This document shows positions 1 to 64,000 of a stretch of DNA of 64,000 nt, piece after piece. Origin of the DNA: Acidihalobacter yilgarnensis (GTDB lineage Bacteria > Pseudomonadota > Gammaproteobacteria > DSM-5130 > Acidihalobacteraceae); NCBI RefSeq assembly GCF_001753245.1, contig NZ_CP017415.1:834501-898500 (forward strand), given 5' to 3'. The position numbers and the translations under genes are program-made. Below the pieces are notes generated by a model. The model was given only the letters and a program-made list of their open reading frames with translations. It had not been told where the DNA came from and ran no database searches. Positions within the stretch are counted from its first letter, which is position 1. Every line of letters begins with the position of its first letter.

Positions 1-117
1 CTCGATTCCATCAATATGCCGATTTTGCAGAAGGAGTTCGAACATATGACCCGCTATGGCCGCGCCGGCCTCAAGGCCGTTCTGATCGTCAGCCGCAGGG
101 AGCCCTCGCATGCCTGA
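1..117 (+). CDS. C-terminal end of unidentified protein (partial)
   Basis: An open frame enters from the left edge and ends at the TGA at 115-117, giving 38 residues that close with LKAVLIVSRREPSHA. It overlaps the ATG of the next gene (110) by 8 bp, so the two are translationally coupled. From memory, RimK-like ATP-grasp genes of this type often follow a GNAT/C39-peptidase family gene, and this tail could be the end of such a protein. Too little is present to identify it from sequence alone. Confidence 0.45.
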   Translation, partial: LDSINMPILQKEFEHMTRYGRAGLKAVLIVSRREPSHA

Positions 118-1582
118 ACCGCTTGTTGTCGTCGAAAATCTGACGGACTGGAAGGATAGTTATCCAGCGCTCAAGGTCGTCACCGTGCGCGACTATCTGA
201 GCGGTGCCATGGATGGGGCGGAAGATGATCTGCAGGTTATCAATCTTGCGCGCACCTACCGTTATCTCAGCGTGGGCTACTACACTTCCCTGCTCGCCGA
301 GGCGCGCGGGCACCGGGTGATCCCGAGCGTGCGCACCATCCAGGATCTGAGCCGCAAGGCGATTTACACCCTGGACACCGCCGACCTCGAACGCCTGGCG
401 CGCAAGACCGTCGGGCGGACACGCCAGGACGTCATCGTCAACGGCTTGGAGCTGATGCTTTACTTCGGGCAGACGCCGGCGCCGGAGTGGCAGGATCTGG
501 CGCGTCAGATATTTGATGCCTTCCGTTGTCCGGTGTTGCGCGTAGAGCTGCGCCGTCAAGGCGAATGGCGCATCAGCGCTATCCAGGCCGTGCACCTGCA
601 GACCCTGACCGTCGAGCAACAAGCCGCTTTTGCCGAAGCCATAGGCGTTTTTCTCGCGCGGCGCTGGCGCAAGCCGCGCAGCCGCACGCGTTACCGCTAC
701 GATCTGGCCATCCTGCAGAACCCGGACGAAAAGCTGCCGCCGTCCAACCGTGGCGCGTTGGCGCAGATGGTGCGCGCGGGCAAGGCCGTGGGTGTGGACG
801 TCGAGCTGATCACGCGCAAGGACTACGGGCGCCTCGCCGAATACGATGCGCTGCTCATCCGCGAAACCACCAGCATCGATCACTACACCTACCAGTTCGC
901 CAAAAAAGCCGAGAGCGAAGGCATGGTGGTGATCGATGACCCGGATTCGATCCTGCGCTGCACCAACAAGGTCTATCTCGCCGAACTGCTCAAGGCGCAC
1001 CGTATTCCGCGCCCGCGTACCATCATTGTCAGCCGCGACAACCTCAATGAGTTGGAGGCAGCACTGGGCTTTCCCATGGTGCTCAAAATTCCGGACGGTT
1101 CGTTCTCGCGCGGCGTGGTCAAAGCCAATAACGCGGCTGAACTCAAGCGCCTTGCCGGCCAGTTCTTCAAGGATTCAGATCTGATCCTCGCGCAGGAATT
1201 CATGTATACCGAATTCGACTGGCGCGTAGGAATTCTCAACAACAAGCTATTGTTCGTTTGCCAGTATTTCATGTCCAAAAAACACTGGCAGATCCTCAAG
1301 CACGACGACAAGGGCGGTAGTGCGCAGGTTGGGAACTTCAAGACCTGGAACCTCGACGAAGTGCCCACCAAGGTGGTCAAGACCGCGCTGCGTGCAGCCA
1401 AATTATTAGGAGACGGTCTTTATGGCGTCGACCTCAAACAGGATGGCGACCACGTCGTGGTGATCGAGGTCAATGACAACCCCAATATCGATGCCGGGGT
1501 TGAGGACGGTGTACTGGGCGATGCCCTCTATCGGACCTTGATGGAGGAATTCGTACGTCGCATCGAAATGCGGGCGTCCTAA
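110..1582 (+). CDS. RimK-like ATP-grasp family protein
   Basis: The product has 490 aa. Residues about 1-230 form the long N-terminal region seen in RimK-family proteins with an extra N-terminal domain; residues about 280-485 are the ATP-grasp fold. The fold shows FPMVLKIPDGSFSRGVVKA (phosphate-binding region) and VVVIEVNDNPNIDAG (the acidic/Asn metal-ATP motif near the end). ATP-grasp ligases of the RimK group join an amino acid, often glutamate, to a carboxyl group of a protein or peptide; the substrate here is unknown. The start at 110 overlaps the upstream gene, and a GGGAG lies at 98-102. Length and motifs look intact. The family assignment is firm, the reaction is an inference. Confidence 0.85.
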   Translation: MPEPLVVVENLTDWKDSYPALKVVTVRDYLSGAMDGAEDDLQVINLARTYRYLSVGYYTSLLAEARGHRVIPSVRTIQDLSRKAIYTLDTADLERLARKTVGRTRQDVIVNGLELMLYFGQTPAPEWQDLARQIFDAFRCPVLRVELRRQGEWRISAIQAVHLQTLTVEQQAAFAEAIGVFLARRWRKPRSRTRYRYDLAILQNPDEKLPPSNRGALAQMVRAGKAVGVDVELITRKDYGRLAEYDALLIRETTSIDHYTYQFAKKAESEGMVVIDDPDSILRCTNKVYLAELLKAHRIPRPRTIIVSRDNLNELEAALGFPMVLKIPDGSFSRGVVKANNAAELKRLAGQFFKDSDLILAQEFMYTEFDWRVGILNNKLLFVCQYFMSKKHWQILKHDDKGGSAQVGNFKTWNLDEVPTKVVKTALRAAKLLGDGLYGVDLKQDGDHVVVIEVNDNPNIDAGVEDGVLGDALYRTLMEEFVRRIEMRAS

Positions 1583-1617
1583 CCCGCGGCGACAACGCGG
1601 CAATCGGGAGAATGCTT

Positions 1618-2307
1618 ATGGGCAAGCTCAAGCTGGTGATCGGCAACAAGAATTATTCCTCCTGGTCGCTTCGGCCCTGGTTGCTGTTGCGTTGGCACGG
1701 CCTTGCCTTCGAGGAAATTCGGGTGCCGCTGTACACCCCGGATTCAGCGGCACTGATCGAAGGATATTCGCCCTCGGGCAAGGTGCCGGTACTCCTGCAC
1801 GACGATCTCGCAGTCTGGGATTCGCTGGCGATCTGCGAATACGTGTCGGAAAGTCTGCTTGACGGGCACGGTTGGCCGGCCGATTCGACCGCGCGCGCGG
1901 TGGCGCGTGCGGTCAGTGCGGAGATGCATGCGGGTTTTCAGGCCGTGCGTACCGGCCTGCCGATGAACCTACGGGGACAATTCCTGTGGCGCTCGCCGGG
2001 TCCCGAGATAGAGGCTGAAGTCGCCCGCATTGCGGGGCTATGGGCGGATTGCCGGGCGCGCTTCGGGGCGGCCGGACCCTGGCTGTTCGGTGAATTCACG
2101 ATTGCCGACGCGATGTACATACCGGTCGTACTGCGCTTTCGCACCTACGGTGTGCCTCTGCCAGGCGATGCAGCGGCCTATGTGCAACACTGCCTGGAGC
2201 AGCAGGACGTGCGTGCCTGGTGCGAGGATGCCCGGCACGAGGTTGAAGTGCTTCCGCAATTCGAAGCGCGTGAGCTTTGGGAGCCGATGCCCGGCGGGGC
2301 GACCTGA
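1618..2307 (+). CDS. Glutathione S-transferase family protein
   Basis: The product has 229 aa. The N-terminal thioredoxin-like domain (about 1-80) carries NKNYSSWSLRPWLLL at the glutathione-binding start and GKVPVLLHDD plus DSLAICEYVSE, the usual cis-Pro and Glu/Ser region. The C-terminal half is helical (GPWLFGEFTIADAMYIPVV). This is a cytosolic GSH-conjugating or GSH-dependent enzyme with unknown substrate. ATGs occur at 1612 and 1618; the second is preferred because GGGAG at 1606-1610 lies 7 nt before it. The gene follows the ATP-grasp gene by 35 bp and is probably co-transcribed with it. Confidence 0.88.
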   Translation: MGKLKLVIGNKNYSSWSLRPWLLLRWHGLAFEEIRVPLYTPDSAALIEGYSPSGKVPVLLHDDLAVWDSLAICEYVSESLLDGHGWPADSTARAVARAVSAEMHAGFQAVRTGLPMNLRGQFLWRSPGPEIEAEVARIAGLWADCRARFGAAGPWLFGEFTIADAMYIPVVLRFRTYGVPLPGDAAAYVQHCLEQQDVRAWCEDARHEVEVLPQFEARELWEPMPGGAT

Positions 2308-2317
2308 GCGCGATCCT

Positions 2318-2545
2318 TCAGCCAGCGGCCGCACCTTCGCGAACCCGCTGGCGCCACTTGTAGAGGGCGATGCCGCCCCAAATCAGCTCGATCACGCCGA
2401 ATGGCCAGGTGCCGGCCAGCCAGCCGTAAGCCGACGACGCGAAACAGGAAAGAGCGAACAGCAGCGTGAACCTCGGTGCGCGCGCCTCCAGCGCGTAGAA
2501 CAGCATCATCAGGGTTACGGCGACGGCGCCGAATAGGGTCAGCAT
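2318..2545 (-). CDS. Small two-helix membrane protein
   Basis: The product has 75 aa with two hydrophobic stretches, about residues 2-18 (LTLFGAVAVTLMMLFYAL) and 26-58 (FTLLFALSCFASSAYGWL..WPFGVIELIWGGIAL), ending in a basic tail WRQRVREG. It resembles the many short uncharacterised inner-membrane proteins whose last helix ends in a W-KWRQR segment. It is convergent with the GST gene (10 bp gap). Function unknown. The hydrophobic pattern and codon use make it a likely real gene. Confidence 0.6.
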   Translation of the reverse strand: MLTLFGAVAVTLMMLFYALEARAPRFTLLFALSCFASSAYGWLAGTWPFGVIELIWGGIALYKWRQRVREGAAAG

Positions 2546-3543
2546 GAGGTGGTCCTCGGGAGCGTGGCGGTTGTTGTGAACCTTTGTGTGTCCATGGGGT
2601 CGATAAGGTATTTCTATTTGCTTGGGAGGTTGTGAACCCCTGAGGCAGTTTATCGACTGTGGTGGGATTGTTTCACGCGTCTTGAGCGGTGGTGTTCTTT
2701 ATGTGACTTGAGTGGGGATAGTCGGGTCGATTTGTTGGAAGCATCCATCCGCGTCGGTTAACTGGGATTGAAGGTGCTGTTAGTTGAAACGGAGGCATGA
2801 TTTCACACGCCTTCTGCGACGGAGTGCTTTCATGGCTCCGGCGCGGGCGTGCGAGTGACTTTCTTTGGACGAACAAAGAAAGTCACCAAAGAAATTCGCC
2901 CCAAATCGCCTTGGCCCTACGGGCAACCTCGCGTGAATACGGCTGGCCGGGGTCGCAGCCAAGCGCCATCCGGGCGCAGGCTGCTCGGCCCGGGTCCTCC
3001 GGGCCGATCCCGTCCAGCCGCATCCCCGCGAGGCAAGGCGATAAGGGGATAAATAAGGGACAAGCGAAGCGCGTCACAGACGCGAGGCGGCTTCGCCTTT
3101 GATCTTGATACCCGTTACGTCTTGCCTCGCCCGCAGGGACAAGGCGTAACGGGTACATTCCTTCCCCGGTTTCTTTGGGCGAGCGAAGAAAAAATCGCCG
3201 GGAGCAACTATCGCGCAAGCCCCGGAGGAGTGAGGCGCAGGGATGCGTCGAACAAAGGGACTCGGGCGCGTCGCCGAGTCAGATCAAAGGCAAGGAAGCC
3301 GATTCGTGCCCGAAACCCTGCGCTGGTATTTAATGATTGGTGGGTGAGGTGGTAATGTTTAAGGGAAACAAATGTCGGATTGCACGACTTCGGATATGCG
3401 CGCCGCGCTGGGTCAATGCAACAAAGCGAGACCTGAGCCTAATTTTTTCATGACCCTACTTTTTGCACGCAGGGGCTTGAAATCCAAAAAGGGATCTGAT
3501 CCTTGTTTGCGCAATATCTAGCCGATGGATGAGGTGATCTGAG
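2546..3543. other. Gene-free accessory interval with hairpins
   Basis: No convincing gene lies here; short open frames on both strands are rich in Arg, Pro and Ser and overlap each other. The centre (about 2850-3200) is packed with inverted repeats and resembles the TTTCTTTGG/CCAAAGAAA dispersed intergenic repeats of many gammaproteobacteria. The last 180 bp before 3544 are AT-richer and should contain the promoter of the IS-interrupted gene. Confidence 0.6.
2855..3155. repeat. Hairpin-rich dispersed-type repeat
   Basis: Three structures were read directly. (1) At 2855-2886, GTGACTTTCTTT and its exact complement form 12-bp arms around an 8-nt loop. (2) At 3064-3096, GCGAAGC pairs with GCTTCGC and encloses a second stem GCGTC/GACGC. 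(3) At 3109-3155, TACCCGTTACG pairs with CGTAACGGGTA, and the stem continues inward through a G-U pair and CTTG/CAAG. A degenerate echo of the first motif (TTTCTTTGGGCGAGCGAAGAA) sits near 3169-3189. The block looks like a mobile or REP-like intergenic repeat; no second full copy was seen in this window. Confidence 0.55.
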
Positions 3544-3811
3544 ATGATCGACTGGAACGAGATTTCAGCCATAGCGACTGCGTGTGCTGCAAGTTTCACT
3601 GCTTGGATGGCATTACTCACCAGAAAGGCGATCAATCAATCGAGATATGCCCTCCATCAGGGAAAAGAACAACACATGGATAACTTTCGTCCGGTCTGTG
3701 TTCTGGAGGCATATTCCGATGAGCACATGGATGTTACCAAAAGGAACCAGATCGTGATGGTTTCTCGTTGTGATGATAATTATCACTGTGTCATCAAGGC
3801 TCATCTGATTA

Positions 3812-4901
3812 CTCATAAGTCAGTAGATTAGGGAACAAATGGCGTCGACTTCGGTCATAATTGGGTATGAAGAACGATGGACGGACATTGACCCGCGAGA
3901 CGCTGGAAGCGATGCGCTTCATGGCGCTGGAGCGGATGGTGGAAGGCGAATCGCCGGCAGCGGTCTCGGCGTCGTTCGGGATGCACCGGACTTGGGCGTA
4001 CAAGGTACGGCTGAAGGCGCGCGGGCGCGGCCAAGGCAAGCGGGCCCTGCAGTTGCGGCGGGCCCCCGGGCGGCGCCGGAAGTTGACCGATGCCCAAGGA
4101 CGGCAAGTGTTCCGGTGGGTCAACGGCAAGAACCCGCGGCAGTATGGCTTCGACTTCGGTTTATGGACACGCCAGATCGTGCGCGAACTGATCGCACAGC
4201 GATTGGGCGTTTCGCTGAGCTTGGCCTCAGTGGGCGCGTTGCTGGCGCGGGTCGGCTTGACTGCGCAAAAGCCACTCCAGCGTGCGTATCAGAGGGACCC
4301 TGACGCGATCGAGCGCTGGCAACGGGAAACCTATCCGGCGATTGCTCGCCAAGCCAAGCGGGACAAGGCCGATATCTATTTTTGGGACGAGTCAGGTTTT
4401 CGTGCCGACTCGGTGCACGGCAAGACCTGGGGCGCCAAAGGACACACGCCGGTCGTCTCGGTGCCCGGACAACGGCAAGGGATCAGTGCCGCCTCGGCGG
4501 TCAGTGCCAAGGGGGCGTTCTGGTTCGCGACTTACAAAGGCGGCTTGAACGGCGACCTGTTCGTGACCTTCCTGCAGCGCCTGATGCGCGGCCGACGCAA
4601 GCCGCTGCATCTGATCCTCGATAATCTGCCTGCGCACAAGACCCGCGCCGTCAAAACGTATGTCGCCAAGTCAAAGGGCAAGTTGACGTTGCACTTCCTG
4701 CCCGGCTATGCCCCGAACTCAATCCCGACGAGCTGGTCTGGAGCCACGCCAAGCGCACGGGCAATGCCCGCCGGCCGTTGCGGGCCGGAGAACGTCTGGA
4801 AGATCGCATCCAGTTTCAACTCGCCAACATGGCCGCACAGCCGAATCTGATCCGCTCGTTCTTCAGGCACCCAAGTGTTGCCTATATTACTGACTGCTGA
4901 G
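3812..4901 (+). mobile_element. IS630-family insertion sequence, full length
   Basis: The element is 1090 bp and flanked by a TA duplication (3810-3811 and 4902-4903), the IS630/Tc1 hallmark. Its terminal inverted repeats can be read directly: left CTCATAAGTCAGTAGATTAG against right (complement) CTCAGCAGTCAGTAATATAG, then GGAACA against GCAACA. It contains one transposase gene that carries a frameshift. A deleted relative lies at 28341-28928. Confidence 0.9.
3867..4900 (+). pseudogene. IS630-family transposase, frameshifted
   Basis: The ATG at 3867 begins an N-terminal helix-turn-helix region (SPAAVSASFGMHRTWAYKVR). The DDE core follows with first Asp in YFWDESGF (about residue 175) and second Asp in LHLILDNLPAHKT (about 255). 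At 4713-4717 the expected PGYAPELNPDELVW reads PGYAPNSIPTSW because one G is missing. The -1 frame from 4715 restores ELNPDELVWSHAKR and runs to TGA 4898-4900 inside the right terminal repeat. As written, the protein lacks the third catalytic acid and is probably inactive unless ribosomes slip -1 there; no canonical slippery heptamer is visible. Confidence 0.85.
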
Positions 4902-5232
4902 TAATGTAGGTAGTGGGCCCGCAACGGACATTCTCCTGAAAATCTATTTTTTGCCATCGAGTGAGAATCCATTAATAAAAAATCTGGGAATTGTACTCGC
5001 GGCAGGTAATAAAATTGATGAGGTGAGTATCCTGTTCTCACGGGATATTCACAAGGAGCTGAATCTTAGTTTGACAACACTGCCTGAAAGGTCAGGCGGC
5101 CAAGCAGCAGCGCGAGAGTCGTGGAACATCATATTGACCTACAAAGACATCTTCGGCAGGACATTTGAAACCCACCACACGAGTTGCGCAACTCAGCCAT
5201 GGACTGTTCTGTCTCCTGCTGGTGGATTTTGA

Positions 5233-5749
5233 GCTGGCAAGGTGCTTTGCAAGAGAAATTCATGGGTTTGCACATCGAGGATATCCGGGGTTGGATTCTG
5301 AATCCAATCATCTATAGAGCTTTATGTATGGTTTCTGACACGAATCAAGATCCTGAGGTTGACGCACGCAATGGGGTCGAGAGCACGTAATGGGGTTGGG
5401 TCTCGTATTGTGGCATTAACTATCATTCGCTATGGCGGCCTCTATGGCGCGCGTTCTGCGTATTAAATTTCTCGGAGTGCGACAAGTCGAGGCCTGAGCC
5501 AGATATTATTATTGGTTAACTTAAATTCGATTAAGTTGATGACTTCGTCCTAAGTCGCCACCAGTTGGCTAGATATTTTCTGATTGTTAAACAGCTCAGA
5601 GCGTCCGCAAAGTGCAAACTGGCCGACGATCTGGTGGGGGAATGTGAATAATCGGTCAGCGACGTGTTGCCATTTTATCCCCCAACTTTTCCCCATCCCC
5701 ATGGTCTGACCAACCAGCACTTATCGGAATGTTCTGACCGGGAGAGTGA
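5233..5749. other. Gene-free interval
   Basis: An AT-rich stretch between the interrupted gene and the lipoprotein gene. No credible reading frame, RNA gene or repeat was recognised. The final 100 bp presumably hold the lipoprotein promoter, but no clear -35/-10 pair is visible. Confidence 0.4.
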
Positions 5750-6262
5750 ATGAAAACACAGGCAGGATGGATGATCGGGCTGGTGGTCGCGACCGCGACG
5801 CTGGCCGGTTGCGATGTGCCGGTGGGTTACCCAGGTCCGGTGTTGTATCCGGTGGTGCCGATCTATGGTGGCAGGTCGCATGATGAGGATCACCGGGACG
5901 GGCGTGATGGGCCGCCGCGGGGTCGTTATGCGCAGCCGATGGGCTCTGTCGACGGGCGTGGGTATGACCCGCAGCATATGCCGCCGCCGGCTCCACCGGT
6001 GGGAGCGTATCCAGATCGCTATCCACCAGCGGACCGTGGGCGTCCGGGCGATCAGCGGCGGGCCGGGCAGGTAGATCGGCGTCGAGAGCCTGCGCCGCCG
6101 CACGATGAGCATCATCAGCGGCAGGATCAGCGCCAACAAGACCGCCACCCGCGACAGGACGAGCGCAAGCGCGAGGATCAGCAGTCGCAGCAGCAGGATT
6201 ACCCGTCGCAGGACGGAGCGGGGCAGCGCGCGTATCCCCTGTTGCCCACCACGCGCCCCTGA
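5750..6262 (+). CDS. Putative lipoprotein with Arg/Gln/Asp-rich tail
   Basis: The product has 170 aa. The signal peptide ends in the lipobox LAGC (Cys21), so the mature protein should be lipidated; Asp at +2 would favour inner-membrane retention by the E. coli Lol rule. The rest is low complexity: Pro/Gly/Tyr/Arg to about residue 115, then a strongly hydrophilic DEHHQRQDQRQQDRHPRQ-type tail. A GGGAGA at 5741-5746 sets the start. Compositional bias prevents a functional call. Confidence 0.65.
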   Translation: MKTQAGWMIGLVVATATLAGCDVPVGYPGPVLYPVVPIYGGRSHDEDHRDGRDGPPRGRYAQPMGSVDGRGYDPQHMPPPAPPVGAYPDRYPPADRGRPGDQRRAGQVDRRREPAPPHDEHHQRQDQRQQDRHPRQDERKREDQQSQQQDYPSQDGAGQRAYPLLPTTRP

Positions 6263-6363
6263 GACGGGCGTAATCGGTCGGTGCACGCGGCCGGATTCAG
6301 ATGTTCAGGAACTCGTTCGCCTTCCCTGTTGTCGACAGGCCGGGGTCGCTCGATGCGATCCCA

Positions 6364-6400
6364 CCGGCGCCCGGACCTCGGGTGCGCCGGTCTTTTGTTT
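6364..6400 (+). terminator. Rho-independent terminator after lipoprotein gene
   Basis: CCGGCGCCCG and CGGGTGCGCCGG form a GC-rich stem with a small bulge, followed by TCTTTTGTTT. It ends only 18 bp before the next ATG, so it could also act as an attenuator for the small secreted protein gene downstream. Confidence 0.65.
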
Positions 6401-6418
6401 GGCAACAGAGGAGGTTTC

Positions 6419-6724
6419 ATGTCTGGACATCGACCAGCGAGAATGATTTTGGGGGCCGCACTGGCTATGGGCATGCTCGCGAGCACGGCGGCGTTTGCTG
6501 GATCGCAGAGCAGCGCGAGCGCCGGGCCTGATATGCATGGTTCGTTCAAGATGTACGCCAAGCCGTCCCACGGCCAAAGCACGATGCCGGGCTCGGCGGG
6601 TGCGGGCGGTAACAGCGGTGGCACGAAGCACAAGCTCAGCCTGTACGGTCAGGGTGGCATGCAAAGCCAGTTCGGCTCCTCCGGCATGGCCGTCAAAGGC
6701 GGCGCGCAAGGCTCCAACGGTTAG
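6419..6724 (+). CDS. Small secreted Gly/Ser-rich protein
   Basis: The product has 101 aa. GAGGAGG at 6408-6414 fixes the ATG at 6419. A signal peptide (MILGAALAMGMLASTAAFA, cleavage about residue 27) is followed by a Gly/Ser/Met/Lys-rich mature part (KPSHGQSTMPGSAGAGGNSG). No cysteine, no catalytic motif and no known family recognised. It lies directly downstream of the lipoprotein terminator hairpin. Function unknown. Confidence 0.6.
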   Translation: MSGHRPARMILGAALAMGMLASTAAFAGSQSSASAGPDMHGSFKMYAKPSHGQSTMPGSAGAGGNSGGTKHKLSLYGQGGMQSQFGSSGMAVKGGAQGSNG

Positions 6725-6761
6725 CCCTCCCGACTGACGGGGCTGTTCTGGCCCCGCCTCT

Positions 6762-6793
6762 CCAGCGCGAAGCGCACGCTTCGCGCTGGTTTC
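6762..6793. terminator. Perfect 13-bp hairpin between convergent genes
   Basis: CCAGCGCGAAGCG and its exact complement flank a 2-nt loop and are followed by TTT on the + strand. It lies between the 3' ends of the secreted-protein gene (+) and the amidohydrolase gene (-), so it probably serves as a bidirectional terminator. Confidence 0.6.
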
Positions 6794-6821
6794 CGCTCCC
6801 AGCCGTCCGTCGTAGGCGGCG

Positions 6822-7991
6822 TTACTTCCCGCCGAGCAGATCCTCGACCAGCGTGAGCCACAGGCCGATGCCGTGGCCGATGGCGGCATCGTTGAAGTCG
6901 TAGGCGCAGCTGTGCAGCGAGGACGGATGCGCGGCGTCCTGTACGCCCAGCCAGAGATAGGCGCCGGGCAGGCGCTGGGTGTAGAAGGAAAAATCCTCGG
7001 CGCCCATCGAGGGCGTCGGTGGGATTTCGCTCTCGTGCAGACCTGCGACGCGCGCGGTGGCGCGGCGCAGGTCTACGACCTCGGCGGCGTGGTTGAAGGT
7101 CACCGGATACTGCGGCCGGTAGTCGAGTTCGATCTCCATGCCGTAGAGCGTGGCGACACTGCGGGCGGCTTCTTCCATCGCCTCGCGGATGCGCGCCTGG
7201 GTGTCCGGCTGCAGGGTGCGTACGGTGCCGGCGATGTGCGCCTCGGCCGGGATCACGTTGTACGCAGTGCCGGCATGGATCTGGGTGACGGTGATCACTG
7301 CCGGGTCGGTGGGGGCTGCGATGCGTCGCGTGAGCCCGGACAGGGCGCCGACCAGCGCGGCGGTGGCGCCGGCGGTGTCCTGGGTGCGGTGTGGCCAGCC
7401 GGCGTGGCCGCCGCGGCCGCGCAGGTGGATGTCCCAGGCGTCGGAGGCGGCCATGCATGGGCCTTCGAGCACCGCGAACTGGCCGAGCGGGAGGTCGGGC
7501 CAGTTGTGCAACCCGTAGATACGTTCGATGCCGAAGTTCGGCCAGCGCGGATCTTCGAGCATGGCGCGGGCGCCAGCTTCGCCCTCCTCGGCAGGTTGGA
7601 ACACGAAGGCCACGGTGCCAGCGAAGTCGCGCCGGGTGGCCAGTGCGCTGGCGGCGCCGAGCAGCATTGCGGTGTGCCCGTCGTGCCCGCAGGCGTGCAT
7701 CACGCCGTCGCGGGTGGAGCGGTGTTCGCGCTGCGCGCACTCGGTCAGCGGCAGCGCGTCCATGTCCGCGCGCAGGCCGATGGTCGGGCCAGGGCGCTCG
7801 CCGTGGAGCAGGGCGACGACGCCGGTGCCGCCGATGCCGAAGTGGGGCTCGTACCCGGCTTCGCGTAGGCGTTCGGTGACGTAGGCGGCGGTTTCGAATT
7901 CGCGGAAGGCAAGCTCCGGGTGGCGGTGGAGGTGTTGACGCCAGCCGATGGCGGTGTCGATGAACTGGGAATCGGGATAGCGGATGGTCAT
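6822..7991 (-). CDS. M20-family amidohydrolase (N-acyl amino acid/hippurate type)
   Basis: The product has 389 aa. Metal ligands of the M20D amidohydrolases are present: ADMDALPL, MHACGHDGHTAMLLGAA, VFQPAEEGEAGARAMLED, GLHNWPDLPLG and, near the C-terminus, PSMGAEDFSFY. These cytosolic enzymes hydrolyse N-acyl amino acids or similar amides. The frame is open for 60 codons further upstream, but MTIRYPDSQFIDTAIGWRQH at 7991 is the natural family start. It stands alone. Confidence 0.88.
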   Translation of the reverse strand: MTIRYPDSQFIDTAIGWRQHLHRHPELAFREFETAAYVTERLREAGYEPHFGIGGTGVVALLHGERPGPTIGLRADMDALPLTECAQREHRSTRDGVMHACGHDGHTAMLLGAASALATRRDFAGTVAFVFQPAEEGEAGARAMLEDPRWPNFGIERIYGLHNWPDLPLGQFAVLEGPCMAASDAWDIHLRGRGGHAGWPHRTQDTAGATAALVGALSGLTRRIAAPTDPAVITVTQIHAGTAYNVIPAEAHIAGTVRTLQPDTQARIREAMEEAARSVATLYGMEIELDYRPQYPVTFNHAAEVVDLRRATARVAGLHESEIPPTPSMGAEDFSFYTQRLPGAYLWLGVQDAAHPSSLHSCAYDFNDAAIGHGIGLWLTLVEDLLGGK

Positions 7992-8631
7992 GGCGTGATC
8001 TGCGACTCCTGTGGGACGGGGCGGTGCGGCCCCTGAAAAACGCAATGCATGCGGCGTGCCGCCGCAGCGGCGCCTGCATCCGCAGGGAAGCGGGCGGGAA
8101 TGCAGGCTCGATGCACCACTCGGACGCGGGCATGCACCGGGATCGACGGTGAGCCTGCAGCGTATCCTCATGAGGTATAGCGTAAAAACTGTGTGGAATG
8201 TCGCTTGGAAGGCGGTTACGCGCGCTGACGCCGTTGGTTGGGGATTTTTTTACTGGTTTTCTCGATCATATGCAGGGTGTGCGTACCTCCTCCTGCAGCC
8301 AAATCAGCGGGTAGCGCTAGTACGGATTGACCATGAACACGGTTCGGTTTGGCGTAATAGTGCGGCGTTCGTTATCGAGCGTGGCGACGTTGGGGCTGAA
8401 TGGGGCTGAATAGAGACGTGAGTTTGCTCATGGATATTTCCCGTGAGCGTGGCGGATAGCAGGGGCATGATTGCGTGGAGTAATTTGGGAAGCCGAAATG
8501 AATGCCCATCAGAATGCTCGGCCAACCGGCGGATGCCCCTTTTCCATTGACTGATAGTATAAACATCGTGCAGGTGGGGGGCGGAATCACATTCCAGCAC
8601 CCCAACTTGCTGAACGAAAACGAGAGAAGGG
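7992..8631. other. Gene-free divergent interval
   Basis: This 640-bp region separates the minus-strand amidohydrolase from the plus-strand permease. Open frames here are short, overlapping and without family resemblance. No RNA gene was recognised. Confidence 0.4.
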
Positions 8632-9420
8632 ATGGACCCGCATCTAAGCCTGGAATTGCTCGCATTATTGTTTTCAGCTGCGGTACTGGCTGGTTTCGTC
8701 GACACGTTGGCGGGTGGCGGCGGTCTGATCACCTTGCCGGTGCTCCTGCTCGCGCAGGTGCCGCCGGTACATGCGCTGGCAACGAACAAGCTGCAGGGTA
8801 GCTTCGGCACGCTGACTGCGTCCTTCGCCATGCTGCGGCGGCGGTTGGTGCAATGGCATGAGATTCGCGGTTTGTTTGCCGTTGTCTTTGTCGGCGCGGC
8901 GCTGGGTGCGGTGGCTGTGCAGTTCGTGCATGCGGGGGCGCTGGACGTGGCGATTCCACTGGTGCTGACGCTCATTGGCGTGTATTTCCTGCTCGCGCCG
9001 CAGGCGGGCGAGATCGAACGCCGGCCGCGCATGGGGCTGCCGCTCTACCGCAATCTGATGCTGCCGTTGATCGGTGCCTATGACGGTTTCTTCGGACCAG
9101 GGACCGGATCATTCTTTGCGTTGGCCGGGGTCGCCCTACGCGGACAGCCACTGGTTGCGGCGACGGCGCGGGCCAAATTGCTGAATTTTGCCAGCAATAT
9201 CGCCTCACTAGGCGTCTTCGCGTTGGGCGGCAAGGTGTTGTGGTTTGTCGGCGGTGTGATGGTGGCGGGGCAGATATTCGGTGCCTGGCTCGGTTCGCAC
9301 ATGATGGTGCGTGGCGGGGCGCGTCTGATTAGGCCGCTGATCGTATCGATGTGCATGATCATGATTGCGCGCTACGCCTGGCAAAAGGGCCTATTCGCGA
9401 CTTTGTTTGCGGGAATATAG
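8632..9420 (+). CDS. TSUP (TauE/SafE) family sulfite/organosulfur permease
   Basis: The product has 262 aa with about seven to eight hydrophobic helices. The duplicated family signature is present: FVDTLAGGGGLITLPVLLL and ATNKLQGSFGT in the first half, GAYDGFFGPGTGSFFALAGV and RAKLLNFASNIASLGVFA in the second. These inner-membrane proteins export or import sulfite, sulfoacetate and related anions; the substrate is not predictable. GAGAGAAGG precedes the ATG. It ends 111 bp before the HerA-like ATPase gene. Confidence 0.88.
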   Translation: MDPHLSLELLALLFSAAVLAGFVDTLAGGGGLITLPVLLLAQVPPVHALATNKLQGSFGTLTASFAMLRRRLVQWHEIRGLFAVVFVGAALGAVAVQFVHAGALDVAIPLVLTLIGVYFLLAPQAGEIERRPRMGLPLYRNLMLPLIGAYDGFFGPGTGSFFALAGVALRGQPLVAATARAKLLNFASNIASLGVFALGGKVLWFVGGVMVAGQIFGAWLGSHMMVRGGARLIRPLIVSMCMIMIARYAWQKGLFATLFAGI

Positions 9421-9531
9421 CCGCAGGGTTGTGGGTGATCGCGAATCGCTCCCTATACTAGCGTTGAGGCGAAGGCCGCCGCATCGTCCGATTGCGGGTG
9501 AGCGCGGGTCGCCATGGGCAAGGGGGACGGC

Positions 9532-11022
9532 ATGAATAGCACAGCGGAAGAGGTCTTGGTGGGCGGCGCGTCGGGCACACAGGTGATGCAGTTGGCGCGC
9601 ATGAGCAACCGCCACGGCTTGATCGCCGGGGCGACCGGCACGGGCAAGACGGTCAGTCTGCAGATTCTCGCCGAGGGTTTCTCGCGTCTGGATGTGCCGG
9701 TATTCGCGGCGGATATCAAGGGAGATCTCTCGGGTCTTGCCGCTGCGGCGGCGCCCCATCCGAAGATTCAGGCGCGGGTGGACGGTATTCCGGTTCCAGA
9801 TTACCGGGCCGAGGCGTCGCCGGTGCTGTTCTGGGACCTGTTCGGGGAAACCGGCCACCCCATTCGCACGACGGTCTCGGAAATGGGGCCATTGTTGCTC
9901 GCCAATTTGCTCGAGCTCAACGAGACGCAGGAAGGTGTGCTTTACGCGGCCTTCCGCATTGCCGACGAACAAGGTCTGTTGCTGCTCGATCTCAAGGATT
10001 TACGCGCCCTGTTGAGCTGGCTGAGCGAGAATCGCGCCACGCTTTCGCAGGCCTATGGCTTGCTCGCATCCTCTAGTATCGCCGCCATCCAGCGTCGCTT
10101 GCTGGTGTTGGATGAGCAGGGCGGTGATCATTTTTTCGGTGAACCTGCACTGCATCTGGCCGATCTCATGCAGCGCGATTTTTCCGGGCGCGGCGTGATC
10201 AGTCTGCTCGATGCGACACGGTTATATAGCCAGGCACCGCGTCTGTACAGCGCATTTCTGTTGTGGTTGCTCGCCGAGTTGTTCGAGGATTTGCCCGAGG
10301 TGGGTGATGCGCCACTGCCGCGACTGGTGTTTTTCTTCGACGAGGCGCACCTGCTGTTCGAGAATGCGCCGCGTGCGTTACAGGAAAAAATCGAACAAGT
10401 GGTGCGCCTCATCCGCTCCAAGGGCGTGGGTATCTATTTCGTGACGCAAAGCCCGACGGACGTGCCCGACGACGTACTTGGCCAGCTCGGCCTTAAGCTA
10501 CAGCATGCTCTGCGCGCATTCACACCCAAGGATCGCAAGGCCATTCGCGCGGCGGCTGAAAATTTCCCCTCGAATCCAGACCTCGATGTGGCCGCGGTGC
10601 TAACCGATCTGGGCACCGGCGAGGCATTGGTTTCCTGTCTCGATGCTAAGGGGCGTCCGCAGGCGGTCGAACGCACGTTGATCGTGCCGCCACATTCGCG
10701 TATCGGTCCGCTGAGCCCAGAGGAGCGGCGCGAAGTCATCGGGCGTTCGCCGTTGTCCGGGCGCTATGATGCGGTGCAGGATCGCGACTCCGCCTACGAG
10801 GAGCTTAATCGCCGCGCACAGCAGCGGCAGACCGAAAGTGCCGCGCAGGCCCGCGCCGAGGCCAAAGCCAAGACCGCTGCCGCGCGCAAGCGCGTCCCGG
10901 CGGCCAGCCGCCGGCAGTCGGCTGGTGAGGCCTTGGTCAAAAGTGCCGCGCGAAGCATTGGCAGTCAGCTCGGTCGCCAGCTCATGCGCGGCGTGCTGGG
11001 GGCCTTGCTCGGGCGAGGTTGA
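9532..11022 (+). CDS. HerA-like ATPase, DUF853 (YjgR) family
   Basis: The product has 496 aa. Walker A is GATGTGKTVS (about residue 35) and Walker B is LVFFFDEAHLLFE (about 265), followed by VTQSPTDVPDDVLGQLGLKLQHALRAF split over the sensor/arginine region. The C-terminus is a basic Ala/Arg-rich linker ending GRQLMRGVLGALLGRG. Members resemble the bipolar DNA translocase HerA but their cellular role is unclear. The start at 9532 follows AGGGGG (9520-9525); an in-frame ATG at 9514 is less well placed. Confidence 0.85.
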   Translation: MNSTAEEVLVGGASGTQVMQLARMSNRHGLIAGATGTGKTVSLQILAEGFSRLDVPVFAADIKGDLSGLAAAAAPHPKIQARVDGIPVPDYRAEASPVLFWDLFGETGHPIRTTVSEMGPLLLANLLELNETQEGVLYAAFRIADEQGLLLLDLKDLRALLSWLSENRATLSQAYGLLASSSIAAIQRRLLVLDEQGGDHFFGEPALHLADLMQRDFSGRGVISLLDATRLYSQAPRLYSAFLLWLLAELFEDLPEVGDAPLPRLVFFFDEAHLLFENAPRALQEKIEQVVRLIRSKGVGIYFVTQSPTDVPDDVLGQLGLKLQHALRAFTPKDRKAIRAAAENFPSNPDLDVAAVLTDLGTGEALVSCLDAKGRPQAVERTLIVPPHSRIGPLSPEERREVIGRSPLSGRYDAVQDRDSAYEELNRRAQQRQTESAAQARAEAKAKTAAARKRVPAASRRQSAGEALVKSAARSIGSQLGRQLMRGVLGALLGRG

Positions 11023-11049
11023 GTGCGATGATCCACCGATCACCAGAAG

Positions 11050-11395
11050 GTGACTGGCGAAAAACATAAGGATATACCCGATGACCGTTTTGCCTCACAC
11101 AGCCCTGGCGGGCGTCCTTGCGCCCGCGGTCTCGGTCTGCCCATCCCCGGTCTGCCTGGGCCTCTCAATGTCATTATCGATGTGCCTGGTGTGACGATGA
11201 GTTACACGAAGCTCATGGAGGGCGATGCGGTGCGTACAGGCTGGCATTTTGCCACATCCGTCGACGGCGTTGTTGCGCCCGCTATGGGCCGGGATCTTCA
11301 CGATGAGCGGGTGCGGTGGACGCCGTGTCGAGGCGCTCGATCCAGCCCGCCTACAAGTACTGTTTGCGCACGCCGGTGGCCATCTTGATATCTAA
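11050..11395 (+). pseudogene. Remnant of P1-family (DmpA/S58) peptidase
   Basis: Residues in the frame from 11050 read ARGLGLPIPGLPGPLNVIID and then VPGVTMSYTKLMEGDAVRTG, the conserved N-terminus of P1-family aminopeptidases. At 11242-11245 the frame breaks. A second frame from 11246 continues with ILPHPSTALLRPLWAGIFTM, the expected next block, and stops at 11393-11395. The several hundred residues with the autocatalytic Ser are missing. Seen: two matching frames. Inferred: a short deletion and a large 3' truncation. Confidence 0.65.
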
Positions 11396-11572
11396 ACCCA
11401 TCAGGTGCGCCTATTGGCTACCTGCGTGCGGGATAAGATGAACCGGGGTCAGATGGGTTGGCAGGGTTGCTTGGGAATGTATATCTTGTCTTGCTGGTTT
11501 ATGCTTAAGCACTGCAGTTGAAGGAATATCACGATCACATTCCATTTCGTGACTGAGGGTCAATAATAAATC

Positions 11573-12481
11573 GTGACAAACGAACCGAAAAAAACGCTTG
11601 AAAATAAAACGGATATTTTTGTAGGAGGGCTCGATAAGGCGATCGATACGCACATGGATTGGACGCGCAGAATCCTGCGTTGCGCCGTTCTTGGAGAATC
11701 GCCTGGAAATGACGTGTTGAGACATAACGCGCATACACTGTGTCAGTTTGGGATTTGGTTTAACAAGGAAAGAGGTTTTTTTGATCTCGTCGATGCCAAT
11801 GCAGCCAACTGTATAGAAAGAAATCATCTTGAAATGCATAACGCGATACGCATCCTCTGTGAAGACTTGATTGCTGGTCGAAAAGGGCAAGAGAGTGATT
11901 TGAAAACATTTGAGAAAACACAAGCCGAGTTGATTACGCTGTTATCGAAAATCAAGACCCTCGTACTCACGACCGTGGCCAGACGTGATCCGCTGACCGA
12001 CCTGCCAATGCGATTTGGGATCGATGATGCATTTGATATTTTTCGGAAGGATGCCAAGCGTCGCGGCGAACGACTGTTTGTCGTGCTCATCGACGTCGAT
12101 CACTTTAAGGATATCAACGACACCTATGGACATGGAGTCGGCGATGCTGCGCTGCGGCAAATCGCGGCTAGGTTAACCGCCACGGTTCGTGAAAATGAAT
12201 CCTTGTATCGCTATGGTGGCGAAGAATTTTTGATACTGCTGCGCTGCCCGAAGCTCGATTGTCAAATTCATGCATCGAGACGTATCCATGAGGCCATCAG
12301 GAGCACTCCAATCACCCTGGACGAAGGCGCCACTCTTCATGTCACGATAACCCAGGGTGTTGCGGAGGTCGGCGTAAACGAGAGCTTTGCCAGTGCGGTC
12401 GAGCGCGCTGATATGGCGCTTTATGAAGGCAAGCGCGCCGGGCGCGATCGTTACGTCGTCGCGCAGGGTGAACCCGTTTGA
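11573..12481 (+). CDS. Diguanylate cyclase with zinc-sensing CZB domain
   Basis: The product has 302 aa. Residues about 15-100 form a chemoreceptor zinc-binding (CZB) domain, with ligand candidates His27 (THMDW), Cys57 (LCQFGIW), His85 and His89 (NHLEMHN). A coiled linker leads to the GGDEF domain (about 135-300) with DVDHFKDINDTYGH and the active-site GGEEF (215-219). The inhibitory-site position reads RENE rather than RxxD. This is the domain plan of E. coli DgcZ, where zinc represses c-di-GMP synthesis. The start codon is GTG at 11573 with a weak ribosome site. It stands alone and is AT-richer than its neighbours at the 5' end. Confidence 0.85.
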   Translation: MTNEPKKTLENKTDIFVGGLDKAIDTHMDWTRRILRCAVLGESPGNDVLRHNAHTLCQFGIWFNKERGFFDLVDANAANCIERNHLEMHNAIRILCEDLIAGRKGQESDLKTFEKTQAELITLLSKIKTLVLTTVARRDPLTDLPMRFGIDDAFDIFRKDAKRRGERLFVVLIDVDHFKDINDTYGHGVGDAALRQIAARLTATVRENESLYRYGGEEFLILLRCPKLDCQIHASRRIHEAIRSTPITLDEGATLHVTITQGVAEVGVNESFASAVERADMALYEGKRAGRDRYVVAQGEPV

Positions 12482-12515
12482 ATGGCTGAAGTGGGACGCG
12501 GCTCGGAGGGTGGGT

Positions 12516-13136
12516 TTACGGGTTACTTGATGCGAGCTTAATACCGAAACCGATCAGCGCGAGACCTGCCAGCCGCGTAGCCAATTTGCGGGCGAAGGGC
12601 AGACTCTTGAGTCGTTTCGCCACCGAATTGCCGAGCAACACCAGCCCCGCCTGATAGAGGAGACTGATAAGCGTGACATACACCATCATGGGGATCAGCG
12701 TCGTGTGGCTGGCCGTCGGACTCAGGAATAGCGGGAAAAAGGCGACGAAGAACAGCATCACCTTGGGGTTGGTGAGGCTTACGGCCAGCGCCTGCCGGAA
12801 ATAGGTCCAGCCCGATTTGTCCGCTTCGGATCCGGTCGCTACTTCGTTCACCGGTTTGCGCAGCAACTGAATGCCCATCCAGATCAGGTAGCCTGCGCCA
12901 AACCACTGTATTGCGCGGAACAGCTCCGGATTGGCGTGCATCACGGCCGCGAGTCCAGCCATCGCGGCGAGCATATACACGAAATCCCCGCACAGTGTGC
13001 CGAACACCGCGCCCAGGCCTGCGCCGACGCCGTTGCGTGCGGTCGCGTTGAGGATGGCAATGGTGCCGGCGCCCGGAATGAGCTGAAACACGAGGATGGC
13101 GGCGATGAAACTACCGTAGTTCTGGATGTCGAACAT
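12516..13136 (-). CDS. LysE/RhtB-family amino acid exporter
   Basis: The product has 206 aa with six predicted helices. The family start VFQLIPGAGTIAILNATARNG and the central TYFRQALAVSLTNPKVMLFFVAFFPLF are diagnostic. These inner-membrane proteins export amino acids or small metabolites. The frame is open to 13256, but MFDIQNYG at 13136 has GGAG upstream and fits family length. It converges on the diguanylate cyclase gene. Confidence 0.87.
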   Translation of the reverse strand: MFDIQNYGSFIAAILVFQLIPGAGTIAILNATARNGVGAGLGAVFGTLCGDFVYMLAAMAGLAAVMHANPELFRAIQWFGAGYLIWMGIQLLRKPVNEVATGSEADKSGWTYFRQALAVSLTNPKVMLFFVAFFPLFLSPTASHTTLIPMMVYVTLISLLYQAGLVLLGNSVAKRLKSLPFARKLATRLAGLALIGFGIKLASSNP

Positions 13137-13242
13137 CTGTTGTTCTCCGGGAAGGTATCGGTTCCGTGTGACCGTTATTTTAGCCCGATCCGGCGAAACA
13201 GTGAGGCATCCGGCGTGGCTCGAGTGGGCGTCAGGGTGATCG

Positions 13243-13695
13243 TCAATCGAATTCAAAGTGCATGCCCACCTTCATTGTTCCATCCGATAGCACGTTCGCG
13301 CGCAGACCACCATGACCGATCCAGGCCTTGATGACGTCCTTTTGAGTCGTGCCATCATTGGCCAGCAGCTCACCAAGAAAAGCGCAGGGCTCGCACAGCT
13401 CGACGCCGCGGAAGCGCACGCCGCCGATGCGAAATTCACGTCCCATCAGTTCGTTTAGGCGCACGCCTTCGGTGATCACGTTGCGACGCGTTGCGTGTTC
13501 GGCAATGACCTGCCTGTAGGCCGTGTTGTAGCGCGCGATCTCCTCCGTCTCGACGAAGGTGATGTTCTGCCCTGGCCACCGGCTCTTGTCGAAATTGCGG
13601 TCGCCAATGATGCCGCGGCCGGCGATCAGGCGGATTTCGGGCAGCGCCTGCTGTGTCCCGCGGGATTTATTGGCGATGTAGAGGGACTTGATCAC
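13243..13695 (-). CDS. MOSC-domain protein
   Basis: The product has 150 aa, essentially one MOSC domain. Visible are LIAGRGIIGDRNFDKSRWPG, TEGVRLNELMGREFRIGGVR and the conserved Cys region GVELCEPCAFL, followed by GHGGLRANVLSDG. MOSC proteins are thought to bind molybdenum cofactor sulfur or carry sulfur for metal clusters, and some act in detoxification of N-hydroxylated bases. Molybdenum cofactor genes occur at 29-31 kb, but there is no direct linkage. Confidence 0.82.
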   Translation of the reverse strand: MIKSLYIANKSRGTQQALPEIRLIAGRGIIGDRNFDKSRWPGQNITFVETEEIARYNTAYRQVIAEHATRRNVITEGVRLNELMGREFRIGGVRFRGVELCEPCAFLGELLANDGTTQKDVIKAWIGHGGLRANVLSDGTMKVGMHFEFD

Positions 13696-13729
13696 CGCTG
13701 CCGTATTCTCTCGGTTGTGTTGTTCGGAG

Positions 13730-14428
13730 TCATTGGGCGCACGCTGATGCGAAGGCGCTGACGAGCGGCGCGGATTCGCCGCGCAATGCGACGCGTTCGG
13801 GCTGAAACAGCGTGGCGACGAAGAACGGGTGATCGTCTAGTTCCACCGCGCGCACCTCGCCATTGTCGGCGTCGGTCGCCGTCAGGCGCAGAGGGCCGCG
13901 TAGCAATTCTTTACGGAACACCTCGCTCAAGCCGAAGCTGCAGCGGTATTCCGCCGTGGCGCGCAGATCGCCGTAGATGGCCGCGAGTCGGCTGCCGGGG
14001 GTCAGATCGACCGTGCCGGTGGCTTCGATCAGCGCGCAGGCCAGTGGCGCGATGACCACCCGTGCGGCATCGGGCGCGGTTTCGGCATGGTCGGCATCGG
14101 CCCAGCCGAGCACGTTGCGGGCGTATTCCAGGATGGCGTGCTGGCAGCCGCCGCAGGTGCCGAGATAAGGAGTGCCGTTTTCGCGTGCGTGGCGGATGGC
14201 GAGGAGAGCACCGTCCATATTGCGGTAGGGGCTGGCGGGCACACACCAGAGTCCGTCGAAGCCGGCGATGCGCTCGGCCGCGCTGATTTCCTCGGTGGGC
14301 ACCCATTCGAAGCCGATACCGAGACCGAGCTTGTCGGAAGCTTGTGCCAGAGCGTAAGGAATGGCGCGGTGGGCGGCCACGTTCGGGTTGTAGTCGCCGA
14401 TCAGACCGATGTTGACGGTGGTGTTCAT
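13730..14428 (-). CDS. CTP-synthase-C-terminal-like class I GATase protein
   Basis: The product has 232 aa and resembles only the glutaminase half of CTP synthase. IGLIGDYNPNVAAHRAIPYAL opens the domain; the nucleophile elbow is YLGTCGGCQHAILEYARNVL (Cys92) and the end reads HPFFVATLFQPERVALRGE. The triad His normally found in FHPE is Gln here, so ordinary glutamine hydrolysis is doubtful. From memory, a family of stand-alone CTP-synthase C-terminal-related proteins, some with selenocysteine, carries this change. Function unknown. It precedes the MOSC gene on the same strand (34 bp gap). Confidence 0.75.
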   Translation of the reverse strand: MNTTVNIGLIGDYNPNVAAHRAIPYALAQASDKLGLGIGFEWVPTEEISAAERIAGFDGLWCVPASPYRNMDGALLAIRHARENGTPYLGTCGGCQHAILEYARNVLGWADADHAETAPDAARVVIAPLACALIEATGTVDLTPGSRLAAIYGDLRATAEYRCSFGLSEVFRKELLRGPLRLTATDADNGEVRAVELDDHPFFVATLFQPERVALRGESAPLVSAFASACAQ

Positions 14429-15048
14429 GTCGATTTTCTGCGTTGGTTTTGTCTGCTTGCGCGCCGGGAAGATGGCGTGGCGCGGACCTGAGCGAGAGGC
14501 CGGGCGCTCGGTGCGCGAGTGTATCGGTTCGTAGAGCGCCAGTAATTGGAAGCAACAATCCGTCAGGAGTTCCAGTCAGCTGCCGAGGGTGCTGAAATAT
14601 TAGGGCGCATAGGGCGCGGGTTGCAAAAGTCCGGCGCTGCACCCGCTCCACGGGCCAGTGCGCTAGCCGTCGTGGTAAGCCTGATCGCCCGTGGCGAATA
14701 CCGGGTGCTGGGTCTGTACGAACAGTCGGCCGCTTGGGTTGAGCAAGGCGGTGTTGATCGACGCCAGGCTACCGGGTAAGGGAGCGTATGCGCAGGCGTA
14801 TGCCCGTACGTTACGTGCAGGCATGGTAAACGACAGCCGCGTGCGGCAAAACAGGCGCGGTACGGCTACGGTGCGTGAGTGCGGGAAGGCCCTGGTCGGT
14901 GTGTGTTGTGCCGTCGTCGGCGCAGGGCGTCTCGTCTGGGAGAATGAGGGTTCAGGGCTCACGGTGGCGAAACCTTGTCTGGGCGCCACCGGCGGGGGCC
15001 GGTGGCGCTAACGTCTGCCGATTCGGGCTGAGTGGGATTCGGTCTGGA
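14429..15048. other. Gene-free interval
   Basis: Overlapping frames run on both strands through 14546-15011, but none has a start site, a domain or a plausible composition. The only definite feature is the hairpin at 14983-15008. Confidence 0.4.
14983..15008. terminator. Perfect 11-bp hairpin downstream of repeat protein gene
   Basis: GCGCCACCGGC and its exact complement are separated by GGGG. It lies 40 bp past the 3' end of the minus-strand repeat-protein gene. No T-tract follows on either strand, so termination efficiency is uncertain. Confidence 0.4.
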
Positions 15049-15474
15049 TCAACCGAACCTGGCTCCGGGGGTTTCGGGATCGCCCATCAGGGCCCGGGTC
15101 GTGAGCGCGGAAGGCGCCATCGCGACGGTAGCCGTGTGGCTCATCGACGCTGCCGGGCGAGGCCCGACGTAACGTCCCTCGGGTGTTTGCGGATCGCCCA
15201 GTAACGCCCGCGCGTTCAGTGCGTTGGGGATCAGTGCCGTGGCCACGTGCGGCATGCCGGTCGCGACGTCATGCATTGCGACGTAACGGCCTTCCGGCGT
15301 TTGCGGATTACCCATCAACGCCCGGGTCGCGACATGGTTGGTTGCCGATTGCGGCTGCGGCATGGCAGCAAGAGCCACTGGTATGGTCGCCGGTAGTGCC
15401 AGCGTGGCCAGTATTGCGGCCAATGCGGGTGCGGAGTGTGTGGAGCGTGCAGTTTTCATCGAGTGTCTGTACAT
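15049..15474 (-). CDS. Secreted protein with three 38-residue repeats
   Basis: The product has 141 aa. GGAGG ends 7 nt before the ATG at 15474. A signal-like segment (LAAILATLALPATIPVALA, to about residue 37) is followed by three repeats spaced by exactly 38 residues, each centred on a core: RALMGNPQTPEGRYV (51-65), RALLGDPQTPEGRYV (89-103) and RALMGDPETPGARFG (127-141). The region between the last two cores is also repeated (MPHVATALIPNAL, MSHTATVAMAPSAL). There are no cysteines. I know no family with this motif. The mature part is likely periplasmic or extracellular. Confidence 0.65.
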   Translation of the reverse strand: MYRHSMKTARSTHSAPALAAILATLALPATIPVALAAMPQPQSATNHVATRALMGNPQTPEGRYVAMHDVATGMPHVATALIPNALNARALLGDPQTPEGRYVGPRPAASMSHTATVAMAPSALTTRALMGDPETPGARFG

Positions 15475-15960
15475 GGTCGTACCTCCATGAGCAAGGGCAC
15501 CGGTCGGTAGCCTTGCGAATATTGTTGGAATGTGTATAAAAACATATGGAAAAAATTGATTTTTATACACAAATATATCGACACCGGGTTGTGGTGAAGG
15601 TTTCATAGATCCTGTTTATGGCGCGAAAGTACGGGGGAGATGCACCGTGTCGGCTGTGAATGGAGGCGGCAGCAGCGACAGGGAGTGGGTCGGGGCACGC
15701 GCGCGAACCACTGACAGGTGGCACAGCCCATGCCCGTGGCGGTTGCCGAGTGCAGCGGATTTTCGGGGATGATCGGAGGGGGCGTCGGCGCTCGGAGGTA
15801 AGGACGGTGGCCGCGATTATGAAGGCGGGCGCCGTAGGGGGATTTAGCGCGCGGAGCAGGACGGGACGCCGGCTATCACTCGGAGGTGATCGATGTTTTC
15901 GTGCCGAGCAAGCCACCGGATTCCGACAGCGCCAGTTGCGTGCCGGGGGGCGTGTGCACC
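15475..15960. other. Gene-free interval
   Basis: The 130 bp next to 15474 are AT-rich (ATATGGAAAAAATTGATTTTTATACAC near 15542-15568, quoted in part) and probably hold the promoter of the repeat-protein gene. The rest has only Arg/Gly-rich shadow frames on both strands. Confidence 0.4.
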
Positions 15961-16341
15961 TCAGTCGCCAGGCGCGCGTCGCATGACCACCATCACCGCC
16001 ATGGCCAGCATGCCGAGCAGCACGGTGACCGAGGCGATCCCGAGTATCGGCCCGAGCACCGGCTCGGGTACCCACCTGGCATAAAGCAGGAACAGGCAGA
16101 TGAGTAGCACCAGCGTGCCGGCTTGGTGGGCATAGAATTGTAGGGTAGCCAGTCGGCAGTTCGCTTCGTGAAGCCAGAGTTTATGGCAGAGCGCGTAGAA
16201 GAACGACACCACGAAGCCGAGCAGCATGATGTGGGCATGCGTGACGAGTTGGCCGTGATCTTGCGAGGCGGCCATGTGAATGCCCAGCCCCAGGCCGACG
16301 ATAGCGTAGACCAGCGCGGTAAACAGGTATTTTCTATCCAT
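15961..16341 (-). CDS. Four-helix membrane protein, oxidase-subunit-I-like
   Basis: The product has 126 aa with four predicted helices: about 6-26, 36-53, 68-86 and 95-119. VTHAHIMLLGFVVSFFYALCHKLWL carries several conserved His in a pattern like a fragment of haem-copper oxidase subunit I. Short proteins of this kind are often annotated as cytochrome-c-oxidase-like; their function is not established. It is transcribed away from the merR gene, 164 bp apart, and could be its regulatory target. Confidence 0.65.
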   Translation of the reverse strand: MDRKYLFTALVYAIVGLGLGIHMAASQDHGQLVTHAHIMLLGFVVSFFYALCHKLWLHEANCRLATLQFYAHQAGTLVLLICLFLLYARWVPEPVLGPILGIASVTVLLGMLAMAVMVVMRRAPGD

Positions 16342-16486
16342 GTGCCGATTCCCCCTCGTTTGTTATTCGGGGGCGTCATCGTATCCCTGCCTGCGCCGCC
16401 TCCCGCCAGCCTTATTCCCTAGCCAGTCGCCGGTAGGCTGTCAAGTCGGCGCGCTTGCGTCGCCGCCATGATCGCGTAGACTCAGC

Positions 16487-16504
16487 TCCGTACTTGACTA
16501 CGGA
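16487..16504. promoter_or_regulatory. MerR-type operator
   Basis: TCCGTACTTGACTACGGA is an 18-bp dyad that differs from the classical mer operator core (TCCGTACATGAGTACGGA, from memory) only in the centre and one arm base. It ends 1 bp before the merR start codon, so autoregulation is likely. Suitable -35/-10 elements toward 16341 are weak (about TCATGT and TGAGTC at roughly 19-bp spacing). Confidence 0.65.
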
Positions 16505-16505
16505 C

Positions 16506-16937
16506 ATGACGATGACGAACAGCCTGGCATCCCTGACTATCGGCGGCTTCGCGAAGGCCGCTGGCGTCGGAATCGAGACCATCCGTTTCTATCAGCGAAA
16601 GGGTCTCCTCGGCAAACCGACGCGCCCGCCGGGCAGCGTCCGTCGCTATGGCGAGGCCGACGTCGCGCGGTTGAAATTCATCAAATCCGCCCAGCGGATC
16701 GGTTTCAACCTGGAGGAAATTGGACATCTGCTGCACCTGGACGACGGTGCGCACTGCGAGGAGGCCGCGCTGCTCGCAGCCCAGCGTTTGCGAGATGTGC
16801 GCGAACGGCTGCAGGATCTGACGCGTATGGAAGCGGCGCTGGCTGGCCTGGTCGAGCGCTGCGCCGGACAGCATGAAGAGGCAGCTTGCCCGCTCATTGC
16901 GGCCCTGCATGGCGGGGCGGACGTGATCGGCGGATGA
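16506..16937 (+). CDS. merR: MerR, Hg(II)-responsive regulator
   Basis: The product has 143 aa, close to the 144 of Tn501 MerR. The winged HTH reads [20 protein letters not shown] and [20 protein letters not shown], and the dimerisation helix follows. The three Hg ligands are all present with the right spacing: Cys84 (GAHCEE), Cys119 (VERCAG) and Cys128 ([11 protein letters not shown]), matching Cys82/117/126. ATG at 16506 is chosen because an operator-like dyad ends at 16504; an alternative ATG is at 16512. No merT, merP or merA lies on either side, so this is an orphan regulator or one recruited to the divergent membrane-protein gene. Confidence 0.88.
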
Positions 16938-17188
16938 CCCACTGGGTGTTCGGCGTGTTCGCCTGAGGTAGGCTCGCCTAGCGGATGAAGAAGCAATCGG
17001 TTCCGAACAAATAATGAAGCTGGTCGGTTTTCCGATACATTCAACCTACCCTCAAGATGAATGCCTCGCATTAACTTGTGATGCCCCATCTCACGCGGCG
17101 CGAAAAATAGGATTGAGGTACTCTGGAAAAGGCTTATTTTCGGTTACCCGGGTGGCGTCGCGCATGCCATTGTCGAATGTGTAGAGAG

Positions 17189-17866
17189 CTATTTGGCCCA
17201 TTCAATGTGCGTGTGTTGTGGCAGCAGCGCAGAGGCGAAATCTAATGTGGATTTGACGATCTGTGCTCCTTCTGGGGTCGAAATCCAGACCAGAGCACCG
17301 CAGTTGATGACCACGGTCACCCAGAAAAACACGCGAAATGAGCGTTTCCTGGATTTGTGTCTGAGTAGTTGCTGGGCAACCCAGGCACCCGGCCAGCCAC
17401 CTATCAAAGCAAACAGATGGAGTCTATTTTCAGGAGTACGCCGGCGGTTCGTTTTTGCCGCGGATTTGTCTTTTGCATAGAGCAGGAAAGTGATCGGGCT
17501 GGCGAGCAAATAGAGCCACATGATTTCATGCGTTAATTCTGCAGTTAGGGACAAAGCGACGACACAGGCAAGGAATGCCAGCGGTATGGCGATGGTGGAT
17601 AGTCGCCATCCCGCTGCGGCGCACCTCCTCAGGGAGCGACCAGAGAATTTCACATTTTCCGCACGCACGCGTCCACGCGAGTCGCCTTTAAGCTCGTACG
17701 TCACGGATGCTTTTGCAGCAGGACGTCCCTGTGTTCGATCAAAAGACGTAATGTGCACGAAAATCTGTTCGCCGCCATCGCTAGGTGTGATGAAGCCGAA
17801 GCCCTTGTCGTCGATCCAGTTCGTGATTTTACCTTTGCGGCGCATGGGTGTGTCCTGACTGGCCAT
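17189..17866 (-). CDS. Cold-shock domain / DUF1294 membrane protein
   Basis: The product has 225 aa. Residues about 8-75 are a cold-shock domain with RNP-like motifs KGFGFITP and IFVHITSF. The rest is a DUF1294 membrane part: two helices (LSTIAIPLAFLACVVALSL; MWLYLLASPITFLLYAKDK), the signature RTPENRLHLFALIGGWPGAW and HKSRKRSFRVFFWVTVVINC. CSD-DUF1294 fusions are common and uncharacterised. The start could also be the ATG at 17845, which has AGGA 7 nt upstream. Confidence 0.83.
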   Translation of the reverse strand: MASQDTPMRRKGKITNWIDDKGFGFITPSDGGEQIFVHITSFDRTQGRPAAKASVTYELKGDSRGRVRAENVKFSGRSLRRCAAAGWRLSTIAIPLAFLACVVALSLTAELTHEIMWLYLLASPITFLLYAKDKSAAKTNRRRTPENRLHLFALIGGWPGAWVAQQLLRHKSRKRSFRVFFWVTVVINCGALVWISTPEGAQIVKSTLDFASALLPQHTHIEWAK

Positions 17867-17950
17867 TTGGTCATTTATCAATATAGTCACGTTCCAAGTA
17901 GTTGCCCAGAGACCCTGTGCATGACAGTCGGGCAGGTGCTGCGGAAGCAT

Positions 17951-18471
17951 GTGCTGGTATTCTTGTCATTATATTTTCAGACCGAAGCATTCTGTCGGCA
18001 ACCGATTTCTTGTCGTGCATGGTGATGCGTCGATTAAGTGATGTCGACCGCATTGCCTATAAAACCGCGATGGGTGTAGCGGTTTGCCGGGTCGCGTATC
18101 ATCGGGCGAATTTATCTTCGATGAAGAACAGAAATTGCTGACCACATTTCCTTGCCGCGATAGGCGTTGACCAGAGGCGAAAGGTAGTGAGGTGGTAAGC
18201 GCTGAGAAGGATGATTTTCAGTCGGTCGCGACAGCATTCATAAGCCAATCGACAAAACTGTGCCTCCCTGGGGGAGGGCGCTGTAACTGCAGCTGATCAG
18301 CCAGGACATCCCGTCAGAGATGGAAATATGAAAGGATGGGCCGGATCGCCGCGCGTAAGACACCTTGCTCAGTAGAAATTCAAAATGGCGCGTTTTTTTA
18401 AAATTAAAAATTTGCGCTGCATTGAGTTGTCCGCTGGACCTTATTGTTAACCCCGGACCACAATTTAATCT
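17951..18471. other. Gene-free interval
   Basis: No credible frame was found. CCTCCC/GGGAGG forms a small hairpin near 18272-18287, and the last 130 bp are AT-rich. No RNA gene was recognised. Confidence 0.35.
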
Positions 18472-19236
18472 TTAGGTTAATGTAAAATTAACTAATTGAT
18501 CCATGCCTTTTCCTATGCGATCGGGTTTGACGCCCAGTTTCTCTGTGGGGCTCCCCAGTCTGTTAACCCAAACTGTAGGATAGCCAAACCATTTGGCACC
18601 TGCCGCATCCCATCCCGCAAAAGCCGCGAAGGCTATGTTTTCTTTAGGGAGAGCAAACGCGTCGACCCCCATTTGGTATGCCCGAGCGCTTGGTTTGTAG
18701 GCTTGGACCCTGTCAGTGCTAAGATAAAATTCAAATGCATCTCCTATATTTGAATTTTTCGCGTTGATTCTCAGCATTTCTTCAGTTAGATTTGAAAGAA
18801 AACCAAGTCGAATATTGTTTTTATTGAGTAATTCAAGGGCTGGTTCGACATCTGGCCAAGGTTTCAAGTTCAACCAAATTCCCATTAATTGTTCTTTCTT
18901 TTCTGGCGTCAAGTCGAGTTTTAGGCTTTCCGCAGAAAATATTAGGGCCTCCTCAATAACAGAATTAAAATCCTTATAATGATCGCCTGCTGTGCGTAGC
19001 CACGTATAGCCAAATATTTTGGTGAACCAGAGCTTGGCGAGTGGGTTTCCTTGCTCTGGATATAGTGTTTTGGATAATCCAAAAATTGGTCTCGGATCAA
19101 ATATAGGGAAGCCGTCAAAAGCAATGGCTTTGATGTTGTGTTTGGTTGCTGCTCGAGTTAGCGCGGAAGTGGTGAGTAAGCCTGCAGCCACACTTCCAGC
19201 CATGAGTTTGAGAAGTTGCCGGCGATCTAAAGACAT
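18472..19236 (-). CDS. Haloacid dehalogenase type II with Tat-like leader
   Basis: The product has 254 aa. The leader MSLDRRQLLKLMAGSVAAGL contains twin Arg followed by a hydrophobic core and ALTRAA, so Tat export is plausible. The HAD core keeps the nucleophile region AIAFDGFPIFD, the Ser/Asn motif GFLSNLTEE, Lys in YKPSARAYQMG and AFAGWDAAGAKWFGYPTVWVNR. (S)-2-haloacid dehalogenases hydrolyse C-halogen bonds; the closest secreted homologues are often only annotated by family. The coding sequence is clearly AT-richer than the surroundings, suggesting transfer. It stands alone. Confidence 0.82.
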   Translation of the reverse strand: MSLDRRQLLKLMAGSVAAGLLTTSALTRAATKHNIKAIAFDGFPIFDPRPIFGLSKTLYPEQGNPLAKLWFTKIFGYTWLRTAGDHYKDFNSVIEEALIFSAESLKLDLTPEKKEQLMGIWLNLKPWPDVEPALELLNKNNIRLGFLSNLTEEMLRINAKNSNIGDAFEFYLSTDRVQAYKPSARAYQMGVDAFALPKENIAFAAFAGWDAAGAKWFGYPTVWVNRLGSPTEKLGVKPDRIGKGMDQLVNFTLT

Positions 19237-19408
19237 GGGGTTTGCTCCACAAAGTTAGACTAAAAATAGCGTATACGCCTTACATAGATGCTGTTGTTTG
19301 CAACAATATTCCATGGCATCAGCGATTTCATGTCCTTCGTGTAGGTCTGATGCTTGAATTAAGCGACGGCCTAGCCGTCCATTTGAGCGAACGCAAACGC
19401 TCATTACT

Positions 19409-19804
19409 TCATGTGGCGTAAGGAGCCTTCACCACGCGTTGAGAGATCCACCATATGTTACCAAATGGATCTTTTATGCCGCCCTGCCGATCACCATACG
19501 GCATGTCGCTGACCTCCATTTCCAGAGCGCCACCGGCAGCAAGCGCCTGCACCATAGCGTTATCGGCGTCATCGACGTAGATATAGCAAGCGGTTGGCAT
19601 GGGCGCATAGCGACCGCTTGCCTCACTTGCCATAATCATGGACGTGCCGATACGAACCTGTGCGTTGGCGATACGTCCGTCTGGGCGTAGGCTGCGAAGC
19701 ACCTCGGTACCACCAAATGCTTCGACCAGGAATGTAATGAACTGATCTGCGTCCTTTACGAAAAAATAGGGCGTGACCGTGTTGAAGCTAGGCGGAATGT
19801 ACAT
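19409..19804 (-). CDS. VOC-family (glyoxalase-like) protein
   Basis: The product has 131 aa, one vicinal-oxygen-chelate module pair: VTPYFFVKDADQFITFLVEAFG and YIYVDDADNAMVQALAAGG, ending GGIKDPFGNIWWISQRV. It resembles PhnB-like members whose substrate is unknown. ATG at 19804 has GAGG upstream (a GTG at 19810 is also in frame). Confidence 0.85.
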   Translation of the reverse strand: MYIPPSFNTVTPYFFVKDADQFITFLVEAFGGTEVLRSLRPDGRIANAQVRIGTSMIMASEASGRYAPMPTACYIYVDDADNAMVQALAAGGALEMEVSDMPYGDRQGGIKDPFGNIWWISQRVVKAPYAT

Positions 19805-20442
19805 AAACACCTCGCTGCCTCGTGAGCGCGCTCACGCCGCTGTTTAGAGTCAAGGTGTGTTGGCGTGGTTGTTGTGTATGTAAAAGGTATTCCGACATAT
19901 TTTGATCGCTCTGGAGCGGCTCCTTATAGGGCATATTCAAGCTTGATCCCTCCGTCAACTTCATCCGTAACACTTAAGCTCTATCGCAAACGAAAATCAA
20001 GTGCGGGATTGATTTTTATCACGCTTAATTTTGAGGGCGTAATTTTATTTAATGCAGGATTCGTTGATTTATTGTTTATCATTTTATCTGTCTAGGCGTG
20101 TTGAAATTTTGTGTCGACAAGTGGGGTTTTTAGGTGTGGCTGTCTAGCGCTTCATTGGTTGAGTGTACGAATTTGTTAATGTCATCGAAAGAGAAAATTC
20201 TGAACTTTTTAACAAGTAGTTTTGTGATGAATGTATTTTCAGAAATATGCATGCCAATCCCATTGCTTTGCAGGGTTAATTTTGGGGTGGGTTTTATATG
20301 GATCTCATGCTCAGGCCTTATCTGTATCTGTTGCTTGTCTTTCAGTTGATGTTGATATTCAATTGTTCTTGTGGCGCTTGAATTGGGCGGCACCGAAGTT
20401 GCCCACCTCGAATGAGTCGTTAGGTCATCACTCAGTGAGCTG
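19805..20442. other. AT-rich relic interval
   Basis: The 640-bp stretch has lower GC than the backbone and only weak frames (for example 20130-20450 on the minus strand and 19865-20095 on the plus strand) with no start site or family resemblance. Proximity to an integron-type integrase remnant makes decayed cassette DNA possible, but no clear attC pair was found. Confidence 0.35.
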
Positions 20443-20790
20443 TCAGGCATTTGTGTGTCGTGAATTAAGCAAGAAAGCGGTCAATCTCTTGTTTGCTGCT
20501 CTCGCAGCAAAGAATCCTAGGGCGAGGCCTGGAAGGCTCGTAAGCCAAGGAAGGCCAACCATATTGCCGAGTAGATACGGGATTCCCAACCCGATACTGG
20601 CGAACACAACCACAAAGGTCGTCATGCTGAGTGCAATGGAGTAGAGCCCAAACAAAAGTGCTGGGAGCCAACCGAGCTTCCTCCCTAGCTGCATTGACTC
20701 CCTTCGTAGGGCCTGTGCTTCAAATGGCGCCATCAACGCAATAATCGATACGTATACGATACCAAGAGATGCCAGTGTGAAACTGTCCAT
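20443..20790 (-). CDS. Hypothetical membrane protein
   Basis: The product has 115 aa from the ATG at 20790, or 143 from 20874. Hydrophobic helices lie at FTLASLGIVYVSIIALMAPF, LGWLPALLFGLYSIALSMTTF, VVFASIGLGIPYLLGNMVG and LPGLALGFFAARAANK. No family was recognised. Hydrophobicity is consistent across the frame, which supports a real protein. It sits in the AT-rich relic zone. Confidence 0.5.
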   Translation of the reverse strand: MDSFTLASLGIVYVSIIALMAPFEAQALRRESMQLGRKLGWLPALLFGLYSIALSMTTFVVVFASIGLGIPYLLGNMVGLPWLTSLPGLALGFFAARAANKRLTAFLLNSRHTNA

Positions 20791-21229
20791 GAATGACCTA
20801 ATGATCAAGCTCAGGGGCGCTGTGCTTTTTGCGGCGTCCCTTGGAGCGCGTTGTTTGACATCTTTGCAGTCCATCGCCCGAATGTTCCTGGGGCTAATTC
20901 CTTACGGGGAACTTGGCTTCAGAGGACGCTCTTGAAGACGGGCGTAAATACAAGTCTATTCCTGGCCTGATGTGGCTCGGCGTAACGTTCATAGAGGGCG
21001 TTTTCGAAACAAATTCCATGCGGCTGAAGTTTGAGGTCGCTGGGCCGCGTGCTGATGCGGCATGTTCCTCTCAGTCTGGCACTTTTTTGCTGTCCTGGCA
21101 GAAAGGGGGCCATCCCATCAGTTCAACGTGTGATTGAGCACGGCGATGATCTGGCTATCGGTGAGATGGGGCTTCTTCATGGAACCTACTCGGGTCAGAT
21201 TACGAGAGAATTTCACTTCTGGAAACCGC
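20791..21229. other. Interval before integrase remnant
   Basis: This contains the possible 5' extension of the preceding gene (to 20874) and about 350 bp with no recognisable frame. No integrase N-terminal coding sequence was found in it. Confidence 0.35.
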
Positions 21230-21556
21230 TAATCCGTGGGGGGATTACCGTGGCAGTATGTGTTTCCCGTGGGGAGTTATTCGCTGGATACGTGCAACGG
21301 CGTCGAATGGTGTCAGCGCATCGATGCGAAATTGTTGCAGCGTGCAATGAAAAAAGCGGTGCGGGTTGCGGGTATCGTCAAGTGGGCCGCACCGCATACA
21401 CTACGCCACTTCTTTGTCACGCATTTGCCAGAGCGCGGGCAGGATATCCGCACTATTCAAGAATTGCTCGGTCACAAGGATGTGGCTACGACGATGATCT
21501 ATACCCCTGTCATGAACAAAGGCGGGCGTAGCGTGGGTAGCCCTTTGAATATGTAA
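21230..21556 (+). pseudogene. C-terminal fragment of integron-type tyrosine recombinase
   Basis: About 107 residues match the end of IntI-type integrases: [20 protein letters not shown] corresponds to the W-x-W-V-F ... DPRSG region, then [13 protein letters not shown] (Arg/His box), [20 protein letters not shown] (His and the nucleophilic Tyr) and [13 protein letters not shown]. The N-terminal half and the first catalytic Arg are absent; the frame simply emerges from unrelated sequence. It is therefore a truncated relic. It ends 34 bp before ispF. Confidence 0.75.
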
Positions 21557-21590
21557 TTCGAACACATCATTGATACTGGAGCATATGGAC

Positions 21591-22073
21591 ATGGCGGATA
21601 TTCGCATCGGCCACGGTTACGACGTTCACGCCTTCGAAGCGGGTGATTACCTGATGCTCGGCGGGGTGCGCGTGCCGCACGACCGGGCGTTCAAGGCGCA
21701 TTCGGACGGCGACGTGCTGATCCACGCGCTGTGCGATGCGTTGATCGGTGCGGCGGCGCTGGGCGACATCGGGCGACACTTCCCGGATACGGACCCGCGC
21801 TACGCGGGGGCGGATAGCCGCGCGCTGCTACGGGCGGTACTGCAGAAGTTGGTGGAGCGCGGCTGGCGCGTGGGCAACGTGGATTGCACGGTGATCGCGC
21901 AGATGCCGAAGCTGGCGCCACACATTGAGGCGATGCGCACCCACTTGGCAGCGGATCTGGCGATCGAGCCCGAGCGGGTGAACGTGAAGGCAACGACAAC
22001 CGAGCGACTGGGCTTCACCGGCCGCGAGGAGGGCGTGGCAGCGCATGCGGTGGTGCTGATCGAGCGGGGCTGA
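21591..22073 (+). CDS. ispF: 2-C-methyl-D-erythritol 2,4-cyclodiphosphate synthase
   Basis: The product has 160 aa, the normal family length. It cyclises CDP-methylerythritol 2-phosphate to MEcPP in the non-mevalonate isoprenoid pathway. [12 protein letters not shown] gives the DxH metal site, [20 protein letters not shown] the second metal/His region, and [20 protein letters not shown] the C-terminal signature. GGAG at 21578-21581 is 9 nt before the ATG at 21591, better spaced than for the ATG at 21585. The usual partner ispD is not adjacent; a recombinase relic precedes it. Confidence 0.95.
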
Positions 22074-22165
22074 GCTCGCTTGGACCCAGCCGGCCGTGCT
22101 GTGAGGGGCGGCGGATAGGCGTATACTGCACCGCTTTTCCAGCCAGGATTTCCGAGGGACGGCCG

Positions 22166-23422
22166 ATGTTTTCGATTCATATGGGTATTGCCGGATACGA
22201 CGACGAGCTGTGGAGCTCCATCGAGGGCGAAGCCCGGCGGCAGGAAGAATATATTGAGCTGATCGCCTCGGAGAACTACGCAAGCCCCCGCGTGCTCGAG
22301 GCGCAGGGTTCGGTGCTCACCAATAAATACGCCGAAGGCTATCCGGGCAAGCGCTATTACGGCGGCTGCGAGTTCGTGGACATCGCAGAACAGCTCGCCA
22401 TCGACCGCGCCAAGCAGCTCTTCGGCGCCGATTACGCCAACGTGCAGCCGCACTCCGGCTCGCAGGCCAACGGCGCGGTCTACATGGCGCTGCTCAACCC
22501 CGGCGACACGGTGCTCGGCATGAGCCTCGCCCACGGCGGGCATTTGACCCACGGTGCCAAGGTCAGTTTCTCGGGCAAGACTTACCACGCGGTGCAATAC
22601 GGCATCGATGTCCTGACCGGTGAGATCGATTACGACGAGGTACGCCGTTTGGCGCTAGAGCACCGTCCGCGCATGATCGTAGCCGGCTTCTCAGCCTATT
22701 CGCGCATCGTCAACTGGCAACGTTTCCGCGATATCGCCGACGAGGTGGGTGCCTACCTGATGGTCGACATGGCCCACGTCGCTGGGCTGGTCGCTGCGGG
22801 CGTGTATCCCAGCCCGGTTGGGATCGCCGACGTGACCACATCGACCACGCACAAGACCCTGCGCGGCCCGCGCGGCGGCCTGATCTTGGCCAAAGCAAAC
22901 CCAGAGATCGAGAAGAAGCTCAATTCCGCGATCTTCCCCGGCACCCAGGGCGGACCGCTGATGCACGTGATCGCGGCCAAGGCGGTGGCCTTCAAGGAGG
23001 CGCTGGAACCCGGATTCAAGGACTATCAGAAGCAGGTCGTGGTGAATGCGCGGGCGATGGCGAAGGTGTTCATCGAGCGCGGCTATGACGTCGTCTCCGG
23101 CGGCACCGACAACCATCTGTTCCTGCTCAGCCTGATTACCCGAGGGCTGACCGGCAAGGATGCAGAGGCGGCACTGGAGCGTGCGCATATCACGGTGAAC
23201 AAAAACGCGGTGCCCAACGATCCGCAGAAGCCTTTCGTCACCAGCGGCCTGCGCATCGGCACCCCGGCGGCGACCACGCGCGGTTTCGGCGAGGCGGAAT
23301 GCGCATCGTTGGCCGGCTGGATGTGCGACGTACTCGATAACCTCGGAGATGAGTCGGTCGAGGCCTCGGTGCGTGAGCAGGCGATGGCGCTGTGCCGTCG
23401 CTTCCCGGTGTACGGCGAATAA
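22166..23422 (+). CDS. glyA: Serine hydroxymethyltransferase
   Basis: The product has 418 aa. It interconverts serine and glycine with tetrahydrofolate, using [37 protein letters not shown], the PLP lysine in [14 protein letters not shown] (about residue 230) and [16 protein letters not shown] are all present. A possible -10 (TATACT, 22122-22127) lies upstream. It heads the glyA-nrdR-ribD-ribE-ribBA block, the common gammaproteobacterial order. Confidence 0.97.
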
Positions 23423-23446
23423 GGCGCCGGACGACGCGCCGCCGCC

Positions 23447-23968
23447 GTGCGCTGCCCCTTCTGCCAGCACCCCGACACTCGGGTGATTGATTCACGGTTG
23501 TCGAATGAAGGCGACCAGGTGCGTCGTCGCCGCGAGTGTGTGGCCTGCAGCGAGCGTTTCACCACCTATGAAACCGCGGAGCTGAACCTGCCGCGCGTGA
23601 TCAAGCGCGGCGGCGCGCGAGAGCCATTCAGCGAGACCAAGTTGCGCGGTGGCATGCTGCATGCGCTGGAAAAGCGTCCGGTGCCGACCGAGCTGGTTGA
23701 GGCGGCGATCAACCGCATCAAACGCCACGTACTCGCGCAGGGCGAGCGCGAGGTGGACGCCCAACGCATCGGCGATTGGGTGATGGACGAATTGCGCGCG
23801 CTCGACGAGGTTGCCTACGTGCGCTTTGCTTCCGTTTATATGAGCTTCGAGGATGTCACGGCCTTCCGCGAGGTGATTGAACGGCTGGAGCGCGAGCCGC
23901 CACCTGCGGCGCGCGAGGATCAGATGCCATTGCTGGAAGCGGACGATCGGCCACTGGGCGGCGGCTGA
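23447..23968 (+). CDS. nrdR: Transcriptional repressor NrdR
   Basis: The product has 173 aa with a GTG start. The N-terminal zinc ribbon has CPFC (3-6) and CVAC (about 31-34); the ATP-cone domain (about 49-139) follows with [20 protein letters not shown]. NrdR senses dATP/ATP and represses ribonucleotide reductase operons by binding NrdR boxes. It is slightly longer than E. coli NrdR because of a Pro/Glu-rich C-terminal tail. It lies 24 bp after glyA and 4 bp before ribD. Confidence 0.95.
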
Positions 23969-23972
23969 GCAC

Positions 23973-25103
23973 ATGCCCTTCACACCTGCCGATGCTGAAT
24001 ACATGAGCCGGGCGCTGCGCTTGGCGCGGCGAGGCCTATATACCACCCACCCGAACCCGCGTGTCGGCTGCGTGCTGGTGCGCGACGGAGTCGTGGTCGG
24101 GGAGGGTTTTCACGCACGTGCAGGCGAACCGCATGCGGAGGCGCATGCCTTGCGCATCGCCGGTTCGCAGGCGCGCGGCGCCACGGCCTATGTGTCGCTG
24201 GAACCCTGCTGTCATCACGGGCGTACACCGCCCTGCGCGGACGCGTTGATCGAGGCGGGGGTGACGCGTGTGGTTGCGGCCATGCGTGATCCGAATCCAT
24301 TGGTCGCCGGGCGTGGGCTCGCACAGCTGTCGGCAGCCGGTATCGAAGTGTCCAGCGGGTTGCTGGAAAGCTCGGCGCAGGCAATCAACCCTGGCTTTAT
24401 TAATCGCATGACGCGCGGCGTGCCCTGGGTGCGCGTGAAGAGCGCGATGAGTCTGGATGCCTGCACCGCGCTCGCCACTGGCGAGAGCCGCTGGATCACT
24501 GGCGCCGCCGCGCGCCAGGACGTGCAGCGTTGGCGCGCGCGGGCGGATGCGGTGCTCACTGGCGTCGACACGGTGCTGGCCGACGATCCGAGCCTGAATG
24601 TGCGCCTCGAAGCCGCCGACTTGGGCATCGACGGGATCGTGGCGCAGCCGTTGCGGGTGATACTCGACAGCGATCTGCGCGTGTCGCCCGAGGCCCGATT
24701 GTTTCGCCTGCCGGGACAAGTGCTGGTGATCGCCGCGGAGGGCCGGGTGTCGCCGGCGACACGGAAAACCCTGGAGTCGCGCGGGGCCGAGGTCGCCAGC
24801 GTCCCGGCGGCGAAGGTCGGGCGGGGTCTGGATTTGCCCGAGGTGCTGCGTCTGCTCGCACGGCGCGGTATCAACGAGATACACGTGGAGGCGGGCGCCA
24901 CGCTGGCCGGTGCGCTGGTCCGGGAAGGCTTGGCGGACGAACTGGTGATTTACGTTGCGCCGCACCTGCTGGGGGGCGGTGCGCGTGCGGTATTCGCCCT
25001 GCCGGCGCTTGAATCCATAGGTGAACGGACGCATCTGGAAATCTCCCAGGCACGCCGTGTCGGTGACGACTGGCGTTTGATTGCCCAACTGCAAAGAGAC
25101 TGA
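23973..25103 (+). CDS. ribD: Bifunctional pyrimidine deaminase/reductase RibD
   Basis: The product has 376 aa. The N-terminal deaminase (about 1-145) shows the zinc site PHAEAHAL and LEPCCHHGRTPPC; the C-terminal reductase (about 150-370) shows VRVKSAMSLDACTALATGES, RADAVLTGVDTVLADDP and HVEAGATLAGALV. It performs the second and third steps of riboflavin synthesis, deamination and then NADPH-dependent ribose reduction. ATG at 23973 comes 4 bp after nrdR, so translation is probably coupled. Confidence 0.96.
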   Translation: MPFTPADAEYMSRALRLARRGLYTTHPNPRVGCVLVRDGVVVGEGFHARAGEPHAEAHALRIAGSQARGATAYVSLEPCCHHGRTPPCADALIEAGVTRVVAAMRDPNPLVAGRGLAQLSAAGIEVSSGLLESSAQAINPGFINRMTRGVPWVRVKSAMSLDACTALATGESRWITGAAARQDVQRWRARADAVLTGVDTVLADDPSLNVRLEAADLGIDGIVAQPLRVILDSDLRVSPEARLFRLPGQVLVIAAEGRVSPATRKTLESRGAEVASVPAAKVGRGLDLPEVLRLLARRGINEIHVEAGATLAGALVREGLADELVIYVAPHLLGGGARAVFALPALESIGERTHLEISQARRVGDDWRLIAQLQRD

Positions 25104-25107
25104 CGGT

Positions 25108-25773
25108 ATGTTCACAGGCATTATCGAAGCGGTCGGCTCGCTGCGCCGTGTGACGCCGCGCGGCGGCGATGCTCGCCTGGTCATCGACGTGGCTGGGCTG
25201 GACCTTACCGACGCGTCGGTCGGCGACAGCATCGCGGTCAACGGCGTCTGTCTGACGGCTGTCGAGTTGCAATCGGGGGCCTTCGCGGCCGACGTTTCGG
25301 CCGAGACATTGTCACGCAGCACCCTGGGTGCGCTCGGTGTGGGCGCGTCGCTCAATCTGGAATTGGCGATGAGGCCCACGACACGACTTGGCGGGCATTT
25401 GGTCAGCGGCCACGTCGATGGTGTGGGCGAGATCGTCGAGCGTCGCGCCGATGCGCGCTCGGTACGCTTTGTGTTGCGCGCACCGGACCGACTTGCACGC
25501 TATATCGCGGAAAAAGGCTCAATCTGCGTCGATGGCATCAGCCTGACCGTGAATGACGTGGATGGTGCGCGCTTCGACATCAATATCGTCCCGCATACGC
25601 TGGAAAAGACCACCCTCGGACAGGCCCGTGTCGGTCAGTCGGTGAACCTGGAGGTGGATGTCATCGCACGTTACCTGGAACGACTGCTACTGGGCGATGG
25701 CGCGGCCCGAGAGGGTGGCGCCATCACGCGCGAATTACTGGCCAGACATGGCTATCTGACGGACACGGACTGA
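25108..25773 (+). CDS. ribE: Riboflavin synthase alpha subunit
   Basis: The product has 221 aa and two tandem lumazine-binding repeats, starting at MFTGIIEAVGSL and at LGGHLVSGHVDGVGEIVE. It dismutates two 6,7-dimethyl-8-ribityllumazine molecules to riboflavin. The catalytic N-terminus MFTGI and the NGVCLT / DGISLT motifs of the two halves are intact. It follows ribD by 4 bp and precedes ribBA by 10 bp. Confidence 0.96.
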   Translation: MFTGIIEAVGSLRRVTPRGGDARLVIDVAGLDLTDASVGDSIAVNGVCLTAVELQSGAFAADVSAETLSRSTLGALGVGASLNLELAMRPTTRLGGHLVSGHVDGVGEIVERRADARSVRFVLRAPDRLARYIAEKGSICVDGISLTVNDVDGARFDINIVPHTLEKTTLGQARVGQSVNLEVDVIARYLERLLLGDGAAREGGAITRELLARHGYLTDTD

Positions 25774-25783
25774 AGGCAGCGCA

Positions 25784-26896
25784 ATGGCCCTGAATAGTAT
25801 CGATGAAATCCTGGACGACCTGCGCCAGGGCAAAATGGTCGTCATCATGGACGACGAGGATCGCGAGAACGAGGGCGATTTGCTGATGGTGGCTTCGCTG
25901 GTGCGACCGGAAGACATCAACTTCATGGCGCGTTATGGTCGCGGGCTGATCTGCCTACCGATGACGCGCGAGCGTTGCCGGCAACTCAACCTGCCGCTGA
26001 TGGTGGCGAGCACGGGTGACCAGCACGGCACCAATTTCACCTTGTCCATTGAGGCCGCCGAGGGCGTGACCACCGGTATCTCGGCCTATGATCGTGCGCA
26101 TACCGTACGCATGGCCGTAGCGCCTAACGCGCAACCCCTGGACATCGTGCAGCCGGGCCACATCTTTCCGCTGATGGCGCAGCCCGGCGGTGTGCTAACC
26201 CGTGCCGGGCACACCGAGGCGGGCGTGGATCTCGCGCGTCTGGCCGGTTTCGAGCCGGCGGCAGTGATCGTCGAAGTGCTCAACGAGGACGGCAGCATGG
26301 CACGCCGCCCGGACCTCGAACGCATTGCGGCCGAACACGGCCTCAAAATCGGTACCATCGAGGATCTGATCCGTTATCGTCTGGCGAACGAACACACCAT
26401 CGAGCGCGTCGCCGAGACGGCAGTAGAGACCGAATTCGGCGAATTCACGCTGACGGCCTATCAGGAGTTGGGCAGCCGTGCCGTGCACATGGCATTGAGC
26501 CGAGGCAGCATTCATCCCGACGAATCGACGCTGGTGCGCGTGCATGTGACCGACGCCATCAACGACCGCATCCCATTCACCACCTCGCCATTGGGTTGGC
26601 CGCTGCGCGACGCACTGCGGCGGGTGGGTACTGAGGGCGGTGTGGTGGTTGTGTTGTGTCATCCAGAAGATCCGCGCGAAATGGTCAAGCGTATTCGCAG
26701 TCTTGGCCTACAGGGGGTCGATACCGCGTCGACAGAGGAGAAGCCAGCTACTCCGCAGGAGTTGCGGACCTATGGCATCGGTGCGCAGATATTGCGCGAT
26801 CTGGGTGTCAGGCGCATGTGTCTGCTGAGTGCGCCCAAGCGCATGCATGGCCTTGGCGGCTTCGGTCTGGAAGTGACGGAATATGTCGGCGCCTGA
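25784..26896 (+). CDS. ribBA: 3,4-DHBP synthase with degenerate GTP cyclohydrolase II domain
   Basis: The product has 370 aa. Residues about 1-205 are a complete 3,4-dihydroxy-2-butanone 4-phosphate synthase: [23 protein letters not shown] and [14 protein letters not shown]. Residues about 210-370 have the GTP cyclohydrolase II fold outline but lack the zinc cysteines expected in the SECLTGD..RCDCG block (here [20 protein letters not shown]) and the RQEGRGIGL motif (here [13 protein letters not shown]). The end, [19 protein letters not shown], is typical of such degenerate domains. Only the DHBP synthase step should be active, so a separate ribA is expected elsewhere. Confidence 0.92.
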
Positions 26897-26907
26897 GGTC
26901 GTCGCTA

Positions 26908-26946
26908 CGCTACGATCCGGGCCGATGGTTGCCCCGGACCGTAGCG
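26908..26946. terminator. Hairpin between convergent ribBA and porin genes
   Basis: CGCTACG-A-TCCGGG pairs with CCCGGA-C-CGTAGCG (13 of 14 pairs) around an 11-nt loop. It lies 11 bp after the ribBA stop and 6 bp before the end of the opposing porin gene, so it is placed to stop both transcripts; no T-tract is present. Confidence 0.6.
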
Positions 26947-26952
26947 TCCCCA

Positions 26953-28203
26953 TCAAGTCCGGAAGTTATAATCCAGATAGGCCCAAGCAGCCTGGGTGTT
27001 GACCGCGAATTTATCGGCACGGTAATCGGCATACTGAATACCGCCGGAAACATTCTTGAGCAATTTCCCCGTGAGCGATAGGTCGACCTCGTCTCCGTAA
27101 TGGAGGCTGCCGCGCGCTGCGCTGAAACGATAATAATCGGCCATGAGGTTCGCCTTGCCGATTTTCGCCGCCAGGGTGTACTCGTAACTTTTTAGGCCGG
27201 TTATTGGAGTGGTGAGAAATATTTCAGCCCAGCCGTTATAGGCGTGCTTGGTAGCCAGCGGCGTCTGAAAGCCGTAAGTCCCATTCGAATTACTGCTCAT
27301 CAACATATAGGAAAACCGGCCGGTCAATGCCTGCCAGTTCAGGCCGGCTGCCAGATGGGTATATTCCGCATTGATCGCTGCGGGACCGCCATGATAAGGC
27401 AGTTGTTTTGCGTAGGCGGCGGTATATAGCAAATGGGTATCTGGGGCGAGCGTGGCCTCCCCATGCCAGCTAGCACCGACGATGCCGCTGTTGCAAGCAT
27501 CCGGTCCGCCAGGTAGATAACAGCCCGCCTGCCCGGTGACTGGATGCGGCGATGTATTCGCATACCAATAACCGTAAATACCCATGCGATTGCCGGGTAG
27601 TACTTCGTAACTGAGGTCCGCGAGCGTGGTTTTCATGGGCACGAGCTGATTGAAGATATTCTTGATGCGCCAGCTATATCCAGCGAAGAGATCCAGGCCT
27701 GGAATTGCGGTGTTTTCGATCGTTGCGGCATCGTAGGTTTGCATGTTTTGTCTGAAGCCAACATTGCCGACAAAGCGGGCGTCTCCCAAGATTATGATTT
27801 GTCTGCCAATTTTGACGCTGGTGTGATCGAGGCCTTGATAGCCTACGAAGGCTTGATTGATCGCCGTGGCCTGTGGGTCCGGAATGACGGAATAAGCGGC
27901 ATTTTTATTGAGGACACTGTTGTACTGGGTGTCGAGGCTGCTGACATCGATAAATTGAAGATTGGCATACCAATGATGGAACGCTCCGGTTTGATAGCCG
28001 AGTAGTGTGCGAATCGTCTGTGCATTTGCCTGCTGCTTGCCGTGTTGTTTGAGTTGTTCGTAGCGCGGCCTGACGTTCAGATCCAGCGTGCCGGCTGACA
28101 TCATGGCGTCAGTGGCCGCTTGGCATTGCTGAAACCATCCTCCAAATGCACAGAGCGCAAGTGATCCGCTTGCAATATAAGTTTTGATTAATAATTTTTT
28201 CAT
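26953..28203 (-). CDS. Outer-membrane porin, alginate-export-like
   Basis: The product has 416 aa. The signal peptide MKKLLIKTYIASGSLALCAF ends near CQA-ATD (about residue 30). The mature part has alternating aromatic strands of an outer-membrane beta-barrel (LDLNVRPRYEQLKQ, HHWYANLQFIDVSSLDTQYN, VGYQGLDHTSVKIGRQII, RMGIYGYWYANT) and ends with an aromatic-rich strand WAYLDYNFRT. The N-terminal pattern matches the alginate-export/OprD-like group. Substrate unknown. The start at 28203 has GGAA upstream. It lies opposite in direction to the rib genes and splits them. Confidence 0.75.
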   Translation of the reverse strand: MKKLLIKTYIASGSLALCAFGGWFQQCQAATDAMMSAGTLDLNVRPRYEQLKQHGKQQANAQTIRTLLGYQTGAFHHWYANLQFIDVSSLDTQYNSVLNKNAAYSVIPDPQATAINQAFVGYQGLDHTSVKIGRQIIILGDARFVGNVGFRQNMQTYDAATIENTAIPGLDLFAGYSWRIKNIFNQLVPMKTTLADLSYEVLPGNRMGIYGYWYANTSPHPVTGQAGCYLPGGPDACNSGIVGASWHGEATLAPDTHLLYTAAYAKQLPYHGGPAAINAEYTHLAAGLNWQALTGRFSYMLMSSNSNGTYGFQTPLATKHAYNGWAEIFLTTPITGLKSYEYTLAAKIGKANLMADYYRFSAARGSLHYGDEVDLSLTGKLLKNVSGGIQYADYRADKFAVNTQAAWAYLDYNFRT

Positions 28204-28340
28204 AATGATTTCCGTGGTCTTGATTCCAGGCAAAAAAAAGCGCTACCCGCACTGTCTGCGCGGGAAACGCCGCTGTTTGTTTTCGGAATCGTCATTGATC
28301 CCGCCTGCATGGCCGCCCGTCGCTGGGGGTCGGGCTTTTA

Positions 28341-28928
28341 CTCAGGAGTCAGGAATATAGGCAACAGTTGGATGCTTGAAGAAAGATCGAATCAAGGATC
28401 GCCGGATAGGTTTCCCGTTGCCAGCGCTCGATCGCGTCAGGGTCCCTCTGATACGCACGCTGGAGTGGCTTTTGCGCAGTCAAGCCGACCCGCGCCAGCA
28501 ACGCGCCCACTGAGGCCAAGCTCAGCGAAACGCCCAATCGCTGTGCGATCAGTTCGCGCACGATCTGGCGTGTCCATAAACCGAAGTCGAAGCCATACTG
28601 CCGCGGGTTCTTGCCGTTGACCCACCGGAACACTTGCCGTCCTTGGGCATCGGTCAACTTCCGGCGCCGCCCGGGTGCCCGCCGCAACTGTAGGGCCCGC
28701 TTGCCTTGGCCGCGCCCGCGCACCTTCAGCCGTACCTTGTACGCCCAAGTCCGGTGCATCCCGAACGACGCCGAGACCGCTGCCGGCGATTCGCCTTCCG
28801 CCATCCGCTCCAGCGCCATGAAGCGCATCGCTTCCAGCGTCTCGCGGGTCAATGTCCGTCCATCGTTCTTCATACCCAATTATGACCGAAGTCGACGCCA
28901 TTTGTTCCCTAATCTACTGACTTATGAG
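28341..28928 (-). mobile_element. 588-bp internally deleted IS630 derivative
   Basis: TA duplications flank it (28339-28340 and 28929-28930). Its left end (at 28928, reading minus) and first 520 bp are almost identical to the copy at 3812-4901, including the CTCATAAGTCAGTAGATTAG repeat. About 502 bp are missing, corresponding to 4343-4845 of the full copy. The last 55 bp differ from the full copy at 9 positions, so the right end comes from a diverged relative. It lies 137 bp upstream of the porin start and could affect its promoter. It should move only if a transposase acts in trans. Confidence 0.85.
28349..28873 (-). pseudogene. Truncated IS630 transposase
   Basis: From the ATG at 28873 the N-terminal HTH half of the transposase is retained (to about residue 163, ETYPAI). 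It then fuses to 13 residues read out of the right end (LDSIFLQASNCCLYS) and stops. No catalytic Asp or Glu of the DDE triad remains. A truncated DNA-binding protein like this could in principle compete with full transposase at the ends. Confidence 0.8.
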
Positions 28929-29105
28929 TAAAGCAATAATTAAACCAGGTGTGGTTATTATTTAAATATCGAGTGGATTTGTTGGTTTTTGGTGTTTGTG
29001 TGCAGGTGCGGAATGGTCGCGATGAGGTGGGGTTGCATCATGTATGTGCGTGAAGCAGCGAGCACGCACTGGTATGGCGCGCGTGGATCAACCGCGATGG
29101 CAGGT

Positions 29106-30374
29106 TTAGACGAAATCGCAAAAGGGCTCGACCATGACCCATTCGCCGGTATCGACCGGTCCACGGTCGTTGTCGAGGATCACGAAGCAGTCGGCGAGGC
29201 TCATCGATCGTAATACCCCGGAACCTTGCGCTCCGGTCAGGTGTACTCCGATTTCACCGTCGCCCCCGGTTTCGATCTGGCCACGCAGGAATTCGGTGCG
29301 CCCGCGACGTTTGCGCATGGGTTCCAGCGCCCGGGCACGCAGTTGGCGGCGAGGATTTGGCGTTGCACCACTGAGCCTTACCAGCGCGGGCTGGACGAGC
29401 TGATAGAAGGTCACCATCACCGCCACCGGGTTGCCGGGCAAGCCGAAGAACAAGGTGTCGCCGATGTGTCCGAAGGCCAGTGGCCGACCGGGGCGGATGG
29501 CGATGCGCCAGAATCCTATCGTGCCCAGTGTGGCCAGTACCTCACGGGTATGGTCCGCGTCGCCGACGGAGACGCCGCCGGTGCTGATCACGACGTCATG
29601 CGTGGCGGCGGCCGTCGAGAAGGCTTCGCGCAGGGCATCAGGCCGGTCCGGCACGACACCCAGATCATGCACGTCCACGCCGAGACGCGTCAGGGCGCCG
29701 AACAGGGTGTAGCGATTGCTGTCGTGGATTTCGCCTTCGCCGAGCGGACGGCCGAGGCCGCGCAGCTCGTCCCCGGTGGACAGGAAGGCCACACGCGGGC
29801 GGCGCAGCGCGTCGATTTCGGGGCAGCCGAGTGAGGCAAGTAGGCCGAGATCGGCGGGATTCAGGCGATGTCCACGCGGTAGCGCGACTGCGCCGCGCGC
29901 CAGATCCTCGCCGGCCAGGCGGATGTTCTGTCCGGCTCGGTGCCCGCTGCCGATGGTCACGCGTCCTTCGCTCACGGTGACGTCTTCTTGAATGACCACG
30001 GTGTCGGCGCCCGGCGGCAGTAGGGCGCCGGTGGTGATGCGCACGCATTCACCGGGCGCAATTTCGGCGCGATAGCCCACGCCGGCAAGGGATTGGCCAG
30101 CGAGGCGCAAGGAGATGTTCTGCGTCGTGTGTGATGGCAGGTCGGCGGCGCGCAGGGCGTAACCGTCCATCGCGGAATTGGTGTACGGCGGAACGTCGAT
30201 TGCGCTGACGACATCGTGTGCCAGTACGCGGCCGAGCGCGGTGCGTAGCGGCAGGCGTTCGGCGGCTTCGAGTGGGCGAACTGCAGCGAGGATGCGATCA
30301 CGCGCTTCCTCGAAGGGCAGGGCATCGTCCTGCGGGTTCTGGCAGCTGGACGGTGAGGTCGGGCGGGCGTTCAT
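29106..30374 (-). CDS. moeA: Molybdopterin molybdotransferase MoeA
   Basis: The product has 422 aa. It inserts molybdate into adenylylated molybdopterin. Motifs: PYTNSAMDGYALRAADL, RITTGALLPPGADTVVIQED, the MPT-binding DVVISTGGVSVGDADHTREV, and FGLPGNPVAVMVTFYQLVQP. The C-terminal domain IV (about 350-422) is present. The start overlaps the mobA stop as ATGA (30371-30374), so the two are translationally coupled. Confidence 0.95.
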   Translation of the reverse strand: MNARPTSPSSCQNPQDDALPFEEARDRILAAVRPLEAAERLPLRTALGRVLAHDVVSAIDVPPYTNSAMDGYALRAADLPSHTTQNISLRLAGQSLAGVGYRAEIAPGECVRITTGALLPPGADTVVIQEDVTVSEGRVTIGSGHRAGQNIRLAGEDLARGAVALPRGHRLNPADLGLLASLGCPEIDALRRPRVAFLSTGDELRGLGRPLGEGEIHDSNRYTLFGALTRLGVDVHDLGVVPDRPDALREAFSTAAATHDVVISTGGVSVGDADHTREVLATLGTIGFWRIAIRPGRPLAFGHIGDTLFFGLPGNPVAVMVTFYQLVQPALVRLSGATPNPRRQLRARALEPMRKRRGRTEFLRGQIETGGDGEIGVHLTGAQGSGVLRSMSLADCFVILDNDRGPVDTGEWVMVEPFCDFV

Positions 30375-31018
30375 GGGGCGGATCTCCGTTGTGTAGGCTC
30401 CGCGGGTGCGCGTCGCAGGCGCTCTTCGAGGTCGGCAAGCGCGTCGGCGTCGTTGATGTTCAGGAAGGCATCGACGACGTCGGCACAGTCGACTGCGATG
30501 CAGTGCCGAGTGTCGAACCAGCGCTCGATCTTGCGCTCGCCGGCGGCGAGATAGGCTTCCAGCGAGGCGCGCAGCTCGCCGCGCAGCAGTGCGAATACGG
30601 GGTGAATACGTTCGCCATCGTGGGCTACGGCCACCTCGGCGTCGGCCGCAGCGAGGGCGCGATAGAGGCGGGTGGCCAGATCAACAGGTAACAACGGACT
30701 GTCGCAAGGCACGGTGAGCAGCAGCGGGGTGTGGGTGTGGGCAAGGGCGCAGGCCACGCCGGCCAGCGGGCCTTGAAAGTCGCTCAGACGATCACTGAGT
30801 ACGGGGGGGCCGAGGCGTCCATATTCGGCTGTATTGCGGTTGGCGTTGACGATCACGGTGCCGACCTGAGGGATGAGCCGCTCAAGGACATGGGCCGCCA
30901 TCGGTCGGCCGGCGAGGTGGGTCAGTCCCTTGTCTTGCCCACCCATGCGACGCCCAAGGCCACCGGCCAGGATGACCGCGGTGATGCGGGCGCGTTCCTC
31001 GGGGCTGAGCGGCAGCAT
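30371..31018 (-). CDS. mobA: Molybdenum cofactor guanylyltransferase
   Basis: The product has 215 aa. The nucleotidyltransferase signature ITAVILAGGLGRRMGGQDKG is followed by LLTVPCDSPLLPVDLATRLY. It transfers GMP from GTP to Mo-molybdopterin, forming the MGD cofactor of DMSO-reductase-family enzymes. The ATG at 31018 is preferred to an upstream TTG at 31051. It is first in the mobA-moeA operon, opposite to the rib genes. Confidence 0.93.
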   Translation of the reverse strand: MLPLSPEERARITAVILAGGLGRRMGGQDKGLTHLAGRPMAAHVLERLIPQVGTVIVNANRNTAEYGRLGPPVLSDRLSDFQGPLAGVACALAHTHTPLLLTVPCDSPLLPVDLATRLYRALAAADAEVAVAHDGERIHPVFALLRGELRASLEAYLAAGERKIERWFDTRHCIAVDCADVVDAFLNINDADALADLEERLRRAPAEPTQRRSAP

Positions 31019-31227
31019 GATCGGGTTCCGGTACGGAGGGGCGGGGTCCAAAGGTATGCCGTCGCGCGGTGCTAATCAAGTTGGCCGGGTCGGAGCTCCA
31101 AGGCAATGCCTGGGTATACACGGATGCGTTCGTGGCGGATGAGGGTGGGTAGTTCCGTGGCTTCGAAGGACGCGGCGATTTCAAGGGCGTTGCCGCCGCG
31201 ATCTATGTTGGGCAAGGGGTGCCGGGC

Positions 31228-31255
31228 TTGCGCGCGCGGCGGGTGCTGTGCTATG
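31228..31255 (+). promoter_or_regulatory. Candidate sigma-70 promoter of ribH operon
   Basis: TTGCGC (31228-31233) and TATGAT (31250-31255) are 16 bp apart, ending 39 bp before the ribH ATG. No FMN-riboswitch-like sequence (RFN element) was seen in the 270-bp leader region between mobA and ribH. Confidence 0.4.
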
Positions 31256-31294
31256 ATTCGCGCCCATTGTATCGCGATAATGCGGGAACGGCAC

Positions 31295-31771
31295 ATGTCA
31301 CAACTCAAGGTTTTTGAAGGCGATTTCCATGTTGATCAAGCGGTTTTCGGCATTGCCGTTGCCCGCTTCAACGGCTTTATCGTGGAGCGCCTCCTCGAAG
31401 GCGCGGTCGATGCACTCAAGCGTCACGGCGTGGCCGAAACGGATATCGAGGTGGTTCGCGTGCCGGGCGCCTTCGAGCTGCCGCTGGTCGTGCAGGCCAT
31501 GGCGCGACGTGCACGTTACGATGCGGTTATCGCCCTGGGTGCGGTCATCCGCGGGGCCACCCCGCACTTTGATTATGTTGCCGGCGAAAGCGCCAAGGGT
31601 TTGGCGGGACTCGCCCTGCAGGCAAGCCTGCCAGTAATCAACGGCGTGCTCACCACGGACACCATCGAACAGGCCATCGAGCGCGCGGGCACCAAGGCGG
31701 GTAACAAGGGTTGGGACGCTGGCATGACGGCGCTGGAAATGGTCAGCCTGCTGCGCCAGTTGAATGACTGA
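31295..31771 (+). CDS. ribH: 6,7-Dimethyl-8-ribityllumazine synthase
   Basis: The product has 158 aa. It condenses DHBP with the pyrimidine from RibD to lumazine and usually forms an icosahedral or decameric shell. [55 protein letters not shown] (catalytic His) and [16 protein letters not shown] are all present. The stop overlaps nusB by 8 bp. It starts the ribH-nusB-thiL-pgpA run. Confidence 0.96.
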
Positions 31772-32231
31772 GCCCGAAGCCCCCCGCCAGAGCGCCCGCC
31801 AGCTCAGCCGCGCTCGCCATGCGGCGCGCCGGCTTGCCGTGCAGTCGCTGTATCAGTGGCAGCTCACCGGCGACCATCCCAAGGACATCCTCGCCCAGTT
31901 CAAAGAGGAGCGTCCCCTGGGTGATGCAGACATGGACTATTTCCGCGAGTTGCTGTTGGGCGTGCCGGAACATTTGCAGGCGATCGACGCGGCCATCGCG
32001 CCCTATCTCGATCGTCCGCTGGACCGTGTCGACCCGGTCGAGCGTGCCATCCTCAGGCTCGCTGGCTACGAAATGATGCAACGTCTCGACGTGCCCTATC
32101 GCGTGGTCATCAATGAGGCGGTGGATCTGGCCAAGGTTTTTGGTGCGGAGCAAGGTCACCGCTTCATCAATGGCGTGTTGGACAAAGCGGTGCGCCAGCT
32201 GCGCGCCGTCGAGACCGGCGGCATACGCTGA
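31764..32231 (+). CDS. nusB: Transcription antitermination factor NusB
   Basis: The product has 155 aa, all-helical. [37 protein letters not shown] and [21 protein letters not shown] are the family blocks; [14 protein letters not shown] closes the domain. It binds boxA RNA with S10 (NusE) to support rRNA antitermination. It overlaps ribH by 8 bp, the typical arrangement. Confidence 0.96.
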
Positions 32232-32254
32232 GGCACACCACCTGCGAGGTCGCC

Positions 32255-33211
32255 ATGTCCGGCGAATTCGACTTGATCGCCCGCCACTTCTCACGCTGTC
32301 CGCCGCGCGACGATGTGTGCCTGGGCGTGGGCGACGATGCGGCGTTGTTACGCCCGCCGTCCGGGCAGGTGCTGGTCGCTACGGTGGATACGCTGATCGC
32401 CGGCGTGCACTTTCCGGAGCAAACCGCTCCCGAGGACATCGGCCACAAATCATTGGCGGTAAACCTCAGCGATCTGGCCGCGATGGGTGCCGAACCCGCT
32501 TGGGTCACACTTGCTATTTCCCTGCCCAAGGTCGACGACCGCTGGTTGTATGCCTTCGCGGAGGGTTTTTATGCACTCGCTGCCCGCCACCGCGTCGCCC
32601 TGGTCGGCGGCGACACCACGCGTGGCCCGCTCTGTATCACCGTGCAAGCGCTCGGTTGGGTACCAGAGGGCGAGGCGCTGCGTCGCACTGGCGCAAGGCC
32701 GGGCGACGACATTTATGTCACCGGCACGCTTGGCGATGCTGGCCTCGGGCTTGCCGTGGTGCAATCGCGCATACAGGTCGATCCGGCGCACCGCGAGGCC
32801 CTGCTGGCACGCCTTAACCGCCCCGAGCCTCGCATCGAGACCGGGTTGGCCCTGCGCGGGCTGGCCAGTGCGGCGATCGATATCTCGGACGGACTGGCGG
32901 CCGACCTCGGGCATCTGCTTGAGGCCAGCGGCGTTGGCGCACGAGTCGAGCTTGATCGACTGCCGCGTAGCGATGCCGTACGCCTGGCCGATCCGCACGG
33001 TCGCTTGGCGCTGACCGCCGGCGACGACTACGAGCTGGCCTTCACGCTACCGCCCGGTTGCGAAGCGGATCTGGCTCGATACGCCGAGCGATTACCGCCA
33101 TACACGCGGATTGGTCGGGTCGAAGCGGTACCAGGTCTGCGTTTGATCGACGCTCAGGGCAACCCATTCGCCTTCAGCCACCGTGGTTACGATCACTTTC
33201 GGGAGTCTTGA
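32255..33211 (+). CDS. thiL: Thiamine-monophosphate kinase
   Basis: The product has 318 aa. It phosphorylates thiamine monophosphate to thiamine pyrophosphate. The metal-binding GVGDDAALLRPPSGQVLVAT, TLIAGVHFPEQTAPEDIGHK, LSDLAAMGAEPAW, LVGGDTTRGPL and DISDGLAADLGHLLEASG motifs are intact. It follows nusB by 23 bp and precedes pgpA by 3 bp. Confidence 0.96.
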   Translation: MSGEFDLIARHFSRCPPRDDVCLGVGDDAALLRPPSGQVLVATVDTLIAGVHFPEQTAPEDIGHKSLAVNLSDLAAMGAEPAWVTLAISLPKVDDRWLYAFAEGFYALAARHRVALVGGDTTRGPLCITVQALGWVPEGEALRRTGARPGDDIYVTGTLGDAGLGLAVVQSRIQVDPAHREALLARLNRPEPRIETGLALRGLASAAIDISDGLAADLGHLLEASGVGARVELDRLPRSDAVRLADPHGRLALTAGDDYELAFTLPPGCEADLARYAERLPPYTRIGRVEAVPGLRLIDAQGNPFAFSHRGYDHFRES

Positions 33212-33214
33212 TCC

Positions 33215-33712
33215 ATGCGTCCTTTCGAACATCCGCCCGTGCGTACCGTCTTCGGTCATCCAGCGCACTTTCTTGCCTTCGGGTTTGGTTCCGGCCTGTC
33301 GCCGGTGGCGCCGGGGACGGCAGGGACGTTGGTGGCGATACCGCTGTATCTGCTGCTGGCGCCGCTGCCCCTTTATGCTTATGTTCTGATCACGCTGCTG
33401 GCTATGGTTGCGGGGTTCTGGATTTGCGGGCGGTCTTCCGCGATGCTGGGTGTACACGATCATCGCGGTATTGTCTGGGACGAGATTGTGGGTTACTTCA
33501 TCACCATGGCTGCAGCCCCACGCGGCTGGATTTGGGTGACCGCTGGTTTTGTCTTATTCCGTATCTTCGACGTGCTCAAACCCTGGCCGGCCAACTGGGC
33601 AGACCGCCAGCTGCACGGGGGCGTTGGTATCGTCATGGACGATGTGTTCGCCGGCCTTTACGCGCTCATCGTGATGCAGCTCGTGGTCCACGCAGGTTGG
33701 CTCCCGGTCTGA
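33215..33712 (+). CDS. pgpA: Phosphatidylglycerophosphatase A
   Basis: The product has 165 aa. It removes phosphate from phosphatidylglycerol phosphate at the inner membrane. FGFGSGLSPVAPGTAGTLVA, HDHRGIVWDEIVGYFITM, IFDVLKPWPANWADRQLHGG and GIVMDDVFAGLYA are the family motifs, with three to four helices. It ends the ribH-nusB-thiL-pgpA operon. Confidence 0.95.
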   Translation: MRPFEHPPVRTVFGHPAHFLAFGFGSGLSPVAPGTAGTLVAIPLYLLLAPLPLYAYVLITLLAMVAGFWICGRSSAMLGVHDHRGIVWDEIVGYFITMAAAPRGWIWVTAGFVLFRIFDVLKPWPANWADRQLHGGVGIVMDDVFAGLYALIVMQLVVHAGWLPV

Positions 33713-33784
33713 TCCGAGCGTCCTGCGCGCCGGGTTGTGTGTTTGTTACTATCGCGCCCTTTCCCGAATCAAACTGGTATCGCC

Positions 33785-35191
33785 ATGACCGTTCGCACCC
33801 GCTTTGCCCCCAGCCCCACCGGCTATCTGCACATTGGCGGCGCGCGTACCGCGCTGTTTTCCTGGTTACATGCCCGCAAGCATGGCGGTGTCTTCGTGCT
33901 GCGCATCGAGGACACCGACCTGGAGCGATCAAATGCCGAGTCGGTCAACGCTATCCTCGAAGGTATGGCTTGGCTGGGGCTGGAATACGATGAGGGCCCG
34001 TTCTACCAGACCCAGCGCTTCGACCGCTATAAGGAGGTGGTAGACCGCCTGCTGGCGGCCGGGAACGCTTACCACTGCTACTGCAGTCGCGAGGAGCTGG
34101 ACGAGATGCGCGAGGCGCAGCGCGCACGCGGCGAGAAGCCGCGCTACGACGGGCGCTGCCGGCACCGCGATGCGCCACGCGAGGGCGTCAACCCGGTCGT
34201 GCGCTTTCGCAATCCGGACGAGGGCAAGGTGATCGTCGACGATCTGATCCATGGCCCCATCGTGTTTGACAACACGGAGCTCGACGACCTCATCATCGCG
34301 CGTTCGGATGGCACGCCGACCTACAATCTCACCGTGGTGGTCGACGACATGGATATGGCGATCACCCATGTTGTGCGCGGCGACGATCACATCAACAACA
34401 CGCCACGGCAGATCAACATCCTGCGCGCGCTGGGCGCGACGATCCCGCAATATGCCCACGTCGCCATGATCCTCGGTGAAGACGGCAAGAAACTATCCAA
34501 GCGTACGGGCGCGGCCAGCGTAATGGAGTACCGTGATATGGGGCTGCTGCCAGAGGTGGTGCTCAATTACCTCGTCCGGCTAGGCTGGTCGCACGGCGAT
34601 CAGGAGGTCTTCTCGCTCGACGAGATGATCGAGTTGTTCGACCTGAACGCGGTGAATAAGGCCGCCTCGGCGCTGAACCACCAGAAGCTGCTGTGGCTGA
34701 ATCAGCACTACTTCAAAAACAGCCCGCCGGAACACGTTGCGCGGCACCTGGGGTGGCACCTCGGCCAACGCGGTGTCGATCCGAGCGATGGGCCGGCGCT
34801 CGAGGGGGTGGTTGTGGCCCTGCGCGAGCGTTGCAAGACGCTGGTGGAAATGGCCGACGGCAGCGTGATCTTCTATCGCGATTTCGACACCTACGATGCC
34901 AAGGCCGCGTCCAAAAATCTGACCGCTGCAACCGAACCGGCACTCAGGGCATTGCGCGAGGCGCTGGTCGGGTTATTGGTATGGGACGCGGCAGCCATCA
35001 ATGCTTGTGTCGAGGCCGTGGCACAAGCGCTTGAACTCGGTATGGGCAAGGTGGCGCAACCCTTACGGGTAGCCTGCACCGGCGGTAGCGTTTCCCCGCC
35101 CATCGATCAGACACTGGTATTGCTCGGGCGTGACCGCACACTGAATGGTATCGACCGCGCGCTTCGCTATATTGCGGAAAATCAGGCTTGA
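33785..35191 (+). CDS. gltX: Glutamyl-tRNA synthetase
   Basis: The product has 468 aa. The class I signatures are [20 protein letters not shown] (HIGH as HIGG) and [16 protein letters not shown] (KMSKS as KLSKR). It charges tRNA-Glu, and a tRNA-Glu gene lies just downstream at 35568. The ATG at 33785 is chosen by homology to the [13 protein letters not shown] start. Its stop codon overlaps the -35 box of the tRNA-Ala promoter. Confidence 0.97.
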
Positions 35192-35216
35192 CGGTTTGGG
35201 AGGCAGCCTTTAAAGT
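35188..35216 (+). promoter_or_regulatory. Promoter of tRNA-Ala
   Basis: TTGACG (35188-35193) and TAAAGT (35211-35216) have an ideal 17-bp spacer and lie 18 bp before the mature tRNA. The -35 overlaps the gltX TGA. Confidence 0.7.
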
Positions 35217-35234
35217 ACGCGCCTCCGTTCGTAC

Positions 35235-35310
35235 GGGGCTATAGCTCAGCTGGGAGAGCGCCTGCATGGCATGCAGGAGGTCGGCGGTTCGATCCCGCCT
35301 AGCTCCACCA
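35235..35310 (+). tRNA. tRNA-Ala (GGC)
   Basis: 76 nt including encoded CCA. Acceptor GGGGCTA pairs with TAGCTCC (one G-T pair), the D arm contains AGCTCAGCTGGGAGAGC, the anticodon loop ATGGCAT in stem CCTGC/GCAGG gives GGC, and the T arm is GGCGGTTCGATCCCGCC. Confidence 0.96.
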
Positions 35311-35333
35311 AATTTTGAGGGCGGAGAGTCGTG

Positions 35334-35525
35334 ATGCGCCGTTTGGGTAGAGTCCTGGCATACCTGGGCGCGGCATTGACGGCTATCGGTATCATTGCCG
35401 GTTTTTACTACATGGTGCGCGGAGACGAACGGCCTGCGGAGTTTTTCTTCACCATGGTGCCGGTCGGGTTTCTGACCCTGTTTACCGGCGTGATGACCGC
35501 CCTGCTTTTCGGTCCGCGTCGCTGA
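35334..35525 (+). CDS. Small two-helix membrane protein
   Basis: The product has 63 aa with helices at LGRVLAYLGAALTAIGIIAGF and FFFTMVPVGFLTLFTGVMTA and a basic end GPRR. GGAG at 35323-35326 is 7 nt before the ATG at 35334. It lies between the Ala and Glu tRNA genes. The frame, start site and hydrophobic pattern support a real gene; function unknown. Confidence 0.65.
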   Translation: MRRLGRVLAYLGAALTAIGIIAGFYYMVRGDERPAEFFFTMVPVGFLTLFTGVMTALLFGPRR

Positions 35526-35567
35526 CGAAAAGAAGAAGACGTCAAGGCGAGCGTGACCAGTATCATT

Positions 35568-35643
35568 GTCCCCATCGTCTAGAGGCCCAGGACACCGCCC
35601 TTTCACGGCGGTAACAGGGGTTCGAATCCCCTTGGGGACGCCA
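35568..35643 (+). tRNA. tRNA-Glu (TTC)
   Basis: 76 nt including encoded CCA. Acceptor GTCCCCA pairs with TGGGGAC, the anticodon loop CTTTCAC in stem CCGCC/GGCGG gives TTC, and the T arm is CAGGGGTTCGAATCCCCTTG. It may share a transcript with tRNA-Ala and the small gene between them. Confidence 0.96.
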
Positions 35644-35657
35644 TCTGTGGACAATCA

Positions 35658-35694
35658 CGGCCCGGACTGCAACAGCAGCCCGGGCCGTTTTTTT
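35658..35694 (+). terminator. Rho-independent terminator after tRNA-Glu
   Basis: CGGCCCG pairs with CGGGCCG around a loop of about 16 nt that includes further pairing, followed by seven T residues (35688-35694). It starts 14 nt after the tRNA CCA. Confidence 0.85.
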
Positions 35695-35935
35695 ATGTGA
35701 TTGAGTATTGGGTCATGAAATTGACGGCGAAGCGATTCAGTACATTCTTGGTAAATCTCCGGGCCCAGCGTTGATCTAAAACGTTAGGACTCGACCCTCT
35801 CCGGCCAGTTGCGTGACGGCTTATAATCCGTCGGTTGTAAGTCAGTAAGCCGCCGATGAACGCTCACAACATCCGGCGTTGAGAGACAGTGCAACGAAGG
35901 ATCGCCACCTTTCGCTGCTCGATCTGATGGCGGCA
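35695..35935. other. tRNA-adjacent spacer
   Basis: No gene. A repeat of the tRNA-Glu 3' end that would mark an integrated island (attR) was looked for here and up to 37.2 kb and not found. Confidence 0.4.
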
Positions 35936-36547
35936 TTAGGAGCCGATTTGCTTGATTTCATTCTGCCCAACATCAAACGCAGCGCACAGTGTCGCATGAA
36001 GGGTTTCTTCTGTCTCGCTGAACACCATACGAGGCGGCTTATGATCGTCTAGCCAAATATACAGATGAACCCTTTCTTTTTCATTCTTAATGCGACCGTT
36101 TGAGAATTTCCGATAAATCGGGTGTACTGTTCCATCGTCAGCGTAGAAATTTCCCGTTATTACTGCAAGCAGGTCGTTGAAGCCGCACATAACGTCGTGA
36201 TTCACAAACACAAGAACATTTGGATGTGTTTGGCCTTCGTTCACTGCATCAAACTGCTTCATGGCCCCATGGATGTGATTTTCAAGGCGGTTGAATATTG
36301 GGTCGCTTCTTCCGCCGCCCACCAGCTCACCAGGAACCGCATGCTTTAGCTGTTCGTCGAGCCACTGATTTTGAGAGCTAGATTTGACTTCGCAATAAAA
36401 CAGGAACTCACCGTTCCGAAATACCTGAAAGTCAGGTGTTTTTCCTACGCGTGTGTCCTCCTTGGGGAAACGCTCCACGATGAACCCACGCTCTTCGAGG
36501 TAGTCCTTAACCTTCGTTTCGTCGGGGTCCAAGGGCAATCTCCCCAT
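35936..36547 (-). CDS. PD-(D/E)XK nuclease-like protein
   Basis: The product has 203 aa. Residues about 10-60 contain the restriction-endonuclease-like core: KVKDYLEERGFIVERFPKED, then TPDFQVFRNGEFLFYCEVKS, giving Asp39 and Glu53-x-Lys55. The rest is unrecognised and includes Asn/His-rich HPNVLVFVNHDVMCGFNDLL and a Trp-Leu-Asp-Asp segment. No methyltransferase is nearby, so it is not an evident restriction system. It is 43 bp downstream of the 3-TM gene on the same strand, likely one operon. The composition is less GC-rich than the backbone. Start ATG 36547 follows an in-frame TTG. Confidence 0.65.
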   Translation of the reverse strand: MGRLPLDPDETKVKDYLEERGFIVERFPKEDTRVGKTPDFQVFRNGEFLFYCEVKSSSQNQWLDEQLKHAVPGELVGGGRSDPIFNRLENHIHGAMKQFDAVNEGQTHPNVLVFVNHDVMCGFNDLLAVITGNFYADDGTVHPIYRKFSNGRIKNEKERVHLYIWLDDHKPPRMVFSETEETLHATLCAAFDVGQNEIKQIGS

Positions 36548-36590
36548 TATCAATCGCGATCAGAAGTCGAGGGTTATGTCGCAAGAGTAG

Positions 36591-36995
36591 CTACTTAACC
36601 TGATTCGCGACGATGAAGCCTAGGATTGTGATACCAATGATCCGAACTAACAGCTGAAACGAATCAATGTGGACACCGATAACTCCAACGGTCAACGGCA
36701 TGTTCGGCGGATTGAATAACTGTAACGCGATAATCGCTGCGGTGATCCACCACACCACTTTCGGCTTATTAGTCGTGACGTATTGCCACAGCCGTTTCAA
36801 TTGCTTTCTAAGCAGATACAAAGCAATAAGCGCGACAATCAGTGCCCCGGCTGGCACGGCATAATGAATAAGAACTCCACGAGTCGATGGCGACATATAG
36901 CCGGGTGGCATACTCGTCGGGAGCTTAGGTGGCCGAACGTACCCTGGCATGCCCGGCAGAGGCGAGGGCGGTGGGGCGGCGGTTGTTTCACTCAT
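36591..36995 (-). CDS. Pro-rich three-helix membrane protein
   Basis: The product has 134 aa. Residues 1-36 are Pro-rich (APPPSPLPGMPGYVRPPKLP) and likely cytoplasmic; helices follow at about 40-62 (VLIHYAVPAGALIVALIALY), 81-95 (VVWWITAAIIALQLF) and 112-131 (FQLLVRIIGITILGFIVANQ). No family recognised. It is the first gene of a two-gene unit with the nuclease-like protein, which suggests a membrane partner or anchor for it. Confidence 0.6.
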   Translation of the reverse strand: MSETTAAPPPSPLPGMPGYVRPPKLPTSMPPGYMSPSTRGVLIHYAVPAGALIVALIALYLLRKQLKRLWQYVTTNKPKVVWWITAAIIALQLFNPPNMPLTVGVIGVHIDSFQLLVRIIGITILGFIVANQVK

Positions 36996-37237
36996 GGCTC
37001 AAGTACACAAACATGGGTATTCCTTGTCAATTAGCAAACCCATTATACAGACCAAATTTGATTACCGAATTTCCACAAGAACCGGTCATTCAAACAACGA
37101 CGACGCGAAGATTTCGACCGGCAGAGGTTGGCCGATAGCAGTCTCGCAGGATACCCAATCAATTCCGATTTAATTCAAGGATGGAGCGCTGTGATGTCAG
37201 CGTCTGGTTTCCGAACTGGATTCCGGATACCCGCTCT

Positions 37238-38701
37238 CTATCGCTCATTCTTGTGGTGTCCAGACATGATTGCTTTTTCACCCGCTGATGCTTGTGTGTC
37301 TGGCCGGTCGGTCAGCGTGCCGAGGAAGGCGACGATGTCCTGCATGTCGCGGCGGGTGAGGGCAGGGCGTTCGCCGGCGTGGCGGTTGAGGGGCGGGTCG
37401 ATGGTATCGACGTTGCCGCGGTCGTCGGTCGGGAGATCGTTGAATTTCTCGACGCGGCCCTGTGCGTCGCGCGGATAGATCCGTTCTGGGTCGGTGTCGC
37501 GGAAGTTGTAGAAAGCCAGCACCTGCATCAGGGTGTGGTAGACCCCGTTGTGGAAAAACGTATGGCGCGTGGCGACGTTGCGCAACGTGGGCGTGAGGAA
37601 AAGGCCGCAATATCGGTGCTGCCGGGCCAGATCCTTGCGGAAGGGCCCGCACAGACCGAGGTCGTAGTAGTGCGGGTCACGGTTGGCCGGGATGGCGGGG
37701 TTGCGCGGCACGCCGAGCGCCTCGTACTGGTGGTCGGTAAACAATGGCGGCAGGCCGTCGGGTGTCGGCCGGTCCACATGACAGGCTGCGCAGTCGCCCT
37801 TGGCGGGATCGTTGAACAAGAGATAGCCGCGTAGCTCGGCGCTATCCAGCCGGGCCTTGCCGCCCAGCCAGGCGTCGTAGCGGCTGCGGTAGGGGTGGAA
37901 GCTCGGGTCCTCGATCTGATAGCGGGCGAGCGCGAAAAGCGCCTCGGAGACCAGGAAATTCGGATTGTCGAAGATGCCGGGGCCGAACAGGCGGCGGAAG
38001 TCGCGGGCATAGGGCGAGACGGCGAGCCGTGCGGCGACCTGTTGCGGCGAGCCTGCGTCCATCTCGAAGGTGTTGAACAGCGGACCGTCGGCCTGCTGCT
38101 GCAGGGTGTCGACACGTCCGTCCCAGAACAGGCCGCCCTGCGGCACGAGGTTGTGCGCGGTGCCGGCGGTGTCGCCGGCGGTCTTGGTCAGACGCGGCGC
38201 ACCGACGCTGCGCGCGATCTTCTGGCGCAGGGTTAGGGTCTCGTTGACGGCGTTGTCCGGCCCGACGCTGAAGGGCGGCTGGCGTTCCAGGTACATCAGG
38301 CTGGGTACGGCACGGTAGCCGGGGGACTGACCGTCCGGGCCGCCGAACATGACCGCGGCATCGCCCGGCGGGCCGTAGGCGTGCTGCGGGCTGTGGCAGC
38401 TGGCGCAGGACATGCGTCCGGAGCCGGACAGGGTGCGGTCGTAGAAGAGGTCCCGACCGAGCCGGGCCATGGCCGATAGCGGTGCGACGGGTGGGCGCAT
38501 CAGGCGGACCGGGTGCGGGTTCTCGCCGTGGGCAAGGCGCCAGGTGTCGACGGGGTGGTGCAGCCAGGAGGCGAGCGGAATCAGTGGGTAGAAGGCGACG
38601 ACGGGTTCGATCAGCGCATAGGCGCCGGCGAGCAGCGCGAATACGGCCGCGACACCCAGCGTGCGGCGTAGCCGGCGGCTCGGTCGGTCGTGACGAAACA
38701 T
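37238..38701 (-). CDS. Di-haem cytochrome c peroxidase family protein
   Basis: The product has 487 aa. An N-terminal hydrophobic segment (LGVAAVFALLAGAYALIEPV) acts as signal anchor. Two CXXCH motifs, MSCASCHSPQHAYGP (about residue 98) and GDCAACHVDRPTPDG (about 305), bind c-type haems, and TPTLRNVATRHTFFHNGVY is the conserved region near the active haem of the CCP/MauG family. It would reduce peroxide or oxidise a periplasmic partner. It is 55 bp downstream of the phospholipase-like gene on the same strand. Confidence 0.88.
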   Translation of the reverse strand: MFRHDRPSRRLRRTLGVAAVFALLAGAYALIEPVVAFYPLIPLASWLHHPVDTWRLAHGENPHPVRLMRPPVAPLSAMARLGRDLFYDRTLSGSGRMSCASCHSPQHAYGPPGDAAVMFGGPDGQSPGYRAVPSLMYLERQPPFSVGPDNAVNETLTLRQKIARSVGAPRLTKTAGDTAGTAHNLVPQGGLFWDGRVDTLQQQADGPLFNTFEMDAGSPQQVAARLAVSPYARDFRRLFGPGIFDNPNFLVSEALFALARYQIEDPSFHPYRSRYDAWLGGKARLDSAELRGYLLFNDPAKGDCAACHVDRPTPDGLPPLFTDHQYEALGVPRNPAIPANRDPHYYDLGLCGPFRKDLARQHRYCGLFLTPTLRNVATRHTFFHNGVYHTLMQVLAFYNFRDTDPERIYPRDAQGRVEKFNDLPTDDRGNVDTIDPPLNRHAGERPALTRRDMQDIVAFLGTLTDRPDTQASAGEKAIMSGHHKNER

Positions 38702-38756
38702 GTCGTGCGAAGCCGTGGCCCGGCACCGCGTCGCTGCGGTGCCGGGCCGGTCGGGA

Positions 38757-40373
38757 TCAGCTGTGGACGACCGGCGTGCCGGTCTTTTCGTTCAGGAACA
38801 GCTTGGGCGCGTCGCCTTTGCCGGTGAAGTCGAACATGTCCATGATGCTGCCCGCGCTGGCGTCGAACGAGCCGCCGCCGAGGCGCGTGCCGCCGAGCCA
38901 ATTGTCCTCGATGAAACGCACCACGGACGCCTGTGAGACGCGCGTGTGAGCCACGTAGTTCTGCTTGGCCCAGGGCGAGATCACCAGGAAGGGAATACGT
39001 GTGCCGGGGCCGCAGCGGCCGTTGACCGGTTTGCCGCGCAGGCCCGCCATCGGCGTGCCGCGCCCGCAATGCCCCGCGCCGTCGAGCTGGTCGGCCTGCG
39101 CGTCGAAGGACGGGTTGGTGGTATAGGCGAAGGCGTGATCGTACCAGCCGTCGGAGTCGTCCCAGGTGACGATTACGGCGGTGTCCTTCCAGCCGGGCTG
39201 GTGCTCGAGGAAGTTGACCACGTGGGTGACGAAGGCCTGCTCGTCTAGCGGGTCGGAGTAGCCGGCGTGGCCATCCTCGTAAGCCGGTGCCTTAAGGTAG
39301 CTCACCGCCGGGTAGTGGCCTGTCTTGACCGCGGCAAAGAAGTCGCGCAGCGCGTACTCGTGGTTGGCCGGGTCGCGCTTGTGCGTGCCGGGCTCGTAGG
39401 TATGGCCGATGGCGGCGATCGAGCTGGGGCGCGCGTGGGTGGGGTTGGCGGTCGACTTGAAGTACTGGAACCAGTCGTGGTGCGGAATGTAGTCCTTCAC
39501 CGTTTCATGCACGGTGGCGGAATAGGTGCTGCGCTTGCAGCCGGTGGTGCCGTTGGCGTTCTTGGCCTTGAGGTCGAAGCCGCCCATGAACCCGCCCCAG
39601 GTGATGTCCTTGGCGTTGAGCAGGTCGCCGATGTTGCGGCCTTCCAGCATCACCTGGTTCTTGGCGTTGGAGCACACGTCGTAGGCCGGATCGACGTCGT
39701 TGATCAGGGTGTAGCCGCCCTGTCCGTCCTTGATGTAGTACGAGTAGGCGTCCATGCGGAACGGCTTGTGCGTGGTGTGCACGAGCTTGAGGCCGTCGGT
39801 CTGCCCTGAGACCACTTCCAGCGCGCCCGGCGTCGAGGGGCCGTAGGTGTCGGTGTAGGCGTTGTCGCTCATCGCGAAGTGCTGGGCGTACTGCCACATG
39901 GCCATCACCGTGTTGCCGTCGAAATAACCCATGACTTGGCCCTTGGTGCCGAAGGCGCCGGCGCCGCCGGACGTGCCCTTGCCGGTGTATTTCGGGAACA
40001 GGTCGGCCTTGCCGCCGTCGTAGGCTAGTTGTTCGGCGGTGTAGGCGTGGTTCTGGTCGGCGGTGGCCGCCTGTGTGCGGTCGAGGCGGAAGGGCTCCGT
40101 GGCATCCGCGCCGTTGGCAGGATTCAACGCGTTGGGATTGTGCGTGAGTAGCCCCGCATGGGCGAGGTTGTTCACCTTTGGCGTGCCCGGTAGCGCATGG
40201 AAGGTCGGCTCGCCCGGCGGGTTGGCGGCCTTGGGGTAGGTCGCGAAATAGTGATCGAAGGAGACGTTCTCCTGGTAGATCACCACGACGTGCTTGATCG
40301 GGGTGAGGGTGTCGGCGTGCGCGGTCCCGGCGGCGAGCAGCAGCGCGGGGACGAGGGCGTGGGTGAAGCGCAT
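38757..40373 (-). CDS. Phospholipase C / acid phosphatase-like phosphoesterase
   Basis: The product has 538 aa. The signal peptide is MRFTHALVPALLLAAGTAHA. The phosphoesterase family motif IKHVVVIYQENVSFDHYFAT opens the domain; MSDNAYTDTYGPSTPGALEV and TAVIVTWDDSDGWYDHAF supply further metal ligands, and IPFLVISPWAKQNYVAHT the end block. It is secreted to the periplasm or outside. Substrate could be phospholipid or another phosphoester. Possibly co-transcribed with the peroxidase gene that follows. Confidence 0.88.
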   Translation of the reverse strand: MRFTHALVPALLLAAGTAHADTLTPIKHVVVIYQENVSFDHYFATYPKAANPPGEPTFHALPGTPKVNNLAHAGLLTHNPNALNPANGADATEPFRLDRTQAATADQNHAYTAEQLAYDGGKADLFPKYTGKGTSGGAGAFGTKGQVMGYFDGNTVMAMWQYAQHFAMSDNAYTDTYGPSTPGALEVVSGQTDGLKLVHTTHKPFRMDAYSYYIKDGQGGYTLINDVDPAYDVCSNAKNQVMLEGRNIGDLLNAKDITWGGFMGGFDLKAKNANGTTGCKRSTYSATVHETVKDYIPHHDWFQYFKSTANPTHARPSSIAAIGHTYEPGTHKRDPANHEYALRDFFAAVKTGHYPAVSYLKAPAYEDGHAGYSDPLDEQAFVTHVVNFLEHQPGWKDTAVIVTWDDSDGWYDHAFAYTTNPSFDAQADQLDGAGHCGRGTPMAGLRGKPVNGRCGPGTRIPFLVISPWAKQNYVAHTRVSQASVVRFIEDNWLGGTRLGGGSFDASAGSIMDMFDFTGKGDAPKLFLNEKTGTPVVHS

Positions 40374-40688
40374 GTGAATCTCCTATGTGTCCATGGCCCG
40401 GCGGAATCCCACGGCGAGGCAAGCTTTACACCATATCCGATGGTTGAGCATCGTGGGATGCGATAACGCCGGGTAGCATGACGCACGCCTGTGATGTTTT
40501 TATTTAGCGCGCCTTACGCTTGAAGTTCGTCCGGTAGGTACATTGCCTTGTGCTTACCGGGATTCTCCGCTAGGCCACTGCGCGCGCTGATGACCGTGCA
40601 CGCAGGCCTATCGTCTGCCCTGTTTTGCTTGTAGCCCGCTGCGGCGGGCTGTCGAACCGGGTATTGAGTGTATGAAGTGTTGCTGCGT
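40374..40688. other. Spacer with small hairpin
   Basis: No gene. AGCCCGC and GCGGGCT form a 7-bp hairpin at 40633-40650, 39 bp past the chemoreceptor stop; no T-tract follows it on the minus strand. The right part presumably holds the phosphoesterase promoter. Confidence 0.45.
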
Positions 40689-42299
40689 TTATACCCTGAA
40701 TTTTGATACCAACCGCTGCAGCTCGGTTGCGAGATCGGACATTTTGCGGCCGGCTTCTGCGATCTGGTGAGCGGATTCCTCGGTTTGTTCGGTTGCAACG
40801 CTGATGTTCGATATGTTTTCGTTCATTTCAGTGGTGACGGCGCTCTGCTCCTCGGCTGCGGTGGCAATTTGTGTGGTCATGTCCGATATTTTTCCGACAG
40901 CGCCCGAAATGGCGGTCAGGCGATCACCCGATGTGCCAGCGAGAGTGACGCTGCGTTCGACGCCTTGCTGGCTGACCTTCATGGCTTTTACGGCATTTTT
41001 GGCCGCTGCCTGCAGGTTTGCAATCATGTTCTGGATTTCCTGGGTCGATTGCTGCGTCCGTTTGGCAAGCGTGCGGACTTCATCGGATACGACGGCAAAG
41101 CCTCGGCCCATCTCACCCGCTCGAGCGGCTTCTATGGCTGCATTCAGTGCCAGCAGATTGGTTTGGTCGGTGATGTCCCGGATGACGTCTAGTATGGTTC
41201 CGATTTCATCACTGCTCTTGTCGACCTGATAGATGACGCTGGAGACGTTCTCGATGTCGTTTGCAGCCGAGCGTATCGCTTGAATTGCTTCCTCGACGGC
41301 ATGATTCCCGGCATCAACTTCCTGGTTGGCTTGTTGTGCTGCGCTAGCCGAATCGGTGGCGTTTTTGGCAACTTCGTGTGACGTAGCGCTCATTTCGTGC
41401 ATTGCGGCGGCGATTTGGGAGATTTCGGATACCTGCTTGGAAATTGCATTTTCCGTTTGACCGATCGAGGCGGAAAGTTGGGTCGAGAATGTTGCGATGT
41501 GGGTCGATGATTCTGAAACGTCGCGCATGATCGTCTTCAACTGCGTGCGCATCGCGTTGAGTCCGGAGCACAGCTGCCCGATTTCATCTTGGCTGTGATG
41601 CGTGAGTTCCTTGCCACCCAGGTCGCCGGATGCGATCCGATTGAGTTCGGATGAGACAACGGGGATTTTGCGAACGATGCGGAATAGGGCAGCGCCGCTT
41701 GCTGTGAGTACAGCGAGTATGACGAGCAGCGCGAAAATGAGTGTCCATTGCGTACTAACCACGGTGGCTTGTTGTTGTGCGAGTAGCGCGTGCGCCTTGC
41801 CTTGGCTGGACGTGAGGAACGGGTTTACTGTTTCGAAGATGCTGCCGGCGGCACTGTCGAATCCGGTCATTAATTGGTTGCCGGCCGCTGTCCCTTGGTT
41901 GACATAGGCGTCGGCCATATCCTTGCCGACCTGATAGTAGCGGTCGAATTTGGTTAGCATCGAATGGTACTCATTCCTGCGTTCCGGATTGAGTGCGATC
42001 AGTTTGTCGATGAGGGCGTGAAAACGGTCGCGATATTCGGCTGCCGATTTCAGGTCGTCCTGTAGGCTATCCTGTTGTCGCATTGCGCCAGCATCGGAAA
42101 AGAACTGCTGCACCTGAATGACCGAGATCTGCATCTGGTAGGCGTATTCCATAATCGGAATGTCGCGGTGTCTGAGGTTGGCGCTATCAACTCTAATCCT
42201 ATCGGCGTTGGCAATGATCAGAGCAAAAGAGATGAGCAGCACGGCGGCGATCGAGGCGCCCATCAGCCCGAATTTGAAATTCAGAGATTTGTTTTTCAT
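40689..42299 (-). CDS. Methyl-accepting chemotaxis protein
   Basis: The product has 536 aa. TM1 is about residues 10-30 ([20 protein letters not shown]). A periplasmic four-helix-bundle-like region (about 31-187) precedes TM2 (about 188-208, [20 protein letters not shown]). HAMP and the cytoplasmic coiled coil follow, with the signalling tip [20 protein letters not shown]. No NWETF-type C-terminal pentapeptide is present. Ligand unknown. It stands alone, away from che genes. Confidence 0.93.
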
Positions 42300-42540
42300 G
42301 TGACCCCTTGCTCTAGAGTTGGGTTGGCGATATGACCTTGCCGCTTCCCGTTCACCGCGATGGAAATTCGCGAGAGCCGGAATGCTTGCCCATTTTGCTT
42401 GATGTGGTTGCTTCGCCCGATTTGGATCACGCAGGTGCGTGTCCCATTTGTGAGTTATTGGTCAGGGCTTGTGCCAAGCATGCCACTGTTGAGTGGATTT
42501 ATAAATATTATGATTTATACGTGAATAAATATTGGTAATA

Positions 42541-42903
42541 TTATGATTTTCTGCATTCTGACGCACGCAGTTGATCCGCGAGCACGCAGGCATTGTTGCG
42601 CCGGTCATCGCGCGTGGCGTAAAGAAGAGTCAGCGTGCCTGTTTCGGCGAGCGCGCGCAGTTGTCCGAGGCGCTCGGCCTGACCCGCGAGTTCCAGACGG
42701 TAACGTTGGGTGAATTCATCGAAGCGCTGTGGTTCGTGCGCGAACCAGCGCCGTAGTTCGTTGGAGGGTGCGATCTCGGGAAGCCATAATTCGAGTTGCG
42801 CCTCGGTGCGCCGAATGCCACGCGGCCACAGTCGGTCCACTAGGACTCGATGCCCATCAAGCGGCGCTGGGTGTTCGTATATGCGTTTGCAGCGGATGTC
42901 CAT
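42541..42903 (-). CDS. DUF488 family protein
   Basis: The product has 120 aa. The signature VLVDRLWPRGIRRTEAQLEL and APSNELRRWFAHEPQRFDEF defines DUF488; TLLYATRDDRRNNACVLADQ closes it. The biochemical role is not established. It stands alone, 241 bp from the chemoreceptor gene. The 260 bp between it and the tRNA-Leu gene contain no feature I can support. Confidence 0.88.
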   Translation of the reverse strand: MDIRCKRIYEHPAPLDGHRVLVDRLWPRGIRRTEAQLELWLPEIAPSNELRRWFAHEPQRFDEFTQRYRLELAGQAERLGQLRALAETGTLTLLYATRDDRRNNACVLADQLRASECRKS

Positions 42904-43166
42904 GAGGATGCTCCCGCCCGTTACTCGTGCCCGAGTGTCGGGTTGCGGCTTCGGATAAGCCGTTTGCGCATGGTAGCGTGTGGCGGGTTAGATGTGCAGG
43001 CCGGGCTGCATCTCGTGGCGGGGTGGAAAAGCGAGAGACTTGCCGCGCTAACTTGAGGGATTGGGGCGCTTTGGTGCGGCGCGAGTTGTTGGCACGGGTT
43101 TTCTCACCAAGCGCCTGATTTGGAAGGCTTTGTTGAGGTGTTTGGGTAGTTGTGTGATATCTTGGA

Positions 43167-43253
43167 TGGTGCCGAGGAGAGGACTTGAACCTCCACGGGG
43201 TTTCCCCCACTAGCACCTGAAGCTAGCGCGTCTACCAGTTTCGCCACCTCGGC
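43167..43253 (-). tRNA. tRNA-Leu (CAG)
   Basis: 87 nt with encoded ACCA. Reading minus, the acceptor GCCGAGG pairs with CCTCGGC; anticodon stem CTAGC/GCTAG with loop TTCAGGT gives CAG; a long variable arm (GTGGGGGAAACCCCGT) marks class II; T arm GAGGTTCAAGTCCTC. Confidence 0.95.
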
Positions 43254-43281
43254 ATTGCAGCAGTGCCGCAAACGAGCGCGA

Positions 43282-43310
43282 AATCTACAGCGCCCATTTC
43301 TGCTTGTCAA
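43282..43310 (-). promoter_or_regulatory. Promoter of tRNA-Leu
   Basis: On the minus strand TTGACA (43310-43305) and TAGATT (43287-43282) have an exact 17-bp spacer, starting transcription about 20 nt before the tRNA. The rnr gene is divergent, so its promoter must lie in the same 140-bp gap. Confidence 0.75.
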
Positions 43311-43393
43311 TCCATTATGATGCCAGGATTGCTCTTTGCGTTCGATCTTGGTCCGGTATGAGGCCGGGATCGGGTGCCTTTGAATGGATACTT

Positions 43394-45661
43394 ATGACCA
43401 AACGTACAAAAAATGGCTTAAAAGACCCCCACCTCGATCGTGAATCGTCCAAATATGAGCGGCCGATTCCCAGCCGTGAGCTGATTCTACAGGTACTGGC
43501 GGAAGGGGAGGGGCCGATGCGCTTCGACGACCTATCCGGCGCGTTACAGCTCTCGGAGGCTGTGGATCTGGAGGCGTTGGATCGCCGCTTGCGGGCCATG
43601 CAGCGGGATGGGCAGCTCGTACGTAATCGCGTGGGGGCGTTTTTGCCCGTCACGGAAAAGGGTTTGATCCGCGGGCGCGTGATTGCACATCCGGACGGGT
43701 TTGGTTTCATGGTGCCCGACGAGGGTGGCGACGATATATTCCTCTCGCCACGCCAAATGAGCGGCCTCTTCCACGGCGACCGCGCGGTCGCTCGAGTGAT
43801 GGGGTTGGATCATCGCGGACGCCAGGAGGGGGCCGTGGTCGAGGTGCTGGAGCGGAATACGCGTCAGGTCGTCGGCCGTTTCTGCGAGGAACGCGGCATG
43901 GCCTTTGTGGCCCCGGACAACAAGCGGATTCCGTTGAATGTAATGATCCCGCCGGACGATCGCGCTGACGCGCAGCCGGGGCATATCGTGCTGGCCGCTA
44001 TCGTGGAGCAGCCAAGCCGTCACTCGCCACCGATTGGGCGGGTGATCGAGGTGTTGGGCGAGCATATGGATCCCGGCATGGAGATCGATATCGCCATCCG
44101 CAGTCACGAGCTGCCGCACCAATGGTCCGAAGACGTACTGGCCGAGGCTCAGCGCTATGGTGAGCACGTAGCGCCAGAAGCAAAGCAGAATCGCGTGGAT
44201 CTGCGCCAGACGCCCTTGGTGACCATCGATGGCGAGGACGCAAAGGACTTTGACGATGCGGTGTACTGCGAGCCGGACGGCGAGGGTGGGTGGCGCCTGA
44301 TCGTGGCCATTGCCGATGTCAGCCATTATGTCTCACCGGGCAGCGCGCTGGACAACGAGGGACGTCGCCGGGGTACTTCCGTCTACTTCCCGGGGCAGGT
44401 GATCCCGATGCTGCCCGAGACCCTGTCGAACGGTTTGTGTTCGCTTAACCCGAAGGTGGATCGCCTGGCGTTGGTGGCGGATATGTCTGTTTCCAAGGGC
44501 GGAGCGCTGAAGGAATACCGTTTTTACGAAGCAGTGATTCGCTCAGCGGCACGCCTGACCTATACGCAGGTGGCCGCGATGGTGGTCGAGGGCGACGATT
44601 CGGCCCGTGCCGAGCATCCGGGTCTGGTCGCGCATCTGGACGCGTTGTATGCGCTCTATCGGGTGCTGGATAAGGCGCGCCGCCGCCGCGGTGCAATCGA
44701 TTTCGACACCCAGGAGACCCGCATCGTCTTTGGCGAAGGTCGCAAGATCGAGCGCATCGTGCCGGTGCAGCGCAACAATGCCCATCGACTGATAGAAGAA
44801 TGCATGATTCTGGCCAACGTGGCTGCGGCACGGTTGTTGGCCAAGCACAAGATGCCCGCACTCTACCGCGTGCACGGTGGGCCCAAGGCTGATCGGATCG
44901 ACGATTTGCGCGCCTTTCTGGCCGGTATGGGGCTAAACCTCGGCGGCGGCGAAACGCCCAAGCCCAAAGATTTCGCCGCGGTGCTCAAGCTTGCGGCGGC
45001 GCGCCCAGAGGCCGGGCTGATTCAGACTATGCTGCTGCGTACGCTGCAGCAGGCGGTTTATAGTCCTGATAACGAAGGACATTTCGGATTGGCTCTGCCG
45101 GCCTATGCCCATTTCACATCGCCAATCCGACGCTACCCCGATTTGCTGGTGCACCGCGCCATCCGTCATGTCGCCGGCGGTGGGACACCGGGTAATTTCG
45201 ATTACGATCGCAACGACATGGTTGGTCTGGGCGAGCACTGCTCAATGGCAGAGCGACGCGCGGACGATGCCGTGCGCGACGCCGTCGACTGGCTCAAGTG
45301 TGAATTCATGCTGGATAAGGTTGGGCAGGTATTCGAGGGGCTGGTCAGTACGGTAACGGGCTTCGGCGTGTTCGTGCAGCTGCGAGATGTGTACGTCGAA
45401 GGGCTGGTGCATGTGACCTCGCTGAGCAACGATTATTATCGCTTCGATCCGGTGGGCCAATGCCTGCGTGGCGAACGCAGTGGTCGGATCTATCGTATTG
45501 GCGATCAGATGAACGTACGCATTGCCCGTGTCGATCTTGACGAGCGCAAGATCGATTTCGTACCCGAGGAAGCGGTGCGTGCTGCGGCCGCCGACGGCGG
45601 AGAAGAGGGCGCGCCGTCACGCAGCAAGCGTCGTCGCAAGAGCCGTCGAGGACGTCGATGA
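43394..45661 (+). CDS. rnr: Ribonuclease R
   Basis: The product has 755 aa. Order: N-terminal HTH-like region (about 15-80), cold-shock domains (about 80-220), RNB catalytic domain (about 240-570) with TIDGEDAKDFDDAVY, the S1 domain (about 640-725) with VFEGLVSTVTGFGVFVQLRD, and a Lys/Arg-rich tail RSKRRRKSRRGRR. It degrades structured RNA 3' to 5'. ATG at 43394 fits homologues. The stop overlaps rlmB by 4 bp (ATGA). Confidence 0.96.
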   Translation: MTKRTKNGLKDPHLDRESSKYERPIPSRELILQVLAEGEGPMRFDDLSGALQLSEAVDLEALDRRLRAMQRDGQLVRNRVGAFLPVTEKGLIRGRVIAHPDGFGFMVPDEGGDDIFLSPRQMSGLFHGDRAVARVMGLDHRGRQEGAVVEVLERNTRQVVGRFCEERGMAFVAPDNKRIPLNVMIPPDDRADAQPGHIVLAAIVEQPSRHSPPIGRVIEVLGEHMDPGMEIDIAIRSHELPHQWSEDVLAEAQRYGEHVAPEAKQNRVDLRQTPLVTIDGEDAKDFDDAVYCEPDGEGGWRLIVAIADVSHYVSPGSALDNEGRRRGTSVYFPGQVIPMLPETLSNGLCSLNPKVDRLALVADMSVSKGGALKEYRFYEAVIRSAARLTYTQVAAMVVEGDDSARAEHPGLVAHLDALYALYRVLDKARRRRGAIDFDTQETRIVFGEGRKIERIVPVQRNNAHRLIEECMILANVAAARLLAKHKMPALYRVHGGPKADRIDDLRAFLAGMGLNLGGGETPKPKDFAAVLKLAAARPEAGLIQTMLLRTLQQAVYSPDNEGHFGLALPAYAHFTSPIRRYPDLLVHRAIRHVAGGGTPGNFDYDRNDMVGLGEHCSMAERRADDAVRDAVDWLKCEFMLDKVGQVFEGLVSTVTGFGVFVQLRDVYVEGLVHVTSLSNDYYRFDPVGQCLRGERSGRIYRIGDQMNVRIARVDLDERKIDFVPEEAVRAAAADGGEEGAPSRSKRRRKSRRGRR

Positions 45662-46413
45662 GCGAGTTGCTCCACGGCATCAATGCCGTCGAGTCGGCGC
45701 TGCGCAACGATCCAGAGCGTATCAAGGTCATTTGGTTGGACGCCGCGCGGGACGATCGTCGACTCCGGACGCTCGCTGAATTGGCGGAGCAGGCGGGAAT
45801 TGCGGTGCAGCGCACCTCGAAGAAAGCGCTGGACCGGCGTGCTCCCGATGGGCGCCATCAGGGGGTGGTAGCCGACTACCGACCGCCCCCGCCACCCGGC
45901 GAGGGTGATCTGCTCGATCTCGTCGAGTCTGCCGAGCGTCCGCTGTTGCTGGTGTTGGACGGTGTGACCGATCCGCATAACCTGGGTGCCTGCCTGCGTA
46001 CCGCTGCGGCGGCGGGGGCGATCGCGGTGGTTGCGCCACGCGACCGTGCGGCACCTTTGACGCCGGCCGCGCGCAAGGCGGCATCAGGTGCCGCCGAAAT
46101 TATTCCCTTCGTGCCGGTGACCAATCTGGTACGTACGCTGGAGGCGCTGAAGGCGCGTGGTGTCTGGGTGGTTGGGACGGCAGGCAGCGCGGAGTCGAGT
46201 CTGTATGAGCAGGACTTGAAGGGGGCGCATGCCATCGTGCTCGGTGCCGAGGGTGAGGGGCTACGTCGCTTGACTACGGAGGCCTGCGACGTCGTGGTTC
46301 GCATTCCGCTCAGTCCCGCTATGGAAAGTCTGAATGTCTCTGTTGCGGCTGGTGTGTGCCTGTTTGAAGTGGTGCGCCAGGGTATTGTCGCGCCCACCCG
46401 TATCAGGTCGTGA
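45658..46413 (+). CDS. rlmB: 23S rRNA (guanosine-2'-O)-methyltransferase RlmB
   Basis: The product has 251 aa. The N-terminal substrate-binding domain is LLHGINAVESALRNDPERIK; the SpoU knot follows with LDGVTDPHNLGACLRTAAAA, IVLGAEGEGLRRLT and IPLSPAMESLNVSVAAGVCL. It methylates G2251 of 23S rRNA. Translationally coupled to rnr through ATGA, the usual arrangement. Confidence 0.96.
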   Translation: MSELLHGINAVESALRNDPERIKVIWLDAARDDRRLRTLAELAEQAGIAVQRTSKKALDRRAPDGRHQGVVADYRPPPPPGEGDLLDLVESAERPLLLVLDGVTDPHNLGACLRTAAAAGAIAVVAPRDRAAPLTPAARKAASGAAEIIPFVPVTNLVRTLEALKARGVWVVGTAGSAESSLYEQDLKGAHAIVLGAEGEGLRRLTTEACDVVVRIPLSPAMESLNVSVAAGVCLFEVVRQGIVAPTRIRS

Positions 46414-46501
46414 CATCCGCGCCGAATGGGCGGCTATATTCAGCGGCTATATTCAAGTAAGCGGGCGTGGCGGACACCCGGTTTCAGCAGGTGGGCGAGG
46501 T

Positions 46502-47992
46502 ATGAGGACGGTTGGCGAGAATGATGATCCACTAGATGACGCCACAGGCGATGCCGGTGGCGATGATGGGTATCGCGAGCGCTATCGGCAGCTGGTGCAG
46601 GAATTCGATGCCGCTGAGACCGATTGGCAGCGTGATCGCGCGGCTGGCATGCGGCTGCTTGCGAACATGGTGCTCAAGCTTTCCGCCACTCAGCCAGAAC
46701 TCTCTGGTCTGCTCAAGAGCTTTGGGGACGCTTTGCAGGCCGGGCGTTTCGAGGCAGAGACGGAGACGCTGTCTTCGTTGATAGACGATCTCCTCGCGGA
46801 GGTGGCGCCAGGCCCAGATCTGGACAGTCTGGGATCTGCAATCGGACGATTGGAGGCGCTGCTCGATGTCATGCCGAGCGATCCCGATGCATTGACCGAT
46901 TCCGCGGGCATCGGCCGAGTTCTGGCGAAGCTCGAGGCGGCCTTGGGCGAGCGGCTTCAGATGTTGCAGCGAGATTTGCGAGTGCTGGCGAACACGTTAT
47001 ACGAAGTACCAGGCTGGCCGGATGCATTGGCCGCCGAGCGTGACCGACAGCGCAACCAATTCGCCGGTCGTCAGCTGGTTGATGTGGATGCCCTCGCGGA
47101 TTTGATCGAACGCGGATTTTCCTCGATCGATCAAGAACGTGGTGAAATATGTCGGTTTCTCGGTGATCTGGTTGGGCGCCTCGACGTATTGGAAAAGACG
47201 TTCAGCGAACGAGATAGTCGTCGGCGCGACCTGCTGATTCAGGCTGGTGAGGTCAATCGTCATATCGAGACTTCGGTGAAAGATCTGCTCTCAGAAAGCC
47301 AGGTGGCAACCGATATCGATAGTCTGAGAACCGCGATCGATAGGCGACTACACAGCTTGACCGACGATCTGCTGACTTTGCGCGGCCTCGGCGAGGATGC
47401 CATCAGTCAATCCGATCAGGCGGCCCAGGAGTTGTTGGGGCGTCTACGTTCGCTGGAAGCCGAGCGCGATCAGCTCAGCCGGAGCCTGGCGCAGACACAT
47501 CGAGAGGCGCGTATCGATATGCTGACGGCGCTACCTAACCGGCGCGCGTTGGATGAGCGTCTCGAGGAGGAGGAGGCGCGGGCGGGTCGACAGGGAGAGG
47601 TTTTTTCGGTTGCGCTGGTCGATATTGATCATTTCAAGCAGATCAATGACCGTTTTGGTCATACCAGCGGGGACCGCGCCCTGCAGATCATCGCCAAGCT
47701 GCTGCGCACAAAACTACGCCGCGCGGATGTGCTCGGTCGGTGGGGGGGCGAAGAGTTTCTCATCCTGTTCCCGGCAACCGTACTCGAATCCGCCCGCGAG
47801 ATTGCGGAGCGTGTGCGGCTTGGACTTTCAAATGCACCCACCCATTTCAAGGGTGAGCAGGTCCGCCTCACCGCGTCATTCGGCCTTGCCGCATGGGATG
47901 GCCAGTCGGACACGATTCCAGCCTTGGTCGAGCGTGCCGACAAATCCCTGTACGAAGCCAAGCAAGCCGGTCGGGATACCCTGCGCGGCTAG
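46502..47992 (+). CDS. Diguanylate cyclase with long coiled-coil region
   Basis: The product has 496 aa. Residues 1-330 are helical and charged without a known sensor; there is no membrane segment. The GGDEF domain (about 335-496) has ARIDMLTALPNRRALDERLE, DIDHFKQINDRFGH and GRWGGEEF (about 415). RRAD five residues before GGEEF is an intact inhibitory site, so product inhibition is expected. The ATG at 46502 follows GGGCGAGGT. It is 88 bp after rlmB. Confidence 0.88.
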   Translation: MRTVGENDDPLDDATGDAGGDDGYRERYRQLVQEFDAAETDWQRDRAAGMRLLANMVLKLSATQPELSGLLKSFGDALQAGRFEAETETLSSLIDDLLAEVAPGPDLDSLGSAIGRLEALLDVMPSDPDALTDSAGIGRVLAKLEAALGERLQMLQRDLRVLANTLYEVPGWPDALAAERDRQRNQFAGRQLVDVDALADLIERGFSSIDQERGEICRFLGDLVGRLDVLEKTFSERDSRRRDLLIQAGEVNRHIETSVKDLLSESQVATDIDSLRTAIDRRLHSLTDDLLTLRGLGEDAISQSDQAAQELLGRLRSLEAERDQLSRSLAQTHREARIDMLTALPNRRALDERLEEEEARAGRQGEVFSVALVDIDHFKQINDRFGHTSGDRALQIIAKLLRTKLRRADVLGRWGGEEFLILFPATVLESAREIAERVRLGLSNAPTHFKGEQVRLTASFGLAAWDGQSDTIPALVERADKSLYEAKQAGRDTLRG

Positions 47993-48114
47993 GCTCTCTG
48001 ATCCAGTGCTGCGAGGTATCGATTCATGCGTCCGGGCTTGCCTGGATACTCATTCGCTCGTAGAATCACTGCCCCTTTATGCCGGGCGCGAGTAGCGTCC
48101 TGCTTCTCCTTGCC

Positions 48115-48164
48115 TCACCGCTACATGGCGGGAGGCTTGTAACCCGTAAGGAGCTTTTAAGTCC
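48115..48164 (+). promoter_or_regulatory. Possible S6:S18 autoregulatory leader
   Basis: The rpsF leader contains GGCGGGAGGCTTGTAACCCG and then TAAGGAGCTTTTAAG, which can fold with an exposed CCG, as in leaders bound by the S6:S18 complex in many bacteria. The resemblance is by eye and from memory. TAAGGAG also serves as the rpsF ribosome site. Confidence 0.3.
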
Positions 48165-48587
48165 ATGCGTCACTATGAAGTGGTATTCCTGGTCCACCCA
48201 GACCAGAGCGAACAGGTTCCCGCCATGATCGAGCGGTATCGCGGCATGATCGAAGGTGACGGCGGCACGATCCACCGTCTTGAGGACTGGGGTCGGCGTC
48301 AGTTGGCCTATCCCATCAACAAGGTGCATAAGGCGCACTACGTGCTCATGAACATCGAGTGCAGTGACGCGGCGCTGGCTGAGCTGGAAACCGCCTTCAG
48401 GTTCAACGATGCAGTGCTGCGCAAGCTGGTGGTCCGTGAAAATCAGGCGATCACCGAAGCGTCCCCGTTGGTTAAATCCAAGGACGAAGGTGATTCCAGT
48501 GACTCGCGCCCGGCACGTGGTGATTCCGATTCTGATGCGGATGTGAGCTCGGATGATACGCGCGAAGAAGGCGATAGCGCCGCCTGA
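48165..48587 (+). CDS. rpsF: 30S ribosomal protein S6
   Basis: The product has 140 aa. [20 protein letters not shown] and [20 protein letters not shown] are the S6 blocks; the C-terminus is an acidic Ser/Asp/Glu tail (about 105-140) longer than the S6 core, comparable to species whose S6 is glutamylated or extended. It forms a pair with S18 in the small subunit platform. Confidence 0.96.
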
Positions 48588-48642
48588 GTATTGCACCGGC
48601 GGGCTATTGCGCCGCCATCAAACCGAACTGAGGTAAATACCC

Positions 48643-48867
48643 ATGTCACGATTTTTTCGTCGCCGCCGTTACTGCCGCTTTACCGCCGAAGGTATTGCGC
48701 GTATCGATTACAAAGATCTCAATATGCTCAAGGGCTATGTCACGGAAACCGGCAAAATCGTGCCGAGCCGTGTGACCGGCACGAGCGCACGTTACCAGCG
48801 CCAGCTGGCCCAGGCGGTCAAGCGCGCTCGTTTTCTGGCGCTGCTGCCCTACTCGGATCAGCATTGA
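48643..48867 (+). CDS. rpsR: 30S ribosomal protein S18
   Basis: The product has 74 aa: [40 protein letters not shown] and [20 protein letters not shown] are characteristic. GAGGTA precedes the ATG. It follows rpsF by 55 bp. Confidence 0.97.
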
Positions 48868-48900
48868 TCGACTCGCCAAGTTGAGATCACGCCGGTGCTG

Positions 48901-49796
48901 ATGCACCGCCTTGCCGCATTCGTTATGTCGGGGCGGATGCAAGCCGTTGTCATCGCCGTCTCGCTGGCGATGATCGGTGTCGTATTTCCCCCGCCGCGCT
49001 GGTCAGTGCGGCGGTGGTTGGGCTGGTTGTCCTGCGCCATGGCATCGATCAGGGATTGATCGTCATGGGCTGGGGTGGCGTCGCGATGGCGGTGCTGGCG
49101 GGTTTGATACTGAGTGCGCCGGTCGCAGGCGCGATATACGCCGTCGCACAATGGCTGCCGGTGTTGTTGTTTGCGCAGCTGTTGCGCCGTACCGCATCAT
49201 GGTCATGGGTTATGACCACCTTGGCGGCAATCGGCTTGGTCGTGGTTTTAGGTGTGCATCTGCTGGTGCCCAACACTACCGAAATGTGGTTGGGGGTACT
49301 GCAGCAGGGGCTGAGCGGGCTCTTGCAGCGTGCAGGGATGTCGCCGACGGACGTGTCAACGACCATCGAGCGGGCGGCACATTACGCTACCGGGGCATTT
49401 GCCATGTCCTTAGTATTAAGCGTGTCCCTGAGTCTGATGTTGGCCCGGGCCTGGCAGGCTTCGTTGTTCAATCCAGGCGGCTTTCGTGGCGAGTACACGG
49501 CCTGGAGACTTAGCCATTGGTTGGCGGGTGTGGCGGCGTTGCTGGTCGTGTTGGTGTTGGTGATGCACAATGCCTTGTTTGTCGAGCTGGCCATGGTTGT
49601 TCTGACGCCTTTTCTGCTGCAGGCCATCGGTCTGTTGCACGGACTGGTGAAGCAGGGTGGCATGAGTATCGGCTGGCTGTTTGGCCTGTACGTACTGTTG
49701 TTTCTGGCACCGCCGCAGATGGGCAGCTTGCTCGCGGCGGTGGGTGTGATCGACAGCTTTGCGGATCTGCGTGGTCGCTTCAAGCGTGGCGCATGA
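48901..49796 (+). pseudogene. DUF2232 membrane protein gene, frameshifted
   Basis: The expected DUF2232 gene between rpsR and rplI is present in two frames. From ATG 48901 one reads MHRLAAFVMSGRMQAVVIAV then SLAMIGVVFPP, the family N-terminus. The rest, SPAALVSAAVVGLVVLRHGI and onward to TGA at 49794-49796, is in another frame that opens after the C5 run at 48988-48992. One added C there would join the two into about 298 residues with eight or so helices. The 3' part alone could start at GTG 49014 (260 aa). Either a real mutation or a sequence error. Confidence 0.75.
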
Positions 49797-49837
49797 TGCC
49801 TGAAATTGGGTTTTATTGAATCTTTAGGGTAGCTATC

Positions 49838-50293
49838 ATGGAAATCATCCTGTTAGACAAGGTAGAAAATCTGGGCGGTCTCGGCGATAAGGTCAAGGTC
49901 AAGTCGGGCTATGCTCGCAACTACCTGATCCCGACCGGTAGGGCCAAATACGCCACGCCCGCGAATATGGCGGAATTCGAGGCACGTCGTGCGGATCTCG
50001 AGAAGATTTCAGCCGAAGCAATGGCCGTTGCCGAAGCGCGTCGCGGTAAGATTGAGGGCATGGTAATCACCCTGAGTGCGCTGGCGGGGGCCGAAGGCAA
50101 GCTTTTTGGCTCGATCGGCACCCAGGATATCGCCGATGCGGTGACCGCTGCCGGTGTTGAGATCGAACGCAAGGAAGTCCGCTTACCGGAAGGTGCCCTG
50201 CGTCAGGTTGGTGAATATGAGGTCGAGCTGCATCTGCACTCCGACATCAATGTTGCCATCAAGGTAGTGGTTAACGGCGAATCCGCCGCCTGA
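49838..50293 (+). CDS. rplI: 50S ribosomal protein L9
   Basis: The product has 151 aa. [20 protein letters not shown] and [20 protein letters not shown] form the N-terminal domain; a long helix and the C-terminal domain ([20 protein letters not shown]) follow. It binds 23S rRNA near the L1 stalk. Strong AGGGTAG-type site upstream. Confidence 0.97.
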
Positions 50294-50302
50294 TTTTGGA
50301 CG

Positions 50303-50336
50303 CCCCGTTCACGATCCGGGCGGATCGTGAACGGGG
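50303..50336. terminator. Perfect 15-bp hairpin between rplI and dnaB
   Basis: CCCCGTTCACGATCC and its exact complement are separated by GGGC; TTCC follows. It starts 10 bp after the rplI stop. The stem is strong, but there is no long T-tract, so it may be a terminator, an attenuator or a processing and stability element for the r-protein mRNA. Confidence 0.55.
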
Positions 50337-50460
50337 TTCCACTACGGGTAGTGATTGGGGCGTCGGGGAATGGCTTACGGCCTGACTCGGGGCCGCAAGT
50401 GTGTGAATTCGGCGATCCGATATCCGGCCTTTCCATACTGAGTATTTGCCGCATGGGCTT

Positions 50461-51867
50461 ATGGCCGAAGTGATTTCTAAATCGCGCGGCGACCAGTCCG
50501 CCACCGATGCCTTGCGCGTTCCGCCTCATTCAATCGAAGCGGAGCAGGCCGTCTTGGGCGGTCTGATGCTGGATAATTCGAGCTGGGACCAAGTCGCAGA
50601 CCGTATCAATGAAGTCGATTTCTACCGATTTGATCACCGACTGATTTTCCGCGCAGCTGAACGTCTGGCATCGCAGAACCAGCCAGTCGACGTTGTGACG
50701 CTGTCCGAGGCGCTTGAACGCACGAGTGACCTGGAGCAGGCCGGGGGGCTGGCCTATCTCGGCGTACTCGCCCGCGACACCCCTAGTGCGGCCAATATCC
50801 GGGCCTATGCGGATATCGTGCGCGAACGCTCGATTCTGCGTCAGCTCATCAGTGTCGGCACGCGTGTGGCGGATAGTGCCTTCAATCCAGAAGGGCGCGA
50901 CTCCAGAGCGCTTCTGGATGAGGCCGAGAAGGCCGTCTTCGAGATCGCTGAGCGTGGCGTGCGAGGGCGTGAAGGCTTCACGAGTATCAAGCAGTTGCTG
51001 CGTCCCGCACTCGACCGTATCGAGATGCTCCACGAGCGTCAGGATGCGATTACCGGCGTCGCTACTGGTTATGACGAGATCGATGAGCGCACCTCGGGCT
51101 TCCAACCCGGCGATCTGGTTATCGTTGCGGGCCGGCCCTCGATGGGCAAGACGACTTTCGCGATGAATATCGCCGAATACGCCGCGGTTAAGCATCGCAC
51201 GCCGGTCGCAATCTTCAGCATGGAGATGCCGGGCGAGCAGCTCACCATGCGTATGCTGTCCTCCTTGGGGCGCATCGATCAGCACCGTTTGCGCACCGGC
51301 CGTCTCGACGAGCAGGACTGGCCGAGGCTGACCAGCGCGGTGCAGATGCTGACCGATGTGCCGCTATTTATCGATGATACGCCCGCGCTGACGCCGACTG
51401 AGTTGCGTGCCCGCGCGCGCCGCCTCAAGCGGGAGCACGGCCTGGGGCTGATCGTGATCGATTACCTCCAGCTCATGCAGGTGCCAAGTACGCGCGAGAA
51501 TCGGGCCACCGAAATTTCGGAAATTTCGCGTTCGCTCAAGGCCGTGGCTAAGGAGCTGGGTGTGCCCGTGATTGCCCTTTCACAGCTCAATCGGAGTTTG
51601 GAACAGCGCCCGAACAAGCGTCCCGTCATGTCCGATCTGCGTGAATCCGGTGCTATCGAGCAGGATGCTGACCTTATCGCATTCATCTATCGTGACGAGG
51701 TTTACAATGAAGACAGCCCGGACAAAGGTACGGCCGAAATCATTATCGCCAAGCAGCGTAACGGGCCAATCGGCATGGCGCGCCTGACCTTCTTGGGGCA
51801 GTTCACGCGCTTCGAGAACCACATTTCGGATGTCTATGGCGGCGGGGGCAGCGGGGGATTCGAGTGA
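50461..51867 (+). CDS. dnaB: Replicative DNA helicase DnaB
   Basis: The product has 468 aa. The N-terminal primase-interacting domain has VPPHSIEAEQAVLGGLMLDN; the RecA-like helicase domain has Walker A VIVAGRPSMGKTTFAMNIAE (about 220) and Walker B LIVIDYLQLMQ, ending LGQFTRFEN. It unwinds DNA ahead of the replisome. ATG at 50461 fits homologues; the stop overlaps alr (GTGA). Confidence 0.96.
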   Translation: MAEVISKSRGDQSATDALRVPPHSIEAEQAVLGGLMLDNSSWDQVADRINEVDFYRFDHRLIFRAAERLASQNQPVDVVTLSEALERTSDLEQAGGLAYLGVLARDTPSAANIRAYADIVRERSILRQLISVGTRVADSAFNPEGRDSRALLDEAEKAVFEIAERGVRGREGFTSIKQLLRPALDRIEMLHERQDAITGVATGYDEIDERTSGFQPGDLVIVAGRPSMGKTTFAMNIAEYAAVKHRTPVAIFSMEMPGEQLTMRMLSSLGRIDQHRLRTGRLDEQDWPRLTSAVQMLTDVPLFIDDTPALTPTELRARARRLKREHGLGLIVIDYLQLMQVPSTRENRATEISEISRSLKAVAKELGVPVIALSQLNRSLEQRPNKRPVMSDLRESGAIEQDADLIAFIYRDEVYNEDSPDKGTAEIIIAKQRNGPIGMARLTFLGQFTRFENHISDVYGGGGSGGFE

Positions 51868-52967
51868 GTTCGTTGGCGCGTGCCGCGCAGGCCAGAATCG
51901 ATCTCGATGCGTTAAGGCATAATTGCCGGCATATACGCTCACTGGCACCCAATAGCCGCTTGCTGGCAATGGTGAAGGCCGATGCCTACGGGCATGGTTT
52001 GCTGCCGATATCGCGGGCATTGGCGGATCTGGCCGACGGTCTGGGGGTCGCGTGCGTACCCGAGGGACTTGCCTTGCGCGCCGCCGGGATTGCAGGACGC
52101 ATCGTCGTGATGCAGGGATTCAAAAATGACGACGAGTTGTCTGCGGCCAGTGCTCATGCCCTGGATGTCGTGATCCACGAACCTTGCCAGATCGAGCGAC
52201 TCGCCTCGCGGACGTTTGGGCCGCAGGGCGGACTGTCCGTGTGGCTCAAGATAGATACGGGTATGCACCGCATCGGTTTCGCGCCGCACGAGGTGGCCAA
52301 CGTGACGGCGCTGCTTGCCAAGTTGCCGATGGTGGACCCAAACCTCCGTTATCTCACGCACTTCGCGTGTGCAGACGAGCCTGGTTCGGCGATGACCGCT
52401 CAGCAAATCGGGTGTTTCGTGCGGACCACGCAAGGGCTTGTCGGCGAGCGCAGTCTATGCAATTCGGCAGGGATTTTGACGCATTCCGAGGCGCATGCAG
52501 ACTGGGTTCGGCCTGGAATTATGTTATACGGTGCTTCTCCGTTGAACGACACGCCGGCTACCTCACTCGGTTTGCGGCCGGTGATGTCGCTGGAGGCGCC
52601 GTTGATCGCCATCCATACATACCAAGCGGGCGATTCAATAGGTTACGGAGGTACGTACCGATGTCCCGTGCCGTTGCGCGTCGGTATCGTGGCCATGGGT
52701 TATGGCGATGGATACCCGCGACATGCGGCGAATGGCACGCCGGTGGCGATCGCTGGCCAGCCTGGGTCAATCGTCGGGCGCGTTTCAATGGACATGCTGG
52801 CAATCGATCTGGGCAGCGTCGATTGTCGACCGGGCGATTCCGTCACATTCTGGGGCGGTAGCGTGGCGGCCGATCTGGTGGCTGCACAAGCTCAAACGAT
52901 CAGCTACGAATTATTCTGCGCAGCAGGGCCGAAGGCACACCGAAGCTATTCTACTTATGCAGCATGA
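51864..52967 (+). CDS. alr: Alanine racemase
   Basis: The product has 367 aa with a GTG start that overlaps the dnaB stop (51864-51867). The PLP lysine is in LLAMVKADAYGHG (about residue 35) and the second catalytic base Tyr in VAMGYGDGYPRHA (about 275). RVSMDMLAIDLG closes the barrel/beta-domain region. It makes D-Ala for peptidoglycan. The dnaB-alr order is common in gammaproteobacteria. Confidence 0.96.
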   Translation: MSSLARAAQARIDLDALRHNCRHIRSLAPNSRLLAMVKADAYGHGLLPISRALADLADGLGVACVPEGLALRAAGIAGRIVVMQGFKNDDELSAASAHALDVVIHEPCQIERLASRTFGPQGGLSVWLKIDTGMHRIGFAPHEVANVTALLAKLPMVDPNLRYLTHFACADEPGSAMTAQQIGCFVRTTQGLVGERSLCNSAGILTHSEAHADWVRPGIMLYGASPLNDTPATSLGLRPVMSLEAPLIAIHTYQAGDSIGYGGTYRCPVPLRVGIVAMGYGDGYPRHAANGTPVAIAGQPGSIVGRVSMDMLAIDLGSVDCRPGDSVTFWGGSVAADLVAAQAQTISYELFCAAGPKAHRSYSTYAA

Positions 52968-53256
52968 AAAAATAATTATAAGCGCAGCTGCCTAACGAAT
53001 ATATGGGTCCTGACGGGCCTGCAAAATGATCGCTATAAACATATTTTTGTCTTGCCGCAGTAATTTCCTTCCCACCACGTGTGGCCTTTGAGGTCGATTA
53101 TTGGGTGATGGAATGGCGCACATCGTTATATTAGTGAAGCCTGTTTGACATTTTTGCGACAAGGTTTAGTCTTGAATCGCTGAAGAACGCGAGTTAAATC
53201 TGAATATTAGACATAACTAATAAATTGTCGATTAAAACAGGACTCCGGAGGATTCG
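52968..53256. promoter_or_regulatory. AT-rich leader of the FadL-type porin gene
   Basis: No gene. TTGACA at 53145-53150 is a perfect -35; TAGTCT at 53167-53172 is a poor -10 at 16 bp. The ribosome site CCGGAGG (53246-53252) is strong. The whole spacer is AT-rich compared with flanking genes. Confidence 0.4.
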
Positions 53257-54576
53257 ATGAAGCATGTTCTCAAACGCTCACTGATCGCCACCTCGATTGC
53301 AGCTGCCTTGGGCCTTGGCGGCGCAGCGCATGCCACAAACGGTTACAATCTCATCGGTATCGGCGCTTACCAGATGGGTATGGCGGGTGCGGTTGTCGCC
53401 GACCCGGGTTCGGCGATGACGGCAATTTCCAATCCCGCCGGTATGACCGAGGTGCAGCCGCAAACTGATTTCAGCATGGAAGCGTTCATGCCCACGCGCG
53501 ACGTGAACAACGCGGCAACCGGCGGTAAGAAAATATCTAGCGATAGCAATATGTACGGTGTACCTGCCCTGGGTTGGTCGGCGCCTACCTCGCAGGGCTC
53601 CAATGTCTACTTCGGTGGCGGCATGTACGGGACTTCCGGCATGGGCGTGGATTATCCGTATACGGCTAACGGCGTGATGTCGGGTTCATCATTCAGCGGA
53701 TACAGCAATATTGCCTTATGGCAGATGGCCCCGGCGTTGGCTTGGAAGGTGAACGACAGATTGAGTCTCGGTGCGGCGTTGGATATTGGTTACATGTCGG
53801 CCTCATTTCTGCAGTCATACGGTTTTGCTGCGGCACCTTCGCCGGCAGGTGGCACGGCTTACGGCCCATACAGCATCAATATGACCCGCTCAGCGAGCGC
53901 TTTCGGGCTCGGCGTGACCTTGGGCTTGCTTTATAAAATCAATCCGATGTGGACGGTAGGTGCCGCTTACACGAGTTCGCAGACCTATAAGCTCAATTAC
54001 AATCTGGCGCCCGGCGATATTACGGTGCCGGGTGGTGCGAGCCCGAGTGCGCCCGGCAGTTATCAATTCCCCGGTGGCAAGTACACGCTGACCATGAAAA
54101 CACCGCAGACGCTGACGGTGGGCGGTACCATGCGTCCCAGCAGTGCGCTGGCGATCAGCGCACAGCTCAAGTGGATTGACTGGAAGAGCGTGATGAATAA
54201 CTTGAGCATCACCGGTCCGCAGGATTTCACGGGCTTTACGCCGAAGTGGAAAAATCAGACCGTGGTTGCGATTGCGGCCAATTATTATGTGAACCCTCAT
54301 TTCCAAGTGCGCGCTGGCTACAATTACGCCAAGTCACCGATCGACAGTAATGCAGTTGCTTACAACATCATTCTGCCGGCTATCGTGGAGACGCATTACA
54401 CCGCAGGTTTCACCTATGATCTGAACAATCGTTGGACGGTCGGTGGTGCCTACATGTATGCACCAAAGAAAACTTATACCGCGCCGATGACTGCGAGCAT
54501 GACTGACCCAAGTAAGGGGCAGAAAATATCTCTTTCGGAACAGGCCGTTTCATTTAATATCGGCTACAAGTTCTGA
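53257..54576 (+). CDS. OmpP1/FadL-family outer-membrane transporter
   Basis: The product has 439 aa. Signal peptide about 1-26 (RSLIATSIAAALGLGGAAHA-TNGYNLIGIG). The N-terminal hatch motif GAYQMGMAGAVVADPGSAMT and AISNPAGMTEVQPQTDFSME is the FadL signature (NPAG). The barrel ends LSEQAVSFNIGYKF with terminal Phe. It would take up hydrophobic compounds through the outer membrane. A strong terminator follows. Confidence 0.92.
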   Translation: MKHVLKRSLIATSIAAALGLGGAAHATNGYNLIGIGAYQMGMAGAVVADPGSAMTAISNPAGMTEVQPQTDFSMEAFMPTRDVNNAATGGKKISSDSNMYGVPALGWSAPTSQGSNVYFGGGMYGTSGMGVDYPYTANGVMSGSSFSGYSNIALWQMAPALAWKVNDRLSLGAALDIGYMSASFLQSYGFAAAPSPAGGTAYGPYSINMTRSASAFGLGVTLGLLYKINPMWTVGAAYTSSQTYKLNYNLAPGDITVPGGASPSAPGSYQFPGGKYTLTMKTPQTLTVGGTMRPSSALAISAQLKWIDWKSVMNNLSITGPQDFTGFTPKWKNQTVVAIAANYYVNPHFQVRAGYNYAKSPIDSNAVAYNIILPAIVETHYTAGFTYDLNNRWTVGGAYMYAPKKTYTAPMTASMTDPSKGQKISLSEQAVSFNIGYKF

Positions 54577-54603
54577 GATTCAATATCTCGCAACCGTTTT
54601 TTC

Positions 54604-54632
54604 AAAGGGCCATGGAGACATGGCCCTTTTTT
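54604..54632 (+). terminator. Rho-independent terminator of FadL-type gene
   Basis: AAAGGGCCATG and CATGGCCCTTT form a perfect 11-bp stem with GAGA loop, running into six T residues. Confidence 0.9.
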
Positions 54633-54689
54633 GTGTGAAAAGCAAAGTGCCGGCTTTGTCTATAACTAGAATGCATTTGGAGGATGAAT

Positions 54690-55631
54690 ATGATGTTCAC
54701 TGCAAAATTACTACGGTTCATTTTCCTGTCCGTATTATTGGTGTCGTCAAGCGTCGCAATGGCGGCGCAAACTTATAAACCCTTTATCCTCGCGTCTGTG
54801 GGTGCGGGAGATTTCCACATGGAAGTTGAAAAGGTTCGCTCGGCACTGACGCAGGCCGGATTCGATGTTGTCGGGACCTATAACCCGGATTTAGGTAGCT
54901 ATCACCCCTATCAGGCGGCAACGATTTTCATCGTGACCAATGCTGATTTGTTAGCTGATGCGGCCAAGACGCCGCGGGGTGGCTATGGTGCAGTCATGCG
55001 GGTCTCTGTGACACAGACGGATGGCCAAATTCAGGTTGCCTATGTCAATCCGCTCTACGTGCAGTACGCTTATCGGATGAAGGCTGATCTTGCACCGGTG
55101 AAGACGATGCTAGCGAAGGCGTTGGGTGAGCAGGAGTCGTTTGGTGCCAACGGCTTGACTGCCGATCAGCTCGAGCACTACCACTATACCTTCGGTATGG
55201 AGTATTTCGATGAGCCCTATCACCTCAATGACTTCAGCTCTCATGCCAAAGCGGTATCGAAGATCAAGGAGATGCTGGATGCAGGGGCTCACGGTATACA
55301 TTTCCTGTACGAGCTGAATATCCCCGGTACGGATCAGACGGTATTTGGGGTTTCGATGGATGACAAGAATAATCAGAACGTCAACGATGCCTATCAGATG
55401 TCCGTTGTCGACTTCCAGAAGCTCAAGGGAACGGCGTATCTGCCGTACCAGATACTCGTGAAGGGCACCAAGGTCGAAGCATTGAACATGCGTTTCCGCA
55501 TGGCCGTTTTCTTTCCGGGTCTATCGATGATGGGTGACCACTCCTTTATGACCTTGATGTCTGCGCCGGCAGCAGTGCACCGGGCACTTGCCAAGGCCAC
55601 CGGCGGTTCATACAGTGAGTCTTTGTTTTGA
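54690..55631 (+). CDS. Secreted protein of unknown function
   Basis: The product has 313 aa. GGAGG at 54679-54683 touches the ATG at 54684, so the ATG at 54690 (6-nt spacing) is the likely start. Signal peptide FIFLSVLLVSSSVAMAA. The mature N-terminus (VEKVRSALTQAGFDVVGTYN, then AATIFIVTNADLLADAAKT) resembles small alpha-beta domains of the DUF302 type, but I am not certain. The second half (YHYTFGMEYFDEPYHLNDFS) is unrecognised. Likely periplasmic. It follows the FadL terminator by 58 bp and is followed by its own terminator. Confidence 0.7.
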   Translation: MMFTAKLLRFIFLSVLLVSSSVAMAAQTYKPFILASVGAGDFHMEVEKVRSALTQAGFDVVGTYNPDLGSYHPYQAATIFIVTNADLLADAAKTPRGGYGAVMRVSVTQTDGQIQVAYVNPLYVQYAYRMKADLAPVKTMLAKALGEQESFGANGLTADQLEHYHYTFGMEYFDEPYHLNDFSSHAKAVSKIKEMLDAGAHGIHFLYELNIPGTDQTVFGVSMDDKNNQNVNDAYQMSVVDFQKLKGTAYLPYQILVKGTKVEALNMRFRMAVFFPGLSMMGDHSFMTLMSAPAAVHRALAKATGGSYSESLF

Positions 55632-55661
55632 TTCGGCAGGTATAAATTTATTCGATCCGAC

Positions 55662-55688
55662 TAACCCCGGCTCACCCGGGGTTTTCTT
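55662..55688 (+). terminator. Rho-independent terminator
   Basis: AACCCCGG and CCGGGGTT pair around CTCAC and are followed by TTCTTT. It ends the secreted-protein gene and isolates the cluster that begins at 55739. Confidence 0.85.
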
Positions 55689-55738
55689 TGTGTGGGTGAT
55701 CGGCCAGAATGACCGCTCGAACATCCTCGGAGCGCCGT

Positions 55739-56176
55739 ATGAAATCGATCAAGATCAGCAATCTGGGCGAGATTCGCAATGAGCTGAATAAATATAAAAA
55801 GGGCAAAAAATTCGATATCCATCAGTTCAACCAGATGGCGCGTCTGGCTTGGCTTGGAAAGATCGTGATGCAATCGCTCGATCCACTCGATGAGAAGTGC
55901 GAGTCCTTTTTGCTGTACTGCGAATATCCAGATGATTTCCAGGAGCACTTCCTGGATACAGACAAGGACTTGGTTGGGCAGATGCACATTGTCGATGGCG
56001 AACAGGCATTGGCGTTGTCCCGGATATTGCAGCAGGGCGTTGAAGAGCGCGCGCTCCTGTACCAAGATCTTCGTCGACGCGACTTCTATTTTGGCGAGTT
56101 TTACCGCCCAAAGGAGCCTAAAGAAACAGCGGGCGAGGACGCTGCGGAAGGCGAAGTCCCAAGCGATCCGCGTTAG
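55739..56176 (+). CDS. Uncharacterised protein, first gene of CbbQO-linked cluster
   Basis: The product has 145 aa, soluble, charged: IRNELNKYKKGKKFDIHQFN, LAWLGKIVMQSLDPLDEKCE, then EERALLYQDLRRRDFYFGEF and an acidic tail AGEDAAEGEVPSD. GGAGCG precedes the ATG at 55739. No family known to me. It sits 5 bp before the lipoate-ligase homologue, so translation is likely coupled. Confidence 0.65.
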   Translation: MKSIKISNLGEIRNELNKYKKGKKFDIHQFNQMARLAWLGKIVMQSLDPLDEKCESFLLYCEYPDDFQEHFLDTDKDLVGQMHIVDGEQALALSRILQQGVEERALLYQDLRRRDFYFGEFYRPKEPKETAGEDAAEGEVPSDPR

Positions 56177-56181
56177 CCCGC

Positions 56182-57204
56182 TTGTCGCGTCTCAAGTTCT
56201 ATGATGCAGGCTGGTTGTCGCCCTACGCCTTGCATGCCAGCTATGCGGGACTGGCGGCTTCATTGGGCGAGGGCGATGAAGCTTGGCTGGTCCTGGCGCG
56301 AGCCGATCAGGGGCATATTGCCTTGGGCGCGAGCCAGTACGCCGATGCAGAACTGGATCTCAATTATTGTCGCATGCGCCGGATCCCGGTTGTACAAAGA
56401 GCGTTGGGTGGTGGCACGGTCTGGGTCGACAGCCGGCAACTCTGTCTGTTTTTCATCTTCCCGCGAGGATTGGCACCACGTTCGCACGGAGCTTTGTTCG
56501 ACACGTGTCTTGACGTGCTGGTCGAGGCGTATGCGCAAGTGGGCGTGACGGTTACGCGCGTGGGTGGACAGGATCTGTGGTGCGCTGGGCGCAAGTTGCT
56601 GGGCAGCGGCGCCGCTTCCATCGGGCAGGCGATAGTCTTTGGCGCCAGCATACTCGAGCGCTTTGATGCGGAGAGCTTTGCGGCTTGCGTGGATTGCTCG
56701 AGCCGAGGGTTCCAGACTTGGTTGCGTGAAGCGCTTGCCGAAGGCATGACCGATCTGCTGTCCTTGGGATACGCTCAGCGCGCTACCCGATTTGCCGATG
56801 TGCTGCGGGCCGTCTGCGATACGCGCTGGGATACGGTGCTTGCGCGGCCCGACGCAGTGCAAAATGCCGCTATAGCGGCTGTCGAACACGAGTTGCGTCA
56901 ATCACTTGAGCTAGGTGGGCGGCGTTTGGTGCGTGGTGGGCTGAAGATCAATCGAGAAACTTATTTATTGGAAGATACGACCTCTCCCTGGCTGAGGCTG
57001 CTTTGGCGTGGCGGAAGTGTGATGCGTGCGGCGAGTGCCGACCATCGCATCGATACCGTGCTGCAAGCCTGCGTGGGCCGGCCGCTGGCGGGAGGGCGGC
57101 TCGTGTATGAGCAGGCGTTGGCGCACGGTCTTTCTGAGGCGATGGCCCAATCGCTGGTACTTCGAGTCGAGGGCCTGTGCCGGAGTTTGGGGCAGGACGC
57201 CTGA
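56182..57204 (+). CDS. Lipoate-protein ligase-like (LplA/BPL superfamily) protein
   Basis: The product has 340 aa. The start is TTG at 56182, since no ATG or GTG lies in frame between it and the upstream stop. The BPL/LPL catalytic domain shows RRIPVVQRALGGGTVWVDSR (LplA RRxxGGGxVxHD loop, with Asp-Ser in place of His-Asp), GGQDLWCAGRKLLGSGAASI (the reactive-acid lysine region) and VVFGASIL-like strand IVFGASILERFD. A C-terminal accessory domain (about 235-340) follows. Family members attach lipoate or octanoate to carrier proteins; no lipoyl-domain gene is visible in the window. Confidence 0.78.
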   Translation: MSRLKFYDAGWLSPYALHASYAGLAASLGEGDEAWLVLARADQGHIALGASQYADAELDLNYCRMRRIPVVQRALGGGTVWVDSRQLCLFFIFPRGLAPRSHGALFDTCLDVLVEAYAQVGVTVTRVGGQDLWCAGRKLLGSGAASIGQAIVFGASILERFDAESFAACVDCSSRGFQTWLREALAEGMTDLLSLGYAQRATRFADVLRAVCDTRWDTVLARPDAVQNAAIAAVEHELRQSLELGGRRLVRGGLKINRETYLLEDTTSPWLRLLWRGGSVMRAASADHRIDTVLQACVGRPLAGGRLVYEQALAHGLSEAMAQSLVLRVEGLCRSLGQDA

Positions 57205-57235
57205 CGGCATATCGATATTAGCAGGAGAGCAGCAA

Positions 57236-57625
57236 ATGGCTGAACCGACCATCGCCACGCGCATGATGCGCAAATACATCGTGATGACGGGCGATCAGGC
57301 GATACTGGATAGATTCAAGACGCATACACCTGCCGAGTGGACGTGCGTGTCGGCGACCGATCTCGATCAGTTGGGTGAGTGGCATGAAGTATTGTTGCAT
57401 AGATTCTTGCTGCTGGATCTTGACGAAATCGATGCCTTTGATCCTCTTGATGTGATCCGTATCCTGCGGCAGCAGTATCAGATCAACCTTGGGGTTTTCT
57501 GCTTTGGCGGGGATGAGGCCATACAAGACGAAATGCGGATTGCACGCGCGGATCGTTTTTTCGGGCGAGATGAAATGGTGGAGCGCCTGCCGGAATTCTT
57601 CCGTCAGTACGATTGGGGCGAGTGA
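57236..57625 (+). CDS. Receiver-like protein of unknown function
   Basis: The product has 129 aa. AGGAGA precedes the ATG at 57236. MRKYIVMTGDQAILDRFKTH resembles strand 1/helix 1 of a receiver fold, and RFLLLDLDEIDAFDPLDVIR the phospho-Asp strand; the usual Lys is replaced in ARADRFFGRDEM. It is probably a pseudo-receiver. It lies 31 bp after the ligase-like gene. Confidence 0.55.
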   Translation: MAEPTIATRMMRKYIVMTGDQAILDRFKTHTPAEWTCVSATDLDQLGEWHEVLLHRFLLLDLDEIDAFDPLDVIRILRQQYQINLGVFCFGGDEAIQDEMRIARADRFFGRDEMVERLPEFFRQYDWGE

Positions 57626-57671
57626 GTGTTCGCGCGCGGCCCCGAGATGGCAGCCGCACGTACTTCAGGCT

Positions 57672-57989
57672 TCAGCCGATCCAGGCATGTTCGATGACAT
57701 CGATGCGGATGTCCTGGCTGTAAGTCTCGCCATTGCCTTCGATGACCAGCTTGCCGACATATGAGCCGGGGGCCTTGTAGCTGAATTTGCATTCGAAGGT
57801 GCCGGGCAGGTTCACTGTGGCATTGCCCTTGTTCTCGCCGTCGACGGTGAAGTTGCACTTGGCAGTTCCCTGGCCGTCGAGCAAGGCTTGTAGACGGAAC
57901 TCTTTGTTGATGGGGCGGCGGTAGACGTTCGGGTCGCGGTTGGCGTTGTATTGCAGGTTGTTCAGCTTGACGAGTTTGACCAGTTTCAT
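57672..57989 (-). CDS. Small beta-rich protein with two cysteines
   Basis: The product has 105 aa on the opposite strand. Alternating hydrophobic residues suggest a beta sandwich: FRLQALLDGQGTAKCNFTVD, ATVNLPGTFECKFSYKAPGS, YVGKLVIEGNGETYSQDIRI. The two Cys could pair. No signal peptide is visible from MKLVKLVKLNNLQYN. GGGAG lies upstream of the start at 57989. No family known. It interrupts the otherwise plus-strand cluster. Confidence 0.6.
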   Translation of the reverse strand: MKLVKLVKLNNLQYNANRDPNVYRRPINKEFRLQALLDGQGTAKCNFTVDGENKGNATVNLPGTFECKFSYKAPGSYVGKLVIEGNGETYSQDIRIDVIEHAWIG

Positions 57990-58109
57990 GGTGACTCCCG
58001 TGGTTAGGGTATTGTCGAGCATATTAGTAGGTTATGATATAAACGTGAAATAATACCACGTACGGTGAAATATTCACCCCCATACACCGCAGTAAGACGA
58101 TTGCCTCGC

Positions 58110-58517
58110 ATGGATAGAAATAGTCAACTGGCTGAACGCTTTGTCGCCATCGATACGCACATTCGTACGTTGGAGGCCCAGATCGCGGGGGCCGATGCGA
58201 TGGCCGACTTCGATGATCTGCTCGGGCGAGCCGCCGGGGTTGCCGGGGATTTGATGGCGGCCTATGCCGGGCATGTCGGTAAGCCGATGCCGGAAACGGA
58301 CGATCTACTTGAGAAATTGCGTGCCTTCGTAAAAGGCGATCCTAGCCTGAATGCAGTGAGAGACAATGTCAGGGAACTGGTCTACTACCGCAATTGCCTA
58401 GAAATGGGTAAGGCGGAGGCGCTGCCGACACGGCCGGCGCACATGGCCGTGCGGACCGCGCGGCACTTGTATCTGTATCTGTATACCCGCTGCAGTCAGG
58501 AGCATCGCCTCCCCTGA
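58110..58517 (+). CDS. Uncharacterised helical protein upstream of cbbQ
   Basis: The product has 135 aa from ATG 58110 (a GTG at 58065 is in frame). Helical, soluble: LAERFVAIDTHIRTLEAQIA, AAGVAGDLMAAYAGHVGKPM, AVRDNVRELVYYRNCLEMGK. The C-terminus is RTARHLYLYLYTRCSQEHRL. No family recognised. It lies 112 bp before cbbQ and may be part of the same operon. Confidence 0.6.
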   Translation: MDRNSQLAERFVAIDTHIRTLEAQIAGADAMADFDDLLGRAAGVAGDLMAAYAGHVGKPMPETDDLLEKLRAFVKGDPSLNAVRDNVRELVYYRNCLEMGKAEALPTRPAHMAVRTARHLYLYLYTRCSQEHRLP

Positions 58518-58629
58518 GGCCTTCGCATCGCTGCCGCCGGCACACGGTATGGTGTCGGCGGGGCGGGCTGCCGGGTACTTCAAATCGAGCATGCGTCGAT
58601 AGGCGCATGCCAGCGGACGAGGACCGACG

Positions 58630-59481
58630 ATGGACAACAGGGTCAAGCATGAGCGCGGCGTCGAGCGCGACGTAATTCAGCAACCGGTGGCTGCGAAGGC
58701 GCCGTTTTATCTGCCACAGACGGACGAGATCGAAATTTTCCGTGCGGCCTATTCAAAGCGCCTGCCAGTGATGCTCAAGGGCCCCACTGGCTGCGGCAAG
58801 ACCCGCTTTCTGGAGCACATGGCCCATAGCTTGCGACGCCCGCTGGTGACGGTGGCTTGCCATGAAGATCTGACCAGCTCTGATCTTGTCGGACGATTCC
58901 TGCTGCAGGGTGATGAAACGGTGTGGCAGGACGGACCGTTGACGCGTGCAGTCAAGGAAGGCGCGATCTGCTATCTGGATGAGATCGTCGAGGCGCGTAC
59001 CGATACCACGGTCGTGATCCACCCGCTGACCGATCACCGACGTCAATTGCCGCTCGACAAGAAAAGCCGCTTCATCGAGGCACACGACGATTTCATGCTG
59101 GTGATCTCCTACAACCCCGGCTACCAGACCGCACTTAAGGACCTCAAACCCTCTACCAAGCAACGTTTCGTCGGTATCAACTTCGATTATCCGGATGAAG
59201 AGATCGAACGCCGTATCGTTGCTGGCGAATCAAGCTGCCAGGATGTTGCGCTGATCGAGCGTCTGGTGGCTGCCGGTCGACGTGCCCGGGCGCTCAAGGA
59301 GCATGGGTTGGAAGAGGCGACCTCGACGCGTGTGCTGTGTTATGCCGCCGAACTGATCAGTGCCGGTCTGTCGCCACGTGTCGCCGCGCGGGCGGCGATG
59401 ATTGCTCCGATCACGGACGATCCCTCCCTGGTTGAAGCGCTGGAGGAAATATTCGAGGCGCATCTCGGCCCGGCAGCCTGA
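58630..59481 (+). CDS. cbbQ: CbbQ-type MoxR AAA+ ATPase
   Basis: The product has 283 aa. Walker A is [12 protein letters not shown] (51-58), Walker [39 protein letters not shown] and [20 protein letters not shown] match the CbbQ/NorQ group closely. With CbbO such proteins form a Rubisco activase that removes inhibitory sugar phosphates; NorQ/NorD relatives insert metals into nitric oxide reductase. No Rubisco or NO reductase gene is in the window, so the client is unknown. It is 13 bp before cbbO. Confidence 0.82.
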
Positions 59482-59494
59482 GCGCGGCCGGCGC

Positions 59495-62035
59495 ATGAGT
59501 TCCCCATTGCCGGAATCGGAAGCGCTGGTCCGCTGCGAAGAGGTGCTGCAGCACCTTGAGGATGTCAGCTTCGTGGCTCAGCGCGATGCGCGCGCGGCGC
59601 TGCCCTCGCTGGCGAATGCCGATGCGCAGACGCGACTCCATTGGCTGGAGGCGGCACGAGACCTTTTTTTTCACGACCGTGAGGCGGGCAAGGCCTTCAT
59701 GCGCCGTACCCCCGAGCTGGTGGCATTGTGGCCAGACATCCGCCGCTGGACCGATCACGCGCAGACTTTTCGCGAGTGGGTGAATTCCTGGTACGCCCTG
59801 GATGGCTATCTGGCACAAGCCGGGCACATATTTGAAGAATGGGGTGAGGCGGGCGTGCAGGGCTGGTTCGATACCGGGCGACGCTGGTGCACACGCAGCA
59901 TCGAGGATGGCCGCGTCTACTTCGAGGCCGACTATGCCCGCTTGGCCGATGGTGAGGGACTGTCCGGAATCGAGGCACTGTTGGCACCTGCCGAGCGGCT
60001 CTACGACGCCCGCAGGTTGACGCTGGAAACCTATCTTCCCGGAGCCTTGGTGGCCCGCAATGTGGTTGGCACGCCTGGGTTGGAACCCTGGGCGCGGCGA
60101 GGCGCTGATCTGATGCAGTCGGGGCGCTCGCGCGGCGAGGCTTATTTCCGTCTAGCCAACGAGGAAGGCTTGCGTTATCTGCTGGACGAGCTGCCGGGTT
60201 ACCGACCGCGTCAGCACAGCCGCTTTCTACAGATGCTGTTGCTCGCCTGGTTCGATGAATTGATCCCGTTGGCCGACAGCGATTGGCGTCCCGGCAAGGG
60301 AGCGCCGATGATGCTCTGCGACGGCCGTTCACTGTTGATGCCGGCAGTACTTGCGGATCGCGACGAGGCCATCGCCGCCGCGCTACACACCGCGGCGCAT
60401 CTGCGTTTCGATACCTACGCAGGCGAGGAGGTAGAGGCCCTGTTCGAGGCGCGAGGCATGGCGCATCCGCCGCTCGACGACGATCAACGCATCACCTGGC
60501 GACCCTTGTTTGCCGAATTCGGCGAGCGCCTGTTCCGTTTTCAGGTGTTGTTCGACCTATGCGAGGACCTGCGTGTTGACAGTCGCCTCGGCGCGTTGGT
60601 GCCGGGTTACTTCAGCCGTCTGACCCGTTTGCTGGATCGAGCCGAGACGCCGGCGGGTGCCGCGGGTTACTTCTATGACTTCGCGCGCGTGCAGCTACGC
60701 GCGGTCATCGCGGGCGAGGCCTTGGATGCACGCCTTGCCTTGCTGACCCGGCCACAGGCGCGTCTGCTGGATGCCTATGAGGTGGCCATAGTGCTGTTCG
60801 CAGACACATCTTTTCCAGAGCTGGACGCAGCGGATCGCGATCTGGCCTATCTGCCGGCCCACGGCCTCAATACCGGACTTGCGGTCTATCCGCGCCCGCG
60901 CTACGAGGTGCTGCACGATGCGCCGCATGCCGATGCTTATTCAGAGCACAAGGCTACGCGCGAGCGCCAACGCGAGGATCAGCCGCAACAGGCGCCGGGT
61001 CAACGTCAGGACGACCCGGACGCCGATATCAACCAGTCGCGCGAGAATACCTCTGGCAGCGGCGGACGTATCGGCACCGGTATCCCGATGCCGGCCAAGC
61101 ACATCAACGGGCGAGGTGCGACGCGAAAGGCGCCGCCCGGTGGCATTCCCTATCCGGAATGGGACTACCGTGAACAGCGCTATTTGCACGACTGGGCCAG
61201 GGTCCATGAATCACGACTGACGGAAACCGCGTTCAAGCGCGCGGAGCGCATTCTGAGCGAGCATGCCGGTGTGCTCAAACGTCTGCGGTCGGCGCTGGAA
61301 ATGCAGCGTCCCAGTCGCCCTGCGCCACTGCGCCGCCAGCCCGATGGAGACGACCTCGACATGGAGGCCACCGTATCCTACGTGACCGAGAAACGCGCGG
61401 GGTTGTCGCCGGAAGGTTTGATTTACCGCCGTCGCGCGGCACAGCACCGCGATACTGCCGTCATGCTACTTGCCGACCTGTCCACCTCAATCATGGCACG
61501 CCATCCGAGCGGACAGGGTAAAGTGATTGACCGTATCCGCTCAGGACTGATCCTGTTCTCGGAGGCGATCACCAGTCTGGGCGATCCCTACGCGATCAGC
61601 GGCTTTGCCTCCAAGCATCACGACAACGTCAATTACTATGTGGTGAAGGACTTCGCCGAGCCCTCGGGCGGTGAACTCAACGCCCGCTTGGCGGCATTGT
61701 CAGGGCGTCTGGCCAGCCGTATGGGTGCGGCGATTCGTCACTCGATCCGGCGCTTTGCCAGCGTCGATAGTCATCACCGTCTGCTGCTATTGCTCACCGA
61801 CGGTCGGCCGGCCGATTATGACGATGGCGGCGACCCGCGCTATCTCAACGACGACACGCGCATGGCGATGAAGGAGGCTCGCGATGCGGGTATCCACCCC
61901 TTCTGTATCACCCTCGACCCCAGTGGTGGCGATTATTTGCCGGCGATTTTCGGACCGGGCCACTACACCTTGATCGACCGCGTGGACGAGCTGCCAGCAC
62001 GCTTGCCGGAAATCTATCTGAGGCTGCGTCGATGA
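59495..62035 (+). CDS. cbbO: CbbO-type VWA-domain adaptor protein
   Basis: The product has 846 aa. The large N-terminal region (1-500) is helical, followed by a low-complexity linker (QREDQPQQAPGQRQDDPDAD, about 515-540) and a von Willebrand A domain (about 650-846). The MIDAS motif is DLSTS (about 661), with LLLLTDGRPADYDDGG later. The pair with CbbQ is the typical motor/adaptor unit. The stop overlaps the next gene (ATGA at 62032). Confidence 0.82.
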   Translation: MSSPLPESEALVRCEEVLQHLEDVSFVAQRDARAALPSLANADAQTRLHWLEAARDLFFHDREAGKAFMRRTPELVALWPDIRRWTDHAQTFREWVNSWYALDGYLAQAGHIFEEWGEAGVQGWFDTGRRWCTRSIEDGRVYFEADYARLADGEGLSGIEALLAPAERLYDARRLTLETYLPGALVARNVVGTPGLEPWARRGADLMQSGRSRGEAYFRLANEEGLRYLLDELPGYRPRQHSRFLQMLLLAWFDELIPLADSDWRPGKGAPMMLCDGRSLLMPAVLADRDEAIAAALHTAAHLRFDTYAGEEVEALFEARGMAHPPLDDDQRITWRPLFAEFGERLFRFQVLFDLCEDLRVDSRLGALVPGYFSRLTRLLDRAETPAGAAGYFYDFARVQLRAVIAGEALDARLALLTRPQARLLDAYEVAIVLFADTSFPELDAADRDLAYLPAHGLNTGLAVYPRPRYEVLHDAPHADAYSEHKATRERQREDQPQQAPGQRQDDPDADINQSRENTSGSGGRIGTGIPMPAKHINGRGATRKAPPGGIPYPEWDYREQRYLHDWARVHESRLTETAFKRAERILSEHAGVLKRLRSALEMQRPSRPAPLRRQPDGDDLDMEATVSYVTEKRAGLSPEGLIYRRRAAQHRDTAVMLLADLSTSIMARHPSGQGKVIDRIRSGLILFSEAITSLGDPYAISGFASKHHDNVNYYVVKDFAEPSGGELNARLAALSGRLASRMGAAIRHSIRRFASVDSHHRLLLLLTDGRPADYDDGGDPRYLNDDTRMAMKEARDAGIHPFCITLDPSGGDYLPAIFGPGHYTLIDRVDELPARLPEIYLRLRR

Positions 62036-63267
62036 CTGAAAGGCAGACCAAGCCAGCGCGTGCGGTACTCATTGCCGCTGCACGCTACCGGCGTCACAGC
62101 TATGGCAACAATCACCCACTCGACATTCCGCGAGTGTCGTTGATGCTGGACGTGATTCGTAGCTATGGCGCGCTGGACGAGGGTGAGTATGTGGAGTCGC
62201 GGCGTGCATCCGTGTCGGAGTTGGAGTGGTTTCATACCCGCGAATATGTTGCCGCGATACAGTGTTGCGAGGCCATGGGCAAGGTAACCGACACCTACCG
62301 TCAGCGGCACAATATCGGCAATCTCGAAAACCCGTATTTTCACGACTTCTTCGCCACGCCAGCTACCGCGACCGGCGGCAGTATCCAGGGTGCTGAACAA
62401 CTGCTGGCGGGCCGTGTTGCCTTCAGCCCAGCGGGCGGTATGCACCACGCGATGCCCGATCGCGCACAGGGTTTCTGCTATTTCAACGACGCGGCGCTGG
62501 CGGTTATCCGCTTGCGCCGCGCAGGGCTACGCGTGCTTTACGTCGACATCGACGCGCACCACGGCGACGGTGTGGAGCATGCCCTGCGTGACGACGCGCA
62601 GGCCTTTACCCTGTCATTGCACATGGATACCGACAGGGCCTATCCCTTCGCCGGTGGGAGGAGCGAGGACATTGGCGGGCGGGGCAACGCCATCAACTTG
62701 CCGCTGCCGCCGGGTACGCACGACGACGAATACCGGTATGCCTTTGAGCGCGTGTGGCCGGCGGTGCTGGAGGCGGTGCGTCCCGATGCGATCGTGCTGC
62801 AGGCCGGTACGGATCCGATCATGCCCGACCCGCTGGGCAAATTCCGCCTGTCGACGCAGGCCTTTCTTGAAGTAGTCGCCCGTATTCACGCCGACGCGCC
62901 GTGCCACGCCGATGGCACCCCGCGCCTGCTGGTGATCGGTGGCGGTGGTTATCACCCCCTCGTACTCGCGCGTTGCTGGACCGGCGTCTGGGGGTTGCTC
63001 AGCGGGCGAGTGCTGCCGGCCGAGCTGCCGGCGAAGGCCCAGGTGCTGCTGGCCGAGGTGCGCTGGGGGGCGGAGGATCCGGAGGATGACGACGAAGATG
63101 AGCAGATCGAGCGTGCCGGCACGCCTTATCGCGAACTGCTGACCAGCCGCCTGGACCGTCCGCAGACCGGTCCGGTGCGTACGGATATCGTTGGACGGGT
63201 CGGCCGCCTGTTGGACAGTCACCCCGTATTCCGTTCCGCCACGAGCCATCGCGACGCATTCTGCTAG
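62032..63267 (+). CDS. Class I histone-deacetylase-superfamily (AcuC-like) protein
   Basis: The product has 411 aa. FSPAGGMHHAMPDRAQGFCY, FNDAALAVIRL, LYVDIDAHHGDGVEHAL and VLQAGTDPIMPDPLGKF give the zinc ligands and catalytic His pair of arginase-fold deacetylases. A Glu/Asp-rich stretch (EDPEDDDEDEQIE) is inserted near residue 350. Bacterial members deacetylate lysines, acetyl-polyamines or acetyl-CoA synthetase. Translational coupling to cbbO by ATGA is unusual and suggests a joint role. Confidence 0.88.
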   Translation: MTERQTKPARAVLIAAARYRRHSYGNNHPLDIPRVSLMLDVIRSYGALDEGEYVESRRASVSELEWFHTREYVAAIQCCEAMGKVTDTYRQRHNIGNLENPYFHDFFATPATATGGSIQGAEQLLAGRVAFSPAGGMHHAMPDRAQGFCYFNDAALAVIRLRRAGLRVLYVDIDAHHGDGVEHALRDDAQAFTLSLHMDTDRAYPFAGGRSEDIGGRGNAINLPLPPGTHDDEYRYAFERVWPAVLEAVRPDAIVLQAGTDPIMPDPLGKFRLSTQAFLEVVARIHADAPCHADGTPRLLVIGGGGYHPLVLARCWTGVWGLLSGRVLPAELPAKAQVLLAEVRWGAEDPEDDDEDEQIERAGTPYRELLTSRLDRPQTGPVRTDIVGRVGRLLDSHPVFRSATSHRDAFC

Positions 63268-63301
63268 TCTGCTCACAATTGACCAGGGAATTCGAAAGAC
63301 C

Positions 63302-64000
63302 GTGACCATAGATTCTGCCGCCAGCGCATTGCTACCCGGATATGCCAACGCCAAGGCGACACAGGCCTACGCCCAGGCTCATGTTGAGGCCGGCGATGCC
63401 GCCGAAGGACATTACAGCGACTTCATGCGCGCGCGCATGCGACTGTCTAGCCTCGGCGTGGGCAGCTTTGGCGGCGGCGCCGAGCCGGCGGTGGATGCCC
63501 GTATCGCGGCGGTTGTCGCGGAGGCCTTGATCAAGGGCATCAACGTGATCGATACCGGCGCCCATTACCGTTACGGACGCTCATTGGCGGCGGTGGGTGC
63601 AGGTATCCGCGCGGCGGCGGCGCAGGGCGTGCCGCGCGAGGCTATGTTCCTGATGTCCAAGGGTGGTTTCCTAACCTTGCGCGGCGGGATGCCGGCCGAC
63701 TTGCCGGCCTGGTTCGAGCGCGAAATCGTTACGGCGGGGCTCGGTACGCGTGACGATCTGGCCAAGGGCGCGCATCTGTTGACGCCGGCCTATATCAACT
63801 ACCAACTGGAATTGTCGCGGCATCTGATGGGTGTGGAGACGCTCGATGCCTTCCTCGTCGATCAGCCGGAGGTGCATATTCCAGAAATCGGCAAAGAGGC
63901 AACGCACCGTAAGCTGGCCGCTGTGTTCGAGATGCTCGAGCGTGCCGTGCAAGAGAAACGATTGCGTGTGTATGGCATCAGCACCTTTGAGGGCCTGCGG
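63302..64000 (+). CDS. Aldo/keto reductase family protein (partial)
   Basis: 233 residues are present before the window ends. The start is GTG at 63302, 34 bp after the deacetylase-like gene. LSSLGVGSFGGGAEPAVDAR, GINVIDTGAHYRYGRSLAAV (Asp and Tyr of the catalytic tetrad) and LDAFLVDQPEVHIPEIGKEA are typical of the aldo/keto reductase barrel; Lys is in MFLMSKGGF. An N-terminal extension of about 45 residues precedes the barrel. NAD(P)H oxidoreductase, substrate unknown. Confidence 0.85.
   Translation, partial: MTIDSAASALLPGYANAKATQAYAQAHVEAGDAAEGHYSDFMRARMRLSSLGVGSFGGGAEPAVDARIAAVVAEALIKGINVIDTGAHYRYGRSLAAVGAGIRAAAAQGVPREAMFLMSKGGFLTLRGGMPADLPAWFEREIVTAGLGTRDDLAKGAHLLTPAYINYQLELSRHLMGVETLDAFLVDQPEVHIPEIGKEATHRKLAAVFEMLERAVQEKRLRVYGISTFEGLR

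Follow-up and report, generated by a model that had tools for sequence, protein, structure and literature searches.

The window, by which we mean the whole stretch of 64,000 nucleotides of Acidihalobacter yilgarnensis DNA that was analysed, contains two adjacent open reading frames (ORFs) on the minus strand next to a tRNA gene. P0001 (35936-36547) encodes a PD-(D/E)XK-family protein of 203 amino acids, counted from an ATG start codon, and a TTG codon is present two codons further upstream. P0002 (36591-36995), which lies upstream of P0001 and is separated from it by 43 nucleotides, encodes a Pro-rich protein of 134 amino acids, for which two or three membrane helices are predicted. An earlier note on this DNA had proposed a two-gene system at this site, and both ORFs were indeed found on the minus strand at these positions; the numbering of Asp39, Glu53 and Lys55 was also confirmed on the P0001 translation. 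The tRNA-Glu (UUC) gene (35568-35643, plus strand) is located 292 nucleotides from the end of the P0001 gene and forms the edge of a variable slot. It is followed by an inverted repeat with a T-run (35657-35695, plus strand), which is present in both sister genomes and which we infer to be terminator-like. This repeat was absent from the output of a promoter/terminator scan, which revealed no excess over shuffled sequences at the locus. P0001 and P0002 are contained in a variable insert of about 1.3 kb (35808-37128, no strand assigned). The shared flanks carry a glutamyl/glutaminyl-tRNA synthetase-type gene on the left (33737-35191, plus strand) and a di-haem cytochrome c peroxidase-type gene (CCP_MauG) on the right (37238-38701, minus strand).

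The flanks of the slot are common to two genomes of the same genus, G001 and G002 (left flank, 86%; right flank, 92-95%), and the middle differs. The match to the left flank stops at position 35782 (G001) or 35807 (G002), and the match to the right flank begins at position 37129. In G001, the slot is occupied by a single ORF of 173 amino acids (L025, 2533-3054), which has no Pfam match and contains the stretch RDICNATKHF. The cargo of G002 (L026, 2830-5153) consists of a HicAB-like pair (HicA, 28.1 bits against a cut-off of 27; HicB, 56.2 bits against a cut-off of 21) and a 342-amino-acid ORF with at most a weak Pfam match. Three congeneric genomes thus carry three different cargoes between tRNA-Glu and the peroxidase gene, which bears out the proposal that cargo is located beside the tRNA gene. 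The G+C content of the insert is 46-54% in 400-base windows, compared with 59-66% in the DNA on its left side and 62-72% in that on its right side up to 40.4 kb. Since the G+C content drops again at 40.4-42.6 kb, a low G+C content is not peculiar to the insert. This second stretch (48-57%, window positions 40400-42600) lies over a chemotaxis-receptor-type gene. The 3' end of tRNA-Glu occurs only once in the window, no convincing repeats flank the insert, and no space that could accommodate an integrase gene was seen in it. Because no repeat of the tRNA end or of another kind that could serve as an attachment site was found, we do not claim an integrase-type insertion at tRNA-Glu.

Database searches with both proteins gave nothing above the curated cut-offs of Pfam and NCBIfam (E up to 10), no family of PADLOC-DB 2.0.0 (E up to 10) and only weak PHROG matches. 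The best family match of P0001 was the one to Hjc (PF01870), which at 14.7 bits stayed below the cut-off of 21.1, and sequence searches of the PDB returned nothing useful. P0001 matched the window genome alone, both in a set of 56 related genomes and in a set of 274 from the class. One weak match was obtained with P0001 in 398 genomes of the phylum and another with a two-row profile in 369 genomes of the class; these matches (G572 and G202) were set aside. Relatives of P0001 were found neither in phage records nor in four scans of viral contigs, in which three stretches containing the family motif were rejected, two because a stop interrupts the motif frame and one (L032) because it fails the family profile. 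A plasmid search uncovered ten Leptospira records with a copy that is 28% identical to P0001 and frameshifted in the three records examined. In the Leptospira plasmid pieces L024, L028 and L029, the broken copy is located behind a membrane-type ORF of 215 amino acids and near an annotated Rpn family nuclease.

The motif PDF-x11-CEVK, derived from P0001 and the Leptospira copy, was used to scan one genome per species for 84,980 species. Of the 42 stretches that were detected, 33 belong to family members (E < 1e-18 with the family profile), 26 of which match by construction because the profile was built from 27 sequences, that is P0001 and 26 motif hits. The profile also recognises sequences that were not used to build it, namely L040, L041, L046, L056, L067, L071, L074 and the copies from Leptospira, none of them with an E value above 4e-15; L058 (E 5e-10) was left out of the member count. 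As the exact motif was used, the number of 33 members is a lower bound and residue counts are biased. According to the record titles, the members belong to Acidobacteriota, Pseudomonadota, Nitrospirae, Chlorobiaceae, Ignavibacteria, Verrucomicrobia, Bacillota and a deltaproteobacterium. Since homologues exist in several phyla, P0001 is an ORF beyond chance. The closest relative of P0001 is a Thiogranum protein (66% identity over 201 columns), with which it also groups in the phylogenetic tree (support 98/94). A profile search in 247 genomes of the phylum of the member genome G748 yielded only G748 itself, with two copies, and two weak partial matches. Thus, the P0001 family is rare, patchy and without a name. 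The reading frames of five of the 33 members are split or truncated (L041, L046, L056, L067 and L071), which together with the broken copies on the Leptospira plasmids fits a dispensable gene; errors in draft assemblies could give the same picture.

The earlier note had described P0001 as a PD-(D/E)XK-type protein, and this assignment is supported by the core residues and by the predicted core fold. D39, E53 and K55 are invariant in all 29 aligned members, all of which, except for the window copy, were chosen by a motif that requires these residues. The Leptospira copy, found without the motif, has kept all three residues, and a second copy in G764, also found without it, has kept E and K and carries Glu in place of Asp39. 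An AlphaFold2 model built from 29 sequences (pLDDT 89.4, pTM 0.86) confidently predicts a nuclease-like structure for P0001. A Foldseek search with this model gave no row at E < 0.001, and the best rows were those of Hjc (E 0.035). The top rows of a structural comparison with VIA-align were the CdiA-CT toxin 4g6v (Z 8.8) and XisH (Z 7.9), followed further down by BsmI (Z 7.0), NucC (Z 6.3) and Hjc (Z 5.8), which we take to be PD-(D/E)XK enzymes. Acetyl-CoA carboxylase rows (Z 7.0-7.6) are interspersed with restriction-type nucleases in this list, and values of Z < 8 may reflect merely a common arrangement; therefore, the PD-(D/E)XK assignment relies on the fold and the active-site motif jointly. 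Families that are missing from the list are not taken as excluded.

Several known proteins resemble P0001 in part. Hjc and VRR-NUC (PF08774) share the PD-(D/E)XK core with the D...ExK arrangement, and one of the 29 members matches each of the two models weakly (E up to 0.1). However, P0001 is about 80 residues longer than these proteins and its family has conserved stretches of its own (DPxxNR, AxxQ, VNHD, DLxxVLTG, GRI and IDLYxW). The CdiA-CT toxins 4g6v and 4zqu (Z 8.8 and 5.9) and XisH (2inb and 2okf; Z 7.9 and 7.4) can be aligned structurally with P0001 at identities of 12-14%. Unlike these proteins, P0001 has no other domains, and its neighbour in the insert, P0002, is above no family cut-off.

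P0002 is less well defined. The first 35 or so residues are Pro-rich, as had been noticed before. The three helices ascribed to the protein were recovered by a single-sequence model of low confidence (36-75, 77-94 and 104-132; pLDDT 67), whereas the hydropathy profile clearly indicates two membrane segments (windows within 38-66 and 99-134). Of 2000 dinucleotide shuffles confined to the P0002 stretch, 55 produced an ORF of 134 or more amino acids; for the whole insert, the corresponding number was 333 of 2000, and ORFs of at least 203 amino acids appeared in 21 of 2000. The G+C contents at the three codon positions (0.54/0.44/0.59) are mildly gene-like. With moderate support overall, P0002 is likely a real gene. 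It may also be a real partner of P0001, for which its position is the sole argument. No convincing relatives of P0002 were found in other genomes, and five weak partial matches (E 0.0005-0.01) were set aside. The earlier note had envisaged a two-gene system of a membrane protein and a nuclease, and had itself named homologues that never occur together as the observation that would speak against it. A tblastn search of the pieces L001-L096, which include pieces of all 33 family loci, several of them ended by a contig edge, returned only P0002 itself and a 23-residue match (E 0.5). Moreover, P0002 does not match the 215-amino-acid membrane-type protein of the Leptospira plasmids. The idea of a conserved pair was thus not supported.

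For a survey of the neighbourhoods, 150 of 197 called ORFs from 31 of the 33 family loci (without L052 and L075) were scanned; the nearest three ORFs on each side with up to 900 amino acids were chosen and the duplicate contig L050 was excluded. The ORFs were called mechanically, part of them being spurious, and at L080 one surveyed ORF was swapped manually for a BrnT ORF overlooked by the caller. At a threshold of E 1e-5, 99 Pfam families were matched. In the 25 families listed, MerR occurred four times, a glycosyltransferase family three times, and BrnT and HigB twice each, one of the two BrnT matches being the manually placed ORF. PADLOC matches belonged to 16 families, most of them seen once, with Hhe and PDC-S37 found twice; the four 'mad1' matches are probably the four MerR-type regulators. 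Toxin-type genes accompany some relatives. For instance, both nuclease copies of the Bacillota metagenome-assembled genome (MAG) G764 are preceded by a PF09000 'Cytotoxic' domain, and PhdYefM and PIN genes are located upstream of the nuclease in an alphaproteobacterium (L090). In L083 (9238-10400 and 4156-5306), a nuclease-family protein with an extended N-terminus comes after each of two stand-alone PF09000 domains, and one of these two proteins has Glu in place of the first active-site Asp. The nuclease follows a T5orf172 gene in L093 and an RNase_T exonuclease gene in L094. Several other relatives are solitary between core genes. In a Nitrospirae MAG (L084, 6491-10044), the nuclease lies between gyrB-like and gyrA-like genes, which were named by eye. 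No toxin gene was seen alongside the Thiogranum copy and the window copy. A tRNA gene is present within 0.5 kb of the nuclease in three of 32 other family loci scanned (L036, L040 and L067); the nuclease is located 3' of the tRNA gene as in the window but, unlike in the window, on the same strand. No defence genes were detected among ten flanking ORFs of the window copy, in which the only PADLOC matches, ZorA (E 3e-6) and LmuB (E 7e-6), both fall on one chemotaxis-receptor gene. A defence island was thus not seen around the window copy. Toxin or toxin-antitoxin genes accompany some relatives, and defence genes are few in the survey.

Within a clade comprising eight Acidobacteriota loci, a gene for the RNase toxin BrnT is located directly upstream of the nuclease in all seven testable cases (G748, G756, G759, G760, G762, G767 and G779); at the eighth locus (G768), the contig stops at the nuclease and the upstream side is not visible. 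In six of these seven loci, the nuclease ORF shows close to its start an N-terminal stretch such as MRPEYDFSGGVRGRHA, of the type found in BrnT partners. The G767 nuclease has the variant MQPEYDLSKAVPGYTA, and in the G760 nuclease no such stretch was found. Among 23 other BrnT loci of the same genome set, eight (L108, L110, L112, L121, L124, L127, L131 and L133) have a partner of the same start type followed by another domain, which by eye appears RHH-like in some cases; the patterns that were used gave no resolution for the remaining 15. As ordinary BrnT partners share this EYDFSxGxRG-type start, the N-terminus is one in use by BrnT partners of the same genomes. A Pfam scan of five clade nucleases at E up to 10 recognised no family, including no C-terminal RHH or HTH domain. 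BrnT-BrnA fusions are described to carry RHH or HTH domains (PMC11980606), and RHH antitoxins are described for COG2929 (PMC2701414). Where an RHH domain would be expected in BrnA on the basis of the former source, the clade proteins contain the nuclease domain, as if the nuclease had replaced the DNA-binding half of the antitoxin. At the abstract level of the literature, no fusion of a BrnT partner and a nuclease was found; it may still be in print. The order of BrnT and a nuclease domain behind this N-terminus can be seen in L034, L043/L080, L047, L075, L082 and L086, and some of these loci have DnaJ and MerR-type genes nearby. The window copy has neither a BrnT gene beside it nor the BrnT-partner N-terminus, and no BrnT match was obtained in the whole window genome at E up to 0.001.

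We consider it an even chance that P0001 is a metal-dependent PD-(D/E)XK nuclease, and that its rare family has spread horizontally and occurs in toxin-antitoxin or abortive-type cargo with interchangeable partners, and that it entered the window site together with P0002. P0001 would be the nucleolytic part of such small modules, the partners of which would be exchangeable, and it would have arrived in the slot between tRNA-Glu and the peroxidase gene along with the unrelated membrane gene P0002. The protein presumably cuts nucleic acid, would act inside the cell on that of an invader or the host, and has probably been moved horizontally; P0002, if translated, would be co-produced, perhaps as an anchor. 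The homology of the 33 members, the model with its structural matches, the three cargoes of the slot including the HicAB-like pair in G002, the BrnT neighbours with the antitoxin-type N-terminus, the PF09000 and PhdYefM/PIN neighbours and the broken copies argue for this explanation, which is weakened by the lack of a toxin gene beside the window and Thiogranum copies and of a BrnT match in the window genome, by the solitary relatives and by the few defence neighbours.

It is possible, if somewhat doubtful, that P0001 is a stand-alone nuclease for DNA processing or repair, similar to a junction resolvase, which hitchhikes between core genes. P0002 would then be unrelated, and the toxin neighbours would reflect shared cargo sites. 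Many relatives indeed have no recurrent partner, nearly all member genomes have a single copy, and Hjc shows weak similarity to P0001 (E 0.03) besides providing the best Foldseek row. However, a repair enzyme would hardly be so patchy (one of 56 relatives and one of 274 class genomes, in both cases the window genome), and the broken copies and the fusion to an antitoxin-type N-terminus also speak against it. Abortive-infection systems that combine a membrane protein with a nuclease exist, and P0001 and P0002 might form a dedicated pair of this kind, with the membrane protein as sensor or anchor and the nuclease as the killing component. The two genes lie close together on the same strand in one shared insert, small membrane-type ORFs are located downstream of the nuclease in Thiogranum (87 amino acids) and L085 (125 amino acids), and the Leptospira plasmids have one upstream. 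However, P0002 matches neither the Leptospira protein nor any of the pieces L001-L096, the flanking membrane ORFs vary in place and apparent helix number, and membrane genes are presumably frequent neighbours in any genome. The likeness to the known systems is one of gene layout alone and the pairing is not conserved; a dedicated pair is unlikely. That P0001 is a leftover, silent or in decay, without present function, as the damaged frames of five relatives and the Leptospira copies and the odd base composition of the insert might indicate, is very improbable given its full-length ORF, its active-site residues and its 66% identity to the Thiogranum protein.

Returning to the explanation as a cargo nuclease with interchangeable partners, a bolder version, which we regard as rather unlikely, is that an intact PD-(D/E)XK domain replaces the DNA-binding domain of the antitoxin, so that one protein would restrain BrnT and attack or sense foreign nucleic acid. 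A single trigger would then free two nucleases, BrnT and the PD-(D/E)XK domain. In this version, the window copy would have branched off without a toxin, and its partner would now be a small membrane protein. The analysis thus describes an unnamed nuclease family that is tied to toxin-antitoxin modules and a cargo slot whose content varies between sister genomes. If the exchange of a DNA-binding domain for a nuclease in the BrnT modules is functional, it would represent an antitoxin with a catalytic body.
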